Source: Kitasatospora cineracea
Lineage (GTDB): Bacteria > Actinomycetota > Actinomycetes > Streptomycetales > Streptomycetaceae
DNA length: 64,000 bases
Reading direction: 5' to 3'
NCBI RefSeq assembly: GCF_003751605.1
Contig: NZ_RJVJ01000001.1
Location: forward strand, 2,852,001 to 2,916,000
Part shown: one piece after another, positions 1 through 64,000 of the stretch
Layout: each line of letters begins with the position of its first letter
Position numbering within the stretch: position 1 is the first letter of the stretch
Translations under genes and position numbers: made by a program
Notes under the pieces: model-generated
Databases searched by the model: none
Seen by the model: the letters and a program-made list of their open reading frames with translations, nothing else
Told to the model about the DNA's origin: nothing

Positions 1-149
1 TGCAGACGCCCACCAAGCTCGACCCGGAGCAGGAGGAGCTGCTGCGCCGGCTCGCCGTGCTGCGCGGCGAGGAGCGTCCCTCCGGGCAGTTCGCGCCCGG
101 CCAGCAGGGCCTGTTCTCCCGGCTGAAGGACGCCTTCAACGGCCGGTGA
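1..149 (+). CDS. dnaJ: DnaJ-type co-chaperone, C-terminal end (partial)
   Basis: The window opens inside a gene; codons start at position 3 and end at TGA 147-149. The visible 48 residues (beginning QTPTKLDPEQEELLRRLAVLRGEE and ending FSRLKDAFNGR) match the acidic tail that follows the C-terminal substrate-binding domain of actinobacterial DnaJ2. In Streptomyces this gene usually lies in an hrcA-dnaJ2 pair directly upstream of rsmE, which agrees with the next gene here. J domain and zinc fingers lie outside the window, so the call rests on the tail and the neighbour only. Confidence 0.75.
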   Translation, partial: QTPTKLDPEQEELLRRLAVLRGEERPSGQFAPGQQGLFSRLKDAFNGR

Positions 150-164
150 GACCCGAACGACCCG

Positions 165-209
165 GGCCGGGAACGGTGCAGGGGCTGCGCGCCCCCGCCG
201 TTCCCGGCC
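165..209 (+). terminator. Hairpin after dnaJ
   Basis: A perfect 12-bp inverted repeat, GGCCGGGAACGG at 165-176 and CCGTTCCCGGCC at 198-209, encloses a smaller G-rich/C-rich stem. It sits 16 bases after the dnaJ stop and before rsmE. There is only a short T stretch (TTTT at 213-216), as usual for Streptomyces terminators. Confidence 0.6.
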
Positions 210-266
210 GGCTTTTCGACGGGCTCCGGCTCCGACCGGGCTCCTGCTGAGAGGACCGCTGCACCG

Positions 267-1010
267 ATGACCGCACCCGTGTTCGTCGTCGACGACCTGA
301 CCGGGGCCGCCCCCGGCGCCACCGTCCGCCTCGACGGCCCCGAAGGCCGGCACGCCGTCGCCGTCAAGCGCCTGGAACCCGGCGAGGCGCTCACCCTCGC
401 CGACGGCCGCGGCCGCGGCGCGGACGGCACCGTCGCCGCGCTGCACGGCAAGGACGCCCTCGACGTGCTGGTCACCGCCGTCCGCGAGGAACCCGCCCCC
501 GCGCCCCGGATCACCGTCGTCCAGGCCCTGCCCAAGGGCGACCGCGGCGAACTCGCCGTCGAGACCATGACCGAAGCCGGCATCGACGCGATCGTGCCCT
601 GGGCCGCCGCCCGCTGCATCACCCAGTGGAAGGGCGAACGCGGCGCCAAGGCGCTGGCCAAGTGGCGCGCCACCGCGCGCGAGGCCGGCAAGCAGTCGCG
701 GCGACTGCGCTTCCCGGAGGTCCGGGACGCGGTGACCACCCGGCAGCTGCTGCCGCTGCTCGCGGCCGCGAGCTTCGCGGCCGTCCTGCACGAGGAGGGC
801 TCGCTGCCGCTCGCCGCCGCCGCGCTGCCGGCCGACGGCGAGATCGTCCTGGTGGTCGGACCCGAGGGGGGCGTCTCCCCGGACGAGATCGCCGCCTTCG
901 CGGAGGCCGGCGCCGCGCCGTACCGGCTCGGCCCGTCCGTCCTGCGCACCTCCACGGCGGGCGTCGCGGCCGGCGCGCTGCTGCTGGGCCGCACGGGGCG
1001 CTGGGGGTAG
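267..1010 (+). CDS. rsmE: 16S rRNA (uracil(1498)-N3)-methyltransferase RsmE
   Basis: A 247-residue protein of usual RsmE length. It methylates N3 of U1498 in the decoding centre of 16S rRNA using S-adenosylmethionine. The N-terminal PUA-like part (about residues 1-75) carries the HAVAVKRLEPGE segment, and the C-terminal SPOUT knot domain shows LVVGPEGGVSPDEI (about residues 193-206) and the LGPSVLRTSTAG signature (about 222-233), which form the SAM-binding trefoil knot. ATG at 267 follows AGAGGA at 249-254. It stands directly behind dnaJ, the usual actinobacterial arrangement. Family assignment is firm. Confidence 0.95.
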   Translation: MTAPVFVVDDLTGAAPGATVRLDGPEGRHAVAVKRLEPGEALTLADGRGRGADGTVAALHGKDALDVLVTAVREEPAPAPRITVVQALPKGDRGELAVETMTEAGIDAIVPWAAARCITQWKGERGAKALAKWRATAREAGKQSRRLRFPEVRDAVTTRQLLPLLAAASFAAVLHEEGSLPLAAAALPADGEIVLVVGPEGGVSPDEIAAFAEAGAAPYRLGPSVLRTSTAGVAAGALLLGRTGRWG

Positions 1011-1029
1011 GCGGGGCGGGACGGTGCGA

Positions 1030-1164
1030 AACCGGGGGCGCGGGGAACTGCGCGCAGCGGGAGTCGCACGTCGGTGCGGTCGCGGGACGGTGCACCATGC
1101 TGTCCTGCGGGGCGATCCGGCTGTGCGTGCTCGCCTGGCCGCGCAGTTCCTCGCGCCCCCGGTT
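1030..1164. repeat. Long-armed inverted repeat between rsmE and the tricorn gene
   Basis: Two 25-base arms, 1030-1054 and 1140-1164, are reverse complements with one mismatch and are separated by 85 bases. The arm core (GGGGGCGCGGGGAACTGCGC) looks like the short intergenic repeat found at many Streptomyces loci. The region 1011-1226 otherwise holds only the promoter side of the next gene. I see no gene inside. Confidence 0.7.
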
Positions 1165-1226
1165 CCGCAGGGTCCGGCGCAGCAGTTCTCTGACGTTCCG
1201 TGAGGTTCGCCGCCTAGGGTGGCAGG

Positions 1227-4200
1227 ATGACGGAATCGACGCGCGGGTATCTGCGCCACCCTCACTTGCACGGTGACGCCGTGGCTTTCGTGGCTGAGGA
1301 CGACGTCTGGCTGGCGCCCGTGGACGGCGGGCGGGCCTGGCGGGTGACGGCGGACCAGGCGCCTTCGGGGGCGGTGCGGTTCTCGCCGGACGGGGGGTCG
1401 CTGGCTTGGACGTCGGCCCGGGACGGGGCGCCGGAGGTGCACGTCGGGCCGGTGGAGGGTGGTCCGGCCAGGCGGTTGACGTACTGGGGGAATCCGTTCA
1501 CCGCGCTGGTGGGGTGGACCGCGGACGGGCGGCCGATCGCCGTCACCGCCGCCGGGCAGGAGACCATCCGGCGGACCTGGGCGTTCGCGTTGCCGTTGGA
1601 CGGCGGGGAGCCGGAGCGGCTGCCGTACGGGCCGATCGGCGCGCTGGCGTTCGAGCCGGTGCCGGCGGGGGCCGGCGGGGGGCGGGTGCTGCTCGGGACG
1701 CACAACCGGGAGGCCGCGCACTGGAAGCGCTACCGGGGCGGCCGGGCCGGGAAGCTGTGGATCGGCGGCGGCCGGTTCGAGCGCCTGCACGCCGACCTGG
1801 ACGGGCAGTTGGAGTGCCCGATGTGGGTCGGTGACCGGGTCGCGTTCCTGTCCGACCACGAGGGGGTCGGGCGGCTGTACTCCAGCCTCCCGGACGGTTC
1901 CGACCTGCGCGCGCACGGCCCGGCCGAGCACGGCTTCTACGCCCGGCAGGCGTCCACCGACGGCACCCGGGTGATCTGGCAGAGCGCCGGCGAGCTGTGG
2001 CTGCTGGACGACCTGGACGGTGCCGGGGCGCGCCGCCTGGACGTCCGTCCGGCCGGGCCGCGCACCCGGCGGCAGCCGCACCCGACGCCCGCCGCCGGGC
2101 AGGTGGAGACCGCCGCCCCGGACCGCACCGGCCGGGCCGCGGCCGTGGTGGTGCGCGGCACCGTGCACTGGGTCACCCACCGGGAGGGCCCGGCCCGGGT
2201 GCTGGACGAGGCGCCCGGGGTGCGGGGCAGGCTGGCCCGGGTGGTCCCGGGCGAGGACGGTGCGCAGGGCGCGGTGTGGGTCACCGACGCGGAGGGCGAC
2301 GACGCGCTGGAGTACGCCCCGGCGGTGCTGGGCGCGGAGCGGCGGCGGCTGGCGGCCGGGCGGCTCGGCCGGGTGCGCGGCCTGGCGGTCTCGCCGGACG
2401 GCAAGCAGCTCGCGGTGGCCTCGCACGACGGCCGGGTGCTGCTGGTGGCGCTCAGCGACGGCGCGGTCAACGAGCTGGCGCGCAGCGGCGACGGCGAGGT
2501 CAGCGGGCTGGTGTTCAGCCCGGACTCGGCGTGGCTGGCCTGGTCGCAGCCGGTGCTGGGCCCGTGGTCGCTGCGCCAGATCATGCTCGCCGACCTGACC
2601 TCGCGCACCGTCAGCGAGGCGACCCCGCAGCGCTTCCACGACTACTCGCCGGCCTTCACCGCGGACGGCCGGCACCTGGCGTTCCTGTCGGTGCGCACCT
2701 TCGACCCGGTGTACGACCAGCACGCCTTCGACCTGTCCTTCCCTGGCGGCACCCGCCCGTACCTGCTGACGCTGGCCGCCGACACGCCGTCGCCGTTCGG
2801 CCCGCAGCGCGGCGGGCGGCCGGCCGGCGGCGAGGAGGAGGACGCCAAGGAGGGCGAGAAGGACGCGGTGCCCGGCACCCGGGTCGACCTGGAGGGGCTG
2901 GCCGACCGGATCGTGCCGTTCCCGGTGGAGGCCGGCCGGTTCGGGGTGCTGCGGGCGGCGAAGGACGGGGTGCTGTGGACCAGGTACCCGTTCAGCGGCG
3001 AACTCGGCGACAGCGCGGCCTCGTTGGACGACGAGCCGGCCCGCACCGCGCTGGAGCGGTTCGACCTGAGGAAGCGCCGGGCGGAGGAACTGCTCAGCGG
3101 CGTCGACGCGTTCGCGGTCAGCGGTGACGGCGCCCGGCTGGCCGTGCTGGACGGCGGCGCGCTGCGGATCGTGCCCGCCGACCAGAAGGCCGGCGAGGAC
3201 GAGGAGGTGGACGTCGACCTCGACCGGGTCCGGGTCACCGTCGACCCGGCCGCCGAGTGGCGGCAGATGTTCGACGAGAACGGCCGCCTGATGCGCGACA
3301 ACTTCTGGCGCGCCGACCTGAACGGCGTCGACTGGACGGGCGTGCTGGCGCGGTACCGGCCGCTGGTCGAGCGGATCGGCAGCCACGCCGACCTGGTCGA
3401 CCTGCTTTGGGAGACGGTCGGCGAGCTCGGCACCTCGCACGCCTACGTGCTGCCGCCCGGCCGCGGCACCGAGGCGGCCCGGCTGCAGGGCCTGCTCGGC
3501 GCGGACCTGGTGCGGGACGGCGAGGTGTGGCGGGTCGCCCGGGTGCTGCCCGGCGAGTCCTCCGACCCGCGGGCCCGCTCCCCGCTGGCCGCGCCCGGCG
3601 CGGCGATCCGCCCCGGGGACGCGGTGCTGGCCGTCAACGGGCGCCCGGTCGACCCGGTGACCGGCCCGGCCCCGCTGCTGGCCGGCACCGCCGACCAGCC
3701 GGTCGAACTCACCGTCACCGGCCCGGACGGCGAGCGGCACCCCGTGGTGGTGCCGACCGACGACGAGGAGGCGCTGCGCTACCACGACTGGGTGGCCGGC
3801 CGGCGGGCCGCCGTCCGCGAACTGTCCGGCGGCCGGCTCGGCTACCTGCACGTCCCCGACATGCAGAGCGCCGGCTGGGCGCAGCTCCACCGCGACCTGC
3901 GGTTCGAGATGTCGCTGGACGGCCTGGTGCTGGACCTGCGGGAGAACCGCGGCGGCCACACCTCCCAGCTGATCGTGGAGAAGCTGGCCCGCCGGATCGT
4001 CGGCTGGAACCACGGCCGCGACCTGGCCCGCCCCGACCCGTACCCCGGCGACGCCCCGCGCGGCCCGGTGGTGGCGCTCGCCAACGAGTTCTCCGGCTCG
4101 GACGGCGACATCGTCAACGCGGCGATCCAGGCGCTCGGCATCGGCCCGGTGGTCGGCACCCGCACCTGGGGCGGCGTGATCGGCATCGACAGCCGGTACG

Positions 4201-4421
4201 CGCTGGTCGACGGGACGCTGGTCACCCAGCCCAAGTACGCGTTCTGGATGGAGGGCTACGGCTGGCAGCTGGAGAACCGCGGCGTCACCCCCGACGTCGA
4301 GGTGCCGATCGCCCCGCACGACTGGGCGGCCGGCCGCGACCCCCAGCTGGAGACCGCCGTCCGGCTCGCCCTGGAGGCGCTGGAGCGCACCCCCGCCCGG
4401 ACCTCGCCCGGCCCGGACTAG
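1227..4421 (+). CDS. tri: Tricorn protease homologue (S41 family)
   Basis: A 1064-residue cytosolic peptidase, close to the usual tricorn length of about 1070; tricorn trims oligopeptides released by the proteasome, which actinobacteria also have. The first 700 residues carry beta-propeller repeats of WD40/TolB type (RFSPDGGSLAWTSARDG, VSPDGKQLAVASHDGR, FSPDSAWLAWS). A C1 helical domain follows with LGTSHAYV (Ser737-His738, the catalytic charge-relay pair of tricorn), then a PDZ domain near 760-850. The tail-specific protease core has NEFSGSDGD (nucleophile Ser958, followed by Asp959) and ENRGVTPD (Glu1016). All catalytic positions seem intact. The Lys/Glu-rich insert near residues 535-550 is a linker. 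ATG at 1227; a terminator follows the stop. Confidence 0.93.
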   Translation: MTESTRGYLRHPHLHGDAVAFVAEDDVWLAPVDGGRAWRVTADQAPSGAVRFSPDGGSLAWTSARDGAPEVHVGPVEGGPARRLTYWGNPFTALVGWTADGRPIAVTAAGQETIRRTWAFALPLDGGEPERLPYGPIGALAFEPVPAGAGGGRVLLGTHNREAAHWKRYRGGRAGKLWIGGGRFERLHADLDGQLECPMWVGDRVAFLSDHEGVGRLYSSLPDGSDLRAHGPAEHGFYARQASTDGTRVIWQSAGELWLLDDLDGAGARRLDVRPAGPRTRRQPHPTPAAGQVETAAPDRTGRAAAVVVRGTVHWVTHREGPARVLDEAPGVRGRLARVVPGEDGAQGAVWVTDAEGDDALEYAPAVLGAERRRLAAGRLGRVRGLAVSPDGKQLAVASHDGRVLLVALSDGAVNELARSGDGEVSGLVFSPDSAWLAWSQPVLGPWSLRQIMLADLTSRTVSEATPQRFHDYSPAFTADGRHLAFLSVRTFDPVYDQHAFDLSFPGGTRPYLLTLAADTPSPFGPQRGGRPAGGEEEDAKEGEKDAVPGTRVDLEGLADRIVPFPVEAGRFGVLRAAKDGVLWTRYPFSGELGDSAASLDDEPARTALERFDLRKRRAEELLSGVDAFAVSGDGARLAVLDGGALRIVPADQKAGEDEEVDVDLDRVRVTVDPAAEWRQMFDENGRLMRDNFWRADLNGVDWTGVLARYRPLVERIGSHADLVDLLWETVGELGTSHAYVLPPGRGTEAARLQGLLGADLVRDGEVWRVARVLPGESSDPRARSPLAAPGAAIRPGDAVLAVNGRPVDPVTGPAPLLAGTADQPVELTVTGPDGERHPVVVPTDDEEALRYHDWVAGRRAAVRELSGGRLGYLHVPDMQSAGWAQLHRDLRFEMSLDGLVLDLRENRGGHTSQLIVEKLARRIVGWNHGRDLARPDPYPGDAPRGPVVALANEFSGSDGDIVNAAIQALGIGPVVGTRTWGGVIGIDSRYALVDGTLVTQPKYAFWMEGYGWQLENRGVTPDVEVPIAPHDWAAGRDPQLETAVRLALEALERTPARTSPGPD

Positions 4422-4438
4422 CCATTCGTCTACGAACG

Positions 4439-4463
4439 ACCGGCCGCCCGGCGGGCGGCCGGT
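4439..4463 (+). terminator. Hairpin after the tricorn gene
   Basis: ACCGGCCGCCC at 4439-4449 and GGGCGGCCGGT at 4453-4463 form a perfect 11-bp stem with a GGC loop, followed by TT. It separates the tricorn gene from the effector cassette. Confidence 0.75.
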
Positions 4464-4533
4464 TTCCCGACGTGTCCTTCCGGCGCCGCCCTGTTATCGC
4501 TAGGGTGCACGCAGTGACGGCCGAGGGGGAGCG

Positions 4534-4842
4534 TTGGGGACACCGGATTTCAGCGTGGACCACGAGGCGCTGGGCGAGTGCGGCCGGAAGCTGGACCGGG
4601 CGGGCGACGACCTGGAGGCGGCCGGTGGTCGGTTCCGGGGCCCGCCGGACTTCGACCGGGACCACTTCGGCGACTACGGCGTCCCCGAGGCGGCCGGCAA
4701 CTTCTTCACCTCCTGGCAGGACGAGTGGCGGCTGGACGTCCGGGCGCTGCGCGAACTCGCCGAGAAGGTGCGACGGAGCGCGGAGAACTACCGCAGCACC
4801 GACGCCGAGGTGGCCGGGGCGGCCGGCCGGCCGCACGGCTGA
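4534..4842 (+). CDS. Small type VII secretion partner (EspC/WXG100-like)
   Basis: A 102-residue helical protein of the size of ESX-secreted WXG100/EspC-type partners. The second half reads as one long helix and carries YRSTD (Tyr92 to Asp96), which fits the YxxxD/E export signal known for actinobacterial type VII substrates. TTG at 4534 is chosen because GAGGGGGA at 4523-4530 lies just upstream; an in-frame GTG at 4555 would remove eight residues. A GTG at 4514 is out of frame. The stop is 66 bases before the 518-residue WXG protein, so the two are probably cotranscribed and form the usual YxxxD/WXG heterodimer. Exact family not certain. Confidence 0.7.
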   Translation: MGTPDFSVDHEALGECGRKLDRAGDDLEAAGGRFRGPPDFDRDHFGDYGVPEAAGNFFTSWQDEWRLDVRALRELAEKVRRSAENYRSTDAEVAGAAGRPHG

Positions 4843-4908
4843 GGGGGCACGGGGAACACGGGGAGGGGGACCGACCGACCGGCACGGCCGAAGGGGAGCC
4901 AGCACGGG

Positions 4909-6465
4909 ATGCCGACGCAACGCGAGCAGGTCGAGGAGCTCAGCCGCACCATCGGGAGCGCCCACGGGATGTGGGGCGCCGGGGACCTCCGGGACGCCGT
5001 CCACGACGCCGTCCGGCTGCCGGGGCCCGCGGGCGTGCCCGGGGCGATCGACCGGCTCGGCCGGGACTTCGCCGCGATGTCCGGGCAGGTCGACAGCGTC
5101 CGGGCCGAGGTCGCCGACGTCGCCCGGAGCAGGCTCCCGGACGTCTGGACCGGGCAGGTCGGCGAGAAGGCCGCCGAGGCCGTCACCGCCGCCGCGCAGG
5201 ACCTGGACCGGATGACCGAGGACTTCACCCGGGCCGGCCGGGTCCTGGTCGAACTCTGCGACGCCCTGGCGCAGGCCCAGGCCACCCACGCCCGGTCGGC
5301 CGGCTCGCTGGCCCGGGCCGCCGTCCTGCTGGCCGACATCACCACCGTGGGCGGCCTGCCCGACCCGGTGCACTGGGACGACGACAAGATGCACGAGGCC
5401 AAGGCGGAGGCCGGGTACGCGATCGGCCTGATGCTGGATGCCGCCGTGCGCGCCGAGGAGGCCGGCCACCGCGCCGCGGCCGAGCTCAACCGGCTCGCCG
5501 CGCAGGCCGAGGCGGCCCGGCTGGCGGGCGGCGGCCTGAGCGCCACCGACCGCCTGGTGCTGGCCGGCGCCGGGGGCTTCGCCGACCTGAACCGCATCCT
5601 CAGCGCCACCGACGCCACCCGGGCCGGACAGTTCCTGGACCGGCTCGCCCCCGCGGACCGGCAGCGGCTGAACGCCCTGCTGGCCGGCGCCAAGTCGGCC
5701 GAGGAGCGCGCCTACCTGCTGAAGGCGCTCGCCGCCGGCCACAGCGTGGACGAGGTCGCCGCGTTCGACGCGCAGATCCACGAGCACGGCGCCAATCGGG
5801 CCTGGCTGGACGCCCGGCTCAGCCCGACCCGGCACGACCCGCAGCCCCGCACCGGCATCGACCACCTGGAGGTGCCGGGCTTCCTGGGCGCCGCCTGGGT
5901 GCAGGACGGCAGCACCTGCGTGGCCGCGTCCACCGTGACGGCGCGGGCCGTGGTCGACCCGGTGTACGCGTTCCAGCTCACCACCGGCGGCCGCCCCGGC
6001 GACCCGGGGTCCGAGAGCGCGGCCGCCTTCACCGAGCGGCTGCGGGCCGAGCAGCACCGGGTCTACGACGGCAGCCGGGAGTGGTACCAGGACCTGCCGC
6101 TGATCGGGCAGGAGGGGCTGAGCGACGACCAGTCCCGGGACGTGGCGAACCGGGAGCTCGGCACCCGCACCGGCACCGACTACCGCAACGTCCCGCTCGA
6201 CGGCCCGGACGGGCGGCGGGACGTGCTGGTCGACGTGGAGAAGGCCGTGGACGAGGGCAAGCCCGTCCCGGTGAGCATCCGCGGCGGCGACCAGGGCCAC
6301 CAGCTGATGATCATCGGGCACGACGGCGACAAGCTCCAGGTCTACAACCCGTGGGGCTACACCACCTGGATCACGGAGGACGACTTCGTCAACAACCACA
6401 TGGACCACGCGCTCGACCAGCCGCCCCGGATGGACACCGCGACCAGCGTCCGCCTCCCGAAGTGA
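4909..6465 (+). CDS. WXG-headed protein with papain-like C-terminal domain; candidate type VII effector
   Basis: A 518-residue protein. Residues 1-135 are helical and contain VWTGQ (Trp80-x-Gly82, the WXG turn) between helices, as in type VII substrates. Residues 150-300 are a further helical linker. From about 325 on there is a papain-like/C39-like fold: Gln332 and Cys337 in QDGSTCVAA, His464 in GDQGHQLMIIG, and Asn480 in VYNPWG, in the order Gln-Cys-His-Asn seen in papain-type peptidases. No signal peptide is visible, which suits type VII export. ATG at 4909 follows AAGGGGA at 4890-4896. The downstream exported protein resembles a cysteine-protease inhibitor. I infer an antibacterial or environment-directed peptidase or deamidase; the substrate is unknown. 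Confidence 0.75.
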   Translation: MPTQREQVEELSRTIGSAHGMWGAGDLRDAVHDAVRLPGPAGVPGAIDRLGRDFAAMSGQVDSVRAEVADVARSRLPDVWTGQVGEKAAEAVTAAAQDLDRMTEDFTRAGRVLVELCDALAQAQATHARSAGSLARAAVLLADITTVGGLPDPVHWDDDKMHEAKAEAGYAIGLMLDAAVRAEEAGHRAAAELNRLAAQAEAARLAGGGLSATDRLVLAGAGGFADLNRILSATDATRAGQFLDRLAPADRQRLNALLAGAKSAEERAYLLKALAAGHSVDEVAAFDAQIHEHGANRAWLDARLSPTRHDPQPRTGIDHLEVPGFLGAAWVQDGSTCVAASTVTARAVVDPVYAFQLTTGGRPGDPGSESAAAFTERLRAEQHRVYDGSREWYQDLPLIGQEGLSDDQSRDVANRELGTRTGTDYRNVPLDGPDGRRDVLVDVEKAVDEGKPVPVSIRGGDQGHQLMIIGHDGDKLQVYNPWGYTTWITEDDFVNNHMDHALDQPPRMDTATSVRLPK

Positions 6466-6522
6466 GCCCCCCGGCGTCGACCCTCCGGTGTCGAACCTCC
6501 CGAAGTGAACCTCCCGTAGTGA
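6453..6522 (+). repeat. Triplicated 13-mer at the effector gene stop
   Basis: CCTCCCGAAGTGA occurs at 6453-6465 (including the effector TGA), again at 6496-6508, and with one change (CCTCCCGTAGTGA) at 6510-6522. The 70-base gap before the next ATG at 6536 is therefore built largely from copies of the gene end, probably by local slippage. Confidence 0.75.
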
Positions 6523-6535
6523 ACAGAGAGCACCC

Positions 6536-6931
6536 ATGACCAGCCCCCCGCCCGGCCGGACCGACGCCGAGCTCGCCGCCTTGGACGTGCCCGCGCTGCT
6601 GCGCTTCGGCCTGGCCCAGGACGGCCCGCACCGGCGGGCGCTGTTCGCCGACGGCGCGGTGGCCGCCGCGCTCGCGGCCGAGCGGTGCGAGGTGCCCCCG
6701 CACGCCGTCGCCTACCTGGCCGAGCTCGTCCGGGCCGCCGGGCTCAGGGCCGCCGCCGAACTGCCGGAGCCGCTGGTCGGCCCCGGCGCGGCCGACCTCG
6801 CCGACGACTGGCTGCACGCGGCCGGCACGGTGCTGGACCCGGACGGCGTGGCCGCCGGGGCGCTGGTGGCCGACTGGCTCGCCGCGGTCGCCGCGCTGCT
6901 CGAACTGCGCCGCGTGAGCCGCCGCGCGTGA
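6536..6931 (+). CDS. Hypothetical protein in effector cassette
   Basis: A 131-residue, Ala/Leu-rich, acidic and probably all-helical cytoplasmic protein; I do not recognise a family. ATG at 6536 follows AGAGAG at 6525-6530. It stands between the papain-like effector gene and the exported inhibitor-like gene, and its TGA (6929-6931) overlaps the GTG of the next gene (GTGA). Coding is supported by high GC at third positions and by that coupling. It could be a cytoplasmic immunity protein, a chaperone for the WXG protein, or an unrelated passenger. Confidence 0.7.
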   Translation: MTSPPPGRTDAELAALDVPALLRFGLAQDGPHRRALFADGAVAAALAAERCEVPPHAVAYLAELVRAAGLRAAAELPEPLVGPGAADLADDWLHAAGTVLDPDGVAAGALVADWLAAVAALLELRRVSRRA

Positions 6932-7350
6932 GGACGTGGAAGGTGACGGGGGCCCGGGCCGTCCGGGCGTCGGTGCTGGCGGTGCTGGTGGTGCCGGTCT
7001 GGGGGCCGCGGTGGCAGGTCAACCACGGGGAGGTGTTCGCCTCGGACGCCCGGGAGGTCGCGGTCCGGCGCGGCCAGGTGTTCTCGCTGCACTGGGAACT
7101 GGCCGTGGACCCGGGGCGGTACCACCGGCCGGTGGCCCCCCGGCCCGACCCGGGGGTCGCCGTCCTCACCGGGGTCGACGAGGTCCCCGGCGACCCCGAC
7201 CGGCTGGGCGACGGCGGGGAGCTGTACCTGGTGTTCCGGGCGGAGGGCCGCGGCACCACCGAGCTGACGGTCGACAACTGCCGGGAACCCTGCGGCGGAT
7301 CCGCCGACGGCTTCCGCGAACGCCGGACCTACCGGATCGTGGTGCGCTGA
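6928..7350 (+). CDS. Exported chagasin-like (I42-type) protease inhibitor candidate
   Basis: A 140-residue protein starting at GTG 6928, overlapping the previous stop by four bases. Residues 1-30 have Arg/Lys followed by a hydrophobic run (VRASVLAVLVVPVWG), a signal peptide or anchor. The mature part reads as beta strands and recalls chagasin/I42 inhibitors: VDPGRY where the family has NPTTGY, GDGGE where it has GxGG, then GRGTTELTVDNCREP where it has the GTTxLxLxYxRPW loop. The RPW loop is altered to REPC, and two cysteines (NCREPC) may pair. The match is from memory and partial. Next to a papain-like effector it is a plausible extracytoplasmic immunity protein. Confidence 0.55.
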   Translation: MRTWKVTGARAVRASVLAVLVVPVWGPRWQVNHGEVFASDAREVAVRRGQVFSLHWELAVDPGRYHRPVAPRPDPGVAVLTGVDEVPGDPDRLGDGGELYLVFRAEGRGTTELTVDNCREPCGGSADGFRERRTYRIVVR

Positions 7351-7402
7351 CGGCGGTAAGGTCGTGGCACCAGTGACGGAAACCCAGGAAGGGACGCGGG
7401 AG

Positions 7403-7756
7403 ATGGCCGGCGAGCCGCAGGCGGACTGTGTGTTCTGCAAGATCGTGTCGGGGGACATCCCGGCGACCGTGGTGCGCAAGACCGAGCGGACGCTGACGTT
7501 CCGTGACATCAACCCGCAGGCGCCCACCCACCTGCTGGTGATCCCGCGGGTGCACTACGCGGACGCGGCCGAACTGGCCGCCGCCGAGCCGCAGATCGCG
7601 GCCGAACTGCTCGTCGAGGCGGGCGGGGCGGCGGCGGGCGAGGGCCTGGAGTCCTACCGGCTGATCTTCAACACCGGTGCGGGGGCCGGACAGACGGTCT
7701 TCCACGCGCACGTGCACGTGCTGGGCGGCAAGCCGCTCACCGAGGGACTGGTCTGA
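7403..7756 (+). CDS. HIT family (histidine triad) nucleotide-binding protein
   Basis: A 117-residue HIT protein: CVFCKIVSGDIPATVV at the N-terminus (Hint-type zinc ligand cysteines), FRDINPQAPTHLLVIPR in the middle and the triad HAHVHVLGG near the end. Hint-type enzymes hydrolyse adenosine phosphoramidates. ATG 7403 is preferred because AGGAAGGGAC lies at 7386-7395; an in-frame GTG at 7364 would add 13 residues without a good ribosome site. The stop lies three bases before the rnz start, so the two form an operon. Confidence 0.93.
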   Translation: MAGEPQADCVFCKIVSGDIPATVVRKTERTLTFRDINPQAPTHLLVIPRVHYADAAELAAAEPQIAAELLVEAGGAAAGEGLESYRLIFNTGAGAGQTVFHAHVHVLGGKPLTEGLV

Positions 7757-7759
7757 CCG

Positions 7760-8677
7760 TTGTCGCAGCGTGAGCTCGTCGTCCTGGGCACCGCCAGCCA
7801 GGTGCCGACCCGGCACCGCAACCACAACGGGTACCTGCTGCGCTGGGACGGCGAGGGGCTGCTGTTCGACCCGGGGGAGGGCACCCAGCGGCAGATGCTG
7901 TTCGCCGGGGTGAGCGCCACCGGGATCACCCGGATCGCGGTCTCGCACTTCCACGGCGACCACTGCCTCGGGCTGCCCGGCGTGGTGCAGCGGATCAACC
8001 TGGACAAGGTCCCGCACCCGGTGGACGCCTACTACCCGGCGTCCGGGCAGGTGTTCTTCGAACGGCTGCGGAACGCCAGCGCCTACCACCCGACGGCCGA
8101 GATCCGCGAGCACCCCGTCGAGGCCACCGGCCCGCTCCCGGCCCCCGGCGCGCCGTTCGCGCTGGAGGCGGTGCGGCTCTCGCACCCGGTGGAGTCGTTC
8201 GGCTACCGGCTGACCGAGCCCGACGGCTTCCGGCTGCGGCCCGAGAAGCTGCGCGAACTCGGCCTGCGGGGCCCCGCGGTGGGCGTGCTGCAGCGCGAGG
8301 GCCGGGTCGAGGTGGACGGGCGGACGGTGACCGCCGAACAGGTCGGGGAGGTCCGCCCCGGGCAGCGGTTCGCCTTCGTGATGGACACCCGGCTCTGCGA
8401 CGGCGTCGGCGAACTCGCCGAGGGCGCCGACCTGTTGGTGATCGAATCGACCTTCCTCGACCAGGACGCCGCGCTCGCCGAGGAGCACGGGCACCTGACC
8501 GCCGCCCAGGCCGCCCGGGTGGCCGCGGCGGCCGGGGTGCGGCGGCTGGTGCTGACCCACTTCTCGCAGCGCTACCCGGACCTCTCCGGCCACCTCGCGG
8601 AGGCCGCACGGCACTTCGACGGCGAGATCGTGGTCGCCGAGGACCTGGCGCGGATCCCCGTCCCGCCGCGCCGTTGA
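7760..8677 (+). CDS. rnz: Ribonuclease Z
   Basis: A 305-residue metallo-beta-lactamase-fold endonuclease that removes the 3' trailer of tRNA precursors. It shows [18 protein letters not shown] at the start, the zinc motif HFHGDH (about residues 63-68), VMDTR near 207 and LTHFSQRY near 265, in the order of RNase Z. TTG start at 7760, 3 bases after the HIT stop; translation is probably coupled. The RNase Z flexible-arm region is present near 155-190. Confidence 0.93.
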
Positions 8678-8872
8678 CCGCCGCCGGGCCGCGACCGGCC
8701 GCCGCCCGGCCCCGACGTGCGGGAAAACCGCTCGCGCATCGGGCCGCCAGCCCCCACCATCGAAGCCGCCGCGCCGCTCCGGCGAACACCTGCGCGGCGT
8801 ACCCTGGTGACCCGGAGAGCCCGAGCCACACGACACGACGGATTGGGATGAGGCAGGCCGCAGCGCCGACCC

Positions 8873-9976
8873 ATGACTGACACACCGCAGACCCGAACCG
8901 ACGGACAGGAGCGCCCCGACGGGGCGTCCACCAGCACCCGGATCGCCATTCCGGAGAAGCACCCGATGGTCACCCTGCTGGGTGCGGCCGACTCGCTCCT
9001 GCGAGTGATCGAGGAAGGCTTCCCGGGCGCCGACATCCACGTCCGCGGAAACGAGGTGACGGCCACCGGCTCGCCCGCCGAGGTCGCGCTCGTCAAGCAG
9101 CTCTTCACCGAGATGATGCTGGTGCTGCGCACCGGCCAACCCCTGACGGAGGACGCCGTGGAGCGCTCCATCAGCATGCTCAGGAGCGCCGCCGAGGACC
9201 CGGCCCACCCGGCCCCGTCCGAGGTGTTCACGGCGAACATCCTGTCCAACCGGGGCCGCACCATCCGCCCCAAGACGCTCAACCAGCAGCGCTACGTCGA
9301 CGCGATCGACAAGCACACCATCGTCTTCGGCCTCGGCCCGGCCGGCACCGGCAAGACCTACCTGGCGATGGCCAAGGCCGTGCAGGCCCTACAGGCCAAG
9401 GAGGTCAACCGGATCATCCTGACCCGGCCGGCCGTCGAGGCGGGGGAGCGGCTGGGCTTCCTGCCCGGCACCCTCTACGAGAAGATCGACCCGTACCTGC
9501 GCCCGCTGTACGACGCGCTGCACGACATGATGGACCCCGACTCGATCCCGCGGCTGATGGCGGCCGGGACGATCGAGGTGGCCCCGCTCGCGTACATGCG
9601 CGGCCGCACCCTGAACGACGCCTTCATCATCCTCGACGAGGCGCAGAACACCTCGCCCGAGCAGATGAAGATGTTCCTGACCCGCCTGGGCTTCAACTCC
9701 CGGGTGGTCGTGACCGGCGACACCAGCCAGATCGACCTGCCGGGCGGCACCCGCTCCGGCCTCAAGGTGGTCCAGGAGATCCTCGTCGACGTGCCCGACA
9801 TCCACTTCTCGGTGCTCACCAGCACCGACGTGGTGCGGCACAAGCTGGTCGGCCGCATCGTGGATGCGTACGAACGCTGGGACGCCCGGCAGGAGGCCGA
9901 GGAGTCCGGCGACCGCAAACCCGTCCAACGGCGGGGCGCCCGGGCGCCCCGGCAGTCCCATCGCACCGAAAGCTGA
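8873..9976 (+). CDS. phoH: PhoH family ATPase
   Basis: A 367-residue cytoplasmic ATPase of the PhoH/YbeZ type linked to ribosome maturation with YbeY. An N-terminal KH-like segment ([18 protein letters not shown], about 55-75) precedes the P-loop [19 protein letters not shown] (about 150-168), Walker [24 protein letters not shown] and the sensor [11 protein letters not shown]. ybeY follows after 14 bases, the standard pairing. ATG 8873. The 195 bases before it (8678-8872) have no supported gene and probably hold its promoter. Confidence 0.95.
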
Positions 9977-9990
9977 GTACTGAGCCCTCC

Positions 9991-10485
9991 ATGTCGATCG
10001 ACATCGCCAACGAGTCCGGGTGGGACGTCGACGAGGAGTCCATCCTCGACGTCGCCCGCTACGCCCTCGACAAGATGCGGATCCATCCGCAGTCCGAGCT
10101 CTCCGTGATCCTCTACGACAGCGAGTCGATGGCGGAGCTGCACGTCCAGTGGATGGACCTGCCCGGTCCGACCGACGTGATGTCCTTCCCGATGGACGAG
10201 CTGCGTCCGGGCAAGGAGGGCGAGGACCTGCCCGAGGGCCTGCTCGGCGACATCGTGCTCTGCCCCGAGGTGGCGAAGGAGCAGGGCCTCGCCGCCCCCA
10301 CCAAGCACTCGATGGACGAGGAGCTGCAGCTGCTCACCGTCCACGGGGTGCTGCACGTGCTCGGCTACGACCACGAGGAACCCGACGAGGAGCGCGAGAT
10401 GTTCGCGCTGCAGAAGCGGATCCTGGACGACTGGCGGGCGGGCCGCGGCCTGTCCGGCCTGTCGCCCGCGCCGACCGTCCACTGA
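9991..10485 (+). CDS. ybeY: Endoribonuclease YbeY (rRNA maturation factor)
   Basis: A 164-residue zinc endoribonuclease acting in 16S rRNA 3' processing and ribosome quality control. The signature [16 protein letters not shown] contains the three zinc histidines (H-x3-H-x5-H), and the typical [10 protein letters not shown] precedes it. ATG 9991 lies 14 bases after phoH, and the gene is followed after 13 bases by the CBS-domain protein, giving a phoH-ybeY-CBS operon. Confidence 0.96.
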
Positions 10486-10498
10486 GGGCCGGCCTCCT

Positions 10499-11830
10499 GT
10501 GAGTGGTGAGAGTACGAGCTTCCTGATCGGGGCCCTGCTGCTGGTGGTGCTCGGCTGGCTGGCCGCGTGCGCCGAGGCGGGGATCTCCCGGATCTCCCGG
10601 TTCCGCGCCGAGGAGGCGGTCCGCTCCGGGCGGCGCGGCTCCGACCGGCTGCTGACCCTGGCCTCGGACAGCATCCGGTACCTGAACCTGGCGACGCTGA
10701 TCCGGGTCGCCTGCGAGATGGCCGCCGCGGTGCTGGTCACCGTGGTGTGCGTGCGCGGCTTCCAGCAGACCTGGCAGGCCGTGCTGGTGGCGTTCGGCGT
10801 GATGGTGCTGGTGTCCTTCGTGGCGGTCGGGGTCTCCCCGCGCACGATCGGCCGCCAGCACCCGCTGAGCACCGTCACCGCGGCGTCCTGGGTGCTGCTG
10901 CCGCTGGCCCGGATCCTCGGGCCGATCCCGCGGCTGCTGATCCTGCTGGGCAACGCGCTGACGCCCGGCAAGGGCTACAAGGAGGGCCCGTTCGCCTCCG
11001 AGGCCGAACTGCGGGCCCTGGTCGACCTCGCCGAGAAGGACGACCTGATCGAGGACGAGGAGCGCCGGATGGTGCACTCGGTCTTCGAACTCGGCGACAC
11101 CATCGTGCGCGAGGTGATGGTGCCGCGCACCGACCTGGTGATGATCGAGCGGCACAAGACCGTCCGGCAGACCCTGACCCTGGCGCTGCGCTCCGGCTTC
11201 TCCCGGATCCCGGTGGTCGGCGACAACGAGGACGACGTGGTCGGCATCGTCTACCTCAAGGACCTGGTGCGCCGCACCCACATCAACCGGGACGCCGAGT
11301 CCGAGCAGGTCGACTCGGTGATGCGCCCCGCGGTGTTCGTCCCCGACTCCAAGCCCGCCGCCGACCTGCTGCGCGAGATGCAGCAGATGCGCTCGCACGT
11401 CGCCATCGTGATCGACGAGTACGGCGGCACCGCCGGACTGGTCACCATCGAGGACATCCTGGAGGAGATCGTCGGCGAGATCACCGACGAGTACGACCGG
11501 GAGATCGCCCCGGTCGAGGACCTCGGCGACGGCTCCTACCGGATCACCGCCCGGCTCACCGTGGAGGACCTCGGCGAGCTGTTCGGGATCGAACTGGACG
11601 ACGAGGACGTGGAGACCGTCGGCGGGCTGCTGGCCAAGTGCCTGGGCCGGGTGCCGATCCCGGGCTCCTCGTGCGAGGTGCCGGTGCCGGAGGGCAGCGG
11701 GCTGGCCGCGATCGGCCTGACCGCCGAGAGCTCGGCGGGCCGGCGCAACCGGATCGGCACCGTGGTGGCCACCCCGGTGCGGATCGCCGCCGAGGCGGAC
11801 GAGGAGCAGGCCGAGCAGGCGGCTTCCTAG
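10499..11830 (+). CDS. Hemolysin-family CNNM/CBS-domain membrane protein (CorC/HlyC type)
   Basis: A 443-residue membrane protein. Residues 1-150 hold an N-terminal CNNM (DUF21) domain with about four membrane segments. Two CBS domains follow, with EVMVPRTDLVMIERHKTVRQTL and VPDSKPAADLLREMQ...AIVIDEYGGTAGLVTIEDILEEIVGEI. A C-terminal CorC-HlyC domain contains YRITARLTVEDLGELFGIELDDEDVETVGGLL. The family is linked to divalent cation (Mg) homeostasis. GTG start at 10499. The last 20 residues are Ala/Glu-rich. Confidence 0.92.
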   Translation: MSGESTSFLIGALLLVVLGWLAACAEAGISRISRFRAEEAVRSGRRGSDRLLTLASDSIRYLNLATLIRVACEMAAAVLVTVVCVRGFQQTWQAVLVAFGVMVLVSFVAVGVSPRTIGRQHPLSTVTAASWVLLPLARILGPIPRLLILLGNALTPGKGYKEGPFASEAELRALVDLAEKDDLIEDEERRMVHSVFELGDTIVREVMVPRTDLVMIERHKTVRQTLTLALRSGFSRIPVVGDNEDDVVGIVYLKDLVRRTHINRDAESEQVDSVMRPAVFVPDSKPAADLLREMQQMRSHVAIVIDEYGGTAGLVTIEDILEEIVGEITDEYDREIAPVEDLGDGSYRITARLTVEDLGELFGIELDDEDVETVGGLLAKCLGRVPIPGSSCEVPVPEGSGLAAIGLTAESSAGRRNRIGTVVATPVRIAAEADEEQAEQAAS

Positions 11831-11866
11831 CCCTCCGCTCCCGCGCAGCGCACCGCGTTGCTCCTA

Positions 11867-11914
11867 CGGCCCCTTGGACGGCCCCTTGGACGACCCCTTG
11901 GACGGGCCCTTGGA
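11867..11914. repeat. Tandem 12-bp repeat, four units
   Basis: Units 11867-11878 and 11879-11890 are both CGGCCCCTTGGA; 11891-11902 (CGACCCCTTGGA) and 11903-11914 (CGGGCCCTTGGA) each differ at one position. The array lies between the CBS-protein gene and the next small gene, outside any gene I support. Confidence 0.85.
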
Positions 11915-12002
11915 CGGGCCGTCCTGATCGGCGCCGCCGATTGGGACGGTGCGTCCCGGGGCCCGTTTGCCTTGTCGCCCGGGCGTGCGCACCGTGGAAG
12001 AC

Positions 12003-12242
12003 ATGGCACATCTACTGCGCGCGGAGTACGGCCCGAGCGGGCCGGCCGGCGGGGTGGCCAGGTGGCACGTGGTCCGTGACACCGACCCTTCGCACGGCAT
12101 GTGCGGCGCCGAGCTCGCCTCGGACGCCGAGAGCAGGCCGGAGGAGGCCTGGGGCACCGGGCTGCACTGCTGCCAGCAGTGCGGGTCGCTGTACCTCCAC
12201 GAGGTGCCGTTCCTCCGGTCCGACCACGCGGGGAGGACCTGA
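12003..12242 (+). CDS. Small Cys-rich (zinc-ribbon-like) hypothetical protein
   Basis: A 79-residue protein with cysteines in CGAELA and CCQQCG, which could form one zinc site together with nearby histidines (WHVVRD, PSHGMCG). I recall similar small conserved proteins in Streptomyces but no function. The start is uncertain: ATG 12003 has GGAAG only two bases away, and in-frame GTG codons at 11985 and 11994 are alternatives. Its TGA (12240-12242) overlaps the ATG of the next gene by one base, so they are cotranscribed. Confidence 0.7.
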   Translation: MAHLLRAEYGPSGPAGGVARWHVVRDTDPSHGMCGAELASDAESRPEEAWGTGLHCCQQCGSLYLHEVPFLRSDHAGRT

Positions 12243-12781
12243 TGAGACTGCACGACGAACTCCCGGTCGACCACCGGCTCGGCACCGTCTACCGCTACGG
12301 CGCGGGCCTCGGCGGCCTGTTCCTGGTGGTGTTCGGCATCCTCGGGCTGACCGGCGCCAGTCCGGGCTTCCTGGACACCTCGGGCAAGGAGGTGATCGGC
12401 CTGTCCAGCAACGGGGCGCTGAGCGTGCTGTCGCTGGTGGCCGGCGGGATCCTGATCCTGGGCGCGGTGATCGGCGGCAACACCGCCTCCAACATCAACA
12501 TGGTCATGGGCGTGCTGTTCGTGCTGGCCGGCTTCGTCGGCCTGATGGTGCTGGACTCCAGCGCCAACCGGCTCGCCTTCCACATCTCCAACGTCATCTT
12601 CAGCTTCGTGTTCGGCTTCGTGATCCTGACCTTCGGCATGTACGGCCGGGTCAGCGGCCACCTACCGCAGGACAACCCCTACTGGAAGCGGCGCCACCCC
12701 GGCGACACCGCCCAACCGGACGGCCCGCCCGCCCTGGTGAAGGTGCTCCGCCCCGGCCCGCCCAACCCGACCGGACACTGA
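12242..12781 (+). CDS. DUF4383-type membrane protein
   Basis: A 179-residue integral membrane protein with four hydrophobic segments (about residues 20-42, 60-80, 88-108, 118-140) of the DUF4383 pattern: an N-terminal cytoplasmic stretch with DHRLGTVYRYGAG, a conserved NxxxNxVMGVLFVLAG helix, and a C-terminal Pro-rich tail. Function unknown. ATG at 12242 overlaps the preceding stop. Confidence 0.8.
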   Translation: MRLHDELPVDHRLGTVYRYGAGLGGLFLVVFGILGLTGASPGFLDTSGKEVIGLSSNGALSVLSLVAGGILILGAVIGGNTASNINMVMGVLFVLAGFVGLMVLDSSANRLAFHISNVIFSFVFGFVILTFGMYGRVSGHLPQDNPYWKRRHPGDTAQPDGPPALVKVLRPGPPNPTGH

Positions 12782-12924
12782 GCCGGGAGGCACCGACCCG
12801 GGAGGCGCTGACCCGGAGGGCACCGACCCGGAAGGCACCGATCACTTCGTCGTAGAGTGGGACCACCAGGCCCGACGGACCGTCAGATCCGTTGGGCCGC
12901 AGTCTGCTTGGAGGGGGAACGACG

Positions 12925-13914
12925 ATGACGGAGCGCACGCTCGGAGCGCTGGCCAGCTCGCCGATCGGGTTCGGGGCGATGGTGCTCTCGCCCGGCATGT
13001 ACGGCGAGATCGACGAACGGCGCGGACAGGACGCGCTGCGGGCCGCGATCGACGCCGGGGCCCGGCTGATCGACACCGCCGACGGCTACGGCGCGGACGG
13101 GCACAACGAACAGCTGATCGGCCGGGCCGTCGCGGGGCGCCGGGACGAGGTGGTGCTCGCCACGAAGTTCGGCTTCCGGGTGCCGGACGGCGCCGAGGCG
13201 CACCGCTTCCCGGTGAACTTCGCGTTCGGCGAGCTCGCGGTCAACTGCGAGCCGAAGCACGTCCGGGGCTACGCGGAGCAGTCGCTGCGCAACCTCGGCA
13301 CCGACGTGATCGACCTGTACTACCCGCACTTCCCGGACCCGCAGGTGCCGTTCGAGGACACCGTCGGCGCGGTCGCCGAGCTGGTCGCCGACGGGCTGGT
13401 CCGGCACCTGGGCGTCTCCAACGTGACGGCCGCGCAGCTGCGCGCCGCGCACGCGGTGCACCCGGTGGCGGCGGTGCAGACCCAGTGGTCGATGTGGCAG
13501 CCGATCGACCCGGAACTACTGGCCGCCGCCCGCGAACTGGGCGTCGGCGTGGTGGCCTGGGGCCCGCTCGGCGGCGGCTTCCTGACCGGCACCGTGCAGC
13601 AGGTCGCCGAGGGCGACTTCCGGCAGCACCAGGCCAGGTTCTCGGCCGAGAACCTGGCCGCCAACAACGACCGGTACGCCCCGCTGCGGGCGATCGCCGC
13701 GGAACTCGGCGTCACCCCCGGCCAACTGGCGCTGGCCTGGCTGCTGCACCGGGACGAGCACGTGGTGCCGATCCCCGGCAGCCGGACCCCGGCGCACATC
13801 GCGGAGAACCAGGCCGCTGCGGAACTGGCGCTGGACGCGGCGGTGCTGGGCCGGATCGACGCGGCGCTCGCCGCGTTCGCGCCGGCGGGCGAGGGGGCGC
13901 TGCTCAGGGACTGA
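12925..13914 (+). CDS. Aldo/keto reductase
   Basis: A 329-residue NADPH-dependent oxidoreductase of the AKR TIM-barrel fold. Visible family motifs are IDTADGYGADGHNEQLIG (catalytic Asp and Tyr), KFGF (catalytic Lys), DVIDLYYPHFPDP, LVRHLGVSNVTAAQLR, and VVPIPGSRTPAHIAENQAA (NADPH phosphate site). ATG 12925 is chosen over an upstream in-frame TTG at 12892 because GGAGGGGG lies at 12910-12917. Substrate unknown. Confidence 0.93.
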   Translation: MTERTLGALASSPIGFGAMVLSPGMYGEIDERRGQDALRAAIDAGARLIDTADGYGADGHNEQLIGRAVAGRRDEVVLATKFGFRVPDGAEAHRFPVNFAFGELAVNCEPKHVRGYAEQSLRNLGTDVIDLYYPHFPDPQVPFEDTVGAVAELVADGLVRHLGVSNVTAAQLRAAHAVHPVAAVQTQWSMWQPIDPELLAAARELGVGVVAWGPLGGGFLTGTVQQVAEGDFRQHQARFSAENLAANNDRYAPLRAIAAELGVTPGQLALAWLLHRDEHVVPIPGSRTPAHIAENQAAAELALDAAVLGRIDAALAAFAPAGEGALLRD

Positions 13915-13965
13915 GCCCGAGGGCCGAGTGGCGGCCCTACTCGGGTACCCGACTTTGTTGGCTTG

Positions 13966-13975
13966 GTTAGCTAAC
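13966..13975. promoter_or_regulatory. Palindrome in an AT-rich promoter patch
   Basis: GTTAGCTAAC is a perfect 10-bp palindrome in an unusually AT-rich stretch (13951-13980) directly before the deaminase-like gene. It may be an operator or overlap a -10 element. It resembles a shortened iron box but lacks a central base. Confidence 0.35.
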
Positions 13976-13988
13976 TATGCTCAGGGCC

Positions 13989-14342
13989 ATGACCGAGATT
14001 TCCGAGCTGGACCCCGAGGACAAGAAGATCATCACGCTGGCCCGCTCGGCCCGCGCCCGCAACGGCGTGGCCGAGGGGGCGGCGGTCCGGGACGAGACCG
14101 GGCGGACGTACGTGGCCGGGACGGTGGCGCTGCCGTCGCTGGAGCTGAGCGCGCTGCGGACCGCGGTGGCGATGGCGGTGGCCAGCGGGGCGAAGGGCCT
14201 GGAGGCGGCCGCGGTGGTGTCCGGGGCGGACGCGCCGGCGGCGGCCGACCTGGCCGCGGTGCGGGACCTGGGCGGGGCCGGCACGCCGGTGCTGCTGGCC
14301 GGGCCGGACGGGGTGCTGAAGGTGGCCGCGGCGGCGGAGTGA
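13989..14342 (+). CDS. Cytidine deaminase-like protein lacking the zinc site
   Basis: A 117-residue protein found between the CBS protein and era in Streptomyces, usually annotated as cytidine deaminase-like. The fold pattern (ALARSARARNGVAEGAAVRDETGRTYVAGTV, then a helix with LSALRTAVAMAVASGAKGL) matches the deaminase core, where the HAE should follow the V/SLE strand and PCxxC the second helix. Neither motif is present (SLELSALRTA instead of HAE), and there is no cysteine, so catalysis is not expected. ATG 13989 was preferred; ATG 13977 is in frame and would add four residues. Confidence 0.8.
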   Translation: MTEISELDPEDKKIITLARSARARNGVAEGAAVRDETGRTYVAGTVALPSLELSALRTAVAMAVASGAKGLEAAAVVSGADAPAAADLAAVRDLGGAGTPVLLAGPDGVLKVAAAAE

Positions 14343-14360
14343 GCCCGGTGGCGGGGAGGG

Positions 14361-14397
14361 GGCCGGAGCGGGGCGGGAACGGGCCCCGTCCGGCCTT
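14361..14397 (+). terminator. Hairpin after deaminase-like gene
   Basis: GGCCGGA plus CGGGGC (14361-14367, 14369-14374) pair with GCCCCG plus TCCGGCC (14383-14388, 14389-14395) with one bulged G, followed by TT. Confidence 0.55.
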
Positions 14398-14486
14398 GTG
14401 GCGGACCCTGCGGGTGGGATAATCGCACCGGCGAGGGTCCGGTCCCGGTGGGGGAGCCGGGAAGCCCGGGAGCCCGGGGAGGGGAC

Positions 14487-14645
14487 ATGGGCGTCGCGGC
14501 GTTCTTCTGCGGACTGCTGCTCTGCGTCATGGGCTTCGGGCGCTGGCACGAGACCGGCTCCCCGTGGTGGCTGGCCGGCACCCTGACCCTGCTGGCGCTC
14601 GTCCTGGTCGGCGCGATCACCGGGGGCGGGAAGAAGACCGGCTGA
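14487..14645 (+). CDS. Small membrane protein (52 residues)
   Basis: ATG 14487 follows a strong GGGGAGGGG at 14476-14484. The 52-residue product has two hydrophobic stretches (VAAFFCGLLLCVMGFG and WLAGTLTLLALVLVGAI) and a basic tail GGGKKTG, so it should span the membrane twice. No family recognised. It sits between the deaminase-like gene and era and is often left unannotated because of its size. Confidence 0.65.
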   Translation: MGVAAFFCGLLLCVMGFGRWHETGSPWWLAGTLTLLALVLVGAITGGGKKTG

Positions 14646-14692
14646 CGCCGTCCCGCGCCCGTTGACCGGGGCGCCCCCGGGGATCGGGGACA

Positions 14693-15631
14693 ATGGGTGC
14701 CATGAATGCCCCTTCCTCCCCGTACCGCTCCGGATTCGCGTGCTTCGTCGGCCGCCCCAACGCGGGCAAGTCGACCCTGACCAACGCCCTGGTCGGGACG
14801 AAGGTTGCGATCACCTCCGACCGCCCGCAGACCACCCGGCACACCGTCCGCGGCATCGTGCACCGGCCCGACTCGCAGCTCGTGCTGGTGGACACCCCCG
14901 GGCTGCACAAGCCCCGCACCCTGCTCGGCGAGCGGCTCAACGACCTGGTCCGCACCACCTGGGCGGAGGTCGACGTGATCGGTTTCTGCGTGCCCGCCGA
15001 CCAGAAGCTCGGCCCCGGCGACAAGTTCATCGCCAAGGAGCTCGCCGAGATCCGCAAGACGCCCAAGGTGGCGATCGTCACCAAGACCGACCTGGTCGAC
15101 TCCAAGCGGCTCGCCGAGCAGCTGATCGCCGTCCACCAGCTGGGCGCCGAGCTCGGCATCGAGTGGGCCGAGATCATCCCGGTCTCCGCCGTCGGCGACC
15201 AGCAGGTCGAGCTGGTGGGCGAGCTGCTGGCCAAGCTGATGCCCGAGGGCGTGCCGCTGTACCCGGACGGCGACCTCACCGACGAGCCCGAGCAGACCAT
15301 GGTCGCCGAGCTGATCCGGGAGGCCGCGCTGGAGGGCGTGCGCGACGAGCTGCCGCACTCGCTGGCCGTGGTGGTCGAGGAGATGATCCCGCGCGAGGGC
15401 CGTCCCGCCGACCGCCCGCTGCTGGACATCCACGCCAACGTGTACATCGAGCGGCAGAGCCAGAAGGCCATCGTGATCGGCGCCAAGGGCTCCCGGCTGA
15501 AGCACGTCGGCACCACCGCCCGCAAGCAGATCGAGGCGCTCCTGGGCACCCCGGTCTACCTGGACCTGCACGTCAAGGTGGCCAAGGACTGGCAGCGCGA
15601 CCCCAAGCAGCTGCGTAAGCTCGGCTTCTGA
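14693..15631 (+). CDS. era: GTPase Era
   Basis: A 312-residue ribosome-assembly GTPase that binds the 16S rRNA 3' end. The G domain has GRPNAGKST (G1), DRPQTTRH (G2), DTPGLHK (G3) and TKTD (G4). The C-terminal KH domain has IVIGAKGSRLKHVGTTARKQIE. ATG 14693 is used; ATG 14702 is in frame and also compatible with GGATCGGGGA at 14681-14690. Confidence 0.97.
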   Translation: MGAMNAPSSPYRSGFACFVGRPNAGKSTLTNALVGTKVAITSDRPQTTRHTVRGIVHRPDSQLVLVDTPGLHKPRTLLGERLNDLVRTTWAEVDVIGFCVPADQKLGPGDKFIAKELAEIRKTPKVAIVTKTDLVDSKRLAEQLIAVHQLGAELGIEWAEIIPVSAVGDQQVELVGELLAKLMPEGVPLYPDGDLTDEPEQTMVAELIREAALEGVRDELPHSLAVVVEEMIPREGRPADRPLLDIHANVYIERQSQKAIVIGAKGSRLKHVGTTARKQIEALLGTPVYLDLHVKVAKDWQRDPKQLRKLGF

Positions 15632-15662
15632 CGGGGCGTCGAGCGGGGAGGGGCCGGTCGGG

Positions 15663-16376
15663 ATGGAACTGCACACCCACGAGTGGGGCGGGGGAGAGCG
15701 CACCGCCCTACTGGTCCACGGCATCCAGGCCGACCACCGGACCTGGCGGCTGATCGGCCCCGAACTCGCCGCCCGCGGCTACCGGGTGATCGCCGTCGAC
15801 CTGCGCGGCCACGGCGCCTCCCCGCGCGGCACCGGCGCGACGCCCCGCGAGCGGTACGGGCCCGAGCAGTTCGCCGAGGACCTGGTCGACACCCTGCCCG
15901 CCGGGGCCGACCTGGCGATCGGCCACTCGATGGGCGCGCCGGCGCTCTGGCGGGCCGTCGAGCAGCTGAAGCCCGCCCGGGTGGTCTACAGCGACCCCGC
16001 CTTCGTGTACGACCGCCCCGGGCTCGGGCCGGAGCCGTTCATCGGCTTCAAGCGCTTCGGGACCAGGCAGTTCATCACCAGCATGCACCCGAACTGGCCG
16101 GACGAGGACGTCGACGCCGAACTCGCCGCGCTCGCGCTCTGGGACACCGACACCGCGCTCGGCCTGTGGGCGCACCCCGAACTGTCCGTCCTGCCGGGCG
16201 CCCCGGTCGTCCCCTCGCTGGTCCAGCTCGCCGACCCCAGCGGCCTGGTGCCGGACGGGGACGCCGCCGAGCTGCGCCGCCGCGGCTTCGAGGTGCGCAC
16301 CGTGCCGGGCGCCGGACACAGCATCCACCGCGACGACCCGGCGGGCTTCCTGGCCTCGCTGGACGGGTGGATCTGA
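15663..16376 (+). CDS. Alpha/beta-hydrolase
   Basis: A 237-residue alpha/beta-hydrolase with LLVHGIQADHRTW (oxyanion region), RVIAVDLRGHGASPRG, the nucleophile elbow IGHSMGAP (Ser about residue 83) and GAGHSIHRDDP carrying the catalytic His near the C-terminus. Substrate unknown. ATG 15663 follows GGGGAGGGG at 15643-15651; the gene lies 31 bases after era and is probably in the same transcript. Confidence 0.88.
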   Translation: MELHTHEWGGGERTALLVHGIQADHRTWRLIGPELAARGYRVIAVDLRGHGASPRGTGATPRERYGPEQFAEDLVDTLPAGADLAIGHSMGAPALWRAVEQLKPARVVYSDPAFVYDRPGLGPEPFIGFKRFGTRQFITSMHPNWPDEDVDAELAALALWDTDTALGLWAHPELSVLPGAPVVPSLVQLADPSGLVPDGDAAELRRRGFEVRTVPGAGHSIHRDDPAGFLASLDGWI

Positions 16377-16461
16377 GCGACCCCCGCGCGTGCGGGCCTG
16401 CAGGGCAGGCGGGCCGGCCGGGTGAGGGCGGGCCGGGCCGGGGGTGTCGCCGGGTGCGGGG

Positions 16462-18875
<2,414 letters not shown>

Positions 18876-18901
18876 CCCCGCCCCGGCACCCGCACCGCTC
18901 C

Positions 18902-18930
18902 GAGGGGACCCGCCACCGGCGGGTCCCCTC
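18902..18930 (+). terminator. Terminator after leuA
   Basis: GAGGGGACCCGCC at 18902-18914 and GGCGGGTCCCCTC at 18918-18930 form a perfect 13-bp stem with an ACC loop. The rest of the 332-base gap to 19208 holds no gene I can support; it includes an AT-rich patch (CACAAATTTTCC near 19045) likely to belong to the next promoter. Confidence 0.85.
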
Positions 18931-19207
18931 CGCGTCCTCCCGGCGGATCTCCCTTCCCACCGGAGCGAATTGACGGGCCCTCAGGAGGGGTTCGGCCCGG
19001 CGGGCGAACGCCCGGGCGGTGCCGCCGATCACGTGTGGCCCCGGTCACAAATTTTCCCCTCGGCACCCGTTCAGGGTGCTGACACGAGCCGGTAACCGTG
19101 GCAACATCGACGAACCGGAACCGGGGTCGGTGGGACGACTCCGGCGTCCGGTCGCGTGACCTGCCCATTGATGTGCAGGCCGCCTGCCATGTCTGGGGAG
19201 TGGCGCC

Positions 19208-19873
19208 GTGACAGGGTTGTGGGGTGTTCGCCCTCGGTGGCGGACGGATGTCCTCGGTGAATTCTTCTGCCCGGGCTGTGGTGGAGACCGCAACTACCGC
19301 CGGCAGCACGGCCGGCGGTGGCTGCGGTTGCTCGGGACGCCGGTGCTGCCGCTCGGCGGCGTGGCCCGCAGCGTCCAGTGCACCTCCTGCCGCGGCCGCT
19401 ACGGGGTCGACGCCCTGGACCAGTTGACCTCGGTCCGGCTCGGCGGGATGCTCCGCGACGCCCAGTACACCATCGCCCTGGCCGCGCTCGCCGCCGGCGG
19501 CACCACCGGGCGCGGCGGGCGGGAGGCCGCCTGTGCGGTGATCAAGGAGGCCGGGTTCGACGACTGCGGCGAGGCCCAGGTGCTGGCCGCGCTGGCCGCG
19601 CTCTCCGGACACGGCGGCGGCGAACCGCTCGACGTGGACGTCGAGGGCGGCGGACTCACCGTCGAACTGCACGCCGCGCTCGAACCGCTCGCCCCGCACC
19701 TCGCCGTCCAGGGCCGCGAACGCCTGCTCACCCTCGGCGCCATGGTCGCCCTCGCCGACGGCCGCTACCTCCCGCAGGAGCGGGCCGCGCTCGCCGTGAT
19801 CGGCCGCTGCCTGCGCCTCACCGCCCCGCAGGTGGACCGGCTGCTGGAAGCGGCCACCCGCGCCCCGCACTGA
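19208..19873 (+). CDS. Zinc-ribbon/TerB-domain protein
   Basis: A 221-residue protein. Residues 20-65 form a zinc ribbon (CPGCGGDR... and CTSCRGRYG). The C-terminal half has two TerB-like acidic helical repeats (AALAAGGTTGRGGREAACAVIKEAGF and LTLGAMVALADGRYLPQERAALAVIGRCLRLT). TerB domains bind divalent metal in tellurite-resistance-type systems; no other ter genes are near, so a role in tellurite resistance is not implied. GTG start at 19208 after GGGGAG. Confidence 0.8.
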   Translation: MTGLWGVRPRWRTDVLGEFFCPGCGGDRNYRRQHGRRWLRLLGTPVLPLGGVARSVQCTSCRGRYGVDALDQLTSVRLGGMLRDAQYTIALAALAAGGTTGRGGREAACAVIKEAGFDDCGEAQVLAALAALSGHGGGEPLDVDVEGGGLTVELHAALEPLAPHLAVQGRERLLTLGAMVALADGRYLPQERAALAVIGRCLRLTAPQVDRLLEAATRAPH

Positions 19874-19895
19874 CCGCCCCGCCGGGCACCGACCA

Positions 19896-19934
19896 CCCGC
19901 ACTGACCGCCCGCACTGACCGCCCGCACTGACCG
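19896..19934. repeat. Tandem 13-bp repeat, three perfect units
   Basis: CCCGCACTGACCG is repeated at 19896-19908, 19909-19921 and 19922-19934. Its first part resembles the preceding gene end (CCCGCACTGACCG around 19864-19876), so the array may have grown from the 3' end of the TerB gene. Confidence 0.9.
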
Positions 19935-19977
19935 CTCGTCCTCCGCACCACCCAAGACTCGTCCTCCGCACCACCCA
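19935..19977. repeat. Direct repeat of 20 bp, two units
   Basis: CTCGTCCTCCGCACCACCCA occurs at 19935-19954 and 19958-19977 with three bases between. It abuts the 13-bp array; together they fill most of the gap before recO. Confidence 0.9.
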
Positions 19978-20135
19978 CGAGCCGGGCCCGAACTCCCCCC
20001 TCCCGGGCCCGCCGTGTCCCGCACCGCACGGGTGAAAGCCCCACAACCCCGGTGCGGGTTCACGGCTGCGCGCCGCACTGCCGGGGCCCTCGACCGGCGG
20101 GGCTGTCGGCGGGGTGCGGGACAATGGGTCCCACC

Positions 20136-20882
20136 ATGAGTCTCTTCCGCGACGACGGCATCGTGCTGCGCACCCAGAAGCTCGGCGAGGCCGACCGGAT
20201 CATCACCTTCCTCACCCGCCAGCACGGCCAGGTCCGGGCGGTGGCCCGGGGGGTGCGCCGGACCAAGTCGAAGTTCGGCGCCCGCCTCGAACCGTTCTCG
20301 CACGTCGACATCCAGTTCTTCAGCCGCGGCAGCGAACTGGTCGGCCGCACCCTGCCGCTGTGCACCCAGGTGGAGACGATCGCCCCCTACGGCGCCCGGA
20401 TCGTCGACGACTACACCCGCTACACCGCCGGCACCGCGATGCTGGAGACCGCCGAGCGCTTCGCCGAGAACGAGGGCCAGCCCGCCGTCCAGCAGTACCT
20501 GCTGCTGGTCGGCGCCCTGCGCACGCTGGCCGCCGGCACCCACCAGGCGCACCTGGTGCTGGACGCCTTCCTGCTGCGTTCGCTCGCCGTCAACGGCTAC
20601 GGCGCGAGCTTCACCGACTGCGCCCGCTGCGGACTGCCCGGCCCCAACCGGTTCTTCTCGCTCCAGGCCGGCGGCGTGCTGTGCGGCGACTGCCGGGTGC
20701 CGGGAAGTGCCGTACCCTCCCCTGAGACACTGGTACTGCTCGGCGCGCTGCTCTCCGGAGACTGGCAGACCGCCGACGGCTGCGAGCCGCGGTACTGGCG
20801 CGAGGGCAGCGGGCTGGTGGCCGCCTACCTGCAGTGGCACCTGGAGCGGGGTATCCGCTCGATGAGATACGTGGAGAAGTGA
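20136..20882 (+). CDS. recO: DNA repair protein RecO
   Basis: A 248-residue protein that loads RecA with RecR and anneals SSB-coated strands. The N-terminal OB fold begins [51 protein letters not shown]. The C-terminal part has the zinc finger CARCGL...VLCGDC. ATG 20136 is used; an in-frame ATG at 20124 and GTG at 20052 are weaker. uppS follows two bases after the stop. Confidence 0.96.
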
Positions 20883-20884
20883 GC

Positions 20885-21712
20885 ATGGTCGCGCGACGGC
20901 TGTTCGGTAGCAAGCGGACGTACGAGTCCCCGGCCCCGCACCCGAGCGGTGCCAAGCCGCCGAAGATCCCGTCCGAACTGGTCCCCAACCACGTCGCCTG
21001 CGTCATGGACGGCAACGGCCGCTGGGCCAAGGAGCGCGGCCTGCCCCGCACCGAGGGCCACAAGGTCGGCGAGGCCGTCGTCCTCGACGTGCTGCGCGGC
21101 TGCCTGGAGATCGGCGTCAAGAACCTCTCGCTGTACGCGTTCTCCACCGAGAACTGGAAGCGCTCCCCGGAAGAGGTGAAGTTCCTGATGAACTTCAACC
21201 GGGACGTGATCCGCCGCCGCCGCGACGAGATGGACGCCCTGGGCATCCGGATCCGCTGGGTCGGCCGGATGCCGCGGATGTGGAAGAGCGTGGTCCAGGA
21301 GCTCCAGGTCGCCCAGGAGCAGACCAAGAACAACGACGCCATGACGCTGTACTTCTGCGTCAACTACGGCGGCCGGGCCGAGATCGCCGACGCCGCGCTG
21401 GCCATCGCCCGCGACGTCGCCGCCGGGAAGCTCAACCCGGAGAAGGTCAACGAGAAGCTGTTCGCCAAGTACCTGTACTACCCCGACATGCCGGACGTCG
21501 ACCTGTTCCTGCGCCCCAGCGGCGAGCAGCGCACCTCCAACTTCCTCGCCTGGCAGTCCGCCTACGCCGAACTCGTCTTCCAGGACGTGCTCTGGCCGGA
21601 CTTCGACCGCCGCGATCTGTGGCGCGCCTGCGAGCAGTACGCCCGCCGCGACCGCCGCTTCGGCGGTGCGCTCCCCAACGAGGTCGGCGCCGAGGTCCCG
21701 CCGCAGCGCTGA
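20885..21712 (+). CDS. uppS: Isoprenyl transferase (cis-polyprenyl diphosphate synthase)
   Basis: A 275-residue cytosolic prenyltransferase adding isopentenyl diphosphate units in cis to make the polyprenyl carrier for cell-wall synthesis. Family motifs are [46 protein letters not shown], and [28 protein letters not shown] 20885 after the recO stop (TGAGCATG), so translation is coupled. The N-terminal 30 residues are basic and poorly conserved. Confidence 0.96.
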
Positions 21713-21768
21713 CCGGCCGGGCGGGTCGGCCGCGCCGGTCGGGCGCGGGTGCGTGGGTGGCCGGGCGC

Positions 21769-21800
21769 GCGGACGGGTGGGCGTGCGGACGGGTGGGCGT
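21769..21800. repeat. Tandem 16-bp repeat, two units
   Basis: GCGGACGGGTGGGCGT at 21769-21784 and again at 21785-21800, in a GC-only low-complexity stretch (21713-21860) after uppS with no gene. Confidence 0.8.
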
Positions 21801-21860
21801 GCGGGCCGGGCACGCTGGCTGGGCGCGCGGGCTGGCTGGCTTGGCTGCGGAGAGTACGGC

Positions 21861-21898
21861 CGAGGGCCCGGATCGGACTGCTCCGATCCGGGCCCTCG
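21861..21898. terminator. Bidirectional terminator between uppS and zur
   Basis: Arms 21861-21877 and 21882-21898 are perfect 17-bp reverse complements with a four-base loop. It lies between convergent genes and can serve both. Confidence 0.9.
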
Positions 21899-21946
21899 CT
21901 GCCGTCCGGGCCGGGTGGTGGTGTTCGCCGTCCGGCCGGGCGGTGC

Positions 21947-22366
21947 CTACTCCTGCTGCTGCTTGGCGGCGCACTCTCCGCAGGTGCCGAAGATCTCCAG
22001 GGTGTGCGCGATGTCGCTGAACCCGTGTTCGGCGGCGACCGCGTTGGCCCAGCGTTCCACCGCCGGGCCCTCGACCTCGACGGTCGCCCCGCAGTGCCGG
22101 CACACCAGGTGGTGGTGGTGCCCGCTGCTGCACCGCCGGTAGACCGCCTCGCCCTCGGCGGTGCGCAGCACGTCCACCTCGCCGGCCTCGGCGAGGGACT
22201 GCAGCGTGCGGTAGACGGTGGTCAGACCCACCGAGTCGCCCCGGTGCTTGAGCATGTCGTGCAGTTCCTGCGCGCTGCGGAAATCCTCAATCTCGTCCAG
22301 GACCGCCGAGACGGCGGTGCGCTGCCGAGTCGATCGCGCGCGCGGCGACGGGCCTGCGGTGGTCAC
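21947..22366 (-). CDS. zur: Zinc uptake regulator Zur (Fur family)
   Basis: A 139-residue Fur-family repressor. The winged helix carries STRQRTAVSAVLDEIEDFRSAQELHDMLKHRGDSVGLTTVYRTLQSLAEAGEVDVL; the dimer domain has CSSGHHHHLVCRHCGATVEVEG (CxxC structural zinc plus His-rich regulatory site) and a C-terminal CGEC. GTG at 22366 follows AGGAGGA on the minus strand (22372-22378). Being at the end of znuC-znuB, with Zur boxes at znuA, it is assigned to zinc rather than iron. Confidence 0.92.
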   Translation of the reverse strand: MTTAGPSPRARSTRQRTAVSAVLDEIEDFRSAQELHDMLKHRGDSVGLTTVYRTLQSLAEAGEVDVLRTAEGEAVYRRCSSGHHHHLVCRHCGATVEVEGPAVERWANAVAAEHGFSDIAHTLEIFGTCGECAAKQQQE

Positions 22367-22401
22367 CGTGGGTCCTCCTGCTGATCGGGTGGTTTCGCAC
22401 A

Positions 22402-23466
22402 TCATTGTGCCAGCCCCCGACTTGACAGCGACTCCCCCGACAGCGGTGCATCGATCGCCGCCCCTGCCGGTGCCCGGACCGGCTCCGTCCCCTCCAGGAC
22501 TGCGGCCGGGCCTCCCGCGGTTCCCGGGCCGCCGGAGGAATCCTCGGTGGCGGTGGCGGTGGCGGTGGCGGTGGCGGTGGCGGGGTCGGCGTTGGCGGGG
22601 CCGGGCAGGGCCACGTCGCAGACCGCCGGGCCGTGCTCGGTGGAGGCCCGGTGCCGTCGCCGGGCCAGTGGTGCGGCGATCGCGCTGAACAGCGCGAAGG
22701 TGAGGATGGCCAGGAACACGATGGTCGGGCCGGACGGCAGGTCGACCTGGTAGGAGGTGCCGACGCCGAGCAGCGCCGTCACCACGCCGACGCCGATCGC
22801 GGTGGCCTGGGTGGCCGCGAAGGAACGGGTCAGCTGCTGGGCGGCCGCCACCGGGACCACCATCAGCGCGCTCACCAGCAGCAGGCCGACCACCCGCATG
22901 GCGACGGTCACGGTGACCGCGGCCATCACCGCGAGCAGCAGGTTCAGCACCCGTACCGGCAGGCCCGTCACCCGGGCGAACTCCTCGTCCTGGCACACCG
23001 CGAACAGTTGGCGGCGCAGGCCCACGGTGACCGCGATGACCACGGCCGCGAGCAGGCCGATCACCACCAGGTCGCCGGGGGAGACGAACAGGATGGAGCC
23101 CCACAGGTAGCTCTCCAGGCTGCCCGCGCCGGACTGGCTGCTCATCGAGACCAGCAGTTTGCCGCCGGCCATGCCGCCGTAGAAGAGCATCGCCAGGGCG
23201 ATGTCGCCGCGCTGGTTGCCGCGGGCCCGGACCAGCTCCATCACGACGGCGCCGAGCACGCAGACCAGCACCGCCGTCCACATCGGGTTGGCCTGGAACA
23301 GGAAGCCCAGGCCGACGCCGGTCAGCGCGACGTGCCCGATGCCGTCGCCCATCAGCGCCTGTCGGCGCTGCACCAGGTAGATGCCGATCGAGGGCGCGGT
23401 GACGCCGACCAGCACGGCGGCGAGGAACGCCCGCTGCATGAAGTCGGGTTGGAACATCTCGATCAT
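22402..23466 (-). CDS. znuB: Zinc ABC transporter permease
   Basis: A 354-residue ABC-3 family permease with eight to nine hydrophobic segments in residues 10-270 (MQRAFLAAVLVGVTAPSIGIYLVQRRQALMGDGIGHVALTGVG at the start). It moves Zn into the cytoplasm with ZnuC and ZnuA. The ATG overlaps the znuC stop by four bases. The C-terminal 85 residues form a variable cytoplasmic tail containing six alternating Ala-Thr pairs from a hexanucleotide repeat. Confidence 0.93.
   Translation of the reverse strand: MIEMFQPDFMQRAFLAAVLVGVTAPSIGIYLVQRRQALMGDGIGHVALTGVGLGFLFQANPMWTAVLVCVLGAVVMELVRARGNQRGDIALAMLFYGGMAGGKLLVSMSSQSGAGSLESYLWGSILFVSPGDLVVIGLLAAVVIAVTVGLRRQLFAVCQDEEFARVTGLPVRVLNLLLAVMAAVTVTVAMRVVGLLLVSALMVVPVAAAQQLTRSFAATQATAIGVGVVTALLGVGTSYQVDLPSGPTIVFLAILTFALFSAIAAPLARRRHRASTEHGPAVCDVALPGPANADPATATATATATATEDSSGGPGTAGGPAAVLEGTEPVRAPAGAAIDAPLSGESLSSRGLAQ
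22545..22580. repeat. Hexanucleotide microsatellite in the znuB tail
   Basis: Six perfect copies of CGGTGG (plus strand) from 22545 to 22580 encode an (Ala-Thr) run in the ZnuB tail. Unit gain or loss keeps the reading frame, so tail length may vary between strains. Confidence 0.9.
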
Positions 23467-24395
23467 GCCAGTAGCCCCTGGGTGGTGCGGTGGTGGTCGT
23501 CGGCGTGCGGATGGACGTGGTCGTGGCCGGGCAGCGCGTGCTGGCCGACGCTCCGGGGCGGCGGTCCGTCGTGCGCCACGCAGCCGTCGCGGAGCACCAC
23601 GGCGCGGTCGATCAGCGGCTCCAGCGGCCCGAGTTCGTGCAGCACCAGCAGTACCGCGCAGCCGCGCTCCACCTCGTTGCGGAGGATGTCGGCGAGCACC
23701 TGCTGGCTGTCCACGTCGACGCCGGCCATCGGCTCGTCCATGATCAGCAGGTCGGGCACGCCGACCAGGGCGCGGGCGATCAGCACCCGCTGGTGCTGGC
23801 CGCCGGACAGGTGGGCCACCCCGTCACCGGCCCGGTCCAGCATGCCGACGGCGGTCAGCGCCCGGTCCACCGCGGCCCGGTCCTTGCGGCGGAACGGCAG
23901 CAGCCCGTGCTGCGGCAGCCGCCCGGTGGAGACCACCTCGCGGACCGTGGCGGGCACCCCGCCCGCCGCGGTGGTGCGCTGCGGCACGTACCCGATCCGG
24001 TGCCAGTCGCGGAACTTGCGGTACGGCCGGCCGAACAGCTCCAGGCTGCCCCCGTCCAGTGGCACCGAACCGATCACGCTCTTCACAGTGGTGGACTTGC
24101 CGGACCCGTTGGCGCCCAGCAGGGCTACCACCTCGCCCGGTCGAACGGTGAGGTCGACGCCACGCAGCACCGGTCGTCCCCCGATGCTGGCGACCGCTCC
24201 CCGCAGCCCGACGACCGCCGCCCCGGTCTCGCTCCCGGTGCGTCCGCCGGAGGTCCCGCGGGTCTTCTCGTCGGTGTGGTCGCCGGTGCTCTGGTCGGTG
24301 CTCTTGTCGGTGTTCCGGCCGGTGTTCCGGTCGGCGCCCCCGCCGGCGGCCGGGTGCGGCCGGTCGGAGTCTGTCGTGGGAATGACAGCGCTCAT
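23463..24395 (-). CDS. znuC: Zinc ABC transporter ATP-binding protein
   Basis: A 310-residue ATPase. Walker A GANGSGKST, Q-loop YVPQR, signature LSGGQHQR, Walker B LLIMDEP and the H-loop VLHELG are all present (about residues 90-260). Two additions are unusual: a 60-residue N-terminal Thr/Asp/Asn-rich extension (NTDKSTDQSTGDHTDEKT) and a His-rich C-terminus (GHDHVHPHADDHHR) that could bind zinc. It overlaps znuB by four bases and follows znuA after about 40 bases. Confidence 0.93.
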   Translation of the reverse strand: MSAVIPTTDSDRPHPAAGGGADRNTGRNTDKSTDQSTGDHTDEKTRGTSGGRTGSETGAAVVGLRGAVASIGGRPVLRGVDLTVRPGEVVALLGANGSGKSTTVKSVIGSVPLDGGSLELFGRPYRKFRDWHRIGYVPQRTTAAGGVPATVREVVSTGRLPQHGLLPFRRKDRAAVDRALTAVGMLDRAGDGVAHLSGGQHQRVLIARALVGVPDLLIMDEPMAGVDVDSQQVLADILRNEVERGCAVLLVLHELGPLEPLIDRAVVLRDGCVAHDGPPPRSVGQHALPGHDHVHPHADDHHRTTQGLLA

Positions 24396-24436
24396 CGTGG
24401 TTCCTCGCTCTGCTCTCGCCGCTCGCCCAGGTCCGC

Positions 24437-25405
24437 TCAGCTGGCGCCGAGCGCGGCCCGCAGGTTGGTCAGGTTCTGCCGCATGACGGAGAAGTAGTCG
24501 TTGCGGTCCGGCTCCTTGATCCCCTCCAGGGGGTCGAGCACGGCGGTCTTGAGGCCCAGGTCGGCGGCCACGGTCTCGGCCAGCTTGGGGCTGACCAGGG
24601 CTTCGAAGAAGACGGTGGTCGCGCCGTTGTCCTTGGCGGCGCGCTGGATCGCTGCCATCCGGGACGGGGTGGGCTCGGCCTCCGGGTCGACCCCGTTGAT
24701 GGCGACCTGCTCCAGTCCGTAGTGGTCGGCGAGGTAGCCGAAGGCGGCGTGGCTGGTGACGAAGGTGTGGGTGGTGGTGTTCGCCAGGCCGTCCTTGAAC
24801 TCCTGGTCCAGGGAGTTCAGCCGGGTCACCAGGTCGTCGGTGTTGCGCCGGTAGTCGTCGGCGTTGGCGGGGTCGATCTCCGCGAACTCCGCGCCCACGC
24901 TGCGGGCCACCGCCGCGTACCGGGCCGGGTCCAGCCAGATGTGCGGGTCGCCGGTCGCGCCGCTGTGCTCGTGCCCGCTCTCGCCGTCGTGCGTCTCGGT
25001 TTCGCCCTCCCCGCCCTCGTCGAGGTGGTGGTCCACCAGGGGGGAGGCGGCGGTCGCGTCCACCGCGTGCTTGAGGTGGGACTGCGCGACGGCCTTGTCC
25101 ACGGTCGGCTGCAGGCCCTTCAGGTACACCACCGCGTCGGCCCGCTGAACGGCCGCGACCTGCTTGGCCGTCAGTTCCAGGTCGTGCGGTTCCACGCCCG
25201 GGGCCGTCAGGTCGGTGATCTTGACGTGCTCCCCGCCTATCTGCCGGGCCAGGAACTCCATCGGGTAGAAGGAGGCCACCACGTCCAGCTTTCCACCGTC
25301 CTTGCCCGCCGCGCTGCTGACGCCGCCGCAGCCGGAGAGCAGCAGTGATCCGGCGAGGGCGGTGGTGGCAAGGGCTATCGAGGGGGACGGGCGACGAATC
25401 TTCAT
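24437..25405 (-). CDS. znuA: Zinc-binding lipoprotein (ABC transporter solute-binding protein)
   Basis: A 322-residue cluster A-I solute-binding lipoprotein. Signal peptide with lipobox LLLSGC (Cys26); FYPMEFLARQIGG; metal-site histidines in EPHDLEL and GDPHIWLDP, then SHAAFGYLADHYGL and the last ligand near VLDP. A His/Glu/Asp-rich loop (VDHHLDE...THDGESGHEHSG) before the second ligand is typical of ZnuA. ATG 25405 is chosen for the signal peptide; ATG 25420 is in frame. One Zur box covers this start, another lies just upstream. Confidence 0.93.
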   Translation of the reverse strand: MKIRRPSPSIALATTALAGSLLLSGCGGVSSAAGKDGGKLDVVASFYPMEFLARQIGGEHVKITDLTAPGVEPHDLELTAKQVAAVQRADAVVYLKGLQPTVDKAVAQSHLKHAVDATAASPLVDHHLDEGGEGETETHDGESGHEHSGATGDPHIWLDPARYAAVARSVGAEFAEIDPANADDYRRNTDDLVTRLNSLDQEFKDGLANTTTHTFVTSHAAFGYLADHYGLEQVAINGVDPEAEPTPSRMAAIQRAAKDNGATTVFFEALVSPKLAETVAADLGLKTAVLDPLEGIKEPDRNDYFSVMRQNLTNLRAALGAS

Positions 25406-25419
25406 GACAACCATTCTCA
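25405..25419 (-). promoter_or_regulatory. Zur box 1 at the znuA start
   Basis: Read on the minus strand, TGAGAATGGTTGTCA is a near-palindrome matching 12 of 15 positions of the Streptomyces Zur consensus TGAAAATGATTTTCA. It overlaps the znuA start codon, so binding should block transcription directly. Confidence 0.75.
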
Positions 25420-25426
25420 TCTTATC

Positions 25427-25441
25427 TGGAAATGATTGTCA
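25427..25441. promoter_or_regulatory. Zur box 2 upstream of znuA
   Basis: TGGAAATGATTGTCA (plus strand) matches 13 of 15 positions of the same consensus. Centres of the two boxes are 22 bases apart, about two helical turns. The remaining gap to glyS (25442-25703) holds the divergent glyS promoter and no gene. Confidence 0.8.
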
Positions 25442-25703
25442 ACTTGCATTGGGTGGACCCGTCCCCTAACGCGCGCCGCGGGCGCCCTCGCCGCCGTCCG
25501 TACCGGCAGGGCGCCGCGCCTTCACCCCGCGACCTCCAACACGCCGGAGAACGCACGGCTGTTCACTCCCGGTACAGCCACCCGGCGGCCCGCCCGTGCC
25601 ACTATCGAGTTGAACCCCGCCCCCGCATCCCCGGTACCCTGAGTTATTCGGGCGCGCGCAACCAGCCGCGTCCTGACCGTGCCGTCGTACTGAAGAGAGC
25701 ACT

Positions 25704-27086
25704 GTGGCCGCCGACAAGATCGACACGATCGTCAGCCTGAGCAAGCGCCGTGGCTTCGTCTACCCCTGCAGCGAGATCTACGGCGGTACGCGTGCCGCCT
25801 GGGACTACGGTCCGCTGGGAGTCGAGCTCAAGGAGAACATCAAGCGCCAGTGGTGGCGCGCGATGGTCACCGCTCGGGAGGACGTCGTCGGTATCGACTC
25901 CTCGGTGATCCTCGCCCGCGAGGTCTGGGAGGCCTCCGGCCACGTTGCGACCTTCAACGACCCGCTGACCGAGTGCCTCTCCTGTCACAAGCGCTTCCGC
26001 GCCGACCACCTGGAAGAGGCCTACGAGGCCAAGCACGGCAAGCTCCCGGCCAACGGCCTGGCCGACCTCAACTGCCCGAACTGCGGCAACAAGGGCGCCT
26101 TCACGGAGCCCAAGGAGTTCTCGGGCATGCTGAAGACGCACCTCGGCGTCACCGAGGACGCGGCCGGCCTGGCCTACCTCCGCCCGGAGACCGCGCAGGG
26201 CATCTTCACCAACTTCCGCGCCGTCCAGACCACCGCGCGCAAGAAGCCGCCGTTCGGCATCGCCCAGGTCGGCAAGAGCTTCCGCAACGAGATCACCCCC
26301 GGCAACTTCATCTTCCGCACCCGCGAGTTCGAGCAGATGGAGATGGAGTTCTTCGTCAAGCCGGGCGAGGACGAGACCTGGCACGAGTACTGGCTCGAGC
26401 AGCGCTGGAACTGGTACGTCGACCTCGGCCTGCGGACCGAGAACATGCGCTTCTTCGAGCACCCCAAGGAGAAGCTGTCCCACTACGCCAAGCGCACGGT
26501 GGACATCGAGTACCGCTTCAACTTTGGCGGCAGCGAGTTCTCCGAGCTGGAGGGCGTGGCCAACCGCACCGACTACGACCTGACGGTGCACAGCGAGCAC
26601 TCAGGCCAGGACCTCAAGTACTTCGACCAGGACGCGAACGAGCGGTACTTCCCGTACGTCATCGAGCCCGCGGCCGGCCTCAACCGCGCCATGCTGGCCT
26701 TCCTGCTCGACGCCTACTTCGAGGACGAGGCGCCGAACGCCAAGGGCGTCATGGAGAAGCGCGTCGGCATGCGGCTGGACCCGCGGCTGGCCCCGGTCAA
26801 GGTCGCGGTGCTCCCGCTGTCCCGCAACGCCGACCTCTCGCCGAAGGCCCGCGGTCTCGCCGCCGACCTGCGCTCCGCCTGGAACGTCGAGTTCGACGAC
26901 GCCGGGGCGATCGGCAAGCGCTACCGCCGCCAGGACGAGATCGGCACCCCGTTCTGTGTCACCGTCGACTTCGACACCCTCGAGGACAACGCGGTGACCG
27001 TCCGCGAGCGTGACACCATGGCGCAGGAGCGTGTGTCGCTCGACCAGGTGAAGTCCTACCTGGGCGCCCGCCTGATCGGCTGCTGA
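25704..27086 (+). CDS. glyS: Glycine-tRNA ligase (dimeric type)
   Basis: A 460-residue class II aminoacyl-tRNA synthetase charging tRNA-Gly. Motifs are [28 protein letters not shown], a zinc insertion (CLSCHKRF...CPNCGNKG), [14 protein letters not shown] (motif 2 region), [29 protein letters not shown] and [19 protein letters not shown] (motif 3), then the anticodon-binding domain from about 350. It is the alpha2 type used by actinobacteria. GTG 25704, after AGAGAG. No T-box element recognised upstream. Confidence 0.97.
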
Positions 27087-27257
27087 CACCGAGCGCCGCA
27101 AGCAGGAACGCAGTTCTTCGTCCGGCCGGTGGGCCGTCCCTTTCCGGGGGCGTCCCGCCGGCCGTTCGGCGTTCTGTGCCTGTACGGGTAACTACCTTGC
27201 GAGGCATGCCTGTTCGCGAGTCGGGGGGTGGGGTCGCAGGGTTTCGCGAAGGCCCGC

Positions 27258-28904
27258 TCAGCGGCGCGGACGGGACTTCGACCGCGACCGGGGCGCCGGC
27301 TCGGTCGGCAGACCCGCGGTGCGCAGGGCGGCGAACGCGCTGCGGGCCCGGCTCTCCTCCAGGTCGTCGGCGGCGAACAGCAGCGCGTCGTACAGCTCCG
27401 CCGAGCCCCGGATCGCGGCCGCGAACTGTCCGACGTCACTGGCCGAACGCAGTCGCACCAACTCGCCGATCAGCGCGGTCGCCGACTCCTCGTCCAGCGC
27501 GGTGGCGATCGCCGCGACCTCCTTGAGCGGTCGTCCCGCCGCCTGGCGCAGGAGGTGGCGGGCATCGTCGGAGCGCCCGGATGCCCGCAAGTGTCCGGTC
27601 AGTTCGGCGAGTTCACCGGCGGGTGCGGAGGCCCGCTCCCACAGCAGGGTCTGCCCGTCGGCCGACTGATCTGACTGCTCCAGGGCCGCGAGCAGCGCCG
27701 GAAGGGCCTGGGCGCTCACCGACCACAGGGCGTGGAACAGGTCCGCGGCCTCGTCCACCAGCCCTTCCTGGCGTAGTTCCGCCAGGGCGGCCGCCGCGTG
27801 TTCCGGGGAGCCGGAGGCCACCGACCGGGCCAGGTAGGTGGAGGAACCGGCCGGTCCTTGGGCTCGCAGCAGCGTGGCCAGCCCGGCCAGGTCGGACGGC
27901 GTGATCATCAGTGCCACCTGCGCCACGATGGCGGCGGACTCGTGCACCGCTCCCTGTCGGTGCAGGTCGGTGATCCGCTGGGCGAGGGCAACCAGCTCGG
28001 CGCCCGTCCGGGCGCGGGGCCCGTCCTCCGGCGCGGTCGCCCTCGGGCCGGCCGCTGAGTCCCGGAATGCGGTGCTGTTGCTGCCGGGCGCGGTGCCCGC
28101 TCCGCTGTTCCCGGTCGCGTTGCGCCCTGCGTTCGGGCGGACGGTGCTGTCGGCCCGGGCATCGCCAAGTCCCTCGTTCGGCGCGCTTGCTCTGGCCCAT
28201 GAGGTGCCGGTGGGTTCTTCCGCTCGGATAGCAGGCCCGCCATTGCGGGTGGCGGTGTCGTGCTCGCCGGTGCCAGGGCGGGGCTGGGCAGCGTTGGCGT
28301 GCTCCTCGTTCCTCCGGGCCGCGCGGAGGGGACGGCCGACCCGGAAGCGGGCGCCGCGCAGCGGCGGGGCGCCGGTAGCCGGAACGGCGGGTGGGGCGGT
28401 GGCGCCGGTCGGGTCGGTCGGATCGGTCGGTTCATGGACGGAGCCCGATCCGGGGCCTCCGCCGAAGCGGGCCCCGGTCGGGAACGAGCGCTGCGGGGGC
28501 ACCAGGGGAGAGGCTGGTCCGGCAGGGCCCGGTGCCCAGAAGTCCTGGGCGGAGGGTTCCGGGCTGCGGCCCGGTGCGGGGGAGGGGGCGGAGCGGCCGG
28601 CCAGTCGTCCGGCCAACTGTCGTTCCTCGGCTGCCAGGAGGCGGTCGCTCAGTTCGAGGCAGCGTGCGCCGAGTCCTTCGCGGAGGGTCTGTGCCTGGGC
28701 TAGTTGTCGCACCAGTTCGGGATCGGGCTGCTGGGGCGGTCGGCCGTACGCGGGCGCGTGGTCGGGTTCATGGCCGGCCCGGACGGCTTCGGCGAGTCTG
28801 CGCTCGCGCTGTGCGGCGAACTGCCGCGCTCTCAGGAGTTCGTCCAGCTCTGCTCTGAGCATCTGGACATCGACCGAATCCGGCCCCGAATTGCGTACGG
28901 TCAT
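27258..28904 (-). CDS. Large hypothetical protein with coiled-coil head and helical-repeat tail
   Basis: A 548-residue protein not matched to a named family. Residues 10-100 are a charged coiled coil (VQMLRAELDELLRARQFAAQRERRLAEAVRAG), 105-320 are Pro/Ala/Gly-rich and disordered, and 330-530 are helical repeats of about 35 residues (ALAQRITDLHRQGAVHESAAIVAQVALM; LAGLATLLRAQGPAGSSTYLARSVAS; HLRASGRSDDARHLLRQAAG) that read like TPR/HEAT units. The end is basic (SRSKSRPRR). ATG 28904 follows GGAGAGG on the minus strand; ORF extends upstream without start support. Cytoplasmic; function unknown. Confidence 0.75.
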   Translation of the reverse strand: MTVRNSGPDSVDVQMLRAELDELLRARQFAAQRERRLAEAVRAGHEPDHAPAYGRPPQQPDPELVRQLAQAQTLREGLGARCLELSDRLLAAEERQLAGRLAGRSAPSPAPGRSPEPSAQDFWAPGPAGPASPLVPPQRSFPTGARFGGGPGSGSVHEPTDPTDPTGATAPPAVPATGAPPLRGARFRVGRPLRAARRNEEHANAAQPRPGTGEHDTATRNGGPAIRAEEPTGTSWARASAPNEGLGDARADSTVRPNAGRNATGNSGAGTAPGSNSTAFRDSAAGPRATAPEDGPRARTGAELVALAQRITDLHRQGAVHESAAIVAQVALMITPSDLAGLATLLRAQGPAGSSTYLARSVASGSPEHAAAALAELRQEGLVDEAADLFHALWSVSAQALPALLAALEQSDQSADGQTLLWERASAPAGELAELTGHLRASGRSDDARHLLRQAAGRPLKEVAAIATALDEESATALIGELVRLRSASDVGQFAAAIRGSAELYDALLFAADDLEESRARSAFAALRTAGLPTEPAPRSRSKSRPRR

Positions 28905-29159
28905 CGCGCCCCGCCCGACCTCTCCATGGAGGCCACCCGACTGGCCTCCGAACACAACGACTGGTGGCCATCCTGGCGCTGCCGTACGGCGGCCACGTTA
29001 CGGGAGCAAGTCTTAACCTTTTCGGGCTGGAGATGCGAGTGGCCGGTGTGGCGCGGGAGGCCGGTGCGACTCGTGAATTTCGGCCAACTTCTGTGCGGCT
29101 CACCCCACTTGCCAGGAGAATGCGCAACTCACCTACTAGTTTCCGTAGTTGATGGTCCG

Positions 29160-29738
29160 TCAGCTTGCCAGGCGTGCTCGCGCTTCCATCAGTGCGAAAC
29201 CGAGCAGGTTCAACCCCCGCCACCGGGCGGGGGACCCGGCCCGTTCGTCGTCCGCCGCGAGCCCGATGCCCCAGATCCGGTCGAGCGGGCTGGCCTCCAC
29301 GAGGACACGCCCGCCGGTGCGGAGCAGGTACGTGCGGAGCCGTTCGTCCTGTTCGAACTTCGCGGTGCTGCCAGTCACCACCAGTTCGAAACGGTGCGCC
29401 ACCCACCGGTCCTCGTCGAACCCCTTGACCAGGCGCCCCAGATTCTTCGCCTCCGCGGGCGTCCGTGCCCGGAGGATCTTCGGGACGATCTCCTCGTCCT
29501 CGAACAGCCGGGCCTTCCCGGCCATCATCCAGTGTTCGGCGGTGCGGTACTGGACCCCGTCGACGCTGAACGGGGAGGGCCACCACTGGCTGAGCGCGCC
29601 GGACCCGATCTGCCCGTCCCGCTGTGGCTGGTGGCCCCAGAAGTACAGGTACTTCGGGTGCGCCCCGGACGCGACCGCGGCCGTCAACTGATCGAGGGTG
29701 CGCACCTCGCTCGGAGAGCTGGTCGGGTTCGTCGTCAT
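29160..29738 (-). CDS. NADAR family (YbiA-like) protein
   Basis: A 192-residue NADAR-domain protein: YLYFWGHQP, SQWWPSPFSVDGVQYRTAEHWMMAGKARLFED, the catalytic-type Glu in TAEHWMM, and DRIWGIGLA near the C-terminus. NADAR proteins hydrolyse N-glycosidic bonds of riboflavin-pathway intermediates or of ADP-ribosylated guanine in DNA. The latter is paired with a DarT toxin, and no DarT is beside it. ATG 29738 follows GAGGATGAGG on the minus strand. The gap 28905-29159 holds no gene. Confidence 0.88.
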   Translation of the reverse strand: MTTNPTSSPSEVRTLDQLTAAVASGAHPKYLYFWGHQPQRDGQIGSGALSQWWPSPFSVDGVQYRTAEHWMMAGKARLFEDEEIVPKILRARTPAEAKNLGRLVKGFDEDRWVAHRFELVVTGSTAKFEQDERLRTYLLRTGGRVLVEASPLDRIWGIGLAADDERAGSPARWRGLNLLGFALMEARARLAS

Positions 29739-30187
29739 GTCCTCATCCTCGCACCGGCCCAGCCTGCCGGACCTGCCATTTTTCCTGTGGACACCTGCGG
29801 CGACACCCGCCCGCCCCCAAAGCGCGGCCACCGGTCCGGCCCGCCTTCGCCTGCCCATGCTGTGCCTGCGTTCCCAGACAGGGGCGGAGCGCCTGCCGAC
29901 CACACCCCGCACCGGCCAGCGCGGCACCCGGGTCGGGGGTCGATGGCCGGGGCGCGGTCGGTGGGCGGCAGGGCGAATCGCACTGTGGAGGTGTCAAGGA
30001 ACGGAAGGTGCGGGTGGGAAGGGCGTGTTCACATCGACGGCAGCTCGGGCTGCGAGGTCATCGACAGGGTGGGGCGGCTCCTTTCAACCCGAGGCCGGGT
30101 AGTCGTCCAGACGTACCCGACGTCCGGAGGGCTGCCGGGTCCTCCTGGTGCCGGGACGTGCTGCTGCGGGCTCTGCCAGTACGGTGC
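29739..30187. other. Stretch without a supported gene
   Basis: About 450 bases between the NADAR start and the end of the degraded locus to the right. ORFs exist in several frames but have mixed third-position use and no convincing ribosome sites. Nothing recognisable beyond the likely NADAR promoter. Confidence 0.5.
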
Positions 30188-31123
30188 TCAACCTCCCGGC
30201 GCAGAGCGGCGGGGCGAGCCGGCCGTGTTCTGGCGGAGCTTCCGGGAGCGCAACTCCCGGAAGCAGGTCGGGCGCGCTGCGGCTGGCCGTCGCAGCCCGG
30301 GATTACGCCGTGAGGAAGCGGCCGCCGCTCGCGGGGCGGCGGATGCTGCCCGGTGCGCCCGGCCGGGGCAGGCCCGGGGCCGAGATCCGGCGTTCGGTGC
30401 CCGATCGGTCGACCGTGCCGGGTGGTCAGGTCGGCGGATCCCGGCGGCCGTCGCGGCCGGGAGCGTACTGACGGAACGCCCTGTCGCCGTGGCGGTCGGG
30501 CCACCGTCCGGCCCGCTTCCGGTCGCGGTGACCCGCAACCGGCTCGACATTCCGGTGTACATCCGGTCCGCCGGGGACGCGGAAACGATCCCGGTGGATC
30601 GCGCCGTCAGCTGGATGGTCTGCACTGACACTCCTTTCCTGAGGAACCCGGTGGGCGGGCTGCCCACCGGGGCCGGGGCCACGGCACACGGCCGGAAGGC
30701 CCCGAACATCCGGAACGCCCGGAACCTGCGCCACCGCCCGGCCACCTGCACCGGGCCGCCGCCCGCGCCGACTGGCCCGTCGCTGGCGGACCCCGCGCGA
30801 ACGGCCCGTGGCCGTGGTCGGACCGCCGCCGACCAGCACGCGGCGGCCAGCGGCAGCTCCGCGCACCCCGCCATCAACAGGGCGGCCAGCAACTCGGAGC
30901 CGCCGGCAGCCGTCGCCAGGTCGCACCCGGCGTCGGTGACCAGCAGGGTGCCCGCCAACCCGGCCGGCCAGAACGGGCTCCGGCCCTGCCGCAGGCACGC
31001 GGCGGAAGCCGACAGGGCCGCTGACTCGACCAGGTCGAGCACCGCCCAAGGGCGGCCGCCGGGCAGCACGGCCAGCAGCGCCGACCAGGGCAGCAGGACC
31101 AGCCCGCAGCCCAGGAACAGCAC
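30188..31123 (-). CDS. Possible membrane protein in a partly degraded locus
   Basis: An open frame whose first 130 residues look like a real membrane protein (LFLGCGLVLLPWSALLAVLPGG, WAVLDLVESAALSASAACLR, AGTLLVTDAGCDL, SELLAALLMAGCAELPLAAACW). The frame has no start upstream of GTG 31123. An ATG at 31228 overlapping the previous stop would be the natural start, but it enters another frame, suggesting a one-base frameshift near 31205-31215. A second possible start, GTG 30625, has a good AAAGGAG site and the product begins MQTIQLTARSTGIVSASPADRMYTGMSSRL. The last 80 codons have poor coding character. No family recognised. Confidence 0.35.
   Translation of the reverse strand: MLFLGCGLVLLPWSALLAVLPGGRPWAVLDLVESAALSASAACLRQGRSPFWPAGLAGTLLVTDAGCDLATAAGGSELLAALLMAGCAELPLAAACWSAAVRPRPRAVRAGSASDGPVGAGGGPVQVAGRWRRFRAFRMFGAFRPCAVAPAPVGSPPTGFLRKGVSVQTIQLTARSTGIVSASPADRMYTGMSSRLRVTATGSGPDGGPTATATGRSVSTLPAATAAGIRRPDHPARSTDRAPNAGSRPRACPGRAHRAASAAPRAAAASSRRNPGLRRPAAARPTCFRELRSRKLRQNTAGSPRRSAPGG
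30238..30264. terminator. Perfect 11-bp hairpin
   Basis: GCTTCCGGGAG (30238-30248), loop CGCAA, CTCCCGGAAGC (30254-30264). It lies within the weakly coding end of the previous entry, which hints that the true minus-strand gene ends before 30265 and that this is its terminator. Confidence 0.55.
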
Positions 31124-31223
31124 CTGCGGCCGCAGCCACCCGGCCCGTCGGACCGTACGGGCAGACCGCCCCGCGACGACGACGCCACCGCCAGCCGGGG
31201 AGAGCCCGGGATCGAGCGCGCGC

Positions 31224-31724
31224 TCATGCGACCCTCCCCGACTCCTGGTGCTCCACGCCGCAGCACGCCTCCGACAACTGCGCCCAGCGGAACCCCCCGG
31301 TCGCGGAGGCGAACCAGAACCGGCCCACCACCCGCACGGTCGCGGCACCGGTGGCCCGCCGCCGCAGCCCGCCGGTGAGAAAACGCACCGGTGGGGGAGC
31401 CCCGCAGGGTGGCAGCCGGCCCCAGGCGCACGCGACCCGTCCTTCCCCCCGTGCTCCGGCCCTGCCGAGCCGGGCTCCGCGCAACCCGGCGCCACCGAGC
31501 GAGGACTCGACCACGACATCGAGCAGTTCGCCGTGCTCGTAGACCTCCATGGCCGGTCGGCGGCCCGCCCGCAGCCGCACCGACCACGGGCCGACCTCGG
31601 CGACCTTCCCCAACTCGTCTTCGGTGCAGGGCAGTTCGTGATCGACGTCGGAGAACTGGGAGGCTGCCGCCCGAGCGGGGGCGAGCGGACCGCGGACACA
31701 GCGCATCAGGTTCGTATTCGTCAT
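31224..31724 (-). CDS. Hypothetical protein divergent from the two-component operon
   Basis: A 166-residue protein starting at ATG 31724 with GAAGGA on the minus strand 11 bases away. It has acidic N-terminal (FSDVDHELPCTEDELGKVAEVGPWSVRLRAGRRPAMEVYEHGELLDVVVESS) and a C-terminal half with several cysteines; I recognise no family. The stop overlaps an ATG (31226-31228) of the damaged membrane-protein frame by the usual ATGA. It is transcribed away from the histidine kinase gene and shares the palindrome-bearing intergenic region. Confidence 0.6.
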   Translation of the reverse strand: MTNTNLMRCVRGPLAPARAAASQFSDVDHELPCTEDELGKVAEVGPWSVRLRAGRRPAMEVYEHGELLDVVVESSLGGAGLRGARLGRAGARGEGRVACAWGRLPPCGAPPPVRFLTGGLRRRATGAATVRVVGRFWFASATGGFRWAQLSEACCGVEHQESGRVA

Positions 31725-31772
31725 GCCGTCAAGAATCCTTCGGCGGAAGGATCTTGTCGGTAGCGCGCGGTC

Positions 31773-31810
31773 CCGTCTTTGGGGTGTAGCCAGCTACACC
31801 CCAAAGACGG
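31773..31810. promoter_or_regulatory. 38-bp near-perfect palindrome between divergent genes
   Basis: CCGTCTTTGGGGTGTAGC at 31773-31790, CA, then GCTACACCCCAAAGACGG at 31793-31810: 18 perfect pairs around a 2-base centre. It lies 49 bases from both the minus-strand ATG (31724) and the histidine kinase ATG (31860), so it is almost exactly central. Genes diverge, so a terminator role is unlikely; a shared operator, perhaps for the response regulator encoded next, is the simplest reading. Confidence 0.7.
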
Positions 31811-31859
31811 AGGCCCATGCCATGGAAGCCGAGATCGGACGGCCTCTACGCTGATCCGC

Positions 31860-33149
31860 ATGTTCCAGTCGAAGATCGACACGCCCCCGCGCCGGGCGGC
31901 CGGAGCCACCACGGCCCGGGCCGTCGAGGCCCGGGCCGCCACGGTTCGCGCCGCCGTGTCCGCGCGCACGCCGTGGTCCGCGGGCACGCGGCGGGATTCG
32001 CTCTTCCTGGCTGCCGGCCTTCCGTTCGGCCTGCCCTGCATGATCGTCCTCAACCTTCCGGGCGGCGCCCTGCTGCCGGGGCTGGCCCTGCTCGTGGTCC
32101 TCTTCGACCTGCTGACGGTCGCCCAGCGCAGCCGGGTCCGCGCCCTGCGCGGGCTGGAGATCCCGGGCCGGGTCCCGCCGGGCGCGCCGTGGCTGGTCCG
32201 ACTCCTCGCGGGGCTGACGTGGCGCCAGGCCGCCCACCACCTGCTGGTGGCCCCGTTGCAGACCATGTGCGCCGCCCTGGTGCTCGGCCTCTGGGGAACG
32301 TCGGCCGTGCTGCTCGGCTTCTTCGGCTGGGTGTGGTTGCTGCCGCCCGACAACCCGCTGCAGGCCGGGCCGGGCTGGGCCGTCACGGGCACCGCCGCGA
32401 CCGTCGGCGGCCTGCTCCTGCTCGTCGCCACGCCCTGGCTGGTCGCCCTGCTCGCCGCTGTCGACCTGTGGGCGGTCCGGATCCTGCTCGGCCCCAACCG
32501 GGCGGAGGTGCTGGAGCTCCGCGTTGAGCACCTGGCCCGGAGCCGGGTCGACGTGGTGGACGCGGCCGACGCCGAACGGCGCCGCATCGAAAGGGACTTG
32601 CACGACGGCGCCCAGCAGCGCCTGGTCTCCCTGGCGATGAACCTGGGCCTGGCCCGGCGCACCCTCAAGCACCTCCCGCCCGAGGCCATGGAGGTGATCG
32701 TCGCCGCGCACGAGGAGGCCCAGGCCGCCATCAAGGAACTGCACGACCTGGTCCGCGGCCTGCACCCGGCGGTGCTGGAGGACCGCGGGCTCGACGCGGC
32801 GCTCTCCGGCATCGCCGCCCGCAGCCCCGTCCCCGTGCACCTCACGGTCGACCTGCCGGGCCGCATAGCGCCCACCGTGGAGGCGGTCGCCTACTTCACG
32901 GTCTCCGAGGCGCTGGCCAACGCCGCCAAGCACTCCCGGGCCTCCCGGGTCGACCTCGCCCTGCACCGGGCGGCCGACCGGCTGCGCATCACCATCACCG
33001 ACGACGGCATCGGCGGGGCGGACGCCGGCCGTGGCAGCGGCCTCGCCGGCCTGCGCAAACGCGCCGCCTCGGTCGACGGATCGTTCGCCATCACCAGCCC
33101 CCGCGGGGGCCCGACCACCATCACCATGGAGCTGCCATGCGAGCTGTGA
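31860..33149 (+). CDS. Sensor histidine kinase, NarL/HisKA_3 class
   Basis: A 429-residue membrane kinase. Residues 45-225 hold four to five hydrophobic segments (SLFLAAGLPFGLPCMIVLNL, LLPGLALLVVLFDLL, AALVLGLWGTSAVLLGFFGWVWLL, TVGGLLLLVATPWLVALLAAVDLW). HisKA_3 follows with RRRIERDLHDGAQQRLVSLAMNLGLARR (phospho-acceptor His), then the HATPase with EALANAAKHSRASRV and DDGIGGADAGRGSGLAGLRKR. ATG 31860 has no ribosome site and may be leaderless; TACGCT at 31847-31852 could be a -10. It overlaps the regulator gene by 13 bases. Signal unknown. Confidence 0.9.
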   Translation: MFQSKIDTPPRRAAGATTARAVEARAATVRAAVSARTPWSAGTRRDSLFLAAGLPFGLPCMIVLNLPGGALLPGLALLVVLFDLLTVAQRSRVRALRGLEIPGRVPPGAPWLVRLLAGLTWRQAAHHLLVAPLQTMCAALVLGLWGTSAVLLGFFGWVWLLPPDNPLQAGPGWAVTGTAATVGGLLLLVATPWLVALLAAVDLWAVRILLGPNRAEVLELRVEHLARSRVDVVDAADAERRRIERDLHDGAQQRLVSLAMNLGLARRTLKHLPPEAMEVIVAAHEEAQAAIKELHDLVRGLHPAVLEDRGLDAALSGIAARSPVPVHLTVDLPGRIAPTVEAVAYFTVSEALANAAKHSRASRVDLALHRAADRLRITITDDGIGGADAGRGSGLAGLRKRAASVDGSFAITSPRGGPTTITMELPCEL

Positions 33150-33784
33150 TCGCCGAGGACTCGGTCCTCCTGAGGATCGGCATCGTCAAGGTGCTGGAGA
33201 GCGAGGGCTACGAGGTCGCCGCCGCGGTGGGGGACGCCGAGGCGCTGCTCGCCGCCGTCGAGGAGCACCGCCCGCAGATCGTCGTCGCGGACGTCCGGAT
33301 GCCCCCGGGGTTCACGGACGAGGGCGTCCGGGCCGCGCTGATGATCCGCCAGCAGTGGCCCGACACCGCGGTCGTCCTGCTCTCCCAGTTCGTCGAGGAG
33401 CGCTACGCGGCGGACTTGCTGGCCAAGAACACCAGCGGCGTCGGCTACCTGCTCAAACAGCGGGTGGCGAACGTGGACGAGTTCGTGGAGGCGCTGCAGC
33501 GGGTGGCCGGGGGCGGCACCGCCCTCGACCCCGAGGTGGTCGCCCAACTGCTGCTGCGCCGCGACCGCGATCCGCTGCACCGGCTGACGCCCCGCGAGCG
33601 GGACGTGTTGGCGCTGATGGCCGAGGGCCGCTCGAACACCGCGATCGCCGAATCCCTGGTGGTCAGCGACAGCGCCGTCTCCAAGCACATCAACTCCATC
33701 CTCACCAAGCTCGACCTGCCACCCGCCGAGGACACCCACCGGCGGGTGCTCGCGGTGCTGCGCTTCCTGGAGGTCAGCCAATGA
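33137..33784 (+). CDS. LuxR/NarL-type response regulator
   Basis: A 215-residue response regulator. The receiver has acidic EDS (Glu7-Asp8), phospho-acceptor Asp52 in VVADVRMPP, conserved Ser in LLSQF and Lys in YLLKQ. The C-terminal helix-turn-helix is LTPRERDVLALMAEGRSNTAIAESLVVSDSAVSKHINSILTKLDL. It is partnered with the upstream kinase. The palindrome before the kinase gene is a candidate target. Confidence 0.93.
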   Translation: MRAVIAEDSVLLRIGIVKVLESEGYEVAAAVGDAEALLAAVEEHRPQIVVADVRMPPGFTDEGVRAALMIRQQWPDTAVVLLSQFVEERYAADLLAKNTSGVGYLLKQRVANVDEFVEALQRVAGGGTALDPEVVAQLLLRRDRDPLHRLTPRERDVLALMAEGRSNTAIAESLVVSDSAVSKHINSILTKLDLPPAEDTHRRVLAVLRFLEVSQ

Positions 33785-34662
33785 CGCGACCCGCCCCGCC
33801 GGAGCCGCCGACGGTTCCCGCGCCGGGCCGACTCGCCCGTCGGCTGCCGGCCCCGTGGCCGCCGGGCCCGCCCGCCGAACCGAGCCCCGGCGAGCGCCGG
33901 GCCTGGCGGCTCATCGGCGCGCTCGCCCTGGTCTGCGTCCTCCTGGCGGGCGTCGCCGTCACGGGGGCGGCCCTCATCCAGCGGGACACCGCCCGGGAGC
34001 GGACGTACTTCGAGGCGATCGGCCAGCTCGACATCGACTCCGGCCCGGCCCACGTCACCGTCCGGGCCGGCGGCACCGATCGGGTGGTGCTGGTCGAACA
34101 GCTCGGCTGGGCCCTGCGCAGGCCCACGGTCAACGTACGGATCGCCGCGGGCCGGATGTCGATCTCCGTCGACTGCCCGGAGGCCCGGTTCACGGGCGGC
34201 TGCCCGGTCTCCCTGGCCGTCCAGGTCCCGCCGTCGACCATGGTCCACGCCCGCAACGGCTCCGGGCGGACGGAGATCGAAGGCGTGGCGGGCAGCGTCT
34301 CGGCGGAGACCGGCAGCGGCCAGGTCCAGCTGACCGGGATCAGCGGGCCGATCTGGGCGAAGAGCGGCTCCGGGCAGATCATCGGCACGGGGCTGAGCGC
34401 GCCCGAGGCCCAGCTGTCCGCCGCCTCCGGACAGGTCACCCTGCAGTACGACCGCCCACCGGACTTGGTCGCCACCCGCCTCGCCTCGGGAAACCTGCTC
34501 CTGCAACTGCCGGACGACCGCAGCCGGTACCGGATCGACCTCAGCAGCGACGGCGGCAGCCAGACGATCGACCGGTCCCTCCAGGACCTCGACTCGCCAC
34601 GACTGCTCGACGTCATCTCCGCCTCCGGCACCGTCACCATCAACCGGTCCGGAAAGCCCTGA
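33781..34662 (+). CDS. Membrane-anchored DUF4097-like protein
   Basis: A 293-residue protein: Pro-rich cytoplasmic head (1-38), one membrane segment (about 43-66, LIGALALVCVLLAGVAVTGAALI), and an external repetitive beta domain with Gly/Ser repeats (ARNGSGRTEIEGVAGSVSAETGSGQVQLTGISGPIWAKSGSGQIIGTGL) like the DUF4097 beta-helix adhesin-type domain. Its ATG overlaps the regulator stop by four bases, so the kinase-regulator-DUF4097 trio is one operon, a frequent Streptomyces arrangement. Possibly the output or a cell-envelope co-sensor. Confidence 0.8.
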   Translation: MTRPAPPEPPTVPAPGRLARRLPAPWPPGPPAEPSPGERRAWRLIGALALVCVLLAGVAVTGAALIQRDTARERTYFEAIGQLDIDSGPAHVTVRAGGTDRVVLVEQLGWALRRPTVNVRIAAGRMSISVDCPEARFTGGCPVSLAVQVPPSTMVHARNGSGRTEIEGVAGSVSAETGSGQVQLTGISGPIWAKSGSGQIIGTGLSAPEAQLSAASGQVTLQYDRPPDLVATRLASGNLLLQLPDDRSRYRIDLSSDGGSQTIDRSLQDLDSPRLLDVISASGTVTINRSGKP

Positions 34663-34860
34663 CCGCCCCGGCCACCCCGGGCCGGGCCGCCGCGGTCCTG
34701 ACCGCCCCGGCCGCCCCTGCCCGGCGGCCGTCACAGCCGTGGCACCCGCTGCCCGACCGCCCCGGCTCGGGCCCCGGCCCGGCGGGTTCCGCGGGTGGGA
34801 GAGAATGGAGAGTCCGGAAGCCCGCCGTTGGGGCCCTACCCGTATGAGGATCCGCCGCGC

Positions 34861-36048
34861 ATGACCACCACGCCCGACACCGTCCAGGCCGCCCCGGCAG
34901 CATCCGGCACCCCGGAGTTCGCCCCGTTGAACATCGGGCCGATGCAGGTCTGGCCCCCGGTGGTGCTGGCGCCGATGGCCGGCATCACCAACGCCCCCTT
35001 CCGCACCCTGTGCCGGGAGCAGAGCGGCGGCCGCGGCCTGTACGTCTCCGAGATGATCACCACCCGTGCCCTGGTCGAGCGCAACGCCAAGACCATGCAG
35101 CTGATCAGGTTCGACCCGAGCGAGAAGCCGCGCTCGATCCAGCTGTACGGGGTGGACCCGGAGACCGTCGGCAAGGCGGCCCGGATGATCTCCGCGGAGG
35201 GCCTCGCCGACCACATCGACCTCAACTTCGGCTGCCCCGTCCCCAAGGTGACCCGCAAGGGCGGCGGCTCCGCGCTGCCGTACAAGCGCAACCTGCTGCG
35301 CGAGATCCTGCGCCAGGCGGTCTCCAACGCGGGCGACCTGCCCGTCACCATGAAGATGCGCAAAGGCATCGACGACGGTCACCTGACCTACCTGGACGCC
35401 GGACGGATCGGGGCGGAGGAGGGCGTCTCCGCGATCGCCCTGCACGGCCGCACCGCGGCCCAGCACTACGGCGGCACGGCGGACTGGTCGGCCATCGCCC
35501 GGCTCCGCGAGTCCGTCCCGGCCGGCATCCCGGTGCTCGGCAACGGAGACATCTGGTCCGCGGACGACGCGGTGCGGATGATGCGCGAGACCGGTTGCGA
35601 CGGCGTGGTCGTCGGCCGCGGTTGCCTGGGCCGGCCCTGGCTGTTCAAGGACCTGGTGTCGATCTTCGAGGGCGACGTCGACTACGCCCGCCCCACCTTC
35701 GGGTACGTGGCCCGCGCGATGGTGCGGCACGCCCAACTGCTGGGGGAGTGGCTCGGTGACGAGGCCCGCGGTGTCATCGACTTCCGCAAGCACGTCGCCT
35801 GGTACACCAAGGGCTTCTCGGTCGGCTCCGAGCTGCGGGTGAAGCTCGCCGGCTCCAGCTCGCTGGCCGAGCTGACCGAGACGCTCGCCCTGGTCGACCA
35901 GGAGCAGAGCTGGCCGATCGGCGCCGACGGCCCGCGCGGCCGGACCAGCGGCAACAACCGGGTGGTCCTGCCCGAAGGCTGGTTGGACGATCCGTACGAG
36001 TGTGCCCGGCTGAGCGAAGACGCCGAATCGGACACCTCTGGCGGATGA
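34861..36048 (+). CDS. dus: tRNA-dihydrouridine synthase (DusB type)
   Basis: A 395-residue flavoenzyme reducing uridines in tRNA D-loops with FMN/NADPH. TIM-barrel motifs are VVLAPMAGITNAPFRTLCRE, YVSEMITTRALVERNAK, IDLNFGCPVPKVTRKGGGSAL (catalytic Cys), VTMKMRKGID, LHGRTAAQHYGGTADW and VVVGRGCLGRPWLF. ATG 34861 is chosen over GTG 34795 since GGATCCG... region immediately upstream is not conserved. Terminator-like CCCGGCC/GGCCGGG at 36073-36093. Confidence 0.95.
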   Translation: MTTTPDTVQAAPAASGTPEFAPLNIGPMQVWPPVVLAPMAGITNAPFRTLCREQSGGRGLYVSEMITTRALVERNAKTMQLIRFDPSEKPRSIQLYGVDPETVGKAARMISAEGLADHIDLNFGCPVPKVTRKGGGSALPYKRNLLREILRQAVSNAGDLPVTMKMRKGIDDGHLTYLDAGRIGAEEGVSAIALHGRTAAQHYGGTADWSAIARLRESVPAGIPVLGNGDIWSADDAVRMMRETGCDGVVVGRGCLGRPWLFKDLVSIFEGDVDYARPTFGYVARAMVRHAQLLGEWLGDEARGVIDFRKHVAWYTKGFSVGSELRVKLAGSSSLAELTETLALVDQEQSWPIGADGPRGRTSGNNRVVLPEGWLDDPYECARLSEDAESDTSGG

Positions 36049-36072
36049 TCTGTACTAACTGGCGGGGATGGT

Positions 36073-36093
36073 CCCGGCCTGAGTCTGGCCGGG
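36073..36093 (+). terminator. Hairpin after dus
   Basis: CCCGGCC at 36073-36079 and GGCCGGG at 36087-36093 with a seven-base loop; weak outer pairing (GGGA/TCCC) extends it. Confidence 0.5.
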
Positions 36094-36105
36094 GCGTCCC
36101 AGCCA

Positions 36106-36180
36106 TGTTGTCCAAGCTGGACAACAGGGCTCCTTGAAGGCGAAATAGAGCAACATGGAGTGACAATTCCGTCGACGGAA
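36106..36180. promoter_or_regulatory. Two palindromes in the ppdK upstream region
   Basis: TTGTCCA-AGC-TGGACAA near 36106-36122 is a perfect 7-bp inverted repeat, and TTCCGTCGACGGAA at 36167-36180 is a perfect 14-bp palindrome. Both lie in a 565-base, less GC-rich gap (36049-36613) with no supported gene, upstream of ppdK. They may be operators. Confidence 0.45.
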
Positions 36181-36613
36181 AGCGACGATCGGCGTAGGTT
36201 CCCTAGGTCTGCCAGCTGAGATGCGCTCGTGATGCTGGCCACATATCGTGGCGAGTGACAGTCAGTCAGTCGACTTCGCCAAGGTGTACAAGTCCGGATC
36301 GCTTCCCGAACGGGCCCTCCGTGGATCGCCGCCGCTGGCTGCAGGAAATCAAGCCGGGGAAACGTGGCGGACCGAATGCCGTCACCGTGTGTCCGGTTCG
36401 TGTGAGCTGGACGTGGCCATGTGTTCAATTCTTGAACGATGGCTAGCGTCATCCGGACGATTTCAGCAACGCAGGCAAACGCCCACCCGGGCATTAGATC
36501 TGCTGGCCAATCGCCCGCTCCGCGGCTCGTACGGGCTCTTCACGCCCCTAGACGGCCTTCGAAATGGGTATGTTCTCCGGCGTCAGGGCAACCGTGTGCG
36601 AGGAGAGCGACCC

Positions 36614-39322
<2,709 letters not shown>

Positions 39323-39369
39323 CACGAAGCAGCGCGGTTCACTGACCGCACCCCTCCGAAGGGGAGGGG

Positions 39370-39454
39370 CGTACGGCGGAGCTCGGCGCAGGAGAGCCGC
39401 CGTACGGAGCAGCCGGGGCGGGAACGGACAACGGCGTCCGTCCCCGCCCCGGCG
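39370..39454 (+). terminator. Two successive hairpins after ppdK
   Basis: First: CGTACGGCGG at 39370-39379 with CCGCCGTACG at 39397-39406. Second: arms about 39413-39429 and 39438-39454 pair over 17 bases with one mismatch (core CCGGGGCGGG/CCCGCCCCGG). Confidence 0.75.
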
Positions 39455-39468
39455 GCGTTTCCCGGTGC

Positions 39469-39520
39469 GACCGCCGACCGCCGACCGCCGGCCGTCCGCC
39501 GTCCGCCGTCCGTCTCCCGC
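39469..39520. repeat. Short ACCGCCG/TCCGCCG tandem repeats
   Basis: Seven-base units: ACCGCCG three times from about 39470, then GGCCG, then TCCGCCG units to about 39510. Low-complexity filler between the ppdK terminators and the RNase gene. Confidence 0.6.
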
Positions 39521-39586
39521 CACCGTCCGCCCGCCGGGCGCGTGCCGTACCGCCGTCCGGGTGAGCCGGTGCGGCAGGCTGAGGGC

Positions 39587-40099
39587 ATGAACAGCCGAAA
39601 CCGCCTGATCAGCCTCGTCGCCGTGGTCCTCCTCGGTATCGCCGCCGGCGTCGCCGTCCTGCTGAACGGCGGGAACCACCCGGGCGGCGCGAGCAGCGCG
39701 CCGTCCCCGTCCGGCGCGTCCGCCACCACCGGCCGCGGCGCCGCGAGCGCGCCCAAGCCCTCGGCCCCTGCCAAGTCGCCCGCGCCCCAGGGAAACTGGG
39801 TGCCCACCAGCTCGGCGCTGGCCGACGTCTGCCGCAGCAAGCTGCCCGCGCAGGCCCTCGACACGCTCGGCCTGATCGCCCACGGCGGCCCCTACCCGTA
39901 CCGTTCCGACGGCATCGTCTTCGAGAACAGGGAGAGCCGGCTGCCCCGTCAGAGCAGCGGCTACTACCACGAGTTCACCGTGGTCACGCCCGGGTCGGAC
40001 GACCGCGGGACCAGGCGGATCGTCACCGGCGGCGTCGGCGAGCAGTACTGGACGGCCGACCACTACGCGACCTTCCAGGAGATCGATCCGCGGTGCTGA
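39587..40099 (+). CDS. Secreted guanyl-specific ribonuclease, Sa/N1-T1 type
   Basis: A 170-residue exported RNase. Residues 1-30 form a signal peptide or anchor (RLISLVAVVLLGIAAGVAVLL), 31-70 are a Ser/Pro/Ala linker, and 75-170 align with RNase Sa: VCRSKLPAQALDTLGLIAHGGPYPYRSDG, VFENRES, GYYHEFTVVTPG, RGTRRIV, DHYATFQEID. Catalytic residues by that alignment are Glu129, Arg140, Arg144 and His159; Cys82 and Cys170 should make the conserved disulfide. It cleaves RNA 3' of guanosine. ATG 39587. No barstar-type inhibitor gene is adjacent. Confidence 0.93.
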   Translation: MNSRNRLISLVAVVLLGIAAGVAVLLNGGNHPGGASSAPSPSGASATTGRGAASAPKPSAPAKSPAPQGNWVPTSSALADVCRSKLPAQALDTLGLIAHGGPYPYRSDGIVFENRESRLPRQSSGYYHEFTVVTPGSDDRGTRRIVTGGVGEQYWTADHYATFQEIDPRC

Positions 40100-40139
40100 G
40101 CAGCCCGCTGACGGTCCGTCGACGGTCCGTCGGAAAATT

Positions 40140-40158
40140 ACTTTCCCCTCCGGAAAGT
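40140..40158. promoter_or_regulatory. Operator-like inverted repeat before the membrane protein/regulator pair
   Basis: ACTTTCC (40140-40146), CCTCC, GGAAAGT (40152-40158): perfect 7-bp dyad with a 5-base spacer, in the AT-richest patch of this promoter and 70 bases before the ATG. A likely autoregulatory site for the winged-helix regulator two genes on. Confidence 0.65.
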
Positions 40159-40228
40159 ATGTGCCAGAGTGGTAGCACTTGATCCGGCAGCGGGCCGGAT
40201 CCGACGGCATGTCCGCTCGGGGGATCCG

Positions 40229-40726
40229 ATGGTTGACGACAAGCAGCACGCGCACGAGCAGTCCGAGGAGCTCACGCCCGCGGAGGCACTGGCGCTCGCC
40301 GAGCGCGCGCAGGCCGCCGCCCGCCGCCCGGCGCCGATGCCCTGGTGGTACGGCCCCGGAGTGGGCGCGGCCCTCGCGGTCTACTGCGCGGCGATCGGGC
40401 AGAGCTTCCAGCGACAGGCGCAGTGGCTGATACCGCTGTGCGCGGCCGGCCTGATGGCGGTGCTGGCGGCGATAGTGCGGGTGGCCATGCGTTCCAGCGG
40501 CGTCGCCGCACGGCTGGAGAAGGTCAAGGTCCCGCCGAACGTCCTGCGGGCGCTCGGCCTGACGATCCTGGCCGCGGTGCTGGCCTGGCTCGTCACCTGG
40601 CTGGCCACCGACGACCAGGGGTGGGCCATGGCCGCTGCCGGCGTGGTCGCGGGCCTGGCCGTCTGGGGTGTCATCACGATGGCCAATCGAGAGGTCAAGG
40701 AGCAGAGCATGAGCAGCGAGCGGTGA
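40229..40726 (+). CDS. Membrane protein paired with winged-helix regulator
   Basis: A 165-residue protein with a hydrophilic Glu/Ala head (1-38) and four hydrophobic segments (about 45-62, 67-88, 104-124, 130-150: VGAALAVYCAAIGQSF, WLIPLCAAGLMAVLAAIVRVAM, LGLTILAAVLAWLVTWLA, WAMAAAGVVAGLAVWGVITMA). Family not recognised by name; such proteins commonly precede a small MarR/ArsR-like regulator in Streptomyces. ATG 40229 after CGGGGGA. The stop overlaps the next GTG. Confidence 0.75.
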   Translation: MVDDKQHAHEQSEELTPAEALALAERAQAAARRPAPMPWWYGPGVGAALAVYCAAIGQSFQRQAQWLIPLCAAGLMAVLAAIVRVAMRSSGVAARLEKVKVPPNVLRALGLTILAAVLAWLVTWLATDDQGWAMAAAGVVAGLAVWGVITMANREVKEQSMSSER

Positions 40727-41061
40727 ACGGGCTCGACCCGATACTCCACCAGCCCACCAGGCTCACCGTCCTGGCCTTCCTCAGCGGGTGCCAGGAAGCC
40801 GAGTTCTCCGTCGTCCGCGACTACTGCCAGGTCTCGGACTCGGTGCTCAGCAAGACGGCGGCGGGCCTGGAGACGGCCGGCTACCTGCGGGCCCGCAAGG
40901 GCTACGTCGGCAAGCGGCCCCGTACCTGGCTCTCCGCGACGGCGCAGGGCCGTGCCGTGCTGGCCGCGCACCTCGGGGCGCTCCAGCAGATGGCCGCCGC
41001 CGCGGAGGCGGCCGGTTCCGCGTCCTCACCGGACGGGAGCGCGGACGGGGCCGGAGGCTGA
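40723..41061 (+). CDS. Winged-helix transcriptional regulator (HTH_34 type)
   Basis: A 112-residue regulator with a single winged helix: LDPILHQPTRLTVLAFLSGCQEAEFSVVRDYCQVSDSVLSKTAAGLETAGYLRARKGYVGKRPRTWLSATAQGRAVLAAHLGAL, typical of PF13601-like proteins. GTG 40723 overlaps the stop of the membrane protein (GTGA). The dyad at 40140-40158 upstream of the pair is its probable operator. The Ala/Ser-rich tail is disordered. Confidence 0.88.
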   Translation: MNGLDPILHQPTRLTVLAFLSGCQEAEFSVVRDYCQVSDSVLSKTAAGLETAGYLRARKGYVGKRPRTWLSATAQGRAVLAAHLGALQQMAAAAEAAGSASSPDGSADGAGG

Positions 41062-41192
41062 GCCGGGGCGGAGGGCGGAGCGGGCCGACGCAGTGTCAGC
41101 AGGATCACACCCAGGAGCGGAGGTGGGCCGAACCCCGTGCTGTCCGCGCTCCTTGACAACTCGACAGAGTGCCGAGAAACCCCGGAGGAGAA

Positions 41193-41245
41193 CCGGCCGG
41201 GGCGGCCGCACGACATCGCCGACGTCGCGCACCCGCCCCGGCCGG
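41193..41245. terminator. Bidirectional terminator between regulator and GNAT gene
   Basis: CCGGCCGGGGCGG at 41193-41205 and CCGCCCCGGCCGG at 41233-41245 form a perfect 13-bp stem; the 27-base loop can fold a further small stem. Convergent genes on both sides. Confidence 0.7.
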
Positions 41246-41279
41246 GACGAGCCTGACCGGAACGGACCGGTCGGCCGGC

Positions 41280-42035
41280 TCAGGCGGCCGGCATCAGGGA
41301 GTCACCGGTCATCGGATCGGCGACCAGGGGGCTGCCGTGTCTAAGGCACTCCTGGTTGAGCGGCGCCGGGTCCGGCGCGCTGGGCGAGGTCGCGGCGGCG
41401 ATCCGCAGCTCGATGATGTCCCGGACGGCGGGCCACTCCTCGTCCAGGATCGAGTAGAACGCGGTGGACCGGACCACCCCGTCCAGACCGCGCGAGTGCG
41501 CCCGGCGGACGCCCTCGGAGGTGGCGCCCAGCCGCTCGATGGCGACCCGGGAACGGGTGTTGCGGGCATCGGCCCGCAGCGAGATCCGCTGCACCCGCCA
41601 CACCTCGAAGGCGTGCCGCAGCATCAGCAGCTTCGCCTCCGTGTTGATGCCGGTGCCCTGCGCCCGCGGGGACAGCCAGGTGTTCCCGATCTCCGCGGCG
41701 TCCGGCACCGCCTCCAGCGGGTCGCCGTGCGGGACGCCCGGCGCGGGCGGCCAGACCAGCGGGCCCTGCCAGTAGTCGAGTTCCAGGAACCGGGTCGAGC
41801 CCACCACCCGGTTGTCGGCGGTGCTCACCGTGGCGAACGGCATCGACCGGCCCGCCGCCCGATCGGCGAGGGCACGCGCGATGTACTCCCGGGCGGCTTC
41901 CAGGCCGTGCGGAACGGGGGTGAAGGCGTAGGTCGTACGGTCCTCGGAGCCGGCCACGGCCAGGGCCGCGGCGTGGTGCTCGGCGAGGGGCTCCAGCCGC
42001 ACGGTGCGGCCGTAGAGGGTGACGGGTACGGGCAC
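41280..42035 (-). CDS. GNAT family N-acetyltransferase (RimJ/RimL type)
   Basis: A 251-residue GNAT protein: VTLYGRTVRLEPLAEHHAAALAVAGS at the start, VVGSTRFLELD, the acetyl-CoA loop region IGNTWLSPRAQGTGINTEAKLLMLRHAFE, and RADARNTRSRVAIERLGATSEGVRRAH, which is typical of RimJ/RimL-like enzymes acting on amino groups of proteins or small molecules. A C-terminal 40-residue extension is atypical. GTG 42035 follows AAGGA closely on the minus strand. Substrate unknown. Confidence 0.85.
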   Translation of the reverse strand: MPVPVTLYGRTVRLEPLAEHHAAALAVAGSEDRTTYAFTPVPHGLEAAREYIARALADRAAGRSMPFATVSTADNRVVGSTRFLELDYWQGPLVWPPAPGVPHGDPLEAVPDAAEIGNTWLSPRAQGTGINTEAKLLMLRHAFEVWRVQRISLRADARNTRSRVAIERLGATSEGVRRAHSRGLDGVVRSTAFYSILDEEWPAVRDIIELRIAAATSPSAPDPAPLNQECLRHGSPLVADPMTGDSLMPAA

Positions 42036-42688
42036 GGATCCTTCGGTCCTTCGGCGGTCGTCGGGGCCCGCGCACCGGGTTCGCGGTGAACGGGCAGTGG
42101 TCGTATCGCCCCGGCCCCGGGGGAACGGCCGCCCGGGGGCGCTACGCCAGAGGCTCGGGCGTGCGGCGGGACGGCAGCCCGGAGGCGGGCAGCGCGGTGC
42201 CGGTACGGACACGGGTCGACGGACCGATCCGGCGGGATGAGCGACGGGACAGTGTGCGTCCGCGAGATGGCCGAGAGAGAAACGAGATCACGAAGCGAAG
42301 CAGGCGGCCAGGTGAAGGCAAGGTGCGCGTTGGATGGCTGGCATCGCAACGGACCGGGGCGTGGCCCACGACGTGACAGACGGCGTGGCGCGACGACGCG
42401 ACGATGCGAGGCAGCGAGAGGACGATACCCGCCCGGAGGCGGTGCGTCACTTCGCGGCGCGCCAGCGGGGGCGTACGGCTCCCCCCGGCACGCCGGGGCG
42501 CTCCGCCGCCCGGTCGGCCGAGCCGGGCGCCACGCCCGCGACCAGGGGCTTTGCCCGGAGGTGAGAGGATTCCAGAGACGGCGTGAAGACTCGTGCGAGG
42601 GCGGGAATGTCGACGGGCCCCCGCACGCTGGACAGATCAGATCCGAAAGCATTCCGAGACGACGAGACGGAACGGGGATGGGTGCGCC
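42036..42688. other. Gene-poor stretch between GNAT gene and PAC2 gene
   Basis: About 650 bases with no frame of convincing coding character. The part 42240-42460 is less GC-rich and contains many purine runs. Divergent promoters for the GNAT and PAC2 genes must lie here. I found no RNA gene, hairpin or repeat. Confidence 0.5.
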
Positions 42689-43630
42689 GTGCGTGATCCC
42701 AAGGAGCTGTACGAGCTGGAGCCCCAGGGCGTGACCGCCCTGGCGGCGGCGCGGGCCGCCGCCGAGGCCGGTACCGGCCTGGTGCTGCTGTACCACCTCG
42801 AGGGCTTCATGGACGCCGGCGAGGCGGGCGGCCAGGTCGTGGCACACCTGCTCGAGCAGGGGTCCCCGCAGGTGGTGGCCAGGTTCGACCACGACCGGCT
42901 GGTCGACTACCGGGCCCGCCGTCCCGCGATGACCTTCGACCGCGAGAGCTGGACGGACTACGACCCGCCGGAGATCCTGCTCCAGCTGGTGCGCGACTCG
43001 GTGGGGGCGCCCTTCCTGGTGCTCTCCGGCCCCGAGCCGGACACCGAGTGGGAGCTCTTCGCGGCCGCCGTCGGCGACCTGGTGGAGCGGTTCGAGGTCC
43101 GGCTCGCGCTCTCCTTCCACGGCATCCCGATGGGCGTCCCGCACACCCGCCCGGTCGGCCTCACCCCGCACGGAAACCGGGTCGACCTGGCGGCCGGCCA
43201 CCCCAAGTGGTTCGACCAGGCCCAGGTGCCCGGCAGCGCCCAGGCCCTGGTCGAGTACCGGCTCACCGAGGCCGGACAGGACGTGCTGGGCCTCGCCGCC
43301 CACGTGCCGCACTACATCGCCCGCTCGGCCTACCCGGCCGCCGCGGTGACGATCCTGGAGGCCGTCCAGTCCGCGACCGGCCTGGTCCTGCCCGGCAGCG
43401 AACTGCGCGCCCGGGTCAACGAGGTCTACGCCGAGATCGAGGACCAGCTCTCCCAGGGCGACGGCGAGTTGCGCTCGGCGATCCAGGGCATGGAGGGCCA
43501 GTACGACGCGGTCTCCGGCGCCGTCGACCGGGAGAGCCTGCTCGCCGAGTCCAGCGACCTCCCCTCGGCGGACGAACTCGGCCGGAGGTTCGAGGAGTTC
43601 CTGGCCGAGCACGAGCGCGGCGCCGAGTAG
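42689..43630 (+). CDS. PAC2 family protein
   Basis: A 313-residue PAC2-domain protein (proteasome-assembly-chaperone-like fold): [27 protein letters not shown] near the N-terminus, [53 protein letters not shown] and [22 protein letters not shown]. Function in actinobacteria unresolved; a link to proteasome biology is inference. GTG 42689 follows GGGGATGGG. The lipoprotein gene starts directly after the stop. Confidence 0.9.
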
Positions 43631-44581
43631 GTGCGCCACCGGAGGAGGGCCGCCGCGGCGGCCCTGATCGGGGCCGCCCTGATCGGCACCGCCGGGTGCG
43701 GCGCGGGGAAGGCATCCCCGGCCCCGCAGCCCGACCGGGCCTCGCCGACGCCCTCCACCACCCCGGTCACCGGCCCGTACGTCGCACTGGGCGACTCCTA
43801 CACCGCCGGCCTGCGGATCCCGCCCCAGGGCGGAGCCCCGCAGGGCTGCGGCCGCTCGGGCGTCAACTACCCGTCCCTGGTGGCCCGGCAGCTCGACCTC
43901 AAGGACTTCACCGACGTCAGCTGCAGCGGCGCGCGCACCGGAGACCTGACGGCCGCCCAGCGCACCGACGACGGCACCAACCCGCCGCAGCTGGCCGCGC
44001 TCGGCGCGGCCACCCGGCTGGTGACGCTCGGGATCGGCGGCAACGACGCAGGCTTCCTCGACGTCCTGGGCCGCTGCGCGGTCGAGAACGTCCGGCACAG
44101 CCTGACCGGCCACGGCGACGCCGCGCCCTGCCGGGCGTACTACACGACCGGCGCCGGGCAGGGCGAGGTCCAGCGGCGGATGACGGACACCGGCGAGCGG
44201 CTCACCGCGGCGCTCGACGAGGTCAGACGGCGGGCCCCGCAGGCCAGGGTGCTGCTCGTCGGATACCCGGCCCTGCTGCCGCAGGACCCGACTCTCTGCG
44301 CCGAGACCCTGGGCGACGGGATCGCGGGCGCCGACATCGGCTTCGTCGTCGAACAGGAGCGGCAGCTGAACGCCATGCTCCGGCAGCGGGCCGAGGCCGC
44401 CGGGGCGGCCTTCGTCGACACCTACGCCCCGTCCACCGGGCACGACATGTGCGAGGCCGCCGGCACCCGCTGGATAGAGCCCCTCGCCGCCGGGCAGGGG
44501 CTGGCCCCGATCCACCCGAACGCCCAGGGGCAGCAGGGCATGGCCGCCGCCGTCCTGGCCGCGCTCGGGCAGCAGCACTGA
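43631..44581 (+). CDS. SGNH/GDSL hydrolase lipoprotein
   Basis: A 316-residue secreted esterase or lipase. Signal peptide with lipobox LIGTAGC (Cys23); block I YVALGDSYTAGL (Ser56), a Gly in SGARTGDL, block III GIGGNDAGF and block V IHPNAQG with the catalytic His. Six or more cysteines suggest disulfides, as in Streptomyces SGNH lipases. GTG 43631 abuts the PAC2 stop, so translation is coupled. Substrate unknown. Confidence 0.9.
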   Translation: MRHRRRAAAAALIGAALIGTAGCGAGKASPAPQPDRASPTPSTTPVTGPYVALGDSYTAGLRIPPQGGAPQGCGRSGVNYPSLVARQLDLKDFTDVSCSGARTGDLTAAQRTDDGTNPPQLAALGAATRLVTLGIGGNDAGFLDVLGRCAVENVRHSLTGHGDAAPCRAYYTTGAGQGEVQRRMTDTGERLTAALDEVRRRAPQARVLLVGYPALLPQDPTLCAETLGDGIAGADIGFVVEQERQLNAMLRQRAEAAGAAFVDTYAPSTGHDMCEAAGTRWIEPLAAGQGLAPIHPNAQGQQGMAAAVLAALGQQH

Positions 44582-44616
44582 CCTCGCCCCCGTCGGCGGG
44601 ACGACGGGGGCGAGGT
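44581..44616. terminator. Bidirectional terminator between lipase and nirD
   Basis: ACCTCGCCCCCGTC at 44581-44594 and GACGGGGGCGAGGT at 44603-44616: perfect 14-bp stem with an 8-base loop between convergent genes. Confidence 0.9.
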
Positions 44617-44678
44617 CGGGGGACGAGACCTGGGGCGGGGTCAGCCGGGCGGCACGCCGGACCGGGCAGTCCGCCGGA

Positions 44679-45026
44679 TCAGGCGGCGCGGACCGTGTGG
44701 ACGGCGATCCGGACGTCCTCGTCGTCCAGGCACTCCCCGGTCACCAGGTCGAAGCGCTGCTTGAGCAGCGGCGAGGCCACGTAGATCCGGCCGTCCGCGG
44801 TGGAGCCCAGCAGGCCCCGGGAGAGGACGTACGCGCCGGTGAACGGGTCGCGGTTGTCGGAGGCGTAGAGGCGGTCGTTGCCGTCGCGGAACACGGCCAC
44901 CTGGCGGCCGTCCGGCAGCAGGACGGCGATGCCGCGGCCGGGCACCAGCAGGTCCCAGTCGCAGACCGGGGACCAGCCGGAGGCGGAGAGCAGTTCGATC
45001 CGGGTGGCAGAGGCGGTGGCGGTCAT
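44679..45026 (-). CDS. nirD: Nitrite reductase (NADH) small subunit
   Basis: A 115-residue Rieske-like subunit: WSPVCDWDLLVPGRGIAVLLPDGRQVAVFRDGNDRLYASDNRDPFTGAYVLSRGLLG and ASPLLKQRFDLVTGECLDDEDVRIAVH. As in other NirD, the Rieske iron-sulfur ligands are absent (Asn-Arg-Asp-Pro in place of CxH), which is normal for this family. ATG 45026 overlaps the nirB stop by four bases. With NirB it reduces nitrite to ammonium in the cytoplasm. Confidence 0.95.
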   Translation of the reverse strand: MTATASATRIELLSASGWSPVCDWDLLVPGRGIAVLLPDGRQVAVFRDGNDRLYASDNRDPFTGAYVLSRGLLGSTADGRIYVASPLLKQRFDLVTGECLDDEDVRIAVHTVRAA

Positions 45027-47650
45027 CGGGCTTCCTCCAGGATGCGGGCGGCCGGGAACGGGGAGCGGTCGGAGTCGAGGGCGGCGAGCAACTGCTCCGC
45101 GCTGGCCAGCAGCACCAGGTCGGGCTTGACCTGGTCGCGCTCGGGGACGAACCGGATGCTCGGGTCGGGCACTCCGGGGGCGTTGACGAAGGAGACGAAC
45201 CGGCGCATCCGGTCGGGGTCGGCCAGGGTCGCCGCCCACTCGTCCTGGTAGTCGCCGATGTGGCGGGCCATCAGCGACTCCAGCTCGTCGGCGATGCCCA
45301 GCGAGTCCTCGACCACCACCTCGCGGACGTGCGCCAGGCCGCCCTCGATCCGCTCCAGCCAGGCGGAGGTGCGCTCCAGCCGGTCGGCGGTGCGGATGTA
45401 GAACATCAGGAACCGGTCGATCAGGCGGACCAGTTGCTCGTCGTCCAGGTCCTGGGCGAGCAGGTCGGCGTGCCGGGGCGTGGCACCGCCGTTGCCGCCG
45501 ACGTACAGGTTCCAGCCGTTGGAGGTGGCGATGACGCCGAAGTCCTTGCCGCGGGCCTCGGCGCACTCGCGGGCGCAGCCGGAGACCGCCGACTTGAGCT
45601 TGTGCGGCGAGCGCAGGCCCCGGTAGCGCAGCTCCAGCTGGATCGCCATGGCGACCGAGTCCTGCACGCCGTAGCGGCACCAGGTGGAGCCGACGCAGGA
45701 CTTCACGGTGCGCAGGGACTTCCCGTACGCGTGGCCGGACTCGAAGCCGGCCGCGACCAGTCGGCTCCAGATCATCGGCAGCTGGTCCACGCTGGCGCCG
45801 AACAGGTCGATCCGCTGACCGCCGGTGATCTTGGTGTAGAGGCCGAACTCCCGGGCCACCTCGCCGATCACGATCAGCTTGTCGGGGGTGATCTCGCCGC
45901 CGGGGATGCGCGGCACCACCGAGTAGGAGCCGTTCTTCTGCAGGTTCGCCAGGAAGTGGTCGTTGGTGTCCTGGAGGCCGCCCTGCTCGCCGTCCAGGAT
46001 GTGCCCGGAGGCCTCCAGCTCGGGCGCCAGCGAGGCGATGATCGAGGCGACCGTCGGCTTGCAGACCTCGCAGCCCTCGGCACCCTCCGGCACCCGGCCG
46101 TGCTCGGCGAGCAGCTGGCGGTGGGTGGCGACCCGCTTGACCCGGACGATCTCGTAGAGCTCGGCGCGGGTGTGGGCGAAGCACGGGCACAGCCCGCGGT
46201 CGACCTCGACGCCGCCGGCCTCCAGCTCGTCCGTGACGATCGTGCCGAGCAGTTTCACGCAGGAGCCGCAGTTGGTGCCCGCCCGGGTGCACTTCTTCAC
46301 CTCGGGGACGGTGGTGCACTCGTGATCGGTGACCGCCGCCCGGATCGCGCCCTTGGTGACGTTGTTGCAGCTGCAGATCACCGCGTCGTCGGGCAGCGCG
46401 GAACTGCCGAGCGAGACGGCGGTGTCCGCACCGGCCGGCAGCACCAGCGACTCGGCGGGGACGGGCAGCGGCCGCCCGGTGCCCGCCAGCGGGCGGAGCG
46501 TGGCGTAGGCCGAGGCGTCGCCGACCAGGATGCCGCCGAGCAGCGCCCCCTCGCCGGTCACCACCAGCTTCTTGTAGACGCCGGAACGGGAGTCGGAGTA
46601 GACCACGTCGAGCGAGCCGGGCGTCCGGCCGAAGGCGTCGCCGAAGCTGGCCACGTCGACGCCGAGCAGCTTGAGCTTGGTGGAGAGGTCCGCGCCGGTG
46701 AACGGCTGCGCGGCCTGCTCGGCGAGCTGCTGCGCCACCGAGACGGCCATCTCGTAGCCGGGGGCGACCAGGCCGTACACCCGGCCGTCCACCGCGAGGG
46801 CGCACTCGCCGATGGCGAAGACGTGCGGGTCGGAGGTCCGGCAGTGCTCGTCGACCGCGATGCCGCCGCGCTCACCGACCGTCAGACCGGCCTCGCGGGC
46901 CAGCTGGTCGCGGGGGCGGACCCCGGCGGAGAACACCACCAGGTCGGTCGCCAGCTCGGAGTCGTCGGTGAAGGACATGCCGACCGCGCGCCCCTCGGCG
47001 ACGGTGATCGCCTTGGTGCCGACGCCGGTGTGCACCACCACGCCCATCGACTCGATGGTCCGCCGCAGCGCGGTGCCGCCCGCGTCGTCGACCTGGACGG
47101 GCATCAGGCGCGGCGCGAACTCCACCACGTGGGTCTCCAGGCCGAGGCCCTTCAGCGCACCCGCGGCCTCCAGCCCGAGCAGCCCGCCGCCGACCACCGC
47201 ACCGACCCGGGCCCCGGCCGCGTAGGACTCGATCGCCTGCAGGTCCTCGATGGTGCGGTAGACGAAGCACCCCTCGGCGTCCCGGCCGTCCACCGGGGGA
47301 ACGAAGGGGTAGGAGCCGGTGGCCAGCACCAGGGTGTCGTAGGAGAGGGTGCGCCCGGCGGCCGTGGTGACGGTCCGGGCCGCCGGGTCGAGCGAGACGG
47401 CGGGGGAGGAGAGGTGCACCTCGAACCCGTGCCGATCGGTGAAGCCCTCCTCGGCGAGCAGCAGGTCGTCCGCGCTCCGGCCGGAGAAGTAGGAGGTCAG
47501 GCCGACCCGGTCGTAGGCGGGCCGGGGCTCCTCGGCGAGGACGACGACCCGGTAGCGGGCGGCCGCCCCGGTGTCGGCCAGGGCTTCCAGGAAGCGGTGG
47601 CCGACCATGCCGTAGCCGACCAGGAGCAGTGTGGGCTTGGTGGTGGTCAT
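45023..47650 (-). CDS. nirB: Nitrite reductase (NADH) large subunit
   Basis: An 875-residue assimilatory enzyme. N-terminal pyridine-nucleotide/FAD oxidoreductase (VGYGMVGHRFLEAL; GGGLLGLEAAGALKGLG; VFSAGVRPRDQLAREAG). BFD-like [2Fe-2S] domain with CSCNNVTKGAIRAAV and CTRAGTNCGSCVKLL. Siroheme/[4Fe-4S] half with SCVGSTWCRYGVQDS and SGCARECAEARGKDFGV carrying the cluster cysteines. ATG 47650 starts MTTTKPTLL after GGAGGGACT on the minus strand. A GlnR-type box lies about 190-220 bases upstream, in keeping with nitrogen control. The CbiX-type chelatase gene at 51.2 kb may serve its siroheme. Confidence 0.96.
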   Translation of the reverse strand: MTTTKPTLLLVGYGMVGHRFLEALADTGAAARYRVVVLAEEPRPAYDRVGLTSYFSGRSADDLLLAEEGFTDRHGFEVHLSSPAVSLDPAARTVTTAAGRTLSYDTLVLATGSYPFVPPVDGRDAEGCFVYRTIEDLQAIESYAAGARVGAVVGGGLLGLEAAGALKGLGLETHVVEFAPRLMPVQVDDAGGTALRRTIESMGVVVHTGVGTKAITVAEGRAVGMSFTDDSELATDLVVFSAGVRPRDQLAREAGLTVGERGGIAVDEHCRTSDPHVFAIGECALAVDGRVYGLVAPGYEMAVSVAQQLAEQAAQPFTGADLSTKLKLLGVDVASFGDAFGRTPGSLDVVYSDSRSGVYKKLVVTGEGALLGGILVGDASAYATLRPLAGTGRPLPVPAESLVLPAGADTAVSLGSSALPDDAVICSCNNVTKGAIRAAVTDHECTTVPEVKKCTRAGTNCGSCVKLLGTIVTDELEAGGVEVDRGLCPCFAHTRAELYEIVRVKRVATHRQLLAEHGRVPEGAEGCEVCKPTVASIIASLAPELEASGHILDGEQGGLQDTNDHFLANLQKNGSYSVVPRIPGGEITPDKLIVIGEVAREFGLYTKITGGQRIDLFGASVDQLPMIWSRLVAAGFESGHAYGKSLRTVKSCVGSTWCRYGVQDSVAMAIQLELRYRGLRSPHKLKSAVSGCARECAEARGKDFGVIATSNGWNLYVGGNGGATPRHADLLAQDLDDEQLVRLIDRFLMFYIRTADRLERTSAWLERIEGGLAHVREVVVEDSLGIADELESLMARHIGDYQDEWAATLADPDRMRRFVSFVNAPGVPDPSIRFVPERDQVKPDLVLLASAEQLLAALDSDRSPFPAARILEEAR

Positions 47651-47836
47651 CGGGAAGTCCCTCCGAGATCGCGCTCCGAACGGTGGCAGTCGGAGCTGGC
47701 GGGCCGACCTGGCGCCGGCGAACCGCGGTCGGCCCGCGGCGCGGCGCACCTCCGGTCCCGCCGGAGGCCCGACCGGGCGGGCCGTCGATGGCCCGCGACC
47801 CGGTCGCTGTCGTGGCACCGAGCATGCGCGGGGGGT

Positions 47837-47874
47837 GTTTCCCGACCGGTGCCGCGCTGTTTCACCGCCGGAAC
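47837..47874. promoter_or_regulatory. GlnR-type box upstream of nirB
   Basis: On the minus strand the order is GTTCC-n6-GAAAC-n6-GCACC-n6-GAAAC, exactly the spacing of the Streptomyces GlnR consensus gTnAc-n6-GaAAc-n6-GtnAC-n6-GAAAc. Both GAAAC halves are perfect, the GTnAC halves are degenerate (4/5 or fewer). It is 187-224 bases before the nirB ATG. GlnR control of nirB is established in Streptomyces; the match here is by eye. Confidence 0.6.
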
Positions 47875-48100
47875 TTCGGCCTCAGCGACACCGGGCACCG
47901 GCTGTGAGAGCGGCCGGTCCCCGGCCCGGCCCGGGCCTCCCGGCGGGGCCCCCTTACCAGGTGGCGGGCCCGCGCGGGGCGGGACCGCCGATCCGGGACG
48001 CGATTCGCGGAGAACTCGGTACGACGGAGTACGGGAGTGCGTACCCTGCACGCAGGGGAGCGGATTCGAAGATCCGGTCCGAGTCCGGCCGGGAGCTGGC

Positions 48101-51013
48101 ATGACAACAGACGTGCAGACGAGGGGCCGGGCGGCCCACTCCGCGGTGCTGCGCGAACTCCTGCTGCTCTGGGACGAGGCCCGCCGGGCCGGCGGCCGGA
48201 CGATCACCCAGAAACGGTTGGCCCGGATCGGCGGCATCGGCCCGTCCACCCTGCACGGCTGGCTGTCCGGACGCTCGGTGCCCCGCGAGGCGGACCGACT
48301 CGCCCTGGTCGCCGGGGAGTTGGCCCGCGCCGTGGGCCGACCGGTGCGGCCCGCCCGTTACTGGGCCGCCCTGCTGGAGGCCGACCGCCTCCGGGCCCAG
48401 CTCACCCAGTCGCAGACCGACCGCCCGTCGCACGAGCCGACCGGCGGCACGCCCTGCCAGCCCGTACGGCGCTCGGTGACCGTCCGGGGCGCCGACGGTG
48501 CGGGCCACCGGGTCCGGTCGACGGTGGCCGTCGGCACCGGCGGCAGTGTTCGCCGGAGCGCGGGTGCAGGCACCGCGAGCGGCCCGGGCCCGGCCGGGAC
48601 ACGGCTGGTGAACCGCTACCGCTCGGCGCCACCGGCCGCCCGCGCAGTCGTCGACGCGGCGCTGGACGCGGTCCGCCTCGGCCACCACCCGGTCCTGTCG
48701 GCGGCGCTGCTGGCCGCGTCCGCCCCGCACTACCTGACGTCCCGCGAGCGCGACACCCTCCGCCCCGGCTGGGTGGCCGACGGGCTGGCCTACCTGCGCA
48801 AGGCGGTCCCCGGGACGGGCGCGCTCCTGACGACCGGCGACACCACCGGCAACCGGACCACCGACGGCCGGCCCGCCGCCGACCGGGCACCGTACGGCGT
48901 GGCGGCGACCCGCGGGGCGGAGACGGCCCGGACCGCGACGGCGGGCGGGCCCGAGGTGCGGATCGCCGAAGCCCTGGTGCGGCAACTGCGGCCGGAGCGG
49001 GAGGGACGCACCGTCCCGGCCGGGCTGTGGGAGTGCCTGGCCCGGTACGCCCACCCCGCCGACCGGTCCGCCCTCGCGCGGTCGGCGGCCACCCGGGGGC
49101 TCACCCGGATCGCGGTCGGCCTCTGCGCCTCGGCCGCCGAAGCGGGCGACCCCACCGCGCTGTCGGCCGGCGCCGACCTGCTCGCCGAAGCGGGCCGCAC
49201 CGCCGAGGCCGCCGACTGGTACGGCGCGGCAGCCGACCGGGGCGTGCCGGAGGCGGCCGTCCGGGCGGCGGAACTGCTGGAACGGGACGGCCGGTTCGCC
49301 CAGGCCGTCGACTGGTACGACCGGGCCGCCCAGAACGGGGACGCCGACGCCCACTGCCGCGGCGCCGAACTGCTCGGCCGGCACGGCGAGATCGCACCGG
49401 CGCTGCACCGGTTCGAGGAGGCCGCCCGGTCCGGCCACCCCACCGCCCGCCACCGGGCCGGCCGCCTGCTCGTCGAACTCGGCCGCACCGAACAGGCGTT
49501 GGAGTGGTTCGAACGGGCCGCCGTCGACGGGCACCCCGAGGCCGCCGCCGACTGCGCCCGGCTCTGCGCCGCTGCCGGCCGGATCGACCGGGCGGTCGCC
49601 TGGTGGGAGCGGGCCTGGGCGATGGGAACGGCGGCCGGCGTCCACGAGGCGGCCCGCACGCTGGAGGCCGCCGGCCGGATAGACGAGGCCGCCGCCTGGT
49701 ACGAGCGCGCGGCGGGGTCCGGCGACGAGAGCGCCTGGCACGAGGCCGCGGCCCTGCTCGCCCGGCACGGCCAGTACGGCAACCTGCCCTGGTACGCGCA
49801 CATCGGCGACCCGCAGGCCCTGCGCGAACGCGCCGAGCAGTGCGAGCGGGACGGCGACCCGGACGGCGCGCTGGAGTGGTACCGGAAGGCGGCCGAAGCC
49901 GGCTGCGAGGCCGCCCTCTTCCAGGCCGCCGACCTGCTCGAGCGGCGCGGCGACCGCACCCGCGCCGTCCGCTGGTACGAACGCGCCGCCGCCCGCGGCG
50001 ACGTCTACGCGATGCGCGAACTCGGCCGTCTGCTGGGCGAACTGGGCCGCGCCCGGGAGTCCGCCGGCTGGTACCGGCGCGCCCTCGCGGCCGGCGGCCG
50101 TCCCGCGGTACCCGCTCCGGCCGCCACCGCTCCGCTCGCCCCGGGCCTCGGCCGGTTCGCACCGCAGCCGCCCGCACCCACCGGCCCGGCGCCGCACCCG
50201 GTACCGGCCACCCGCGGTCAGGCCGACCCCGGCCGACCCGGCGCCGGCCCGGGCGCACCGGTGCCCGCCCCCGCCGACCGGCCCGGGCCGGTGCGGCTGG
50301 ACGAGGCGGTGGAACTGCTCAAGGAGGCCGGCCGGTTCTTCGAGGCGACCCTGCTGCTGCGCTCCACCGACCGCCCGGAGCCGGAGCGGCTGCGCGAGGC
50401 GTCCCGGATGCTGTCCGGCGCGACCTGCGAGGACCGGGCCGTCGCCTGGGTGCAGCGGTTCGCCGACAGCGGCGACCGACCGGCCGTCCGGGAGGCCGCC
50501 GAGATGCTGGAGAGCCGGGGCCGGATCGACGAGGCGCTCACCTGGTACGGGAGGGCGGCGGACGAGGGCGACCGGGACGCCCTGCTCGCGGCGGCCCGGA
50601 TGCTCGCCGAGCGCCGCCGGCCGCAGCACGCCGTGGAGTGGTACCGCCGGGCCGCCGAGGCGGGCGACCCGCTGGCCCACCGGGAGGCGCTGATGCTGCT
50701 CGACGAGCAAGGGGAGCAGCCGACCCGCTCCGTCACCGGGACGGGTACGCCCACCACGGCGGCCACGCTGCGCGGCAACGGCTGGGAACCGGACGCCGTC
50801 CCCGCCGCACCGTGGTCGGCCGCCGTCCCCACCGCCCTCCCCCTCCCCGCCACGTCCACCGCACCCGCCACCTCCACCGCACCCGCCACCTCCACCGTAC
50901 CCGCCGGGGCCGATCGACCCGGCACCGCACCGCCGCTCCCCGCGCGCGTCCCCCGGCAGCCCGGAGCGGCCAGGACGCCGGAAGCACCGGCCCGGGCAGA
51001 ACGCTGCCCGTGA
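48101..51013 (+). CDS. HTH-headed Sel1/TPR-repeat protein (970 residues)
   Basis: Residues 10-85 contain an XRE-like helix-turn-helix (RTITQKRLARIGGIGPSTLHGWLSGRSVPREADRLALVAGEL). A low-complexity linker runs 100-170. From about 330 to 860 there are roughly 13 Sel1/TPR-like units of 35-36 residues with the pattern GRxxEAxxWYxRAAxxGDxxAxxxAAxLL. The tail (870-970) is Pro/Thr/Ala-rich with ATSTAP repeats. I know this domain order from Streptomyces hypothetical proteins only. ATG 48101 after GGGAG. It diverges from nirB; a regulatory link to nitrite reduction is not shown. Repeat-rich scaffolding regulator is the best guess. Confidence 0.8.
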   Translation: MTTDVQTRGRAAHSAVLRELLLLWDEARRAGGRTITQKRLARIGGIGPSTLHGWLSGRSVPREADRLALVAGELARAVGRPVRPARYWAALLEADRLRAQLTQSQTDRPSHEPTGGTPCQPVRRSVTVRGADGAGHRVRSTVAVGTGGSVRRSAGAGTASGPGPAGTRLVNRYRSAPPAARAVVDAALDAVRLGHHPVLSAALLAASAPHYLTSRERDTLRPGWVADGLAYLRKAVPGTGALLTTGDTTGNRTTDGRPAADRAPYGVAATRGAETARTATAGGPEVRIAEALVRQLRPEREGRTVPAGLWECLARYAHPADRSALARSAATRGLTRIAVGLCASAAEAGDPTALSAGADLLAEAGRTAEAADWYGAAADRGVPEAAVRAAELLERDGRFAQAVDWYDRAAQNGDADAHCRGAELLGRHGEIAPALHRFEEAARSGHPTARHRAGRLLVELGRTEQALEWFERAAVDGHPEAAADCARLCAAAGRIDRAVAWWERAWAMGTAAGVHEAARTLEAAGRIDEAAAWYERAAGSGDESAWHEAAALLARHGQYGNLPWYAHIGDPQALRERAEQCERDGDPDGALEWYRKAAEAGCEAALFQAADLLERRGDRTRAVRWYERAAARGDVYAMRELGRLLGELGRARESAGWYRRALAAGGRPAVPAPAATAPLAPGLGRFAPQPPAPTGPAPHPVPATRGQADPGRPGAGPGAPVPAPADRPGPVRLDEAVELLKEAGRFFEATLLLRSTDRPEPERLREASRMLSGATCEDRAVAWVQRFADSGDRPAVREAAEMLESRGRIDEALTWYGRAADEGDRDALLAAARMLAERRRPQHAVEWYRRAAEAGDPLAHREALMLLDEQGEQPTRSVTGTGTPTTAATLRGNGWEPDAVPAAPWSAAVPTALPLPATSTAPATSTAPATSTVPAGADRPGTAPPLPARVPRQPGAARTPEAPARAERCP

Positions 51014-51207
51014 ACCACCGGCCGTGAACCACCGCCCGTCAGCCGCGGATCGCACCCCGCAGGCCGTGAGCCGTACGGGCGCGCCACCAGCACCAGGGCC
51101 GGGTGGCGGGCCGCGCTCACCCCCGCGGGCCCTCCGGATGAGGGCGGGGAAACCGACCGTGACCGGCGGGCAACCGGGCCGAAACAGCGGTCCGGCAAGG
51201 TGGAGGT

Positions 51208-51960
51208 ATGACCACCACACAGCTTCCCGGCCGTCTCGCCCCGCTGCGGGTGCTGCACGCGGCCCGCCGCCCGGCCCTGGTGCTGGTGGCGCACGGTTCG
51301 CACGACCCGGCCGCGTCCGCCGAACTCGGTCGGCTGCACGCCCGGCTGCGCCGGGCCCGCCCGGAGCTGGACATCCGGCTCGGACACCTCGGCCTGAACG
51401 ACCCGCTGCTGCCCGGAGTGCTGGACGAGCTGAGCGGCCGGGTGGTCCTGGTGCCGCTGCTGCTCAGCCGCGGCTACCACAGCAAGACGGACATCCCCCG
51501 GACGCTGTCCGCCGCACCGCACCTGGCGGGGGAGTGCGCCCCGCCGCTCGGACCGGACCCGTTGCTCACCGAAGCCCTGGCCGACCGCCTCGAAGCGGCC
51601 GGCTGGCGGGGGGAGCCCGTGGTCCTGGCCGCCTCCGGCTCCCGGGACCAGGACGCCGCCCGGGACACCGGTACGCAGGCCGAACTGCTCGCGGCCCGCC
51701 TGGGCGTCACCGTCCGGCCGGGATACGTGGCGGCGGGCGGCCCCAGCGTGGCCGCCCGGGTCGCCGAACTCACCGCCGAGGGCCACCCGCGGGTCGCCGT
51801 CGCCTCCTACTTCACCGCACCGGGGGACTTCGCCCGTCTGGCCGCCGCAGCCGGCGGAGCCCTGACCTCCGCCCCGCTCGGCGACCACCCCGCCCTGGCC
51901 CGGCTGGTCCTGGAGCGCTACCAGTCCTGCGTCAGCCGCCCCGCCCGACTGGCAGGCTGA
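51208..51960 (+). CDS. Sirohydrochlorin chelatase-like (CbiX family) protein
   Basis: A 250-residue class II chelatase-like protein with two CbiX repeats: LVLVAHGSHDPAASAELGRLHARLR (His29 metal ligand) with VVLVPLLLSRGYHSKTDIPRTL (second His), and a degenerate second half (VVLAASGSRDQDAARDTGTQAELLA, VAVASYFTAPGDFARL). Such proteins insert Fe or Co into sirohydrochlorin. Siroheme is the NirB cofactor, so its place 3.5 kb from nirBD is suggestive. ATG 51208 after AAGGTGGAGG. Confidence 0.9.
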   Translation: MTTTQLPGRLAPLRVLHAARRPALVLVAHGSHDPAASAELGRLHARLRRARPELDIRLGHLGLNDPLLPGVLDELSGRVVLVPLLLSRGYHSKTDIPRTLSAAPHLAGECAPPLGPDPLLTEALADRLEAAGWRGEPVVLAASGSRDQDAARDTGTQAELLAARLGVTVRPGYVAAGGPSVAARVAELTAEGHPRVAVASYFTAPGDFARLAAAAGGALTSAPLGDHPALARLVLERYQSCVSRPARLAG

Positions 51961-52093
51961 CCCCCGCCGCCACCCACCACACCCTCACCGGCACCACCAG
52001 CACCGCTGGCACCAGCATCATCAGCACTACCGGCATCACCGGCACCGCCACCGACCGGCCACCACCGGGCCGCCTCCGGCCCGTTCCGCCCCC

Positions 52094-53644
52094 TCAGCCC
52101 GCGTCGAGCGCGCACGCCCCGCCACCGGCCGCGGCGCCCTTCCCGGCAACCCGGCCCTTGCCGACTGCTACCCCGCCCTTCCCGGGCGCTCCGCCCTTCC
52201 CTGCCGCCCCGCCCACCGCGGCCCGCATCGCCACCGGCGGCAGCGCCGCGCTGCCGCCGACCGGCGCCCGGCGCTCGGTGGGCAGGTCGCGGACGCGGCG
52301 CATCGGCGAGCACCAGAGGATCAGCGCGGCCAGCGGCACGCCGACGGTCATCAGCCACAACGCGGGCCGTACCCCGAGCTGGGTGCCGAGGACGCCGGCC
52401 AGCAGCGCGCCGAGCGGGATGGAACCGAAGTTGAGCACCGCGCTGCTGGCGGAGAGCCGGCCGAGCAGCTCCGGCGGGCAGTAGCGCTGCTGGAAGGTCG
52501 CCTTGATGACGTTCCCGGCGACCACCCCGCAGGAGGCGCCGAACCCGCCGACCAGGTACCAGGCCAGCCCGGCGCCGCGGCCGGTCAGCGGGATCAGGAC
52601 GGTCAGCGCGGGCAGGGCGAGCTCCAGCACCAGCATGGCCCGCGAGGTGCCGAGCCGGGCGGCGATCCGGCGGGCGGCGGCCGCGCCGACGATGCCGCCG
52701 GTGGAGGCCACCGCGACCAGCAGGCCGACGGTGCCCTCGCTCACGCCGACCTCGCGGATCAGGAAGACCACCAGCAGCGACTGGTAGCCCGTCAGGACCA
52801 GGTTGGAGGCGGCGCCGAACAGCGCGAAGGTGCGGAACCAGACGTCGGAGGCCAGCAGGCGCAGGCCCTCGCCGATCTCCTGCCGCAGCGCCCGGCGGGG
52901 CCGCTCGCTCCGGGCGGGCTCGCGGTGGCCGATCCGGACGGTGCACCAGAGCGAGAGCAGGAACGTCGCGGTGTTGGCCAGCAGCCCGTTGACCGGTCCG
53001 GCCAGTTGGGCGATCAGGCCGCCGCTGCCCAGCCCGGCGATGCCCGCGGCCGAGGCGCTGCCGTGCAGCTTGGCGTTGCCCTCGGACTGGTCGGCGGGGT
53101 CGAGCAGTTGCGGCAGGTACGCGGTGTACGCGGTCTGGAAGAACACTCCGGCGGCCCCGGCGAGCAGCGCGACGGCCAGCAGGTGCCAGAGCGTCAGCGC
53201 CCCGGCGAGCGCGGCCAGCGGGACGGTGGCGTACAGCAGCAGCGAGGCGGCGGTCGAGACCAGCATGATCGGGCGGCAGCGCAGCCGGTCCACCCACACC
53301 CCGGCGGGCAGGCCGATCAGCAGCCAGGGCAGCCAGCCGGCGGCGCCGAGCAGGGCTACCTGGAGGGTGCTCGCGTGCAGGGTGCTGACCGCGATCAGCG
53401 GCAGGGCCAGCCCGGTGACCGCGGAGCCGTACTTGTTGCCGGTCTCGCCGACCCACAGCATCCGGAAGTCGCGGTGCCGCCGCAGCAGCCCGGCGGGCGC
53501 GGCACCGGCGTCGGTCACGGGGCGGTCGTCGGGACGGCCGCCAGGGCGGTCGGCGGGCCCGCCGGCAGGACGGTCGTCAGGGCGGTCGGCGGGCCCACCG
53601 GCAGGACGGTCGTCAGGGCGGTCGGCGGAGGCGGGTGCGGTCAT
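52094..53644 (-). CDS. MFS transporter
   Basis: A 516-residue major facilitator with twelve hydrophobic segments between about 60 and 440 (WVGETGNKYGSAVTGLALPLIAVSTL; GLPAGVWVDRLRCRPIML, the loop 2-3 motif). The DHA3/enterobactin-exporter-like pattern suggests drug or metabolite export. The first 45 residues are a hydrophilic repeat (DRPAGGPADRPD) and the last 45 a Gly/Ala/Lys-rich tail. ATG 53644 overlaps the stop of the ArsR-like regulator by four bases, so both are one operon under the twin operators upstream. Confidence 0.9.
   Translation of the reverse strand: MTAPASADRPDDRPAGGPADRPDDRPAGGPADRPGGRPDDRPVTDAGAAPAGLLRRHRDFRMLWVGETGNKYGSAVTGLALPLIAVSTLHASTLQVALLGAAGWLPWLLIGLPAGVWVDRLRCRPIMLVSTAASLLLYATVPLAALAGALTLWHLLAVALLAGAAGVFFQTAYTAYLPQLLDPADQSEGNAKLHGSASAAGIAGLGSGGLIAQLAGPVNGLLANTATFLLSLWCTVRIGHREPARSERPRRALRQEIGEGLRLLASDVWFRTFALFGAASNLVLTGYQSLLVVFLIREVGVSEGTVGLLVAVASTGGIVGAAAARRIAARLGTSRAMLVLELALPALTVLIPLTGRGAGLAWYLVGGFGASCGVVAGNVIKATFQQRYCPPELLGRLSASSAVLNFGSIPLGALLAGVLGTQLGVRPALWLMTVGVPLAALILWCSPMRRVRDLPTERRAPVGGSAALPPVAMRAAVGGAAGKGGAPGKGGVAVGKGRVAGKGAAAGGGACALDAG
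53516..53623. repeat. 36-bp tandem repeat in the MFS 5' end
   Basis: A 36-base unit (12 residues, ADRPDDRPAGGP) is present about two and a half times within roughly 53516-53623, with few changes between units. Unit changes keep frame. Confidence 0.75.
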
Positions 53645-54282
53645 GGCCGGTCGGATTCCTTTCGGGGCAGCGCCTGGATCTGGACGATCATCGGCCGCGC
53701 CGCCGGGTCGGGGGCGGCGTCCGGATCGGGGGTGTGGCGGGCGACCACGGCGGCCAGGTCGTCGATGAGGGCCTGGAGTTGGGCGGGCGTCAGACGGAGG
53801 TTGCTCCAGTCGGAGACGCTGCCGGTGCCCCGCCACTCGCCCTCCCACTCGGCGGCCATCGAGTCGGCGACCCGCTGGAACTGCCGGCGCAGGTTCTCGG
53901 CCTGGTAGACCGAGAGCGCGGTTCGTGAGGCCGGGTCCTGGTCGAAGTCGGTGGCGGCCAGCACGATGGCGCCGGGCGCGGCGCGCCACCAGCGCTCCCG
54001 CTTGGTGCCGCGGCCGGGCTCCTCCTCGATGAAGCCGTGCTCGGCGAGGTGCCGCAGGTGCCAGCTGATGGTGCCGGTGGACTCGCCGGTGCGCTCGGAC
54101 AGCCGGGCGGAGGTGGCGGGCCCGTTCAGCCGCAGCTCGTCCAGCAGCCGCATCCGCAGCGGGTGGGCGAGTCCGCGCAGCGAACCCGCGTCGAGCTTGC
54201 GGCGCGGCGCCCCGGCGGGTGCGGGTGCCTCGGCGGGTGCGGGTGCCTCGGTGGACGGGTCTTCGGGGCGGTGCTCGTTCAT
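53641..54282 (-). CDS. ArsR-like winged-helix regulator
   Basis: A 213-residue regulator. Helix-turn-helix at about 33-95: [71 protein letters not shown], typical of the HTH_20/ArsR group. The C-terminal half (110-200) is helical with a conserved Trp-rich stretch ([32 protein letters not shown]). ATG 54282. Two inverted repeats upstream are its likely binding sites. It precedes and overlaps the MFS gene it presumably controls. Confidence 0.9.
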
Positions 54283-54297
54283 GGGCCCAGCGTAGGT

Positions 54298-54344
54298 TGC
54301 AGAGAACTCTCTGCATAGACCTCTTTGCAGAGAATCCTCTGCAA
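54298..54344. promoter_or_regulatory. Twin operators of the ArsR-like/MFS operon
   Basis: TGCAGAGA-AC-TCTCTGCA at 54298-54315 and TTGCAGAG-AATC-CTCTGCAA at 54325-54344, both perfect 8-bp dyads sharing the half-site TGCAGAG. Centres are 28 bases apart. They begin 16 bases upstream of the regulator ATG, where a repressor would cover the promoter. Confidence 0.85.
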
Positions 54345-54479
54345 TATTCGAACGGCCGCCCCCGCCACCACCCGCACCACCCCCCGCGCCACCGCCGCCC
54401 ACCCGCCACTTCCCGTTCGCGCTCCCGTTCGCGCGGCGCAGGACCGAATGTCCGTCATCCGGCGTACGGTGACTGGCAT

Positions 54480-55754
54480 ATGAAGAACACCGCTCCGTAC
54501 GATCCGCAGTCCGAGGCGCGCTGGGTGCCCGAGCCCGACAAGCGGCCCGGCCGCACCGCCTTCCAGCGCGACCGCGCCCGGGTGCTGCACTCCGCCGCAC
54601 TGCGCCGGCTGGCCGGGACGACCCAGGTGGTCGCCCCGATGCGCAGCGACTTCCCGCGCACCCGGCTGACGCACTCGCTGGAGTGCGCGCAGGTCGGCCG
54701 CGAGCTGGGCGCGGCGCTCGGCTGCGATCCGGACCTGGTGGAGACCGCCTGCCTGGCCCACGACATCGGCCACCCGCCGTTCGGCCACACCGGCGAGGAG
54801 GCGCTCGACCAGGCGGCCCGGGCGTGCGGCGGCTTCGAGGGCAACGCGCAGTCGCTGCGCATCCTGACCAGGCTGGAGCCCAAGCGCTTCGCCCCGCTGG
54901 ACGAGCCCGAGGTCCGGCTCGCCCCGTGGCCCGGCCGCAGCGTCGGCCTGAACCTGACCCGCGCCGCGCTGGACGCCGCGACCAAGTACCCGTGGCCGCG
55001 CGGGCAGCACCCCGCCGACCCCGGCTCCACCAAGTACGGCGTGTACGGGGACGACCTGCCGGTGTTCCGCTGGCTGCGCACCGGCGCGCCCGACGGCCGC
55101 AAGTGCTTCGAGGCCACCGTGATGGACTGGTCCGACGACGTCGCCTACTCCACCCACGACGTGGAGGACGGCCTGCAGGCCGGCCACGTCGACCCGGCCG
55201 CGCTGCGCTCCCCGCAGGAGCGCGCCGAACTGTTCCGGGCCGCCGAGCGGTTCGTCCCCGGAGCCGGGCCGGAGGAGTTCGGCGCGGCCCTCGACCGCCT
55301 GCAGGCCCAGGACTGGTGGCCGGCCGGCTACGACGGCACCGCCCGCGCCCGGGCCGGCCTGAAGGACCTCACCAGCCAGCTGATCGGCCGCTTCTGCCTG
55401 GCCGCCGAGCAGGCCACCCGGGCCCGCTACGGCCCCGGCCCGCTCACCCGGTACGCGGCCGAGTTGGTCGTCCCGCGCAGCGTCCGGCTGGAGTGCGCGG
55501 TGCTCAAGGCGGTCGCCGTCCGGTACGTGATGCAGCGCGACGAGCAGGCCCAACTCCGCTCCCGCCAGCGGGTGGTGATCGCCGAGCTGGCCGACGCCCT
55601 GATGGCCGACGCCCCGCACCAGCTGGACCCGGTGTTCGCCGCCCAGTACGCGGAGGCCGAGGACGACCGGGCCGCGCTGCGCACCGTGATCGACCAGATC
55701 GCCACCCTCACCGACGCCTCCGCCCTCGCCCTGCACGCGAAGCTGGTCGGCTAG
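54480..55754 (+). CDS. dgt: Deoxyguanosinetriphosphate triphosphohydrolase
   Basis: A 424-residue HD-domain dNTPase (dNTP to deoxynucleoside plus triphosphate). [56 protein letters not shown] holds the first metal His; [21 protein letters not shown] holds the HD pair; [18 protein letters not shown] and [16 protein letters not shown] follow. ATG 54480 has no ribosome site and may be leaderless. Followed after 88 bases by dnaG. Confidence 0.94.
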
Positions 55755-55842
55755 GCCCTGTCCGGGGCGGCCCCGTGCCGTGCGGGGGCGCTCCCGGGTC
55801 GGCGGGCCCGGACTGTCACACCCGCTCCCGTAGACTTTCCCG

Positions 55843-57750
55843 GTGGCCGGTCGGATCAGGGACGAGGATGTGCAGGCGGTGCGTGCCGCCCTGCCGATCG
55901 ACGCCGTGGTCGGCGACTACGTGCAGCTGGCGGCCGGCGGCGGCGCGCAGCTGAAGGGCGTCTGCCCGTTCCACGACGAGAAGTCGGCGTCCTTCTACGT
56001 GCACCCGGGCAAGGGCGTCTTCCACTGCTTCGGCTGCGGCGAGTCCGGCGACACGATCACCTTCCTGATGAAGATCGAGCACTGCTCGTTCGCGGAGGCG
56101 GTCGAGCGGATGGCCGCCCAGGCGGGCATCACCCTGCGCTACGAGGAGGGCGGCTACAGTCCGCGCCACCAGCAGGGCGAGCGGACCAGGCTGGTCGAGG
56201 CGCACAAGGTGGCCGCTACCTGGTTCCAGGAGCAACTGGCCACGCCGGAGGCGGAGATCGGCCGCCGCTTCCTGGCCGAGCGGGGCTTCGACGAGGCCGC
56301 CGCCAAGCACTTCGGGGTGGGCTACGCCCCGGTCGGCTGGGAGCACCTGGTGCGCTTCCTGCGCGGCCGCGGCTTCACGGACAAGGAGATCTCGGTCGGC
56401 GGCCTGGCCTCGCAGGGCCAGCGCGGCGGCCTGATCGACCGCTTCCGGGGCCGCCTGGTCTGGCCGATCCGGGACAGCTCGGGCGACGTGGTGGGCTTCG
56501 GCGCCCGCCGCCTGCGCGAGGACGACAACGGCCCGAAGTACCTGAACACCCCCGAGACGCCGCTCTACAAGAAGTCGAACGTCCTCTACGGCATCGACCT
56601 GGCCCGCAAGGAGATCGCCAAGTCCGGCCGGGCGGTGGTGGTCGAGGGCTACACCGACGTGATGGCCTGCCACCTGGCGGGCGTCACCACGGCGGTCGCC
56701 ACCTGCGGCACCGCCTTCGGCGAGGACCACATCAAGATCATCCGCCGGCTGCTGATGGACACCTCCACCTACCGCGGCGAGACGGTCTTCACCTTCGACG
56801 GCGACGCCGCGGGCCAGAAGGCCGCCCTGCGCGCCTTCGAGGACGACCAGAAGTTCGCCGCCCGCACCTCCATCGCCATCACCCCGGGCGGCATGGACCC
56901 GTGCGAACTGCGCCTGGCCCAGGGCGACGAGGCGGTCCGCACCCTGGTGGACAACCCCGTCCCGCTGTTCGAGTTCGCGCTCCGCTCGGCCGTCGCCCGG
57001 CACCGGGTGGACACCGCGGAGGGCCGCGCCGCCGCCCTCGAAGAGGCCGCCGGGATCATCGTCAAGATCAAGGACCGCTCGATCCAGCACGAGTACGCGG
57101 TCCAACTGGCGGGCATGGTCGGCATCCTGGACGAGCGCTTCGTGGTCAACCGGATCGCCCAGCTGGCCCGCTGGCAGCGCGAGAACCAGCAGAACGGCCA
57201 GCAGCGCACCCTGCGCCGCCCCGACGCCGCCCAGCCGCCCGCCCGCCCCGAGCGGCCGGTGTTCCGGCTTAACCCGCGCGACCCGGCCCAGTTCGTCGAG
57301 CGCGAGCTGCTCAAACTCGCCCTCCAGCACCCCGAACTGGTCAGCCCGGCCTTCGACCAGTACGGCGAGGACGAGTTCCCCACTCCGCCCTACCGGGCCG
57401 TCCGCCGCGCCATCGGCCAGGTCGGTGGCGCCGCGTACGGCGCGGGCCTGCCCGACTTCACCGCCGCCGTCCGCGAGGCCAGCCCGGACGACCAGGTGCG
57501 CGGCCTGGTCACCGAACTGACCGTCGAGCCGATCCGCTCCCGCCGCAAGGCCGACCAGCTGTACGCGGGGGAGTTCCTGGTCAAGCTCCGGCTGCAGGCC
57601 GTGGACCGCCGGATCGACGAGGTCCGCGCCCACCTGCGCCGACTCGGCGACCGGGCCACCGCCGAGCAGCAGCACCCGGTGCAGAGCGAGCTGTGGGCCC
57701 TGCAGCAGTACGGCCAGCAGCTCCGCTCCCGCGGCGCCGCCGCGCTCTGA
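55843..57750 (+). CDS. dnaG: DNA primase
   Basis: A 635-residue primase. N-terminal zinc finger ([40 protein letters not shown]-x2-H and C-x2-C), RNA-polymerase core with [11 protein letters not shown] and [16 protein letters not shown] (Toprim acidic residues), and the C-terminal DnaB-binding region (from about 480). GTG 55843, with [29 protein letters not shown]. The last gene-free bases before the sigma factor gene (57751-57895) may hold its promoter. Confidence 0.96.
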
Positions 57751-57895
57751 CCCGGCGTCGACTCGCGGCACCGGCCCGCCCGCCGGGTGCCACCCGGCCA
57801 CCTCGCCGCCGCTCGCAGGTGCCCGGGCCCGCCGCGCTGGGTATCCCCTCGGGTGTGGCGCGGCAACCCCCAGGCCGCGCGCGGCCCCTGGAGGG

Positions 57896-59014
<1,119 letters not shown>

Positions 59015-59132
59015 CCCGCCGCGCCCCGCCCGCCACAGCCCGGACCAACCCGCCGTGCCTCGCCTGCCACAGCCCGGACCGACCCGACCCGGACCGACCA
59101 GACCCGGCCGGCCCGTCGGCAGCCGGCGCGGC

Positions 59133-60539
59133 TCAGTGGTGGAAGCCGCTGCGCCGGGGCATCCCCAGCTCGCTGAGCGGCGCGGGCTGGCGCTCCAGCT
59201 CTGGCAGCAGCCGCCGCAGGTCGGCCAGCAGCAGGTCCGCCAGGTCCCGGGTGAACCCGTTGCGGCAGACCACCCGCAGCACCGCCAGGTCGGTCCGCCC
59301 CTCCGGGAAGCTGTACGCGGGCACCTGCCAGCCGCGCTCGCGCAGCCGCCGCGAGACGTCGAACACGTCGAACGGGCAGCCGTCGGTGGTGGTGAACGCG
59401 AACACCGGCAGCTGGTCGCCCTTGGTGATCATCCGGAACGGCCCGAGCCCGGAGATCTCCTTGACCAGGTACCCGGCGACGTCCCGGCAGGCCTGCTGGA
59501 CCGCGCGGTACCCGGTGAACCCGAGCCGCAGGAACGCGTAGTACTGGGCGACCACCTCCGCCCCCGGCCGGGAGAAGTTCAGCGCGAAGGTCGGCATCTC
59601 GCCGCCCAGGTAGTTGACCTTGAACACCAGCTCCTCGGGCAGCGCCGCCCCGTCCCGCCACAGCGCCCAGCCCACGCCCGGGTACACCAGGCCGTACTTG
59701 TGGCCGCTGGTGTTGATCGAGGCCACCCGGGGCAGCCGGAAGTCCCACACCAGCTCCGGGTCCAGGAAGGGCGCGACCATGCCGCCGGACGCCCCGTCCA
59801 CGTGCACCGGCACGTCCAGCCCGGTGCGCTCCTGGAAGGCGTCCAGGGCGGCGCAGATCTCGGCGATCGGCTCGTACGAGCCGTCGAAGGTGGAGCCGAG
59901 GATGCCGACCACGCCGATGGTGTTCTCGTCGCAGTGCGCCACCGCCTCCTCGGCGCTCAGGTGGAAGCGCTCGCCCTCCATCGGGACCAGCCGCGCCTCG
60001 ACCTCCCAGAAGTTGCAGAACTTCTCCCAGCAGACCTGCACGTTGACGCCCATCACCAGGTTCGGCCGGGCCCCGGCCGCGTACCGGTCGGCGTTGCGGG
60101 CCGTCCAGCGGCGCTTGAGCGCCATCCCGGCGAGCATGCACGCCTCGCTGGAGCCGGTGGTCGAGCAGCCCACCGCGGCCGCCGGGTCGGGCGCGTGCCA
60201 CAGGTCGGCGAGGATCGCCACGCAGCGCCGCTCCAGTTCGGCGGTCTGCGGGTACTCGTCCTTGTCGATCATGTTCTTGTCGCGGCACTCGGACATCAGC
60301 CGGTCCGCGTGCTCGTCCATCTGGGTGGTGACGAAGGTCGCCAGGTTGAGCCTGGCGTTGCCGTCCAGCATCAGCTCGTCGTGGATCAGCTGGTAGGCGA
60401 CGTCCGGCGGGACCGGCACCTGGGGCAGCCGGTGCAGCGCCGGGGCGAGCTGCATCGCGCCCAGCGGATCGGTCAGCACGTGCAGCGGGCTGAACGGCAG
60501 CCTGCGCTCCTCCTCGCCCTGTCCCTTGTGCAACGCCAT
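59133..60539 (-). CDS. gadB: Glutamate decarboxylase
   Basis: A 468-residue PLP enzyme converting glutamate to GABA and CO2. Group II decarboxylase features: GCSTTGSSEACMLAGMALKRRW, GSTFDGSYEPI, HVDGASGGMVAPF and the PLP-lysine INTSGHKYGLVYPG. Length equals the usual 466. ATG 60539 is preferred over 60605 by homology (MALHKGQGEEERRL). It follows xylB in the same direction with 115 bases between. No glutamate/GABA antiporter is next to it. Confidence 0.95.
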   Translation of the reverse strand: MALHKGQGEEERRLPFSPLHVLTDPLGAMQLAPALHRLPQVPVPPDVAYQLIHDELMLDGNARLNLATFVTTQMDEHADRLMSECRDKNMIDKDEYPQTAELERRCVAILADLWHAPDPAAAVGCSTTGSSEACMLAGMALKRRWTARNADRYAAGARPNLVMGVNVQVCWEKFCNFWEVEARLVPMEGERFHLSAEEAVAHCDENTIGVVGILGSTFDGSYEPIAEICAALDAFQERTGLDVPVHVDGASGGMVAPFLDPELVWDFRLPRVASINTSGHKYGLVYPGVGWALWRDGAALPEELVFKVNYLGGEMPTFALNFSRPGAEVVAQYYAFLRLGFTGYRAVQQACRDVAGYLVKEISGLGPFRMITKGDQLPVFAFTTTDGCPFDVFDVSRRLRERGWQVPAYSFPEGRTDLAVLRVVCRNGFTRDLADLLLADLRRLLPELERQPAPLSELGMPRRSGFHH

Positions 60540-60654
60540 GGCGAACCGTCCCTCCAGTCGTGGAACCTCCACGGTGGCACCGGCCCACCACCCCCGCACC
60601 CGCACCTGCGGCGACCGGGGCCGGACAGGGCCGGACGAGGCCGGGCGGCGGCGG

Positions 60655-62094
60655 TCAGGAGGCGGCGGTCTCCGGGTGGTGCTGCTCGCGCAGGGACGCG
60701 AACTGCTGGCGCACCGCGCCGCCGACCGCCAGGTCGTGCTCCTGGTCGGGGGCGAGCACGGTCAGGTCGGGCAGCTCCCAGTGCGGGGGCTCGGGCGTCC
60801 CGGCGAGCGCCCAGGCCGCCTGCCGGGCCGCGCCGCGCGCCGCGTGGTCGCCGCCCGGCGGGGGCACCACCACGGGCAGCCCGAACAGCTGCGGCGCGAT
60901 CTGCTGCACGGCGGGCAGCCGTCCGGCCGTTCCCAGCAGGAACACCCGGTTCACCGCCACCCCGTGCCCGCGCAGCACGTCCAGCGCCTCGGCCAGGTTG
61001 CACAGCATGCCCTCGACGGCGGCCCGCGCCACGTGCTGCGGCGCCATCGACTCGGCCCGCAGCCCGGTCAGGGTGCCCGCCGCGTGCGGCAGCTTCGGGG
61101 TCCGCTCGCCGTCCAGGTACGGCAGGAAGACCATCCCGTACGCGCCGGGCGAGGACTGCAGGGCCAGCTCGGACAGGCCCTCCAGGTCGGTGCCGAGCAT
61201 CGCGGCGGTGGAGCGCAGCACCTGCGCGGCGTTCAGGGTGGCCACCATCGGCAGGTGCCGGCCGGTGGCGTCCGCGAACGAGGAGACCAGGCCGGACGGG
61301 TCGACCACCGCCCGGTCGTGCACCGCGAAGATCGTGCCGTTGCCGCCCAGCGAGACCACCGCGTCGCCGAGCCCCAGGCCGAGGCCGAGCGAGGCGGCCA
61401 TGTTCTCCCCGGTGCCGGCCGAGATCAGCAGCCCCTCGGGGGTGTGCCCGGCGGGCTCGGCCGGGCCGAGCACGTCCGGGACGGACAGTTCGTGGCCGAG
61501 CGCCAGCTTGACCAGGTCCTGCCGGTACTCGCCGGTGACCGGCGACCAGTAGCCGGTGCCTGAGGCGTCGCCGCGGTCCGTGGTGCGCCGCTTCGGGCCG
61601 CCCAGCAGCTGGGAGACCAGCCAGTCGTGCGGCAGCAGCACCTCGGCGATCCGCTGCGCCGACACCGGTTCGAACTCGGCCAGCCAGCGCAGCTTGGCGA
61701 TGGTGTACGTGGGGCCCGGCACCGCGCCGATCGCCTCCACCCAGGGCTGCGGGCCGCCCAGCGCGTCCAGCAGGGCGGCCGCCGCGCCCGCCGAGCGGGG
61801 GTCGTTCCACAGCAGGGCGGGCCGCACCAGCACGCCGCCGGCGTCCAGCCCGATCAGGCCGTGCTGCTGGCCGGAGACCCCGATCGCCCGGACGCCCTCC
61901 AGCAGGCCCCCGGCGGCGGCGTCGCCCAGCGAGTGCAGCCAGCTCTGCGGGTCGACCTCGGTGCTCCGGGCGTCCTCGCCCTCGGGCAGCGGGTGCGGGG
62001 CCCGCCCCTTCCGGAGGACGGCGCCGGTGTCGGCGTCGCACGCGACGATCCGGGTGCGAGTGGTGGAGCTGTCGATGCCCGCGACGATGGCCAT
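60655..62094 (-). CDS. xylB: Xylulokinase
   Basis: A 479-residue FGGY carbohydrate kinase phosphorylating xylulose to xylulose 5-phosphate. AGIDSSTTRTRIVACDADTG (ATPase phosphate loop), GVSGQQHGLIGLD, LLWNDPRSAG, GDASGTGYWSPVTGEY, VSLGGNGTIFAV and FLLGTAGRLPAVQQIAPQLFGLPV are all family motifs. It stands apart from xylose uptake or isomerase genes in this window. ATG 62094. Confidence 0.93.
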   Translation of the reverse strand: MAIVAGIDSSTTRTRIVACDADTGAVLRKGRAPHPLPEGEDARSTEVDPQSWLHSLGDAAAGGLLEGVRAIGVSGQQHGLIGLDAGGVLVRPALLWNDPRSAGAAAALLDALGGPQPWVEAIGAVPGPTYTIAKLRWLAEFEPVSAQRIAEVLLPHDWLVSQLLGGPKRRTTDRGDASGTGYWSPVTGEYRQDLVKLALGHELSVPDVLGPAEPAGHTPEGLLISAGTGENMAASLGLGLGLGDAVVSLGGNGTIFAVHDRAVVDPSGLVSSFADATGRHLPMVATLNAAQVLRSTAAMLGTDLEGLSELALQSSPGAYGMVFLPYLDGERTPKLPHAAGTLTGLRAESMAPQHVARAAVEGMLCNLAEALDVLRGHGVAVNRVFLLGTAGRLPAVQQIAPQLFGLPVVVPPPGGDHAARGAARQAAWALAGTPEPPHWELPDLTVLAPDQEHDLAVGGAVRQQFASLREQHHPETAAS

Positions 62095-62214
62095 GCCGAG
62101 ATCATGCCGCAGTCGGCGGCCGGGGCGGGCCCGACTGCCGCAAGTGTTGCCCAGTCGGTACCGGAACCACCCCGTCCGACGACCGCCCGCCCCCGCTCGA
62201 CCGCGTCCGCCGGC

Positions 62215-62508
62215 TCAGGGGCGGACGGTGCCCCAGTCGTCGTCCCCGCCGTGCTGCTTGGCGAAGTACGGGACGCGGTCGGTCAGCGCGTTCGGCAGCT
62301 TCTCGCCGACCTTGTCGGCGACCGCCCCGGCGGCCTTCCCGGCCACCGCGCCCGCCTGCTGCTTGGCCTTCCCGGCCGCGTCCTGCACCCGGGGGTTGTC
62401 CCGCACCTGCCGGGCCGCGCCGGCCAGCTGCTCGTAGCGTTCGCGCCCGGCCCGGGTACCGAGGACGTACCCGATTCCGAGGCCCACGATCAACGACACC
62501 TTCCACAT
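62215..62508 (-). CDS. YtxH-like small membrane-associated protein
   Basis: A 97-residue protein: N-terminal membrane helix with YtxH motif (VSLIVGLGIGYVLGTRAGRERYEQLAGAARQV), then an Ala/Lys-rich amphipathic helical part (AAGKAKQQAGAVAGKAAGAVADKVGEKL) like LEA/YtxH proteins, and a short acidic tail. ATG 62508; the ORF extends upstream with no support. Probably stress-related; function not shown. Confidence 0.85.
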   Translation of the reverse strand: MWKVSLIVGLGIGYVLGTRAGRERYEQLAGAARQVRDNPRVQDAAGKAKQQAGAVAGKAAGAVADKVGEKLPNALTDRVPYFAKQHGGDDDWGTVRP

Positions 62509-62820
62509 GCCTGGGTTCCACCCTTCGTTGCCGCGCGATTGTGTGCCGCGTCTACCCGTCCGGCCGGGCCGTGAACCGCCCTGCCGGTGGCGGGTCCGGG
62601 CCAGCCGGAGCCGCCGTGCACCAGCATCCCCGCCCGCACCGCGGCGCGCGCGCGGGGCACGCCGGTCCGGCCCGCCGCGGGGGCGGGCCCGAGGTGGGGG
62701 AGCGGGCCGGGCAAAGCGATTGGCGGAACACCCCCCTGAGTGCGCTAATGTATGTCCCGCAGCGAGCACCGTGGGCCCCGGAGCGATCCGGAGACCGGGG
62801 TGGGCGAGGCGGAAGCACGA

Positions 62821-62893
62821 TCCTCCATAGCTCAATTGGCAGAGCAGCCGACTGTTAATCGGCAGGTTATTGGTTCGAGTCCAATTGGAGGAG
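62821..62893 (+). tRNA. tRNA-Asn (GTT), copy 1
   Basis: A 73-base cloverleaf: acceptor TCCTCCA/TGGAGGA, anticodon loop CTGTTAA with GTT at 62854-62856, TTCGAGTCC in the T arm, G discriminator. CCA is not encoded. Confidence 0.97.
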
Positions 62894-62898
62894 CACGG

Positions 62899-62971
62899 TC
62901 CCCCATAGCTCAATTGGCAGAGCAGCCGACTGTTAATCGGCAGGTTATTGGTTCGAGTCCAATTGGGGGAG
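62899..62971 (+). tRNA. tRNA-Asn (GTT), copy 2
   Basis: A near-identical 73-base copy five bases after the first. Acceptor TCCCCCA/TGGGGGA: the two base changes in each arm compensate each other, so pairing is preserved. Anticodon GTT at 62932-62934. Confidence 0.97.
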
Positions 62972-63007
62972 CTTCACCGGAAGTCACGGTGATCGGTACA
63001 GAGCGAA

Positions 63008-63032
63008 GGCCCTTCGGCGAGACCGAGGGGCC
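63008..63032 (+). terminator. Terminator after the tRNA pair
   Basis: GGCCCTTCGG at 63008-63017 and CCGAGGGGCC at 63023-63032 pair over 10 positions with one G-U, followed by CTCGTGTTTT. Confidence 0.75.
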
Positions 63033-63084
63033 CTCGTGTTTTCCCCGCCGGTCCGACCGGTCAGGCCCGGCCGACCGGCCCGGC

Positions 63085-63840
63085 TCAGCCGGTGGCCCGC
63101 CGGTACAGGTCGGCGACGTGCGCGTCGAAGGCCACGCTGTACGAGGTGTCCGGGCTGTCGCCGCCCTCCTGGTGGCCCCCTATCACCCCGACCAGCCGGC
63201 CCGCGTCGGTGATCCACGGACTGCCGCTGGTGCCGTTGGTGAACCCGCCGCAGTCGAAGCGCTGCTGGGTGGCGCTGTACGAGGAGGTGCGGGCCCGGCA
63301 GGTGATCGGGGCGTCCTGCTCGTTGGGGTAGCCGGTGACGGTGACGTCCAGCCCGAAGCCGAGGCCGGTGCCGAGCGTGTCGGCGCCCACCGCGTCCTCG
63401 ATCTGCCGGCCGTCGACGGGGGCGACGGAGAGGAAGGCGACGTCGTGGTCCTCGTCCTGCTCGTCCTCCCACTCGGGGTCGAGGGTCGTCCTGGTGACCG
63501 GCCACGTCCCGTGCGGGGTCCGGCCGTCCCGGTAGCCGGGGACGAACACCAGGCCGTCCACCGGGACGCCGCCGGGGGCCGCGCAGTGCGCGGCCGTCAC
63601 GATCAGGTTCCGGCCGGGGCTGTGCACCACGCCGGCGGTGCAGTCGCGGGCGCCTTCGGGGCCGTCGACGAACAGTGCGCCGATCCGGTCGGCGGCCGGG
63701 CCGGGGGTGGCGGGGCGGGCGGTCGGCAGCGGCCCGGAGCCGGCCCGGGCGGCGGTGCCGCAGCCGGTCGCGGCCAGCAGCAGGGCCAGCGCGCCGGCGG
63801 CGGCCGGGAACGGGCCGGATCGGGGGGAGGTGCGGGGCAC
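63085..63840 (-). CDS. Trypsin-like serine protease lipoprotein
   Basis: A 251-residue secreted S1-family protein. Lipobox LLAATGC; catalytic His in IVTAAHCA, Asp in DVAFLSV, Ser in GTSGSPWI. Cys-pair CTAG...HC and later CRA...DCGG suggest two disulfides. GTG 63840 is chosen because the signal peptide begins there (VPRTSPRSGPFPAAAGALALLLAATGC); the ORF continues upstream to 63993 without support. Substrate unknown. Confidence 0.88.
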   Translation of the reverse strand: MPRTSPRSGPFPAAAGALALLLAATGCGTAARAGSGPLPTARPATPGPAADRIGALFVDGPEGARDCTAGVVHSPGRNLIVTAAHCAAPGGVPVDGLVFVPGYRDGRTPHGTWPVTRTTLDPEWEDEQDEDHDVAFLSVAPVDGRQIEDAVGADTLGTGLGFGLDVTVTGYPNEQDAPITCRARTSSYSATQQRFDCGGFTNGTSGSPWITDAGRLVGVIGGHQEGGDSPDTSYSVAFDAHVADLYRRATG

Positions 63841-64000
63841 CGTCGCTCGCTTCTGCTCGGCGGCCCGCCCGGGGTGCCGGGCGGCGGTCGCAGCAAGGTC
63901 TACCAGGGCCCGCGCGGGCCGGGCAACCGGCGGCCGGCGGCCGGACCCGGAGTCCGGGGGCGCCGTCCGGCGAGGGGGCCGACGCGGTGTCACGAGCCGC

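Follow-up and report, generated by a model that had tools for sequence, protein, structure and literature searches.

Operators of response regulators of the NarL/LuxR (GerE) type are built as 7-2-7 inverted heptamers. Long inverted repeats have a mutational side as well. One report describes how template switching at quasipalindromes in Escherichia coli perfects imperfect inverted repeats, with both arms changing together (PMC7202029), and another proposes that template switching creates and maintains RNA hairpins (PMC8794818). The locus described here, a palindrome between a two-component operon and a divergent small gene of Kitasatospora cineracea, touches both subjects. It was analyzed within a window, the whole 64-kb stretch of DNA given above, and compared with orthologous loci of the same genus and of other genera.

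Structure and copy number of the palindrome

The palindrome occupies positions 31773-31810 of the window. It is 38 bp long and perfect, with two 18-nt arms that are 100% complementary and a 2-nt centre, CA. The original prediction had described 18 pairs around a two-base centre, and every one of the 18 pairs is indeed perfect. The distance of 49 bases to each start codon, which was part of the same description, is correct for the plus side, where 49 bases separate the palindrome from the ATG at 31860, but is off by one base for the minus side, where there are 48 bases to the ATG at 31724. The positions of the palindrome, its parts and the surrounding features are collected in Table 1.

No other perfect arms in the window are as long when loops of 0 to 8 nt are compared, and base composition alone predicts 3e-4 sites with arms of at least 18 in a sequence of this size. 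The runners-up have 17-bp arms with a loop of 4 (21861-21898) and 16-bp arms with a loop of 6 (44580-44617). A loop-free palindrome with 14-bp arms is found at 13632-13659.

The core of the palindrome, GGTGTAGCNNGCTACACC, has one perfect site in the 8.76-Mb genome. Allowing up to two mismatches adds just two further places, and the looser form GGGGTG-N10-CACCCC occurs at three places in the same genome. Many copies near the ends of genes had been named beforehand as the finding that would turn the palindrome into a terminator-like repeat, and the core is single-copy. A terminator or a mobile repeat is suggested by the length of the hairpin-forming repeat, but is extremely improbable in view of the single copy, the location between two divergent start codons and the conservation of this position over genera. 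Furthermore, no T-run is present in the sequence beside either arm, so that the combination of a hairpin and a T-run at a gene end, which defines an intrinsic terminator, is absent. Dispersed repeats of the REP, ERIC or MITE type have many genomic copies, in contrast to the one copy of the core. The terminator was rejected on the missing T-run and the dispersed repeat on the copy number.

Table 1. Coordinates of the palindrome, its flanking genes and the predicted promoter elements in the window
Feature	Position	Strand	Remarks
Palindrome arms	31773-31790 and 31793-31810		CCGTCTTTGGGGTGTAGC-CA-GCTACACCCCAAAGACGG
22-bp core GGGGTGTAGCCAGCTACACCCC	31781..31802		Form conserved at orthologous kinase promoters
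Inner 7-2-7 inverted heptamers GTGTAGC-CA-GCTACAC	31784..31799		Putative site of a response-regulator dimer
Outer arm, divergent-promoter side	31773..31780	-	Reads AAAGACGG on the minus strand
Outer arm, kinase side	31803..31810	+	AAAGACGG, exact mirror of the left arm
Predicted -10 TACGCT, kinase operon	31847..31852	+	7 nt before the ATG, putatively leaderless
Predicted -35 CCGACA, divergent gene	31755..31760	-	From sequence and conserved geometry
Predicted -10 GATTCT, divergent gene	31732..31737	-	17-bp spacer, 7 nt before the ATG
Divergent small protein (GPWSVR...MEVYEHGELLDV)	31224..31724	-	No Pfam or NCBIfam match
Sensor histidine kinase	31860..33149	+	HisKA_3 (PF07730), HATPase_c (PF02518), PF13796 Sensor
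Response regulator, putative operator ligand	33137..33784	+	Receiver and GerE/LuxR HTH
DUF4097 protein frame, likely third operon gene	33778..34662	+	Start position provisional

Flanking genes

The response-regulator gene overlaps the end of the kinase gene, and its product contains a receiver domain (PF00072, 3.2e-15) and a GerE domain (PF00196, 1.7e-12). In the closest named relatives, represented by records of Kitasatospora griseola and K. phosalacinea, the regulator is 97-99% identical. The divergent small protein is conserved, being 47% identical over 102 amino acids to the protein in the same place in another locus (L121). The divergent frame of many Streptomyces loci codes instead for what is, judged by eye, a small hydrophobic protein. 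Pfam gives no match for a same-order counterpart from L131. A hydrophobic frame that resembles this Streptomyces protein by eye is present in the window downstream of the divergent gene (31150-30700, minus strand). It has no ATG, GTG or TTG in the 45 codons that precede its first hydrophobic segment, and is possibly frame shifted.

Promoter geometry

The 80 best loci with an orthologue of the regulator were fetched and 79 were examined, L033 having no upstream region. The set of 63 other loci that was compared with Kitasatospora leaves out L033, L074 (at a contig edge) and L026 (misaligned). For Kitasatospora itself, 62 of 64 rows (63 fetched plus the window) were used for the tree and the counts; the two that were dropped are L190, which was not oriented, and L240, a 75% paralogue and the sole match of its genome. 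At the cut-off applied, six of the 70 genomes of the genus were without a match.

Upstream of the orthologous kinases lies a core that reads GGGGTG-N10-CACCCC and is flanked by an outer CCG and CGG. Its score is better than the best of 237 shuffled regions in 63 of the 79 loci and is not in the remaining 16. At a looser threshold (24), 75 of the 79 loci pass, compared to 26 of the 237 shuffled regions. The distances from the core to the genes are nearly invariant and more informative than the scores. The motif TAnnnT stands 6-7 nt before the kinase start codon, which is itself 55-57 nt from the core, in all 62 Kitasatospora loci and in 60 of the 63 others, whereas shuffling produces this arrangement in 1.1 and 1.5 loci on average in the two sets, respectively. 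On the divergent side, 54 of the 62 and 53 of the 63 loci have a -35/-10 pair (nYGAC, with NAnnnT 16-18 nt further), compared to 2.0 and 1.6 in shuffles. The kinase promoter has a weak -35.

By this geometry the two promoters appear to be leaderless, and the centre of the operator would be near -68 with respect to each of them, which would be the position of an upstream activator. The predicted starts coincide with the start codons, so the palindrome would be outside both transcripts and neither would carry an arm. This bears on the possibility, raised in the original prediction, of an RNA element. In such a reading the hairpin would be transcribed from one side or from both and would control the gene downstream. 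The RNA fold is very stable (-80.8 kcal/mol for 146 nt, z -6.9) and the arms covary. However, a good RNA fold is to be expected of every perfect DNA palindrome, and covariation would arise just as well at the level of DNA. The kinase -10 boxes, 6-7 nt before the starts, and the divergent -35/-10 pairs place the predicted starts beyond the palindrome. A scan of Rfam produced nothing near a gathering score; its one match was an animal microRNA, mir-750, at 18.9 bits against a gathering score of 60, and an Rfam element was rejected for this reason. The apparently leaderless promoters and the operator position near -68 thus speak against an RNA element, which is very unlikely.

The shared operator that had also been suggested fares much better. 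It is well supported by the fixed geometry relative to two predicted promoters, by the conservation across genera and by the related sites described below. The locus has the components of a NarL/LuxR-type operator: a regulator with receiver and GerE domains is encoded next door, and the inverted half-sites are at a fixed distance from the promoters.

Related sites and paralogous systems

The genome contains 11 regulators that form a tight group with 49-100% identity, the remaining 34 matches being at most 41% identical. The 11 regulators are located in this genome (G000) at C1:2885137, C1:4480581, C2:1529356, C1:828873, C1:5653439, C1:4201529, C2:1843376, C1:5618853, C2:796122, C2:965431 and C1:673933. 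The operator precedes the operon in four of the 11 systems, with position weight matrix (PWM) scores of 40, 22, 23.5 and 19, and is missing in the other seven, where the best score is 3.7; the control, comprising 143,664 positions of the same genome, peaks at 6.4. The matrix was trained on orthologous sites that include the site of the window, so the score of the latter is circular, but the scores of the other three paralogues are not. No clear palindrome precedes the seven operons that lack the operator, and these systems may use other sites. The motif AV[SA]KH in the recognition helix is present in all four regulators with the operator and in none of the seven without it, a correlation that was recognized in retrospect and has little weight on its own.

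A directional form of the site, GGTG-N10-CACC-N3-AAGACGG, has 25 matches at 22 distinct places in the 31 genomes searched, and 14 of these genomes contain it. The reversed pattern, which served as a control, has no matches in the same 31 genomes. Nineteen of the places are non-palindromic. In these the design of the search itself places the arm on the promoter side, and the far side starts with CCG in only three of the 19, which supports directionality. Sites without mismatches in the window's own genome precede an ABC transporter ATPase, a PAF-acetylhydrolase-like protein with a signal-like N-terminus and a HisKA_3 kinase paralogue, and a site with one mismatch precedes another kinase paralogue (HisKA_3/PF13796). 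In relatives, the directional site is also found before an erythromycin-esterase-family protein, TAP-like hydrolases and the divergent genes themselves. The genes were named with a simple frame finder, and Pfam was run on nine of the proteins, two of which, a GPWSVR-like and a hydrophobic divergent protein, had no match. The same frame finder gave no convincing full-length gene after the related site in L118, L120, L126 and L132. In L118 and L120, which belong to same-order genomes, the operator stands before short, apparently truncated ABC-ATPase-like frames.

The site in the window matches the directional pattern with no mismatches on both strands. It can thus be described as two such units placed back to back. 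The idea that the symmetry results solely from serving two promoters was rejected as a full explanation. The arms of L025 pair at 19 of 20 positions and no divergent gene is seen there, so symmetry does not depend on two-way use.

Because the same type of site serves several operons and paralogous kinases, cross-regulation is plausible. The palindrome could then be the operator of a different regulator, for instance a response regulator of a paralogous system or a dimeric repressor encoded elsewhere, the adjacent system being merely a target. This is possible but on balance unlikely, as the core stays with the orthologous kinase-regulator operon in different genera and the recognition-helix motif is common to the four regulators that have the site. 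Since seven of the 11 close paralogues lack the operator, the argument for binding by this very regulator is made from its adjacency and from the helix motif, which was recognized post hoc.

Concerted evolution of the arms

In a group of 17 species that includes the window, the outer arms are paired though their sequence differs from species to species; CCGTCTTTGG, CCGTGTTTTTGG, CCGAATTGATGG, CAGTCTTTGG and CACTGTTGATGG are examples. The group was drawn after the alignment had been seen, and the split that sets it apart from the other species has a support of 99/98. Pairing at six or more of the seven outermost positions is found in all 17 species of the group, compared to three of the 45 on the other side (G050, G057 and G015), of which G050 has fully paired outer arms. 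The G050 locus (L130) also contains a second copy of CCCGTCTTTGG 9 bp outside the palindrome, as if one of the arms had been duplicated. In the 17 species, pairing amounts to 94-100% at positions 12-19 from the centre despite the changes of letters, and surviving single mismatches exist. Two species, G067 and G029, have lost the CCG and CGG boxes on both sides and kept the pairing.

Changes in the arms were counted by parsimony on a tree of the coding region. The 17 species have 11.5 two-sided changes on the same branch, all of them complementary, where 1.4 are expected under independence and 0.4-4.1 are obtained in a control with slid partners. One-sided changes number about 7.5 in the left arm and 9.5 in the right. 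In the other 45 species there are 9.0 two-sided changes, 3.0 of which are complementary, versus 6.0 expected. In one of several equally short reconstructions, the branch on which two adjacent pairs were swapped, GG/CC giving way to TT/AA, is 0.009 substitutions per site long and has a support of 86/61, and single-pair swaps occurred on branches of 0.017 and 0.013 substitutions per site. In the 45 species conservation is higher in the left arm, the one nearest to the divergent promoter, than in the right arm: the frequencies of the commonest letter at positions 16-18 are 0.93, 1.00 and 1.00 on the left and 0.69, 0.93 and 0.38 on the right.

The extra length of the palindrome beyond a normal operator is lineage-specific and evolves in concert. 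In the simplest account, one arm would be functionally constrained and the other repeatedly rewritten from it. The data suggest that the arms are copied by template switching during replication on a quasi-palindromic operator. Template switching would make the arms identical through single multi-base copying events; the comparison of species shows two-sided complementary changes that are in excess and that fall on short branches. Concerted change could also reflect selection on pairing or symmetry, which would lead to a similar table of changes. The data do not distinguish between the two, and the one-sided changes and surviving single mismatches fit both.

One form of such selection would act on the fold itself, the 38 bp extruding a cruciform or binding a structure-reading protein, with the arms changing by compensation. 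The high pairing in spite of letter changes in the 17 species, including the two-sided loss of the CCG/CGG boxes, is what such a fold would produce. However, 42 of the 45 other Kitasatospora loci do not have well-paired outer arms and yet keep the promoter geometry, so that the system as such can do without the fold. Furthermore, if one arm is copied onto the other, swaps on both sides of very short branches can arise without any selection. A selected fold is accordingly an unlikely explanation. A related and slightly more doubtful proposal is that in this group the perfect dyad acts as a topological switch: a cruciform would be extruded under negative supercoiling, and its paired fold would gate both leaderless promoters whatever the letters of the outer arms; both arms would then change together even where the boxes are lost.

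Proposed mechanism

What was established by computation comprises the site and its conservation, the fixed geometry relative to the promoters, the existence of related sites and the concerted changes in the arms. These observations are probably best explained by a two-way operator of the adjacent regulator that activates both promoters and whose arms have been mirrored by template switching. The phosphorylated NarL/LuxR-type regulator would bind the inner 7-2-7 core as a dimer and, from about -68, would activate rather than repress two leaderless promoters. The rightward output would be the regulator's own kinase-regulator operon, and the leftward output the small-protein gene plus whatever follows it. 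The promoter-side AAGACGG box would be part of the directional unit, as it is at the related sites. In the group of Kitasatospora around this species the arms turned into mirror images and have remained so. The most likely cause is that template switching in replication repeatedly perfects the quasi-palindromic operator, one arm serving as the template for the other.

An apparently uncharacterized family of actinobacterial sensors, with 11 systems in this genome, thereby gains a testable operator and promoter geometry, together with a candidate regulon that comprises an ABC transporter, secreted hydrolases and kinase paralogues. The locus would also be a natural case of operator symmetry that is apparently renewed by the mutation process itself. 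If this is true, covariation of arms alone cannot prove a selected fold of RNA or DNA.

Comparison with known systems

Searches with the motif and in the Streptomyces literature, with most subscription journals outside their coverage, found no published description of the operator or the system among the papers listed, judged by title or opening of the abstract. The palindrome is thus a candidate operator type, used in both directions, of an apparently undescribed actinobacterial two-component family. The best NCBIfam matches are to the MadRS and MctRS systems, namely MadR and MctR for the regulator and MctS for the kinase, at scores far below the curated family cut-offs (regulator, 98.7 and 97.7 bits where 300 are required; kinase, 107.9 bits where 700 are required), so the proteins do not belong to these families.

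With the template switching at quasipalindromes described in PMC7202029 and PMC8794818, the locus shares the perfecting of repeats and the joint change of arms. The differences are that the substrate here is a promoter operator and that the process is deduced from a comparison of species instead of a mutation assay.

The kind of operator, NarL/LuxR-type, would be an already known one, and its length and symmetry the variant. Shared features are the regulator with receiver and GerE domains next door, the heptamers 2 bp apart and the geometry of autoregulation. The heptamer of the palindrome, GTGTAGC, presumably differs from that of NarL. Unlike NarL/LuxR operators, the palindrome has outer CCG/CGG boxes at a fixed spacing and fully paired 18-bp arms.
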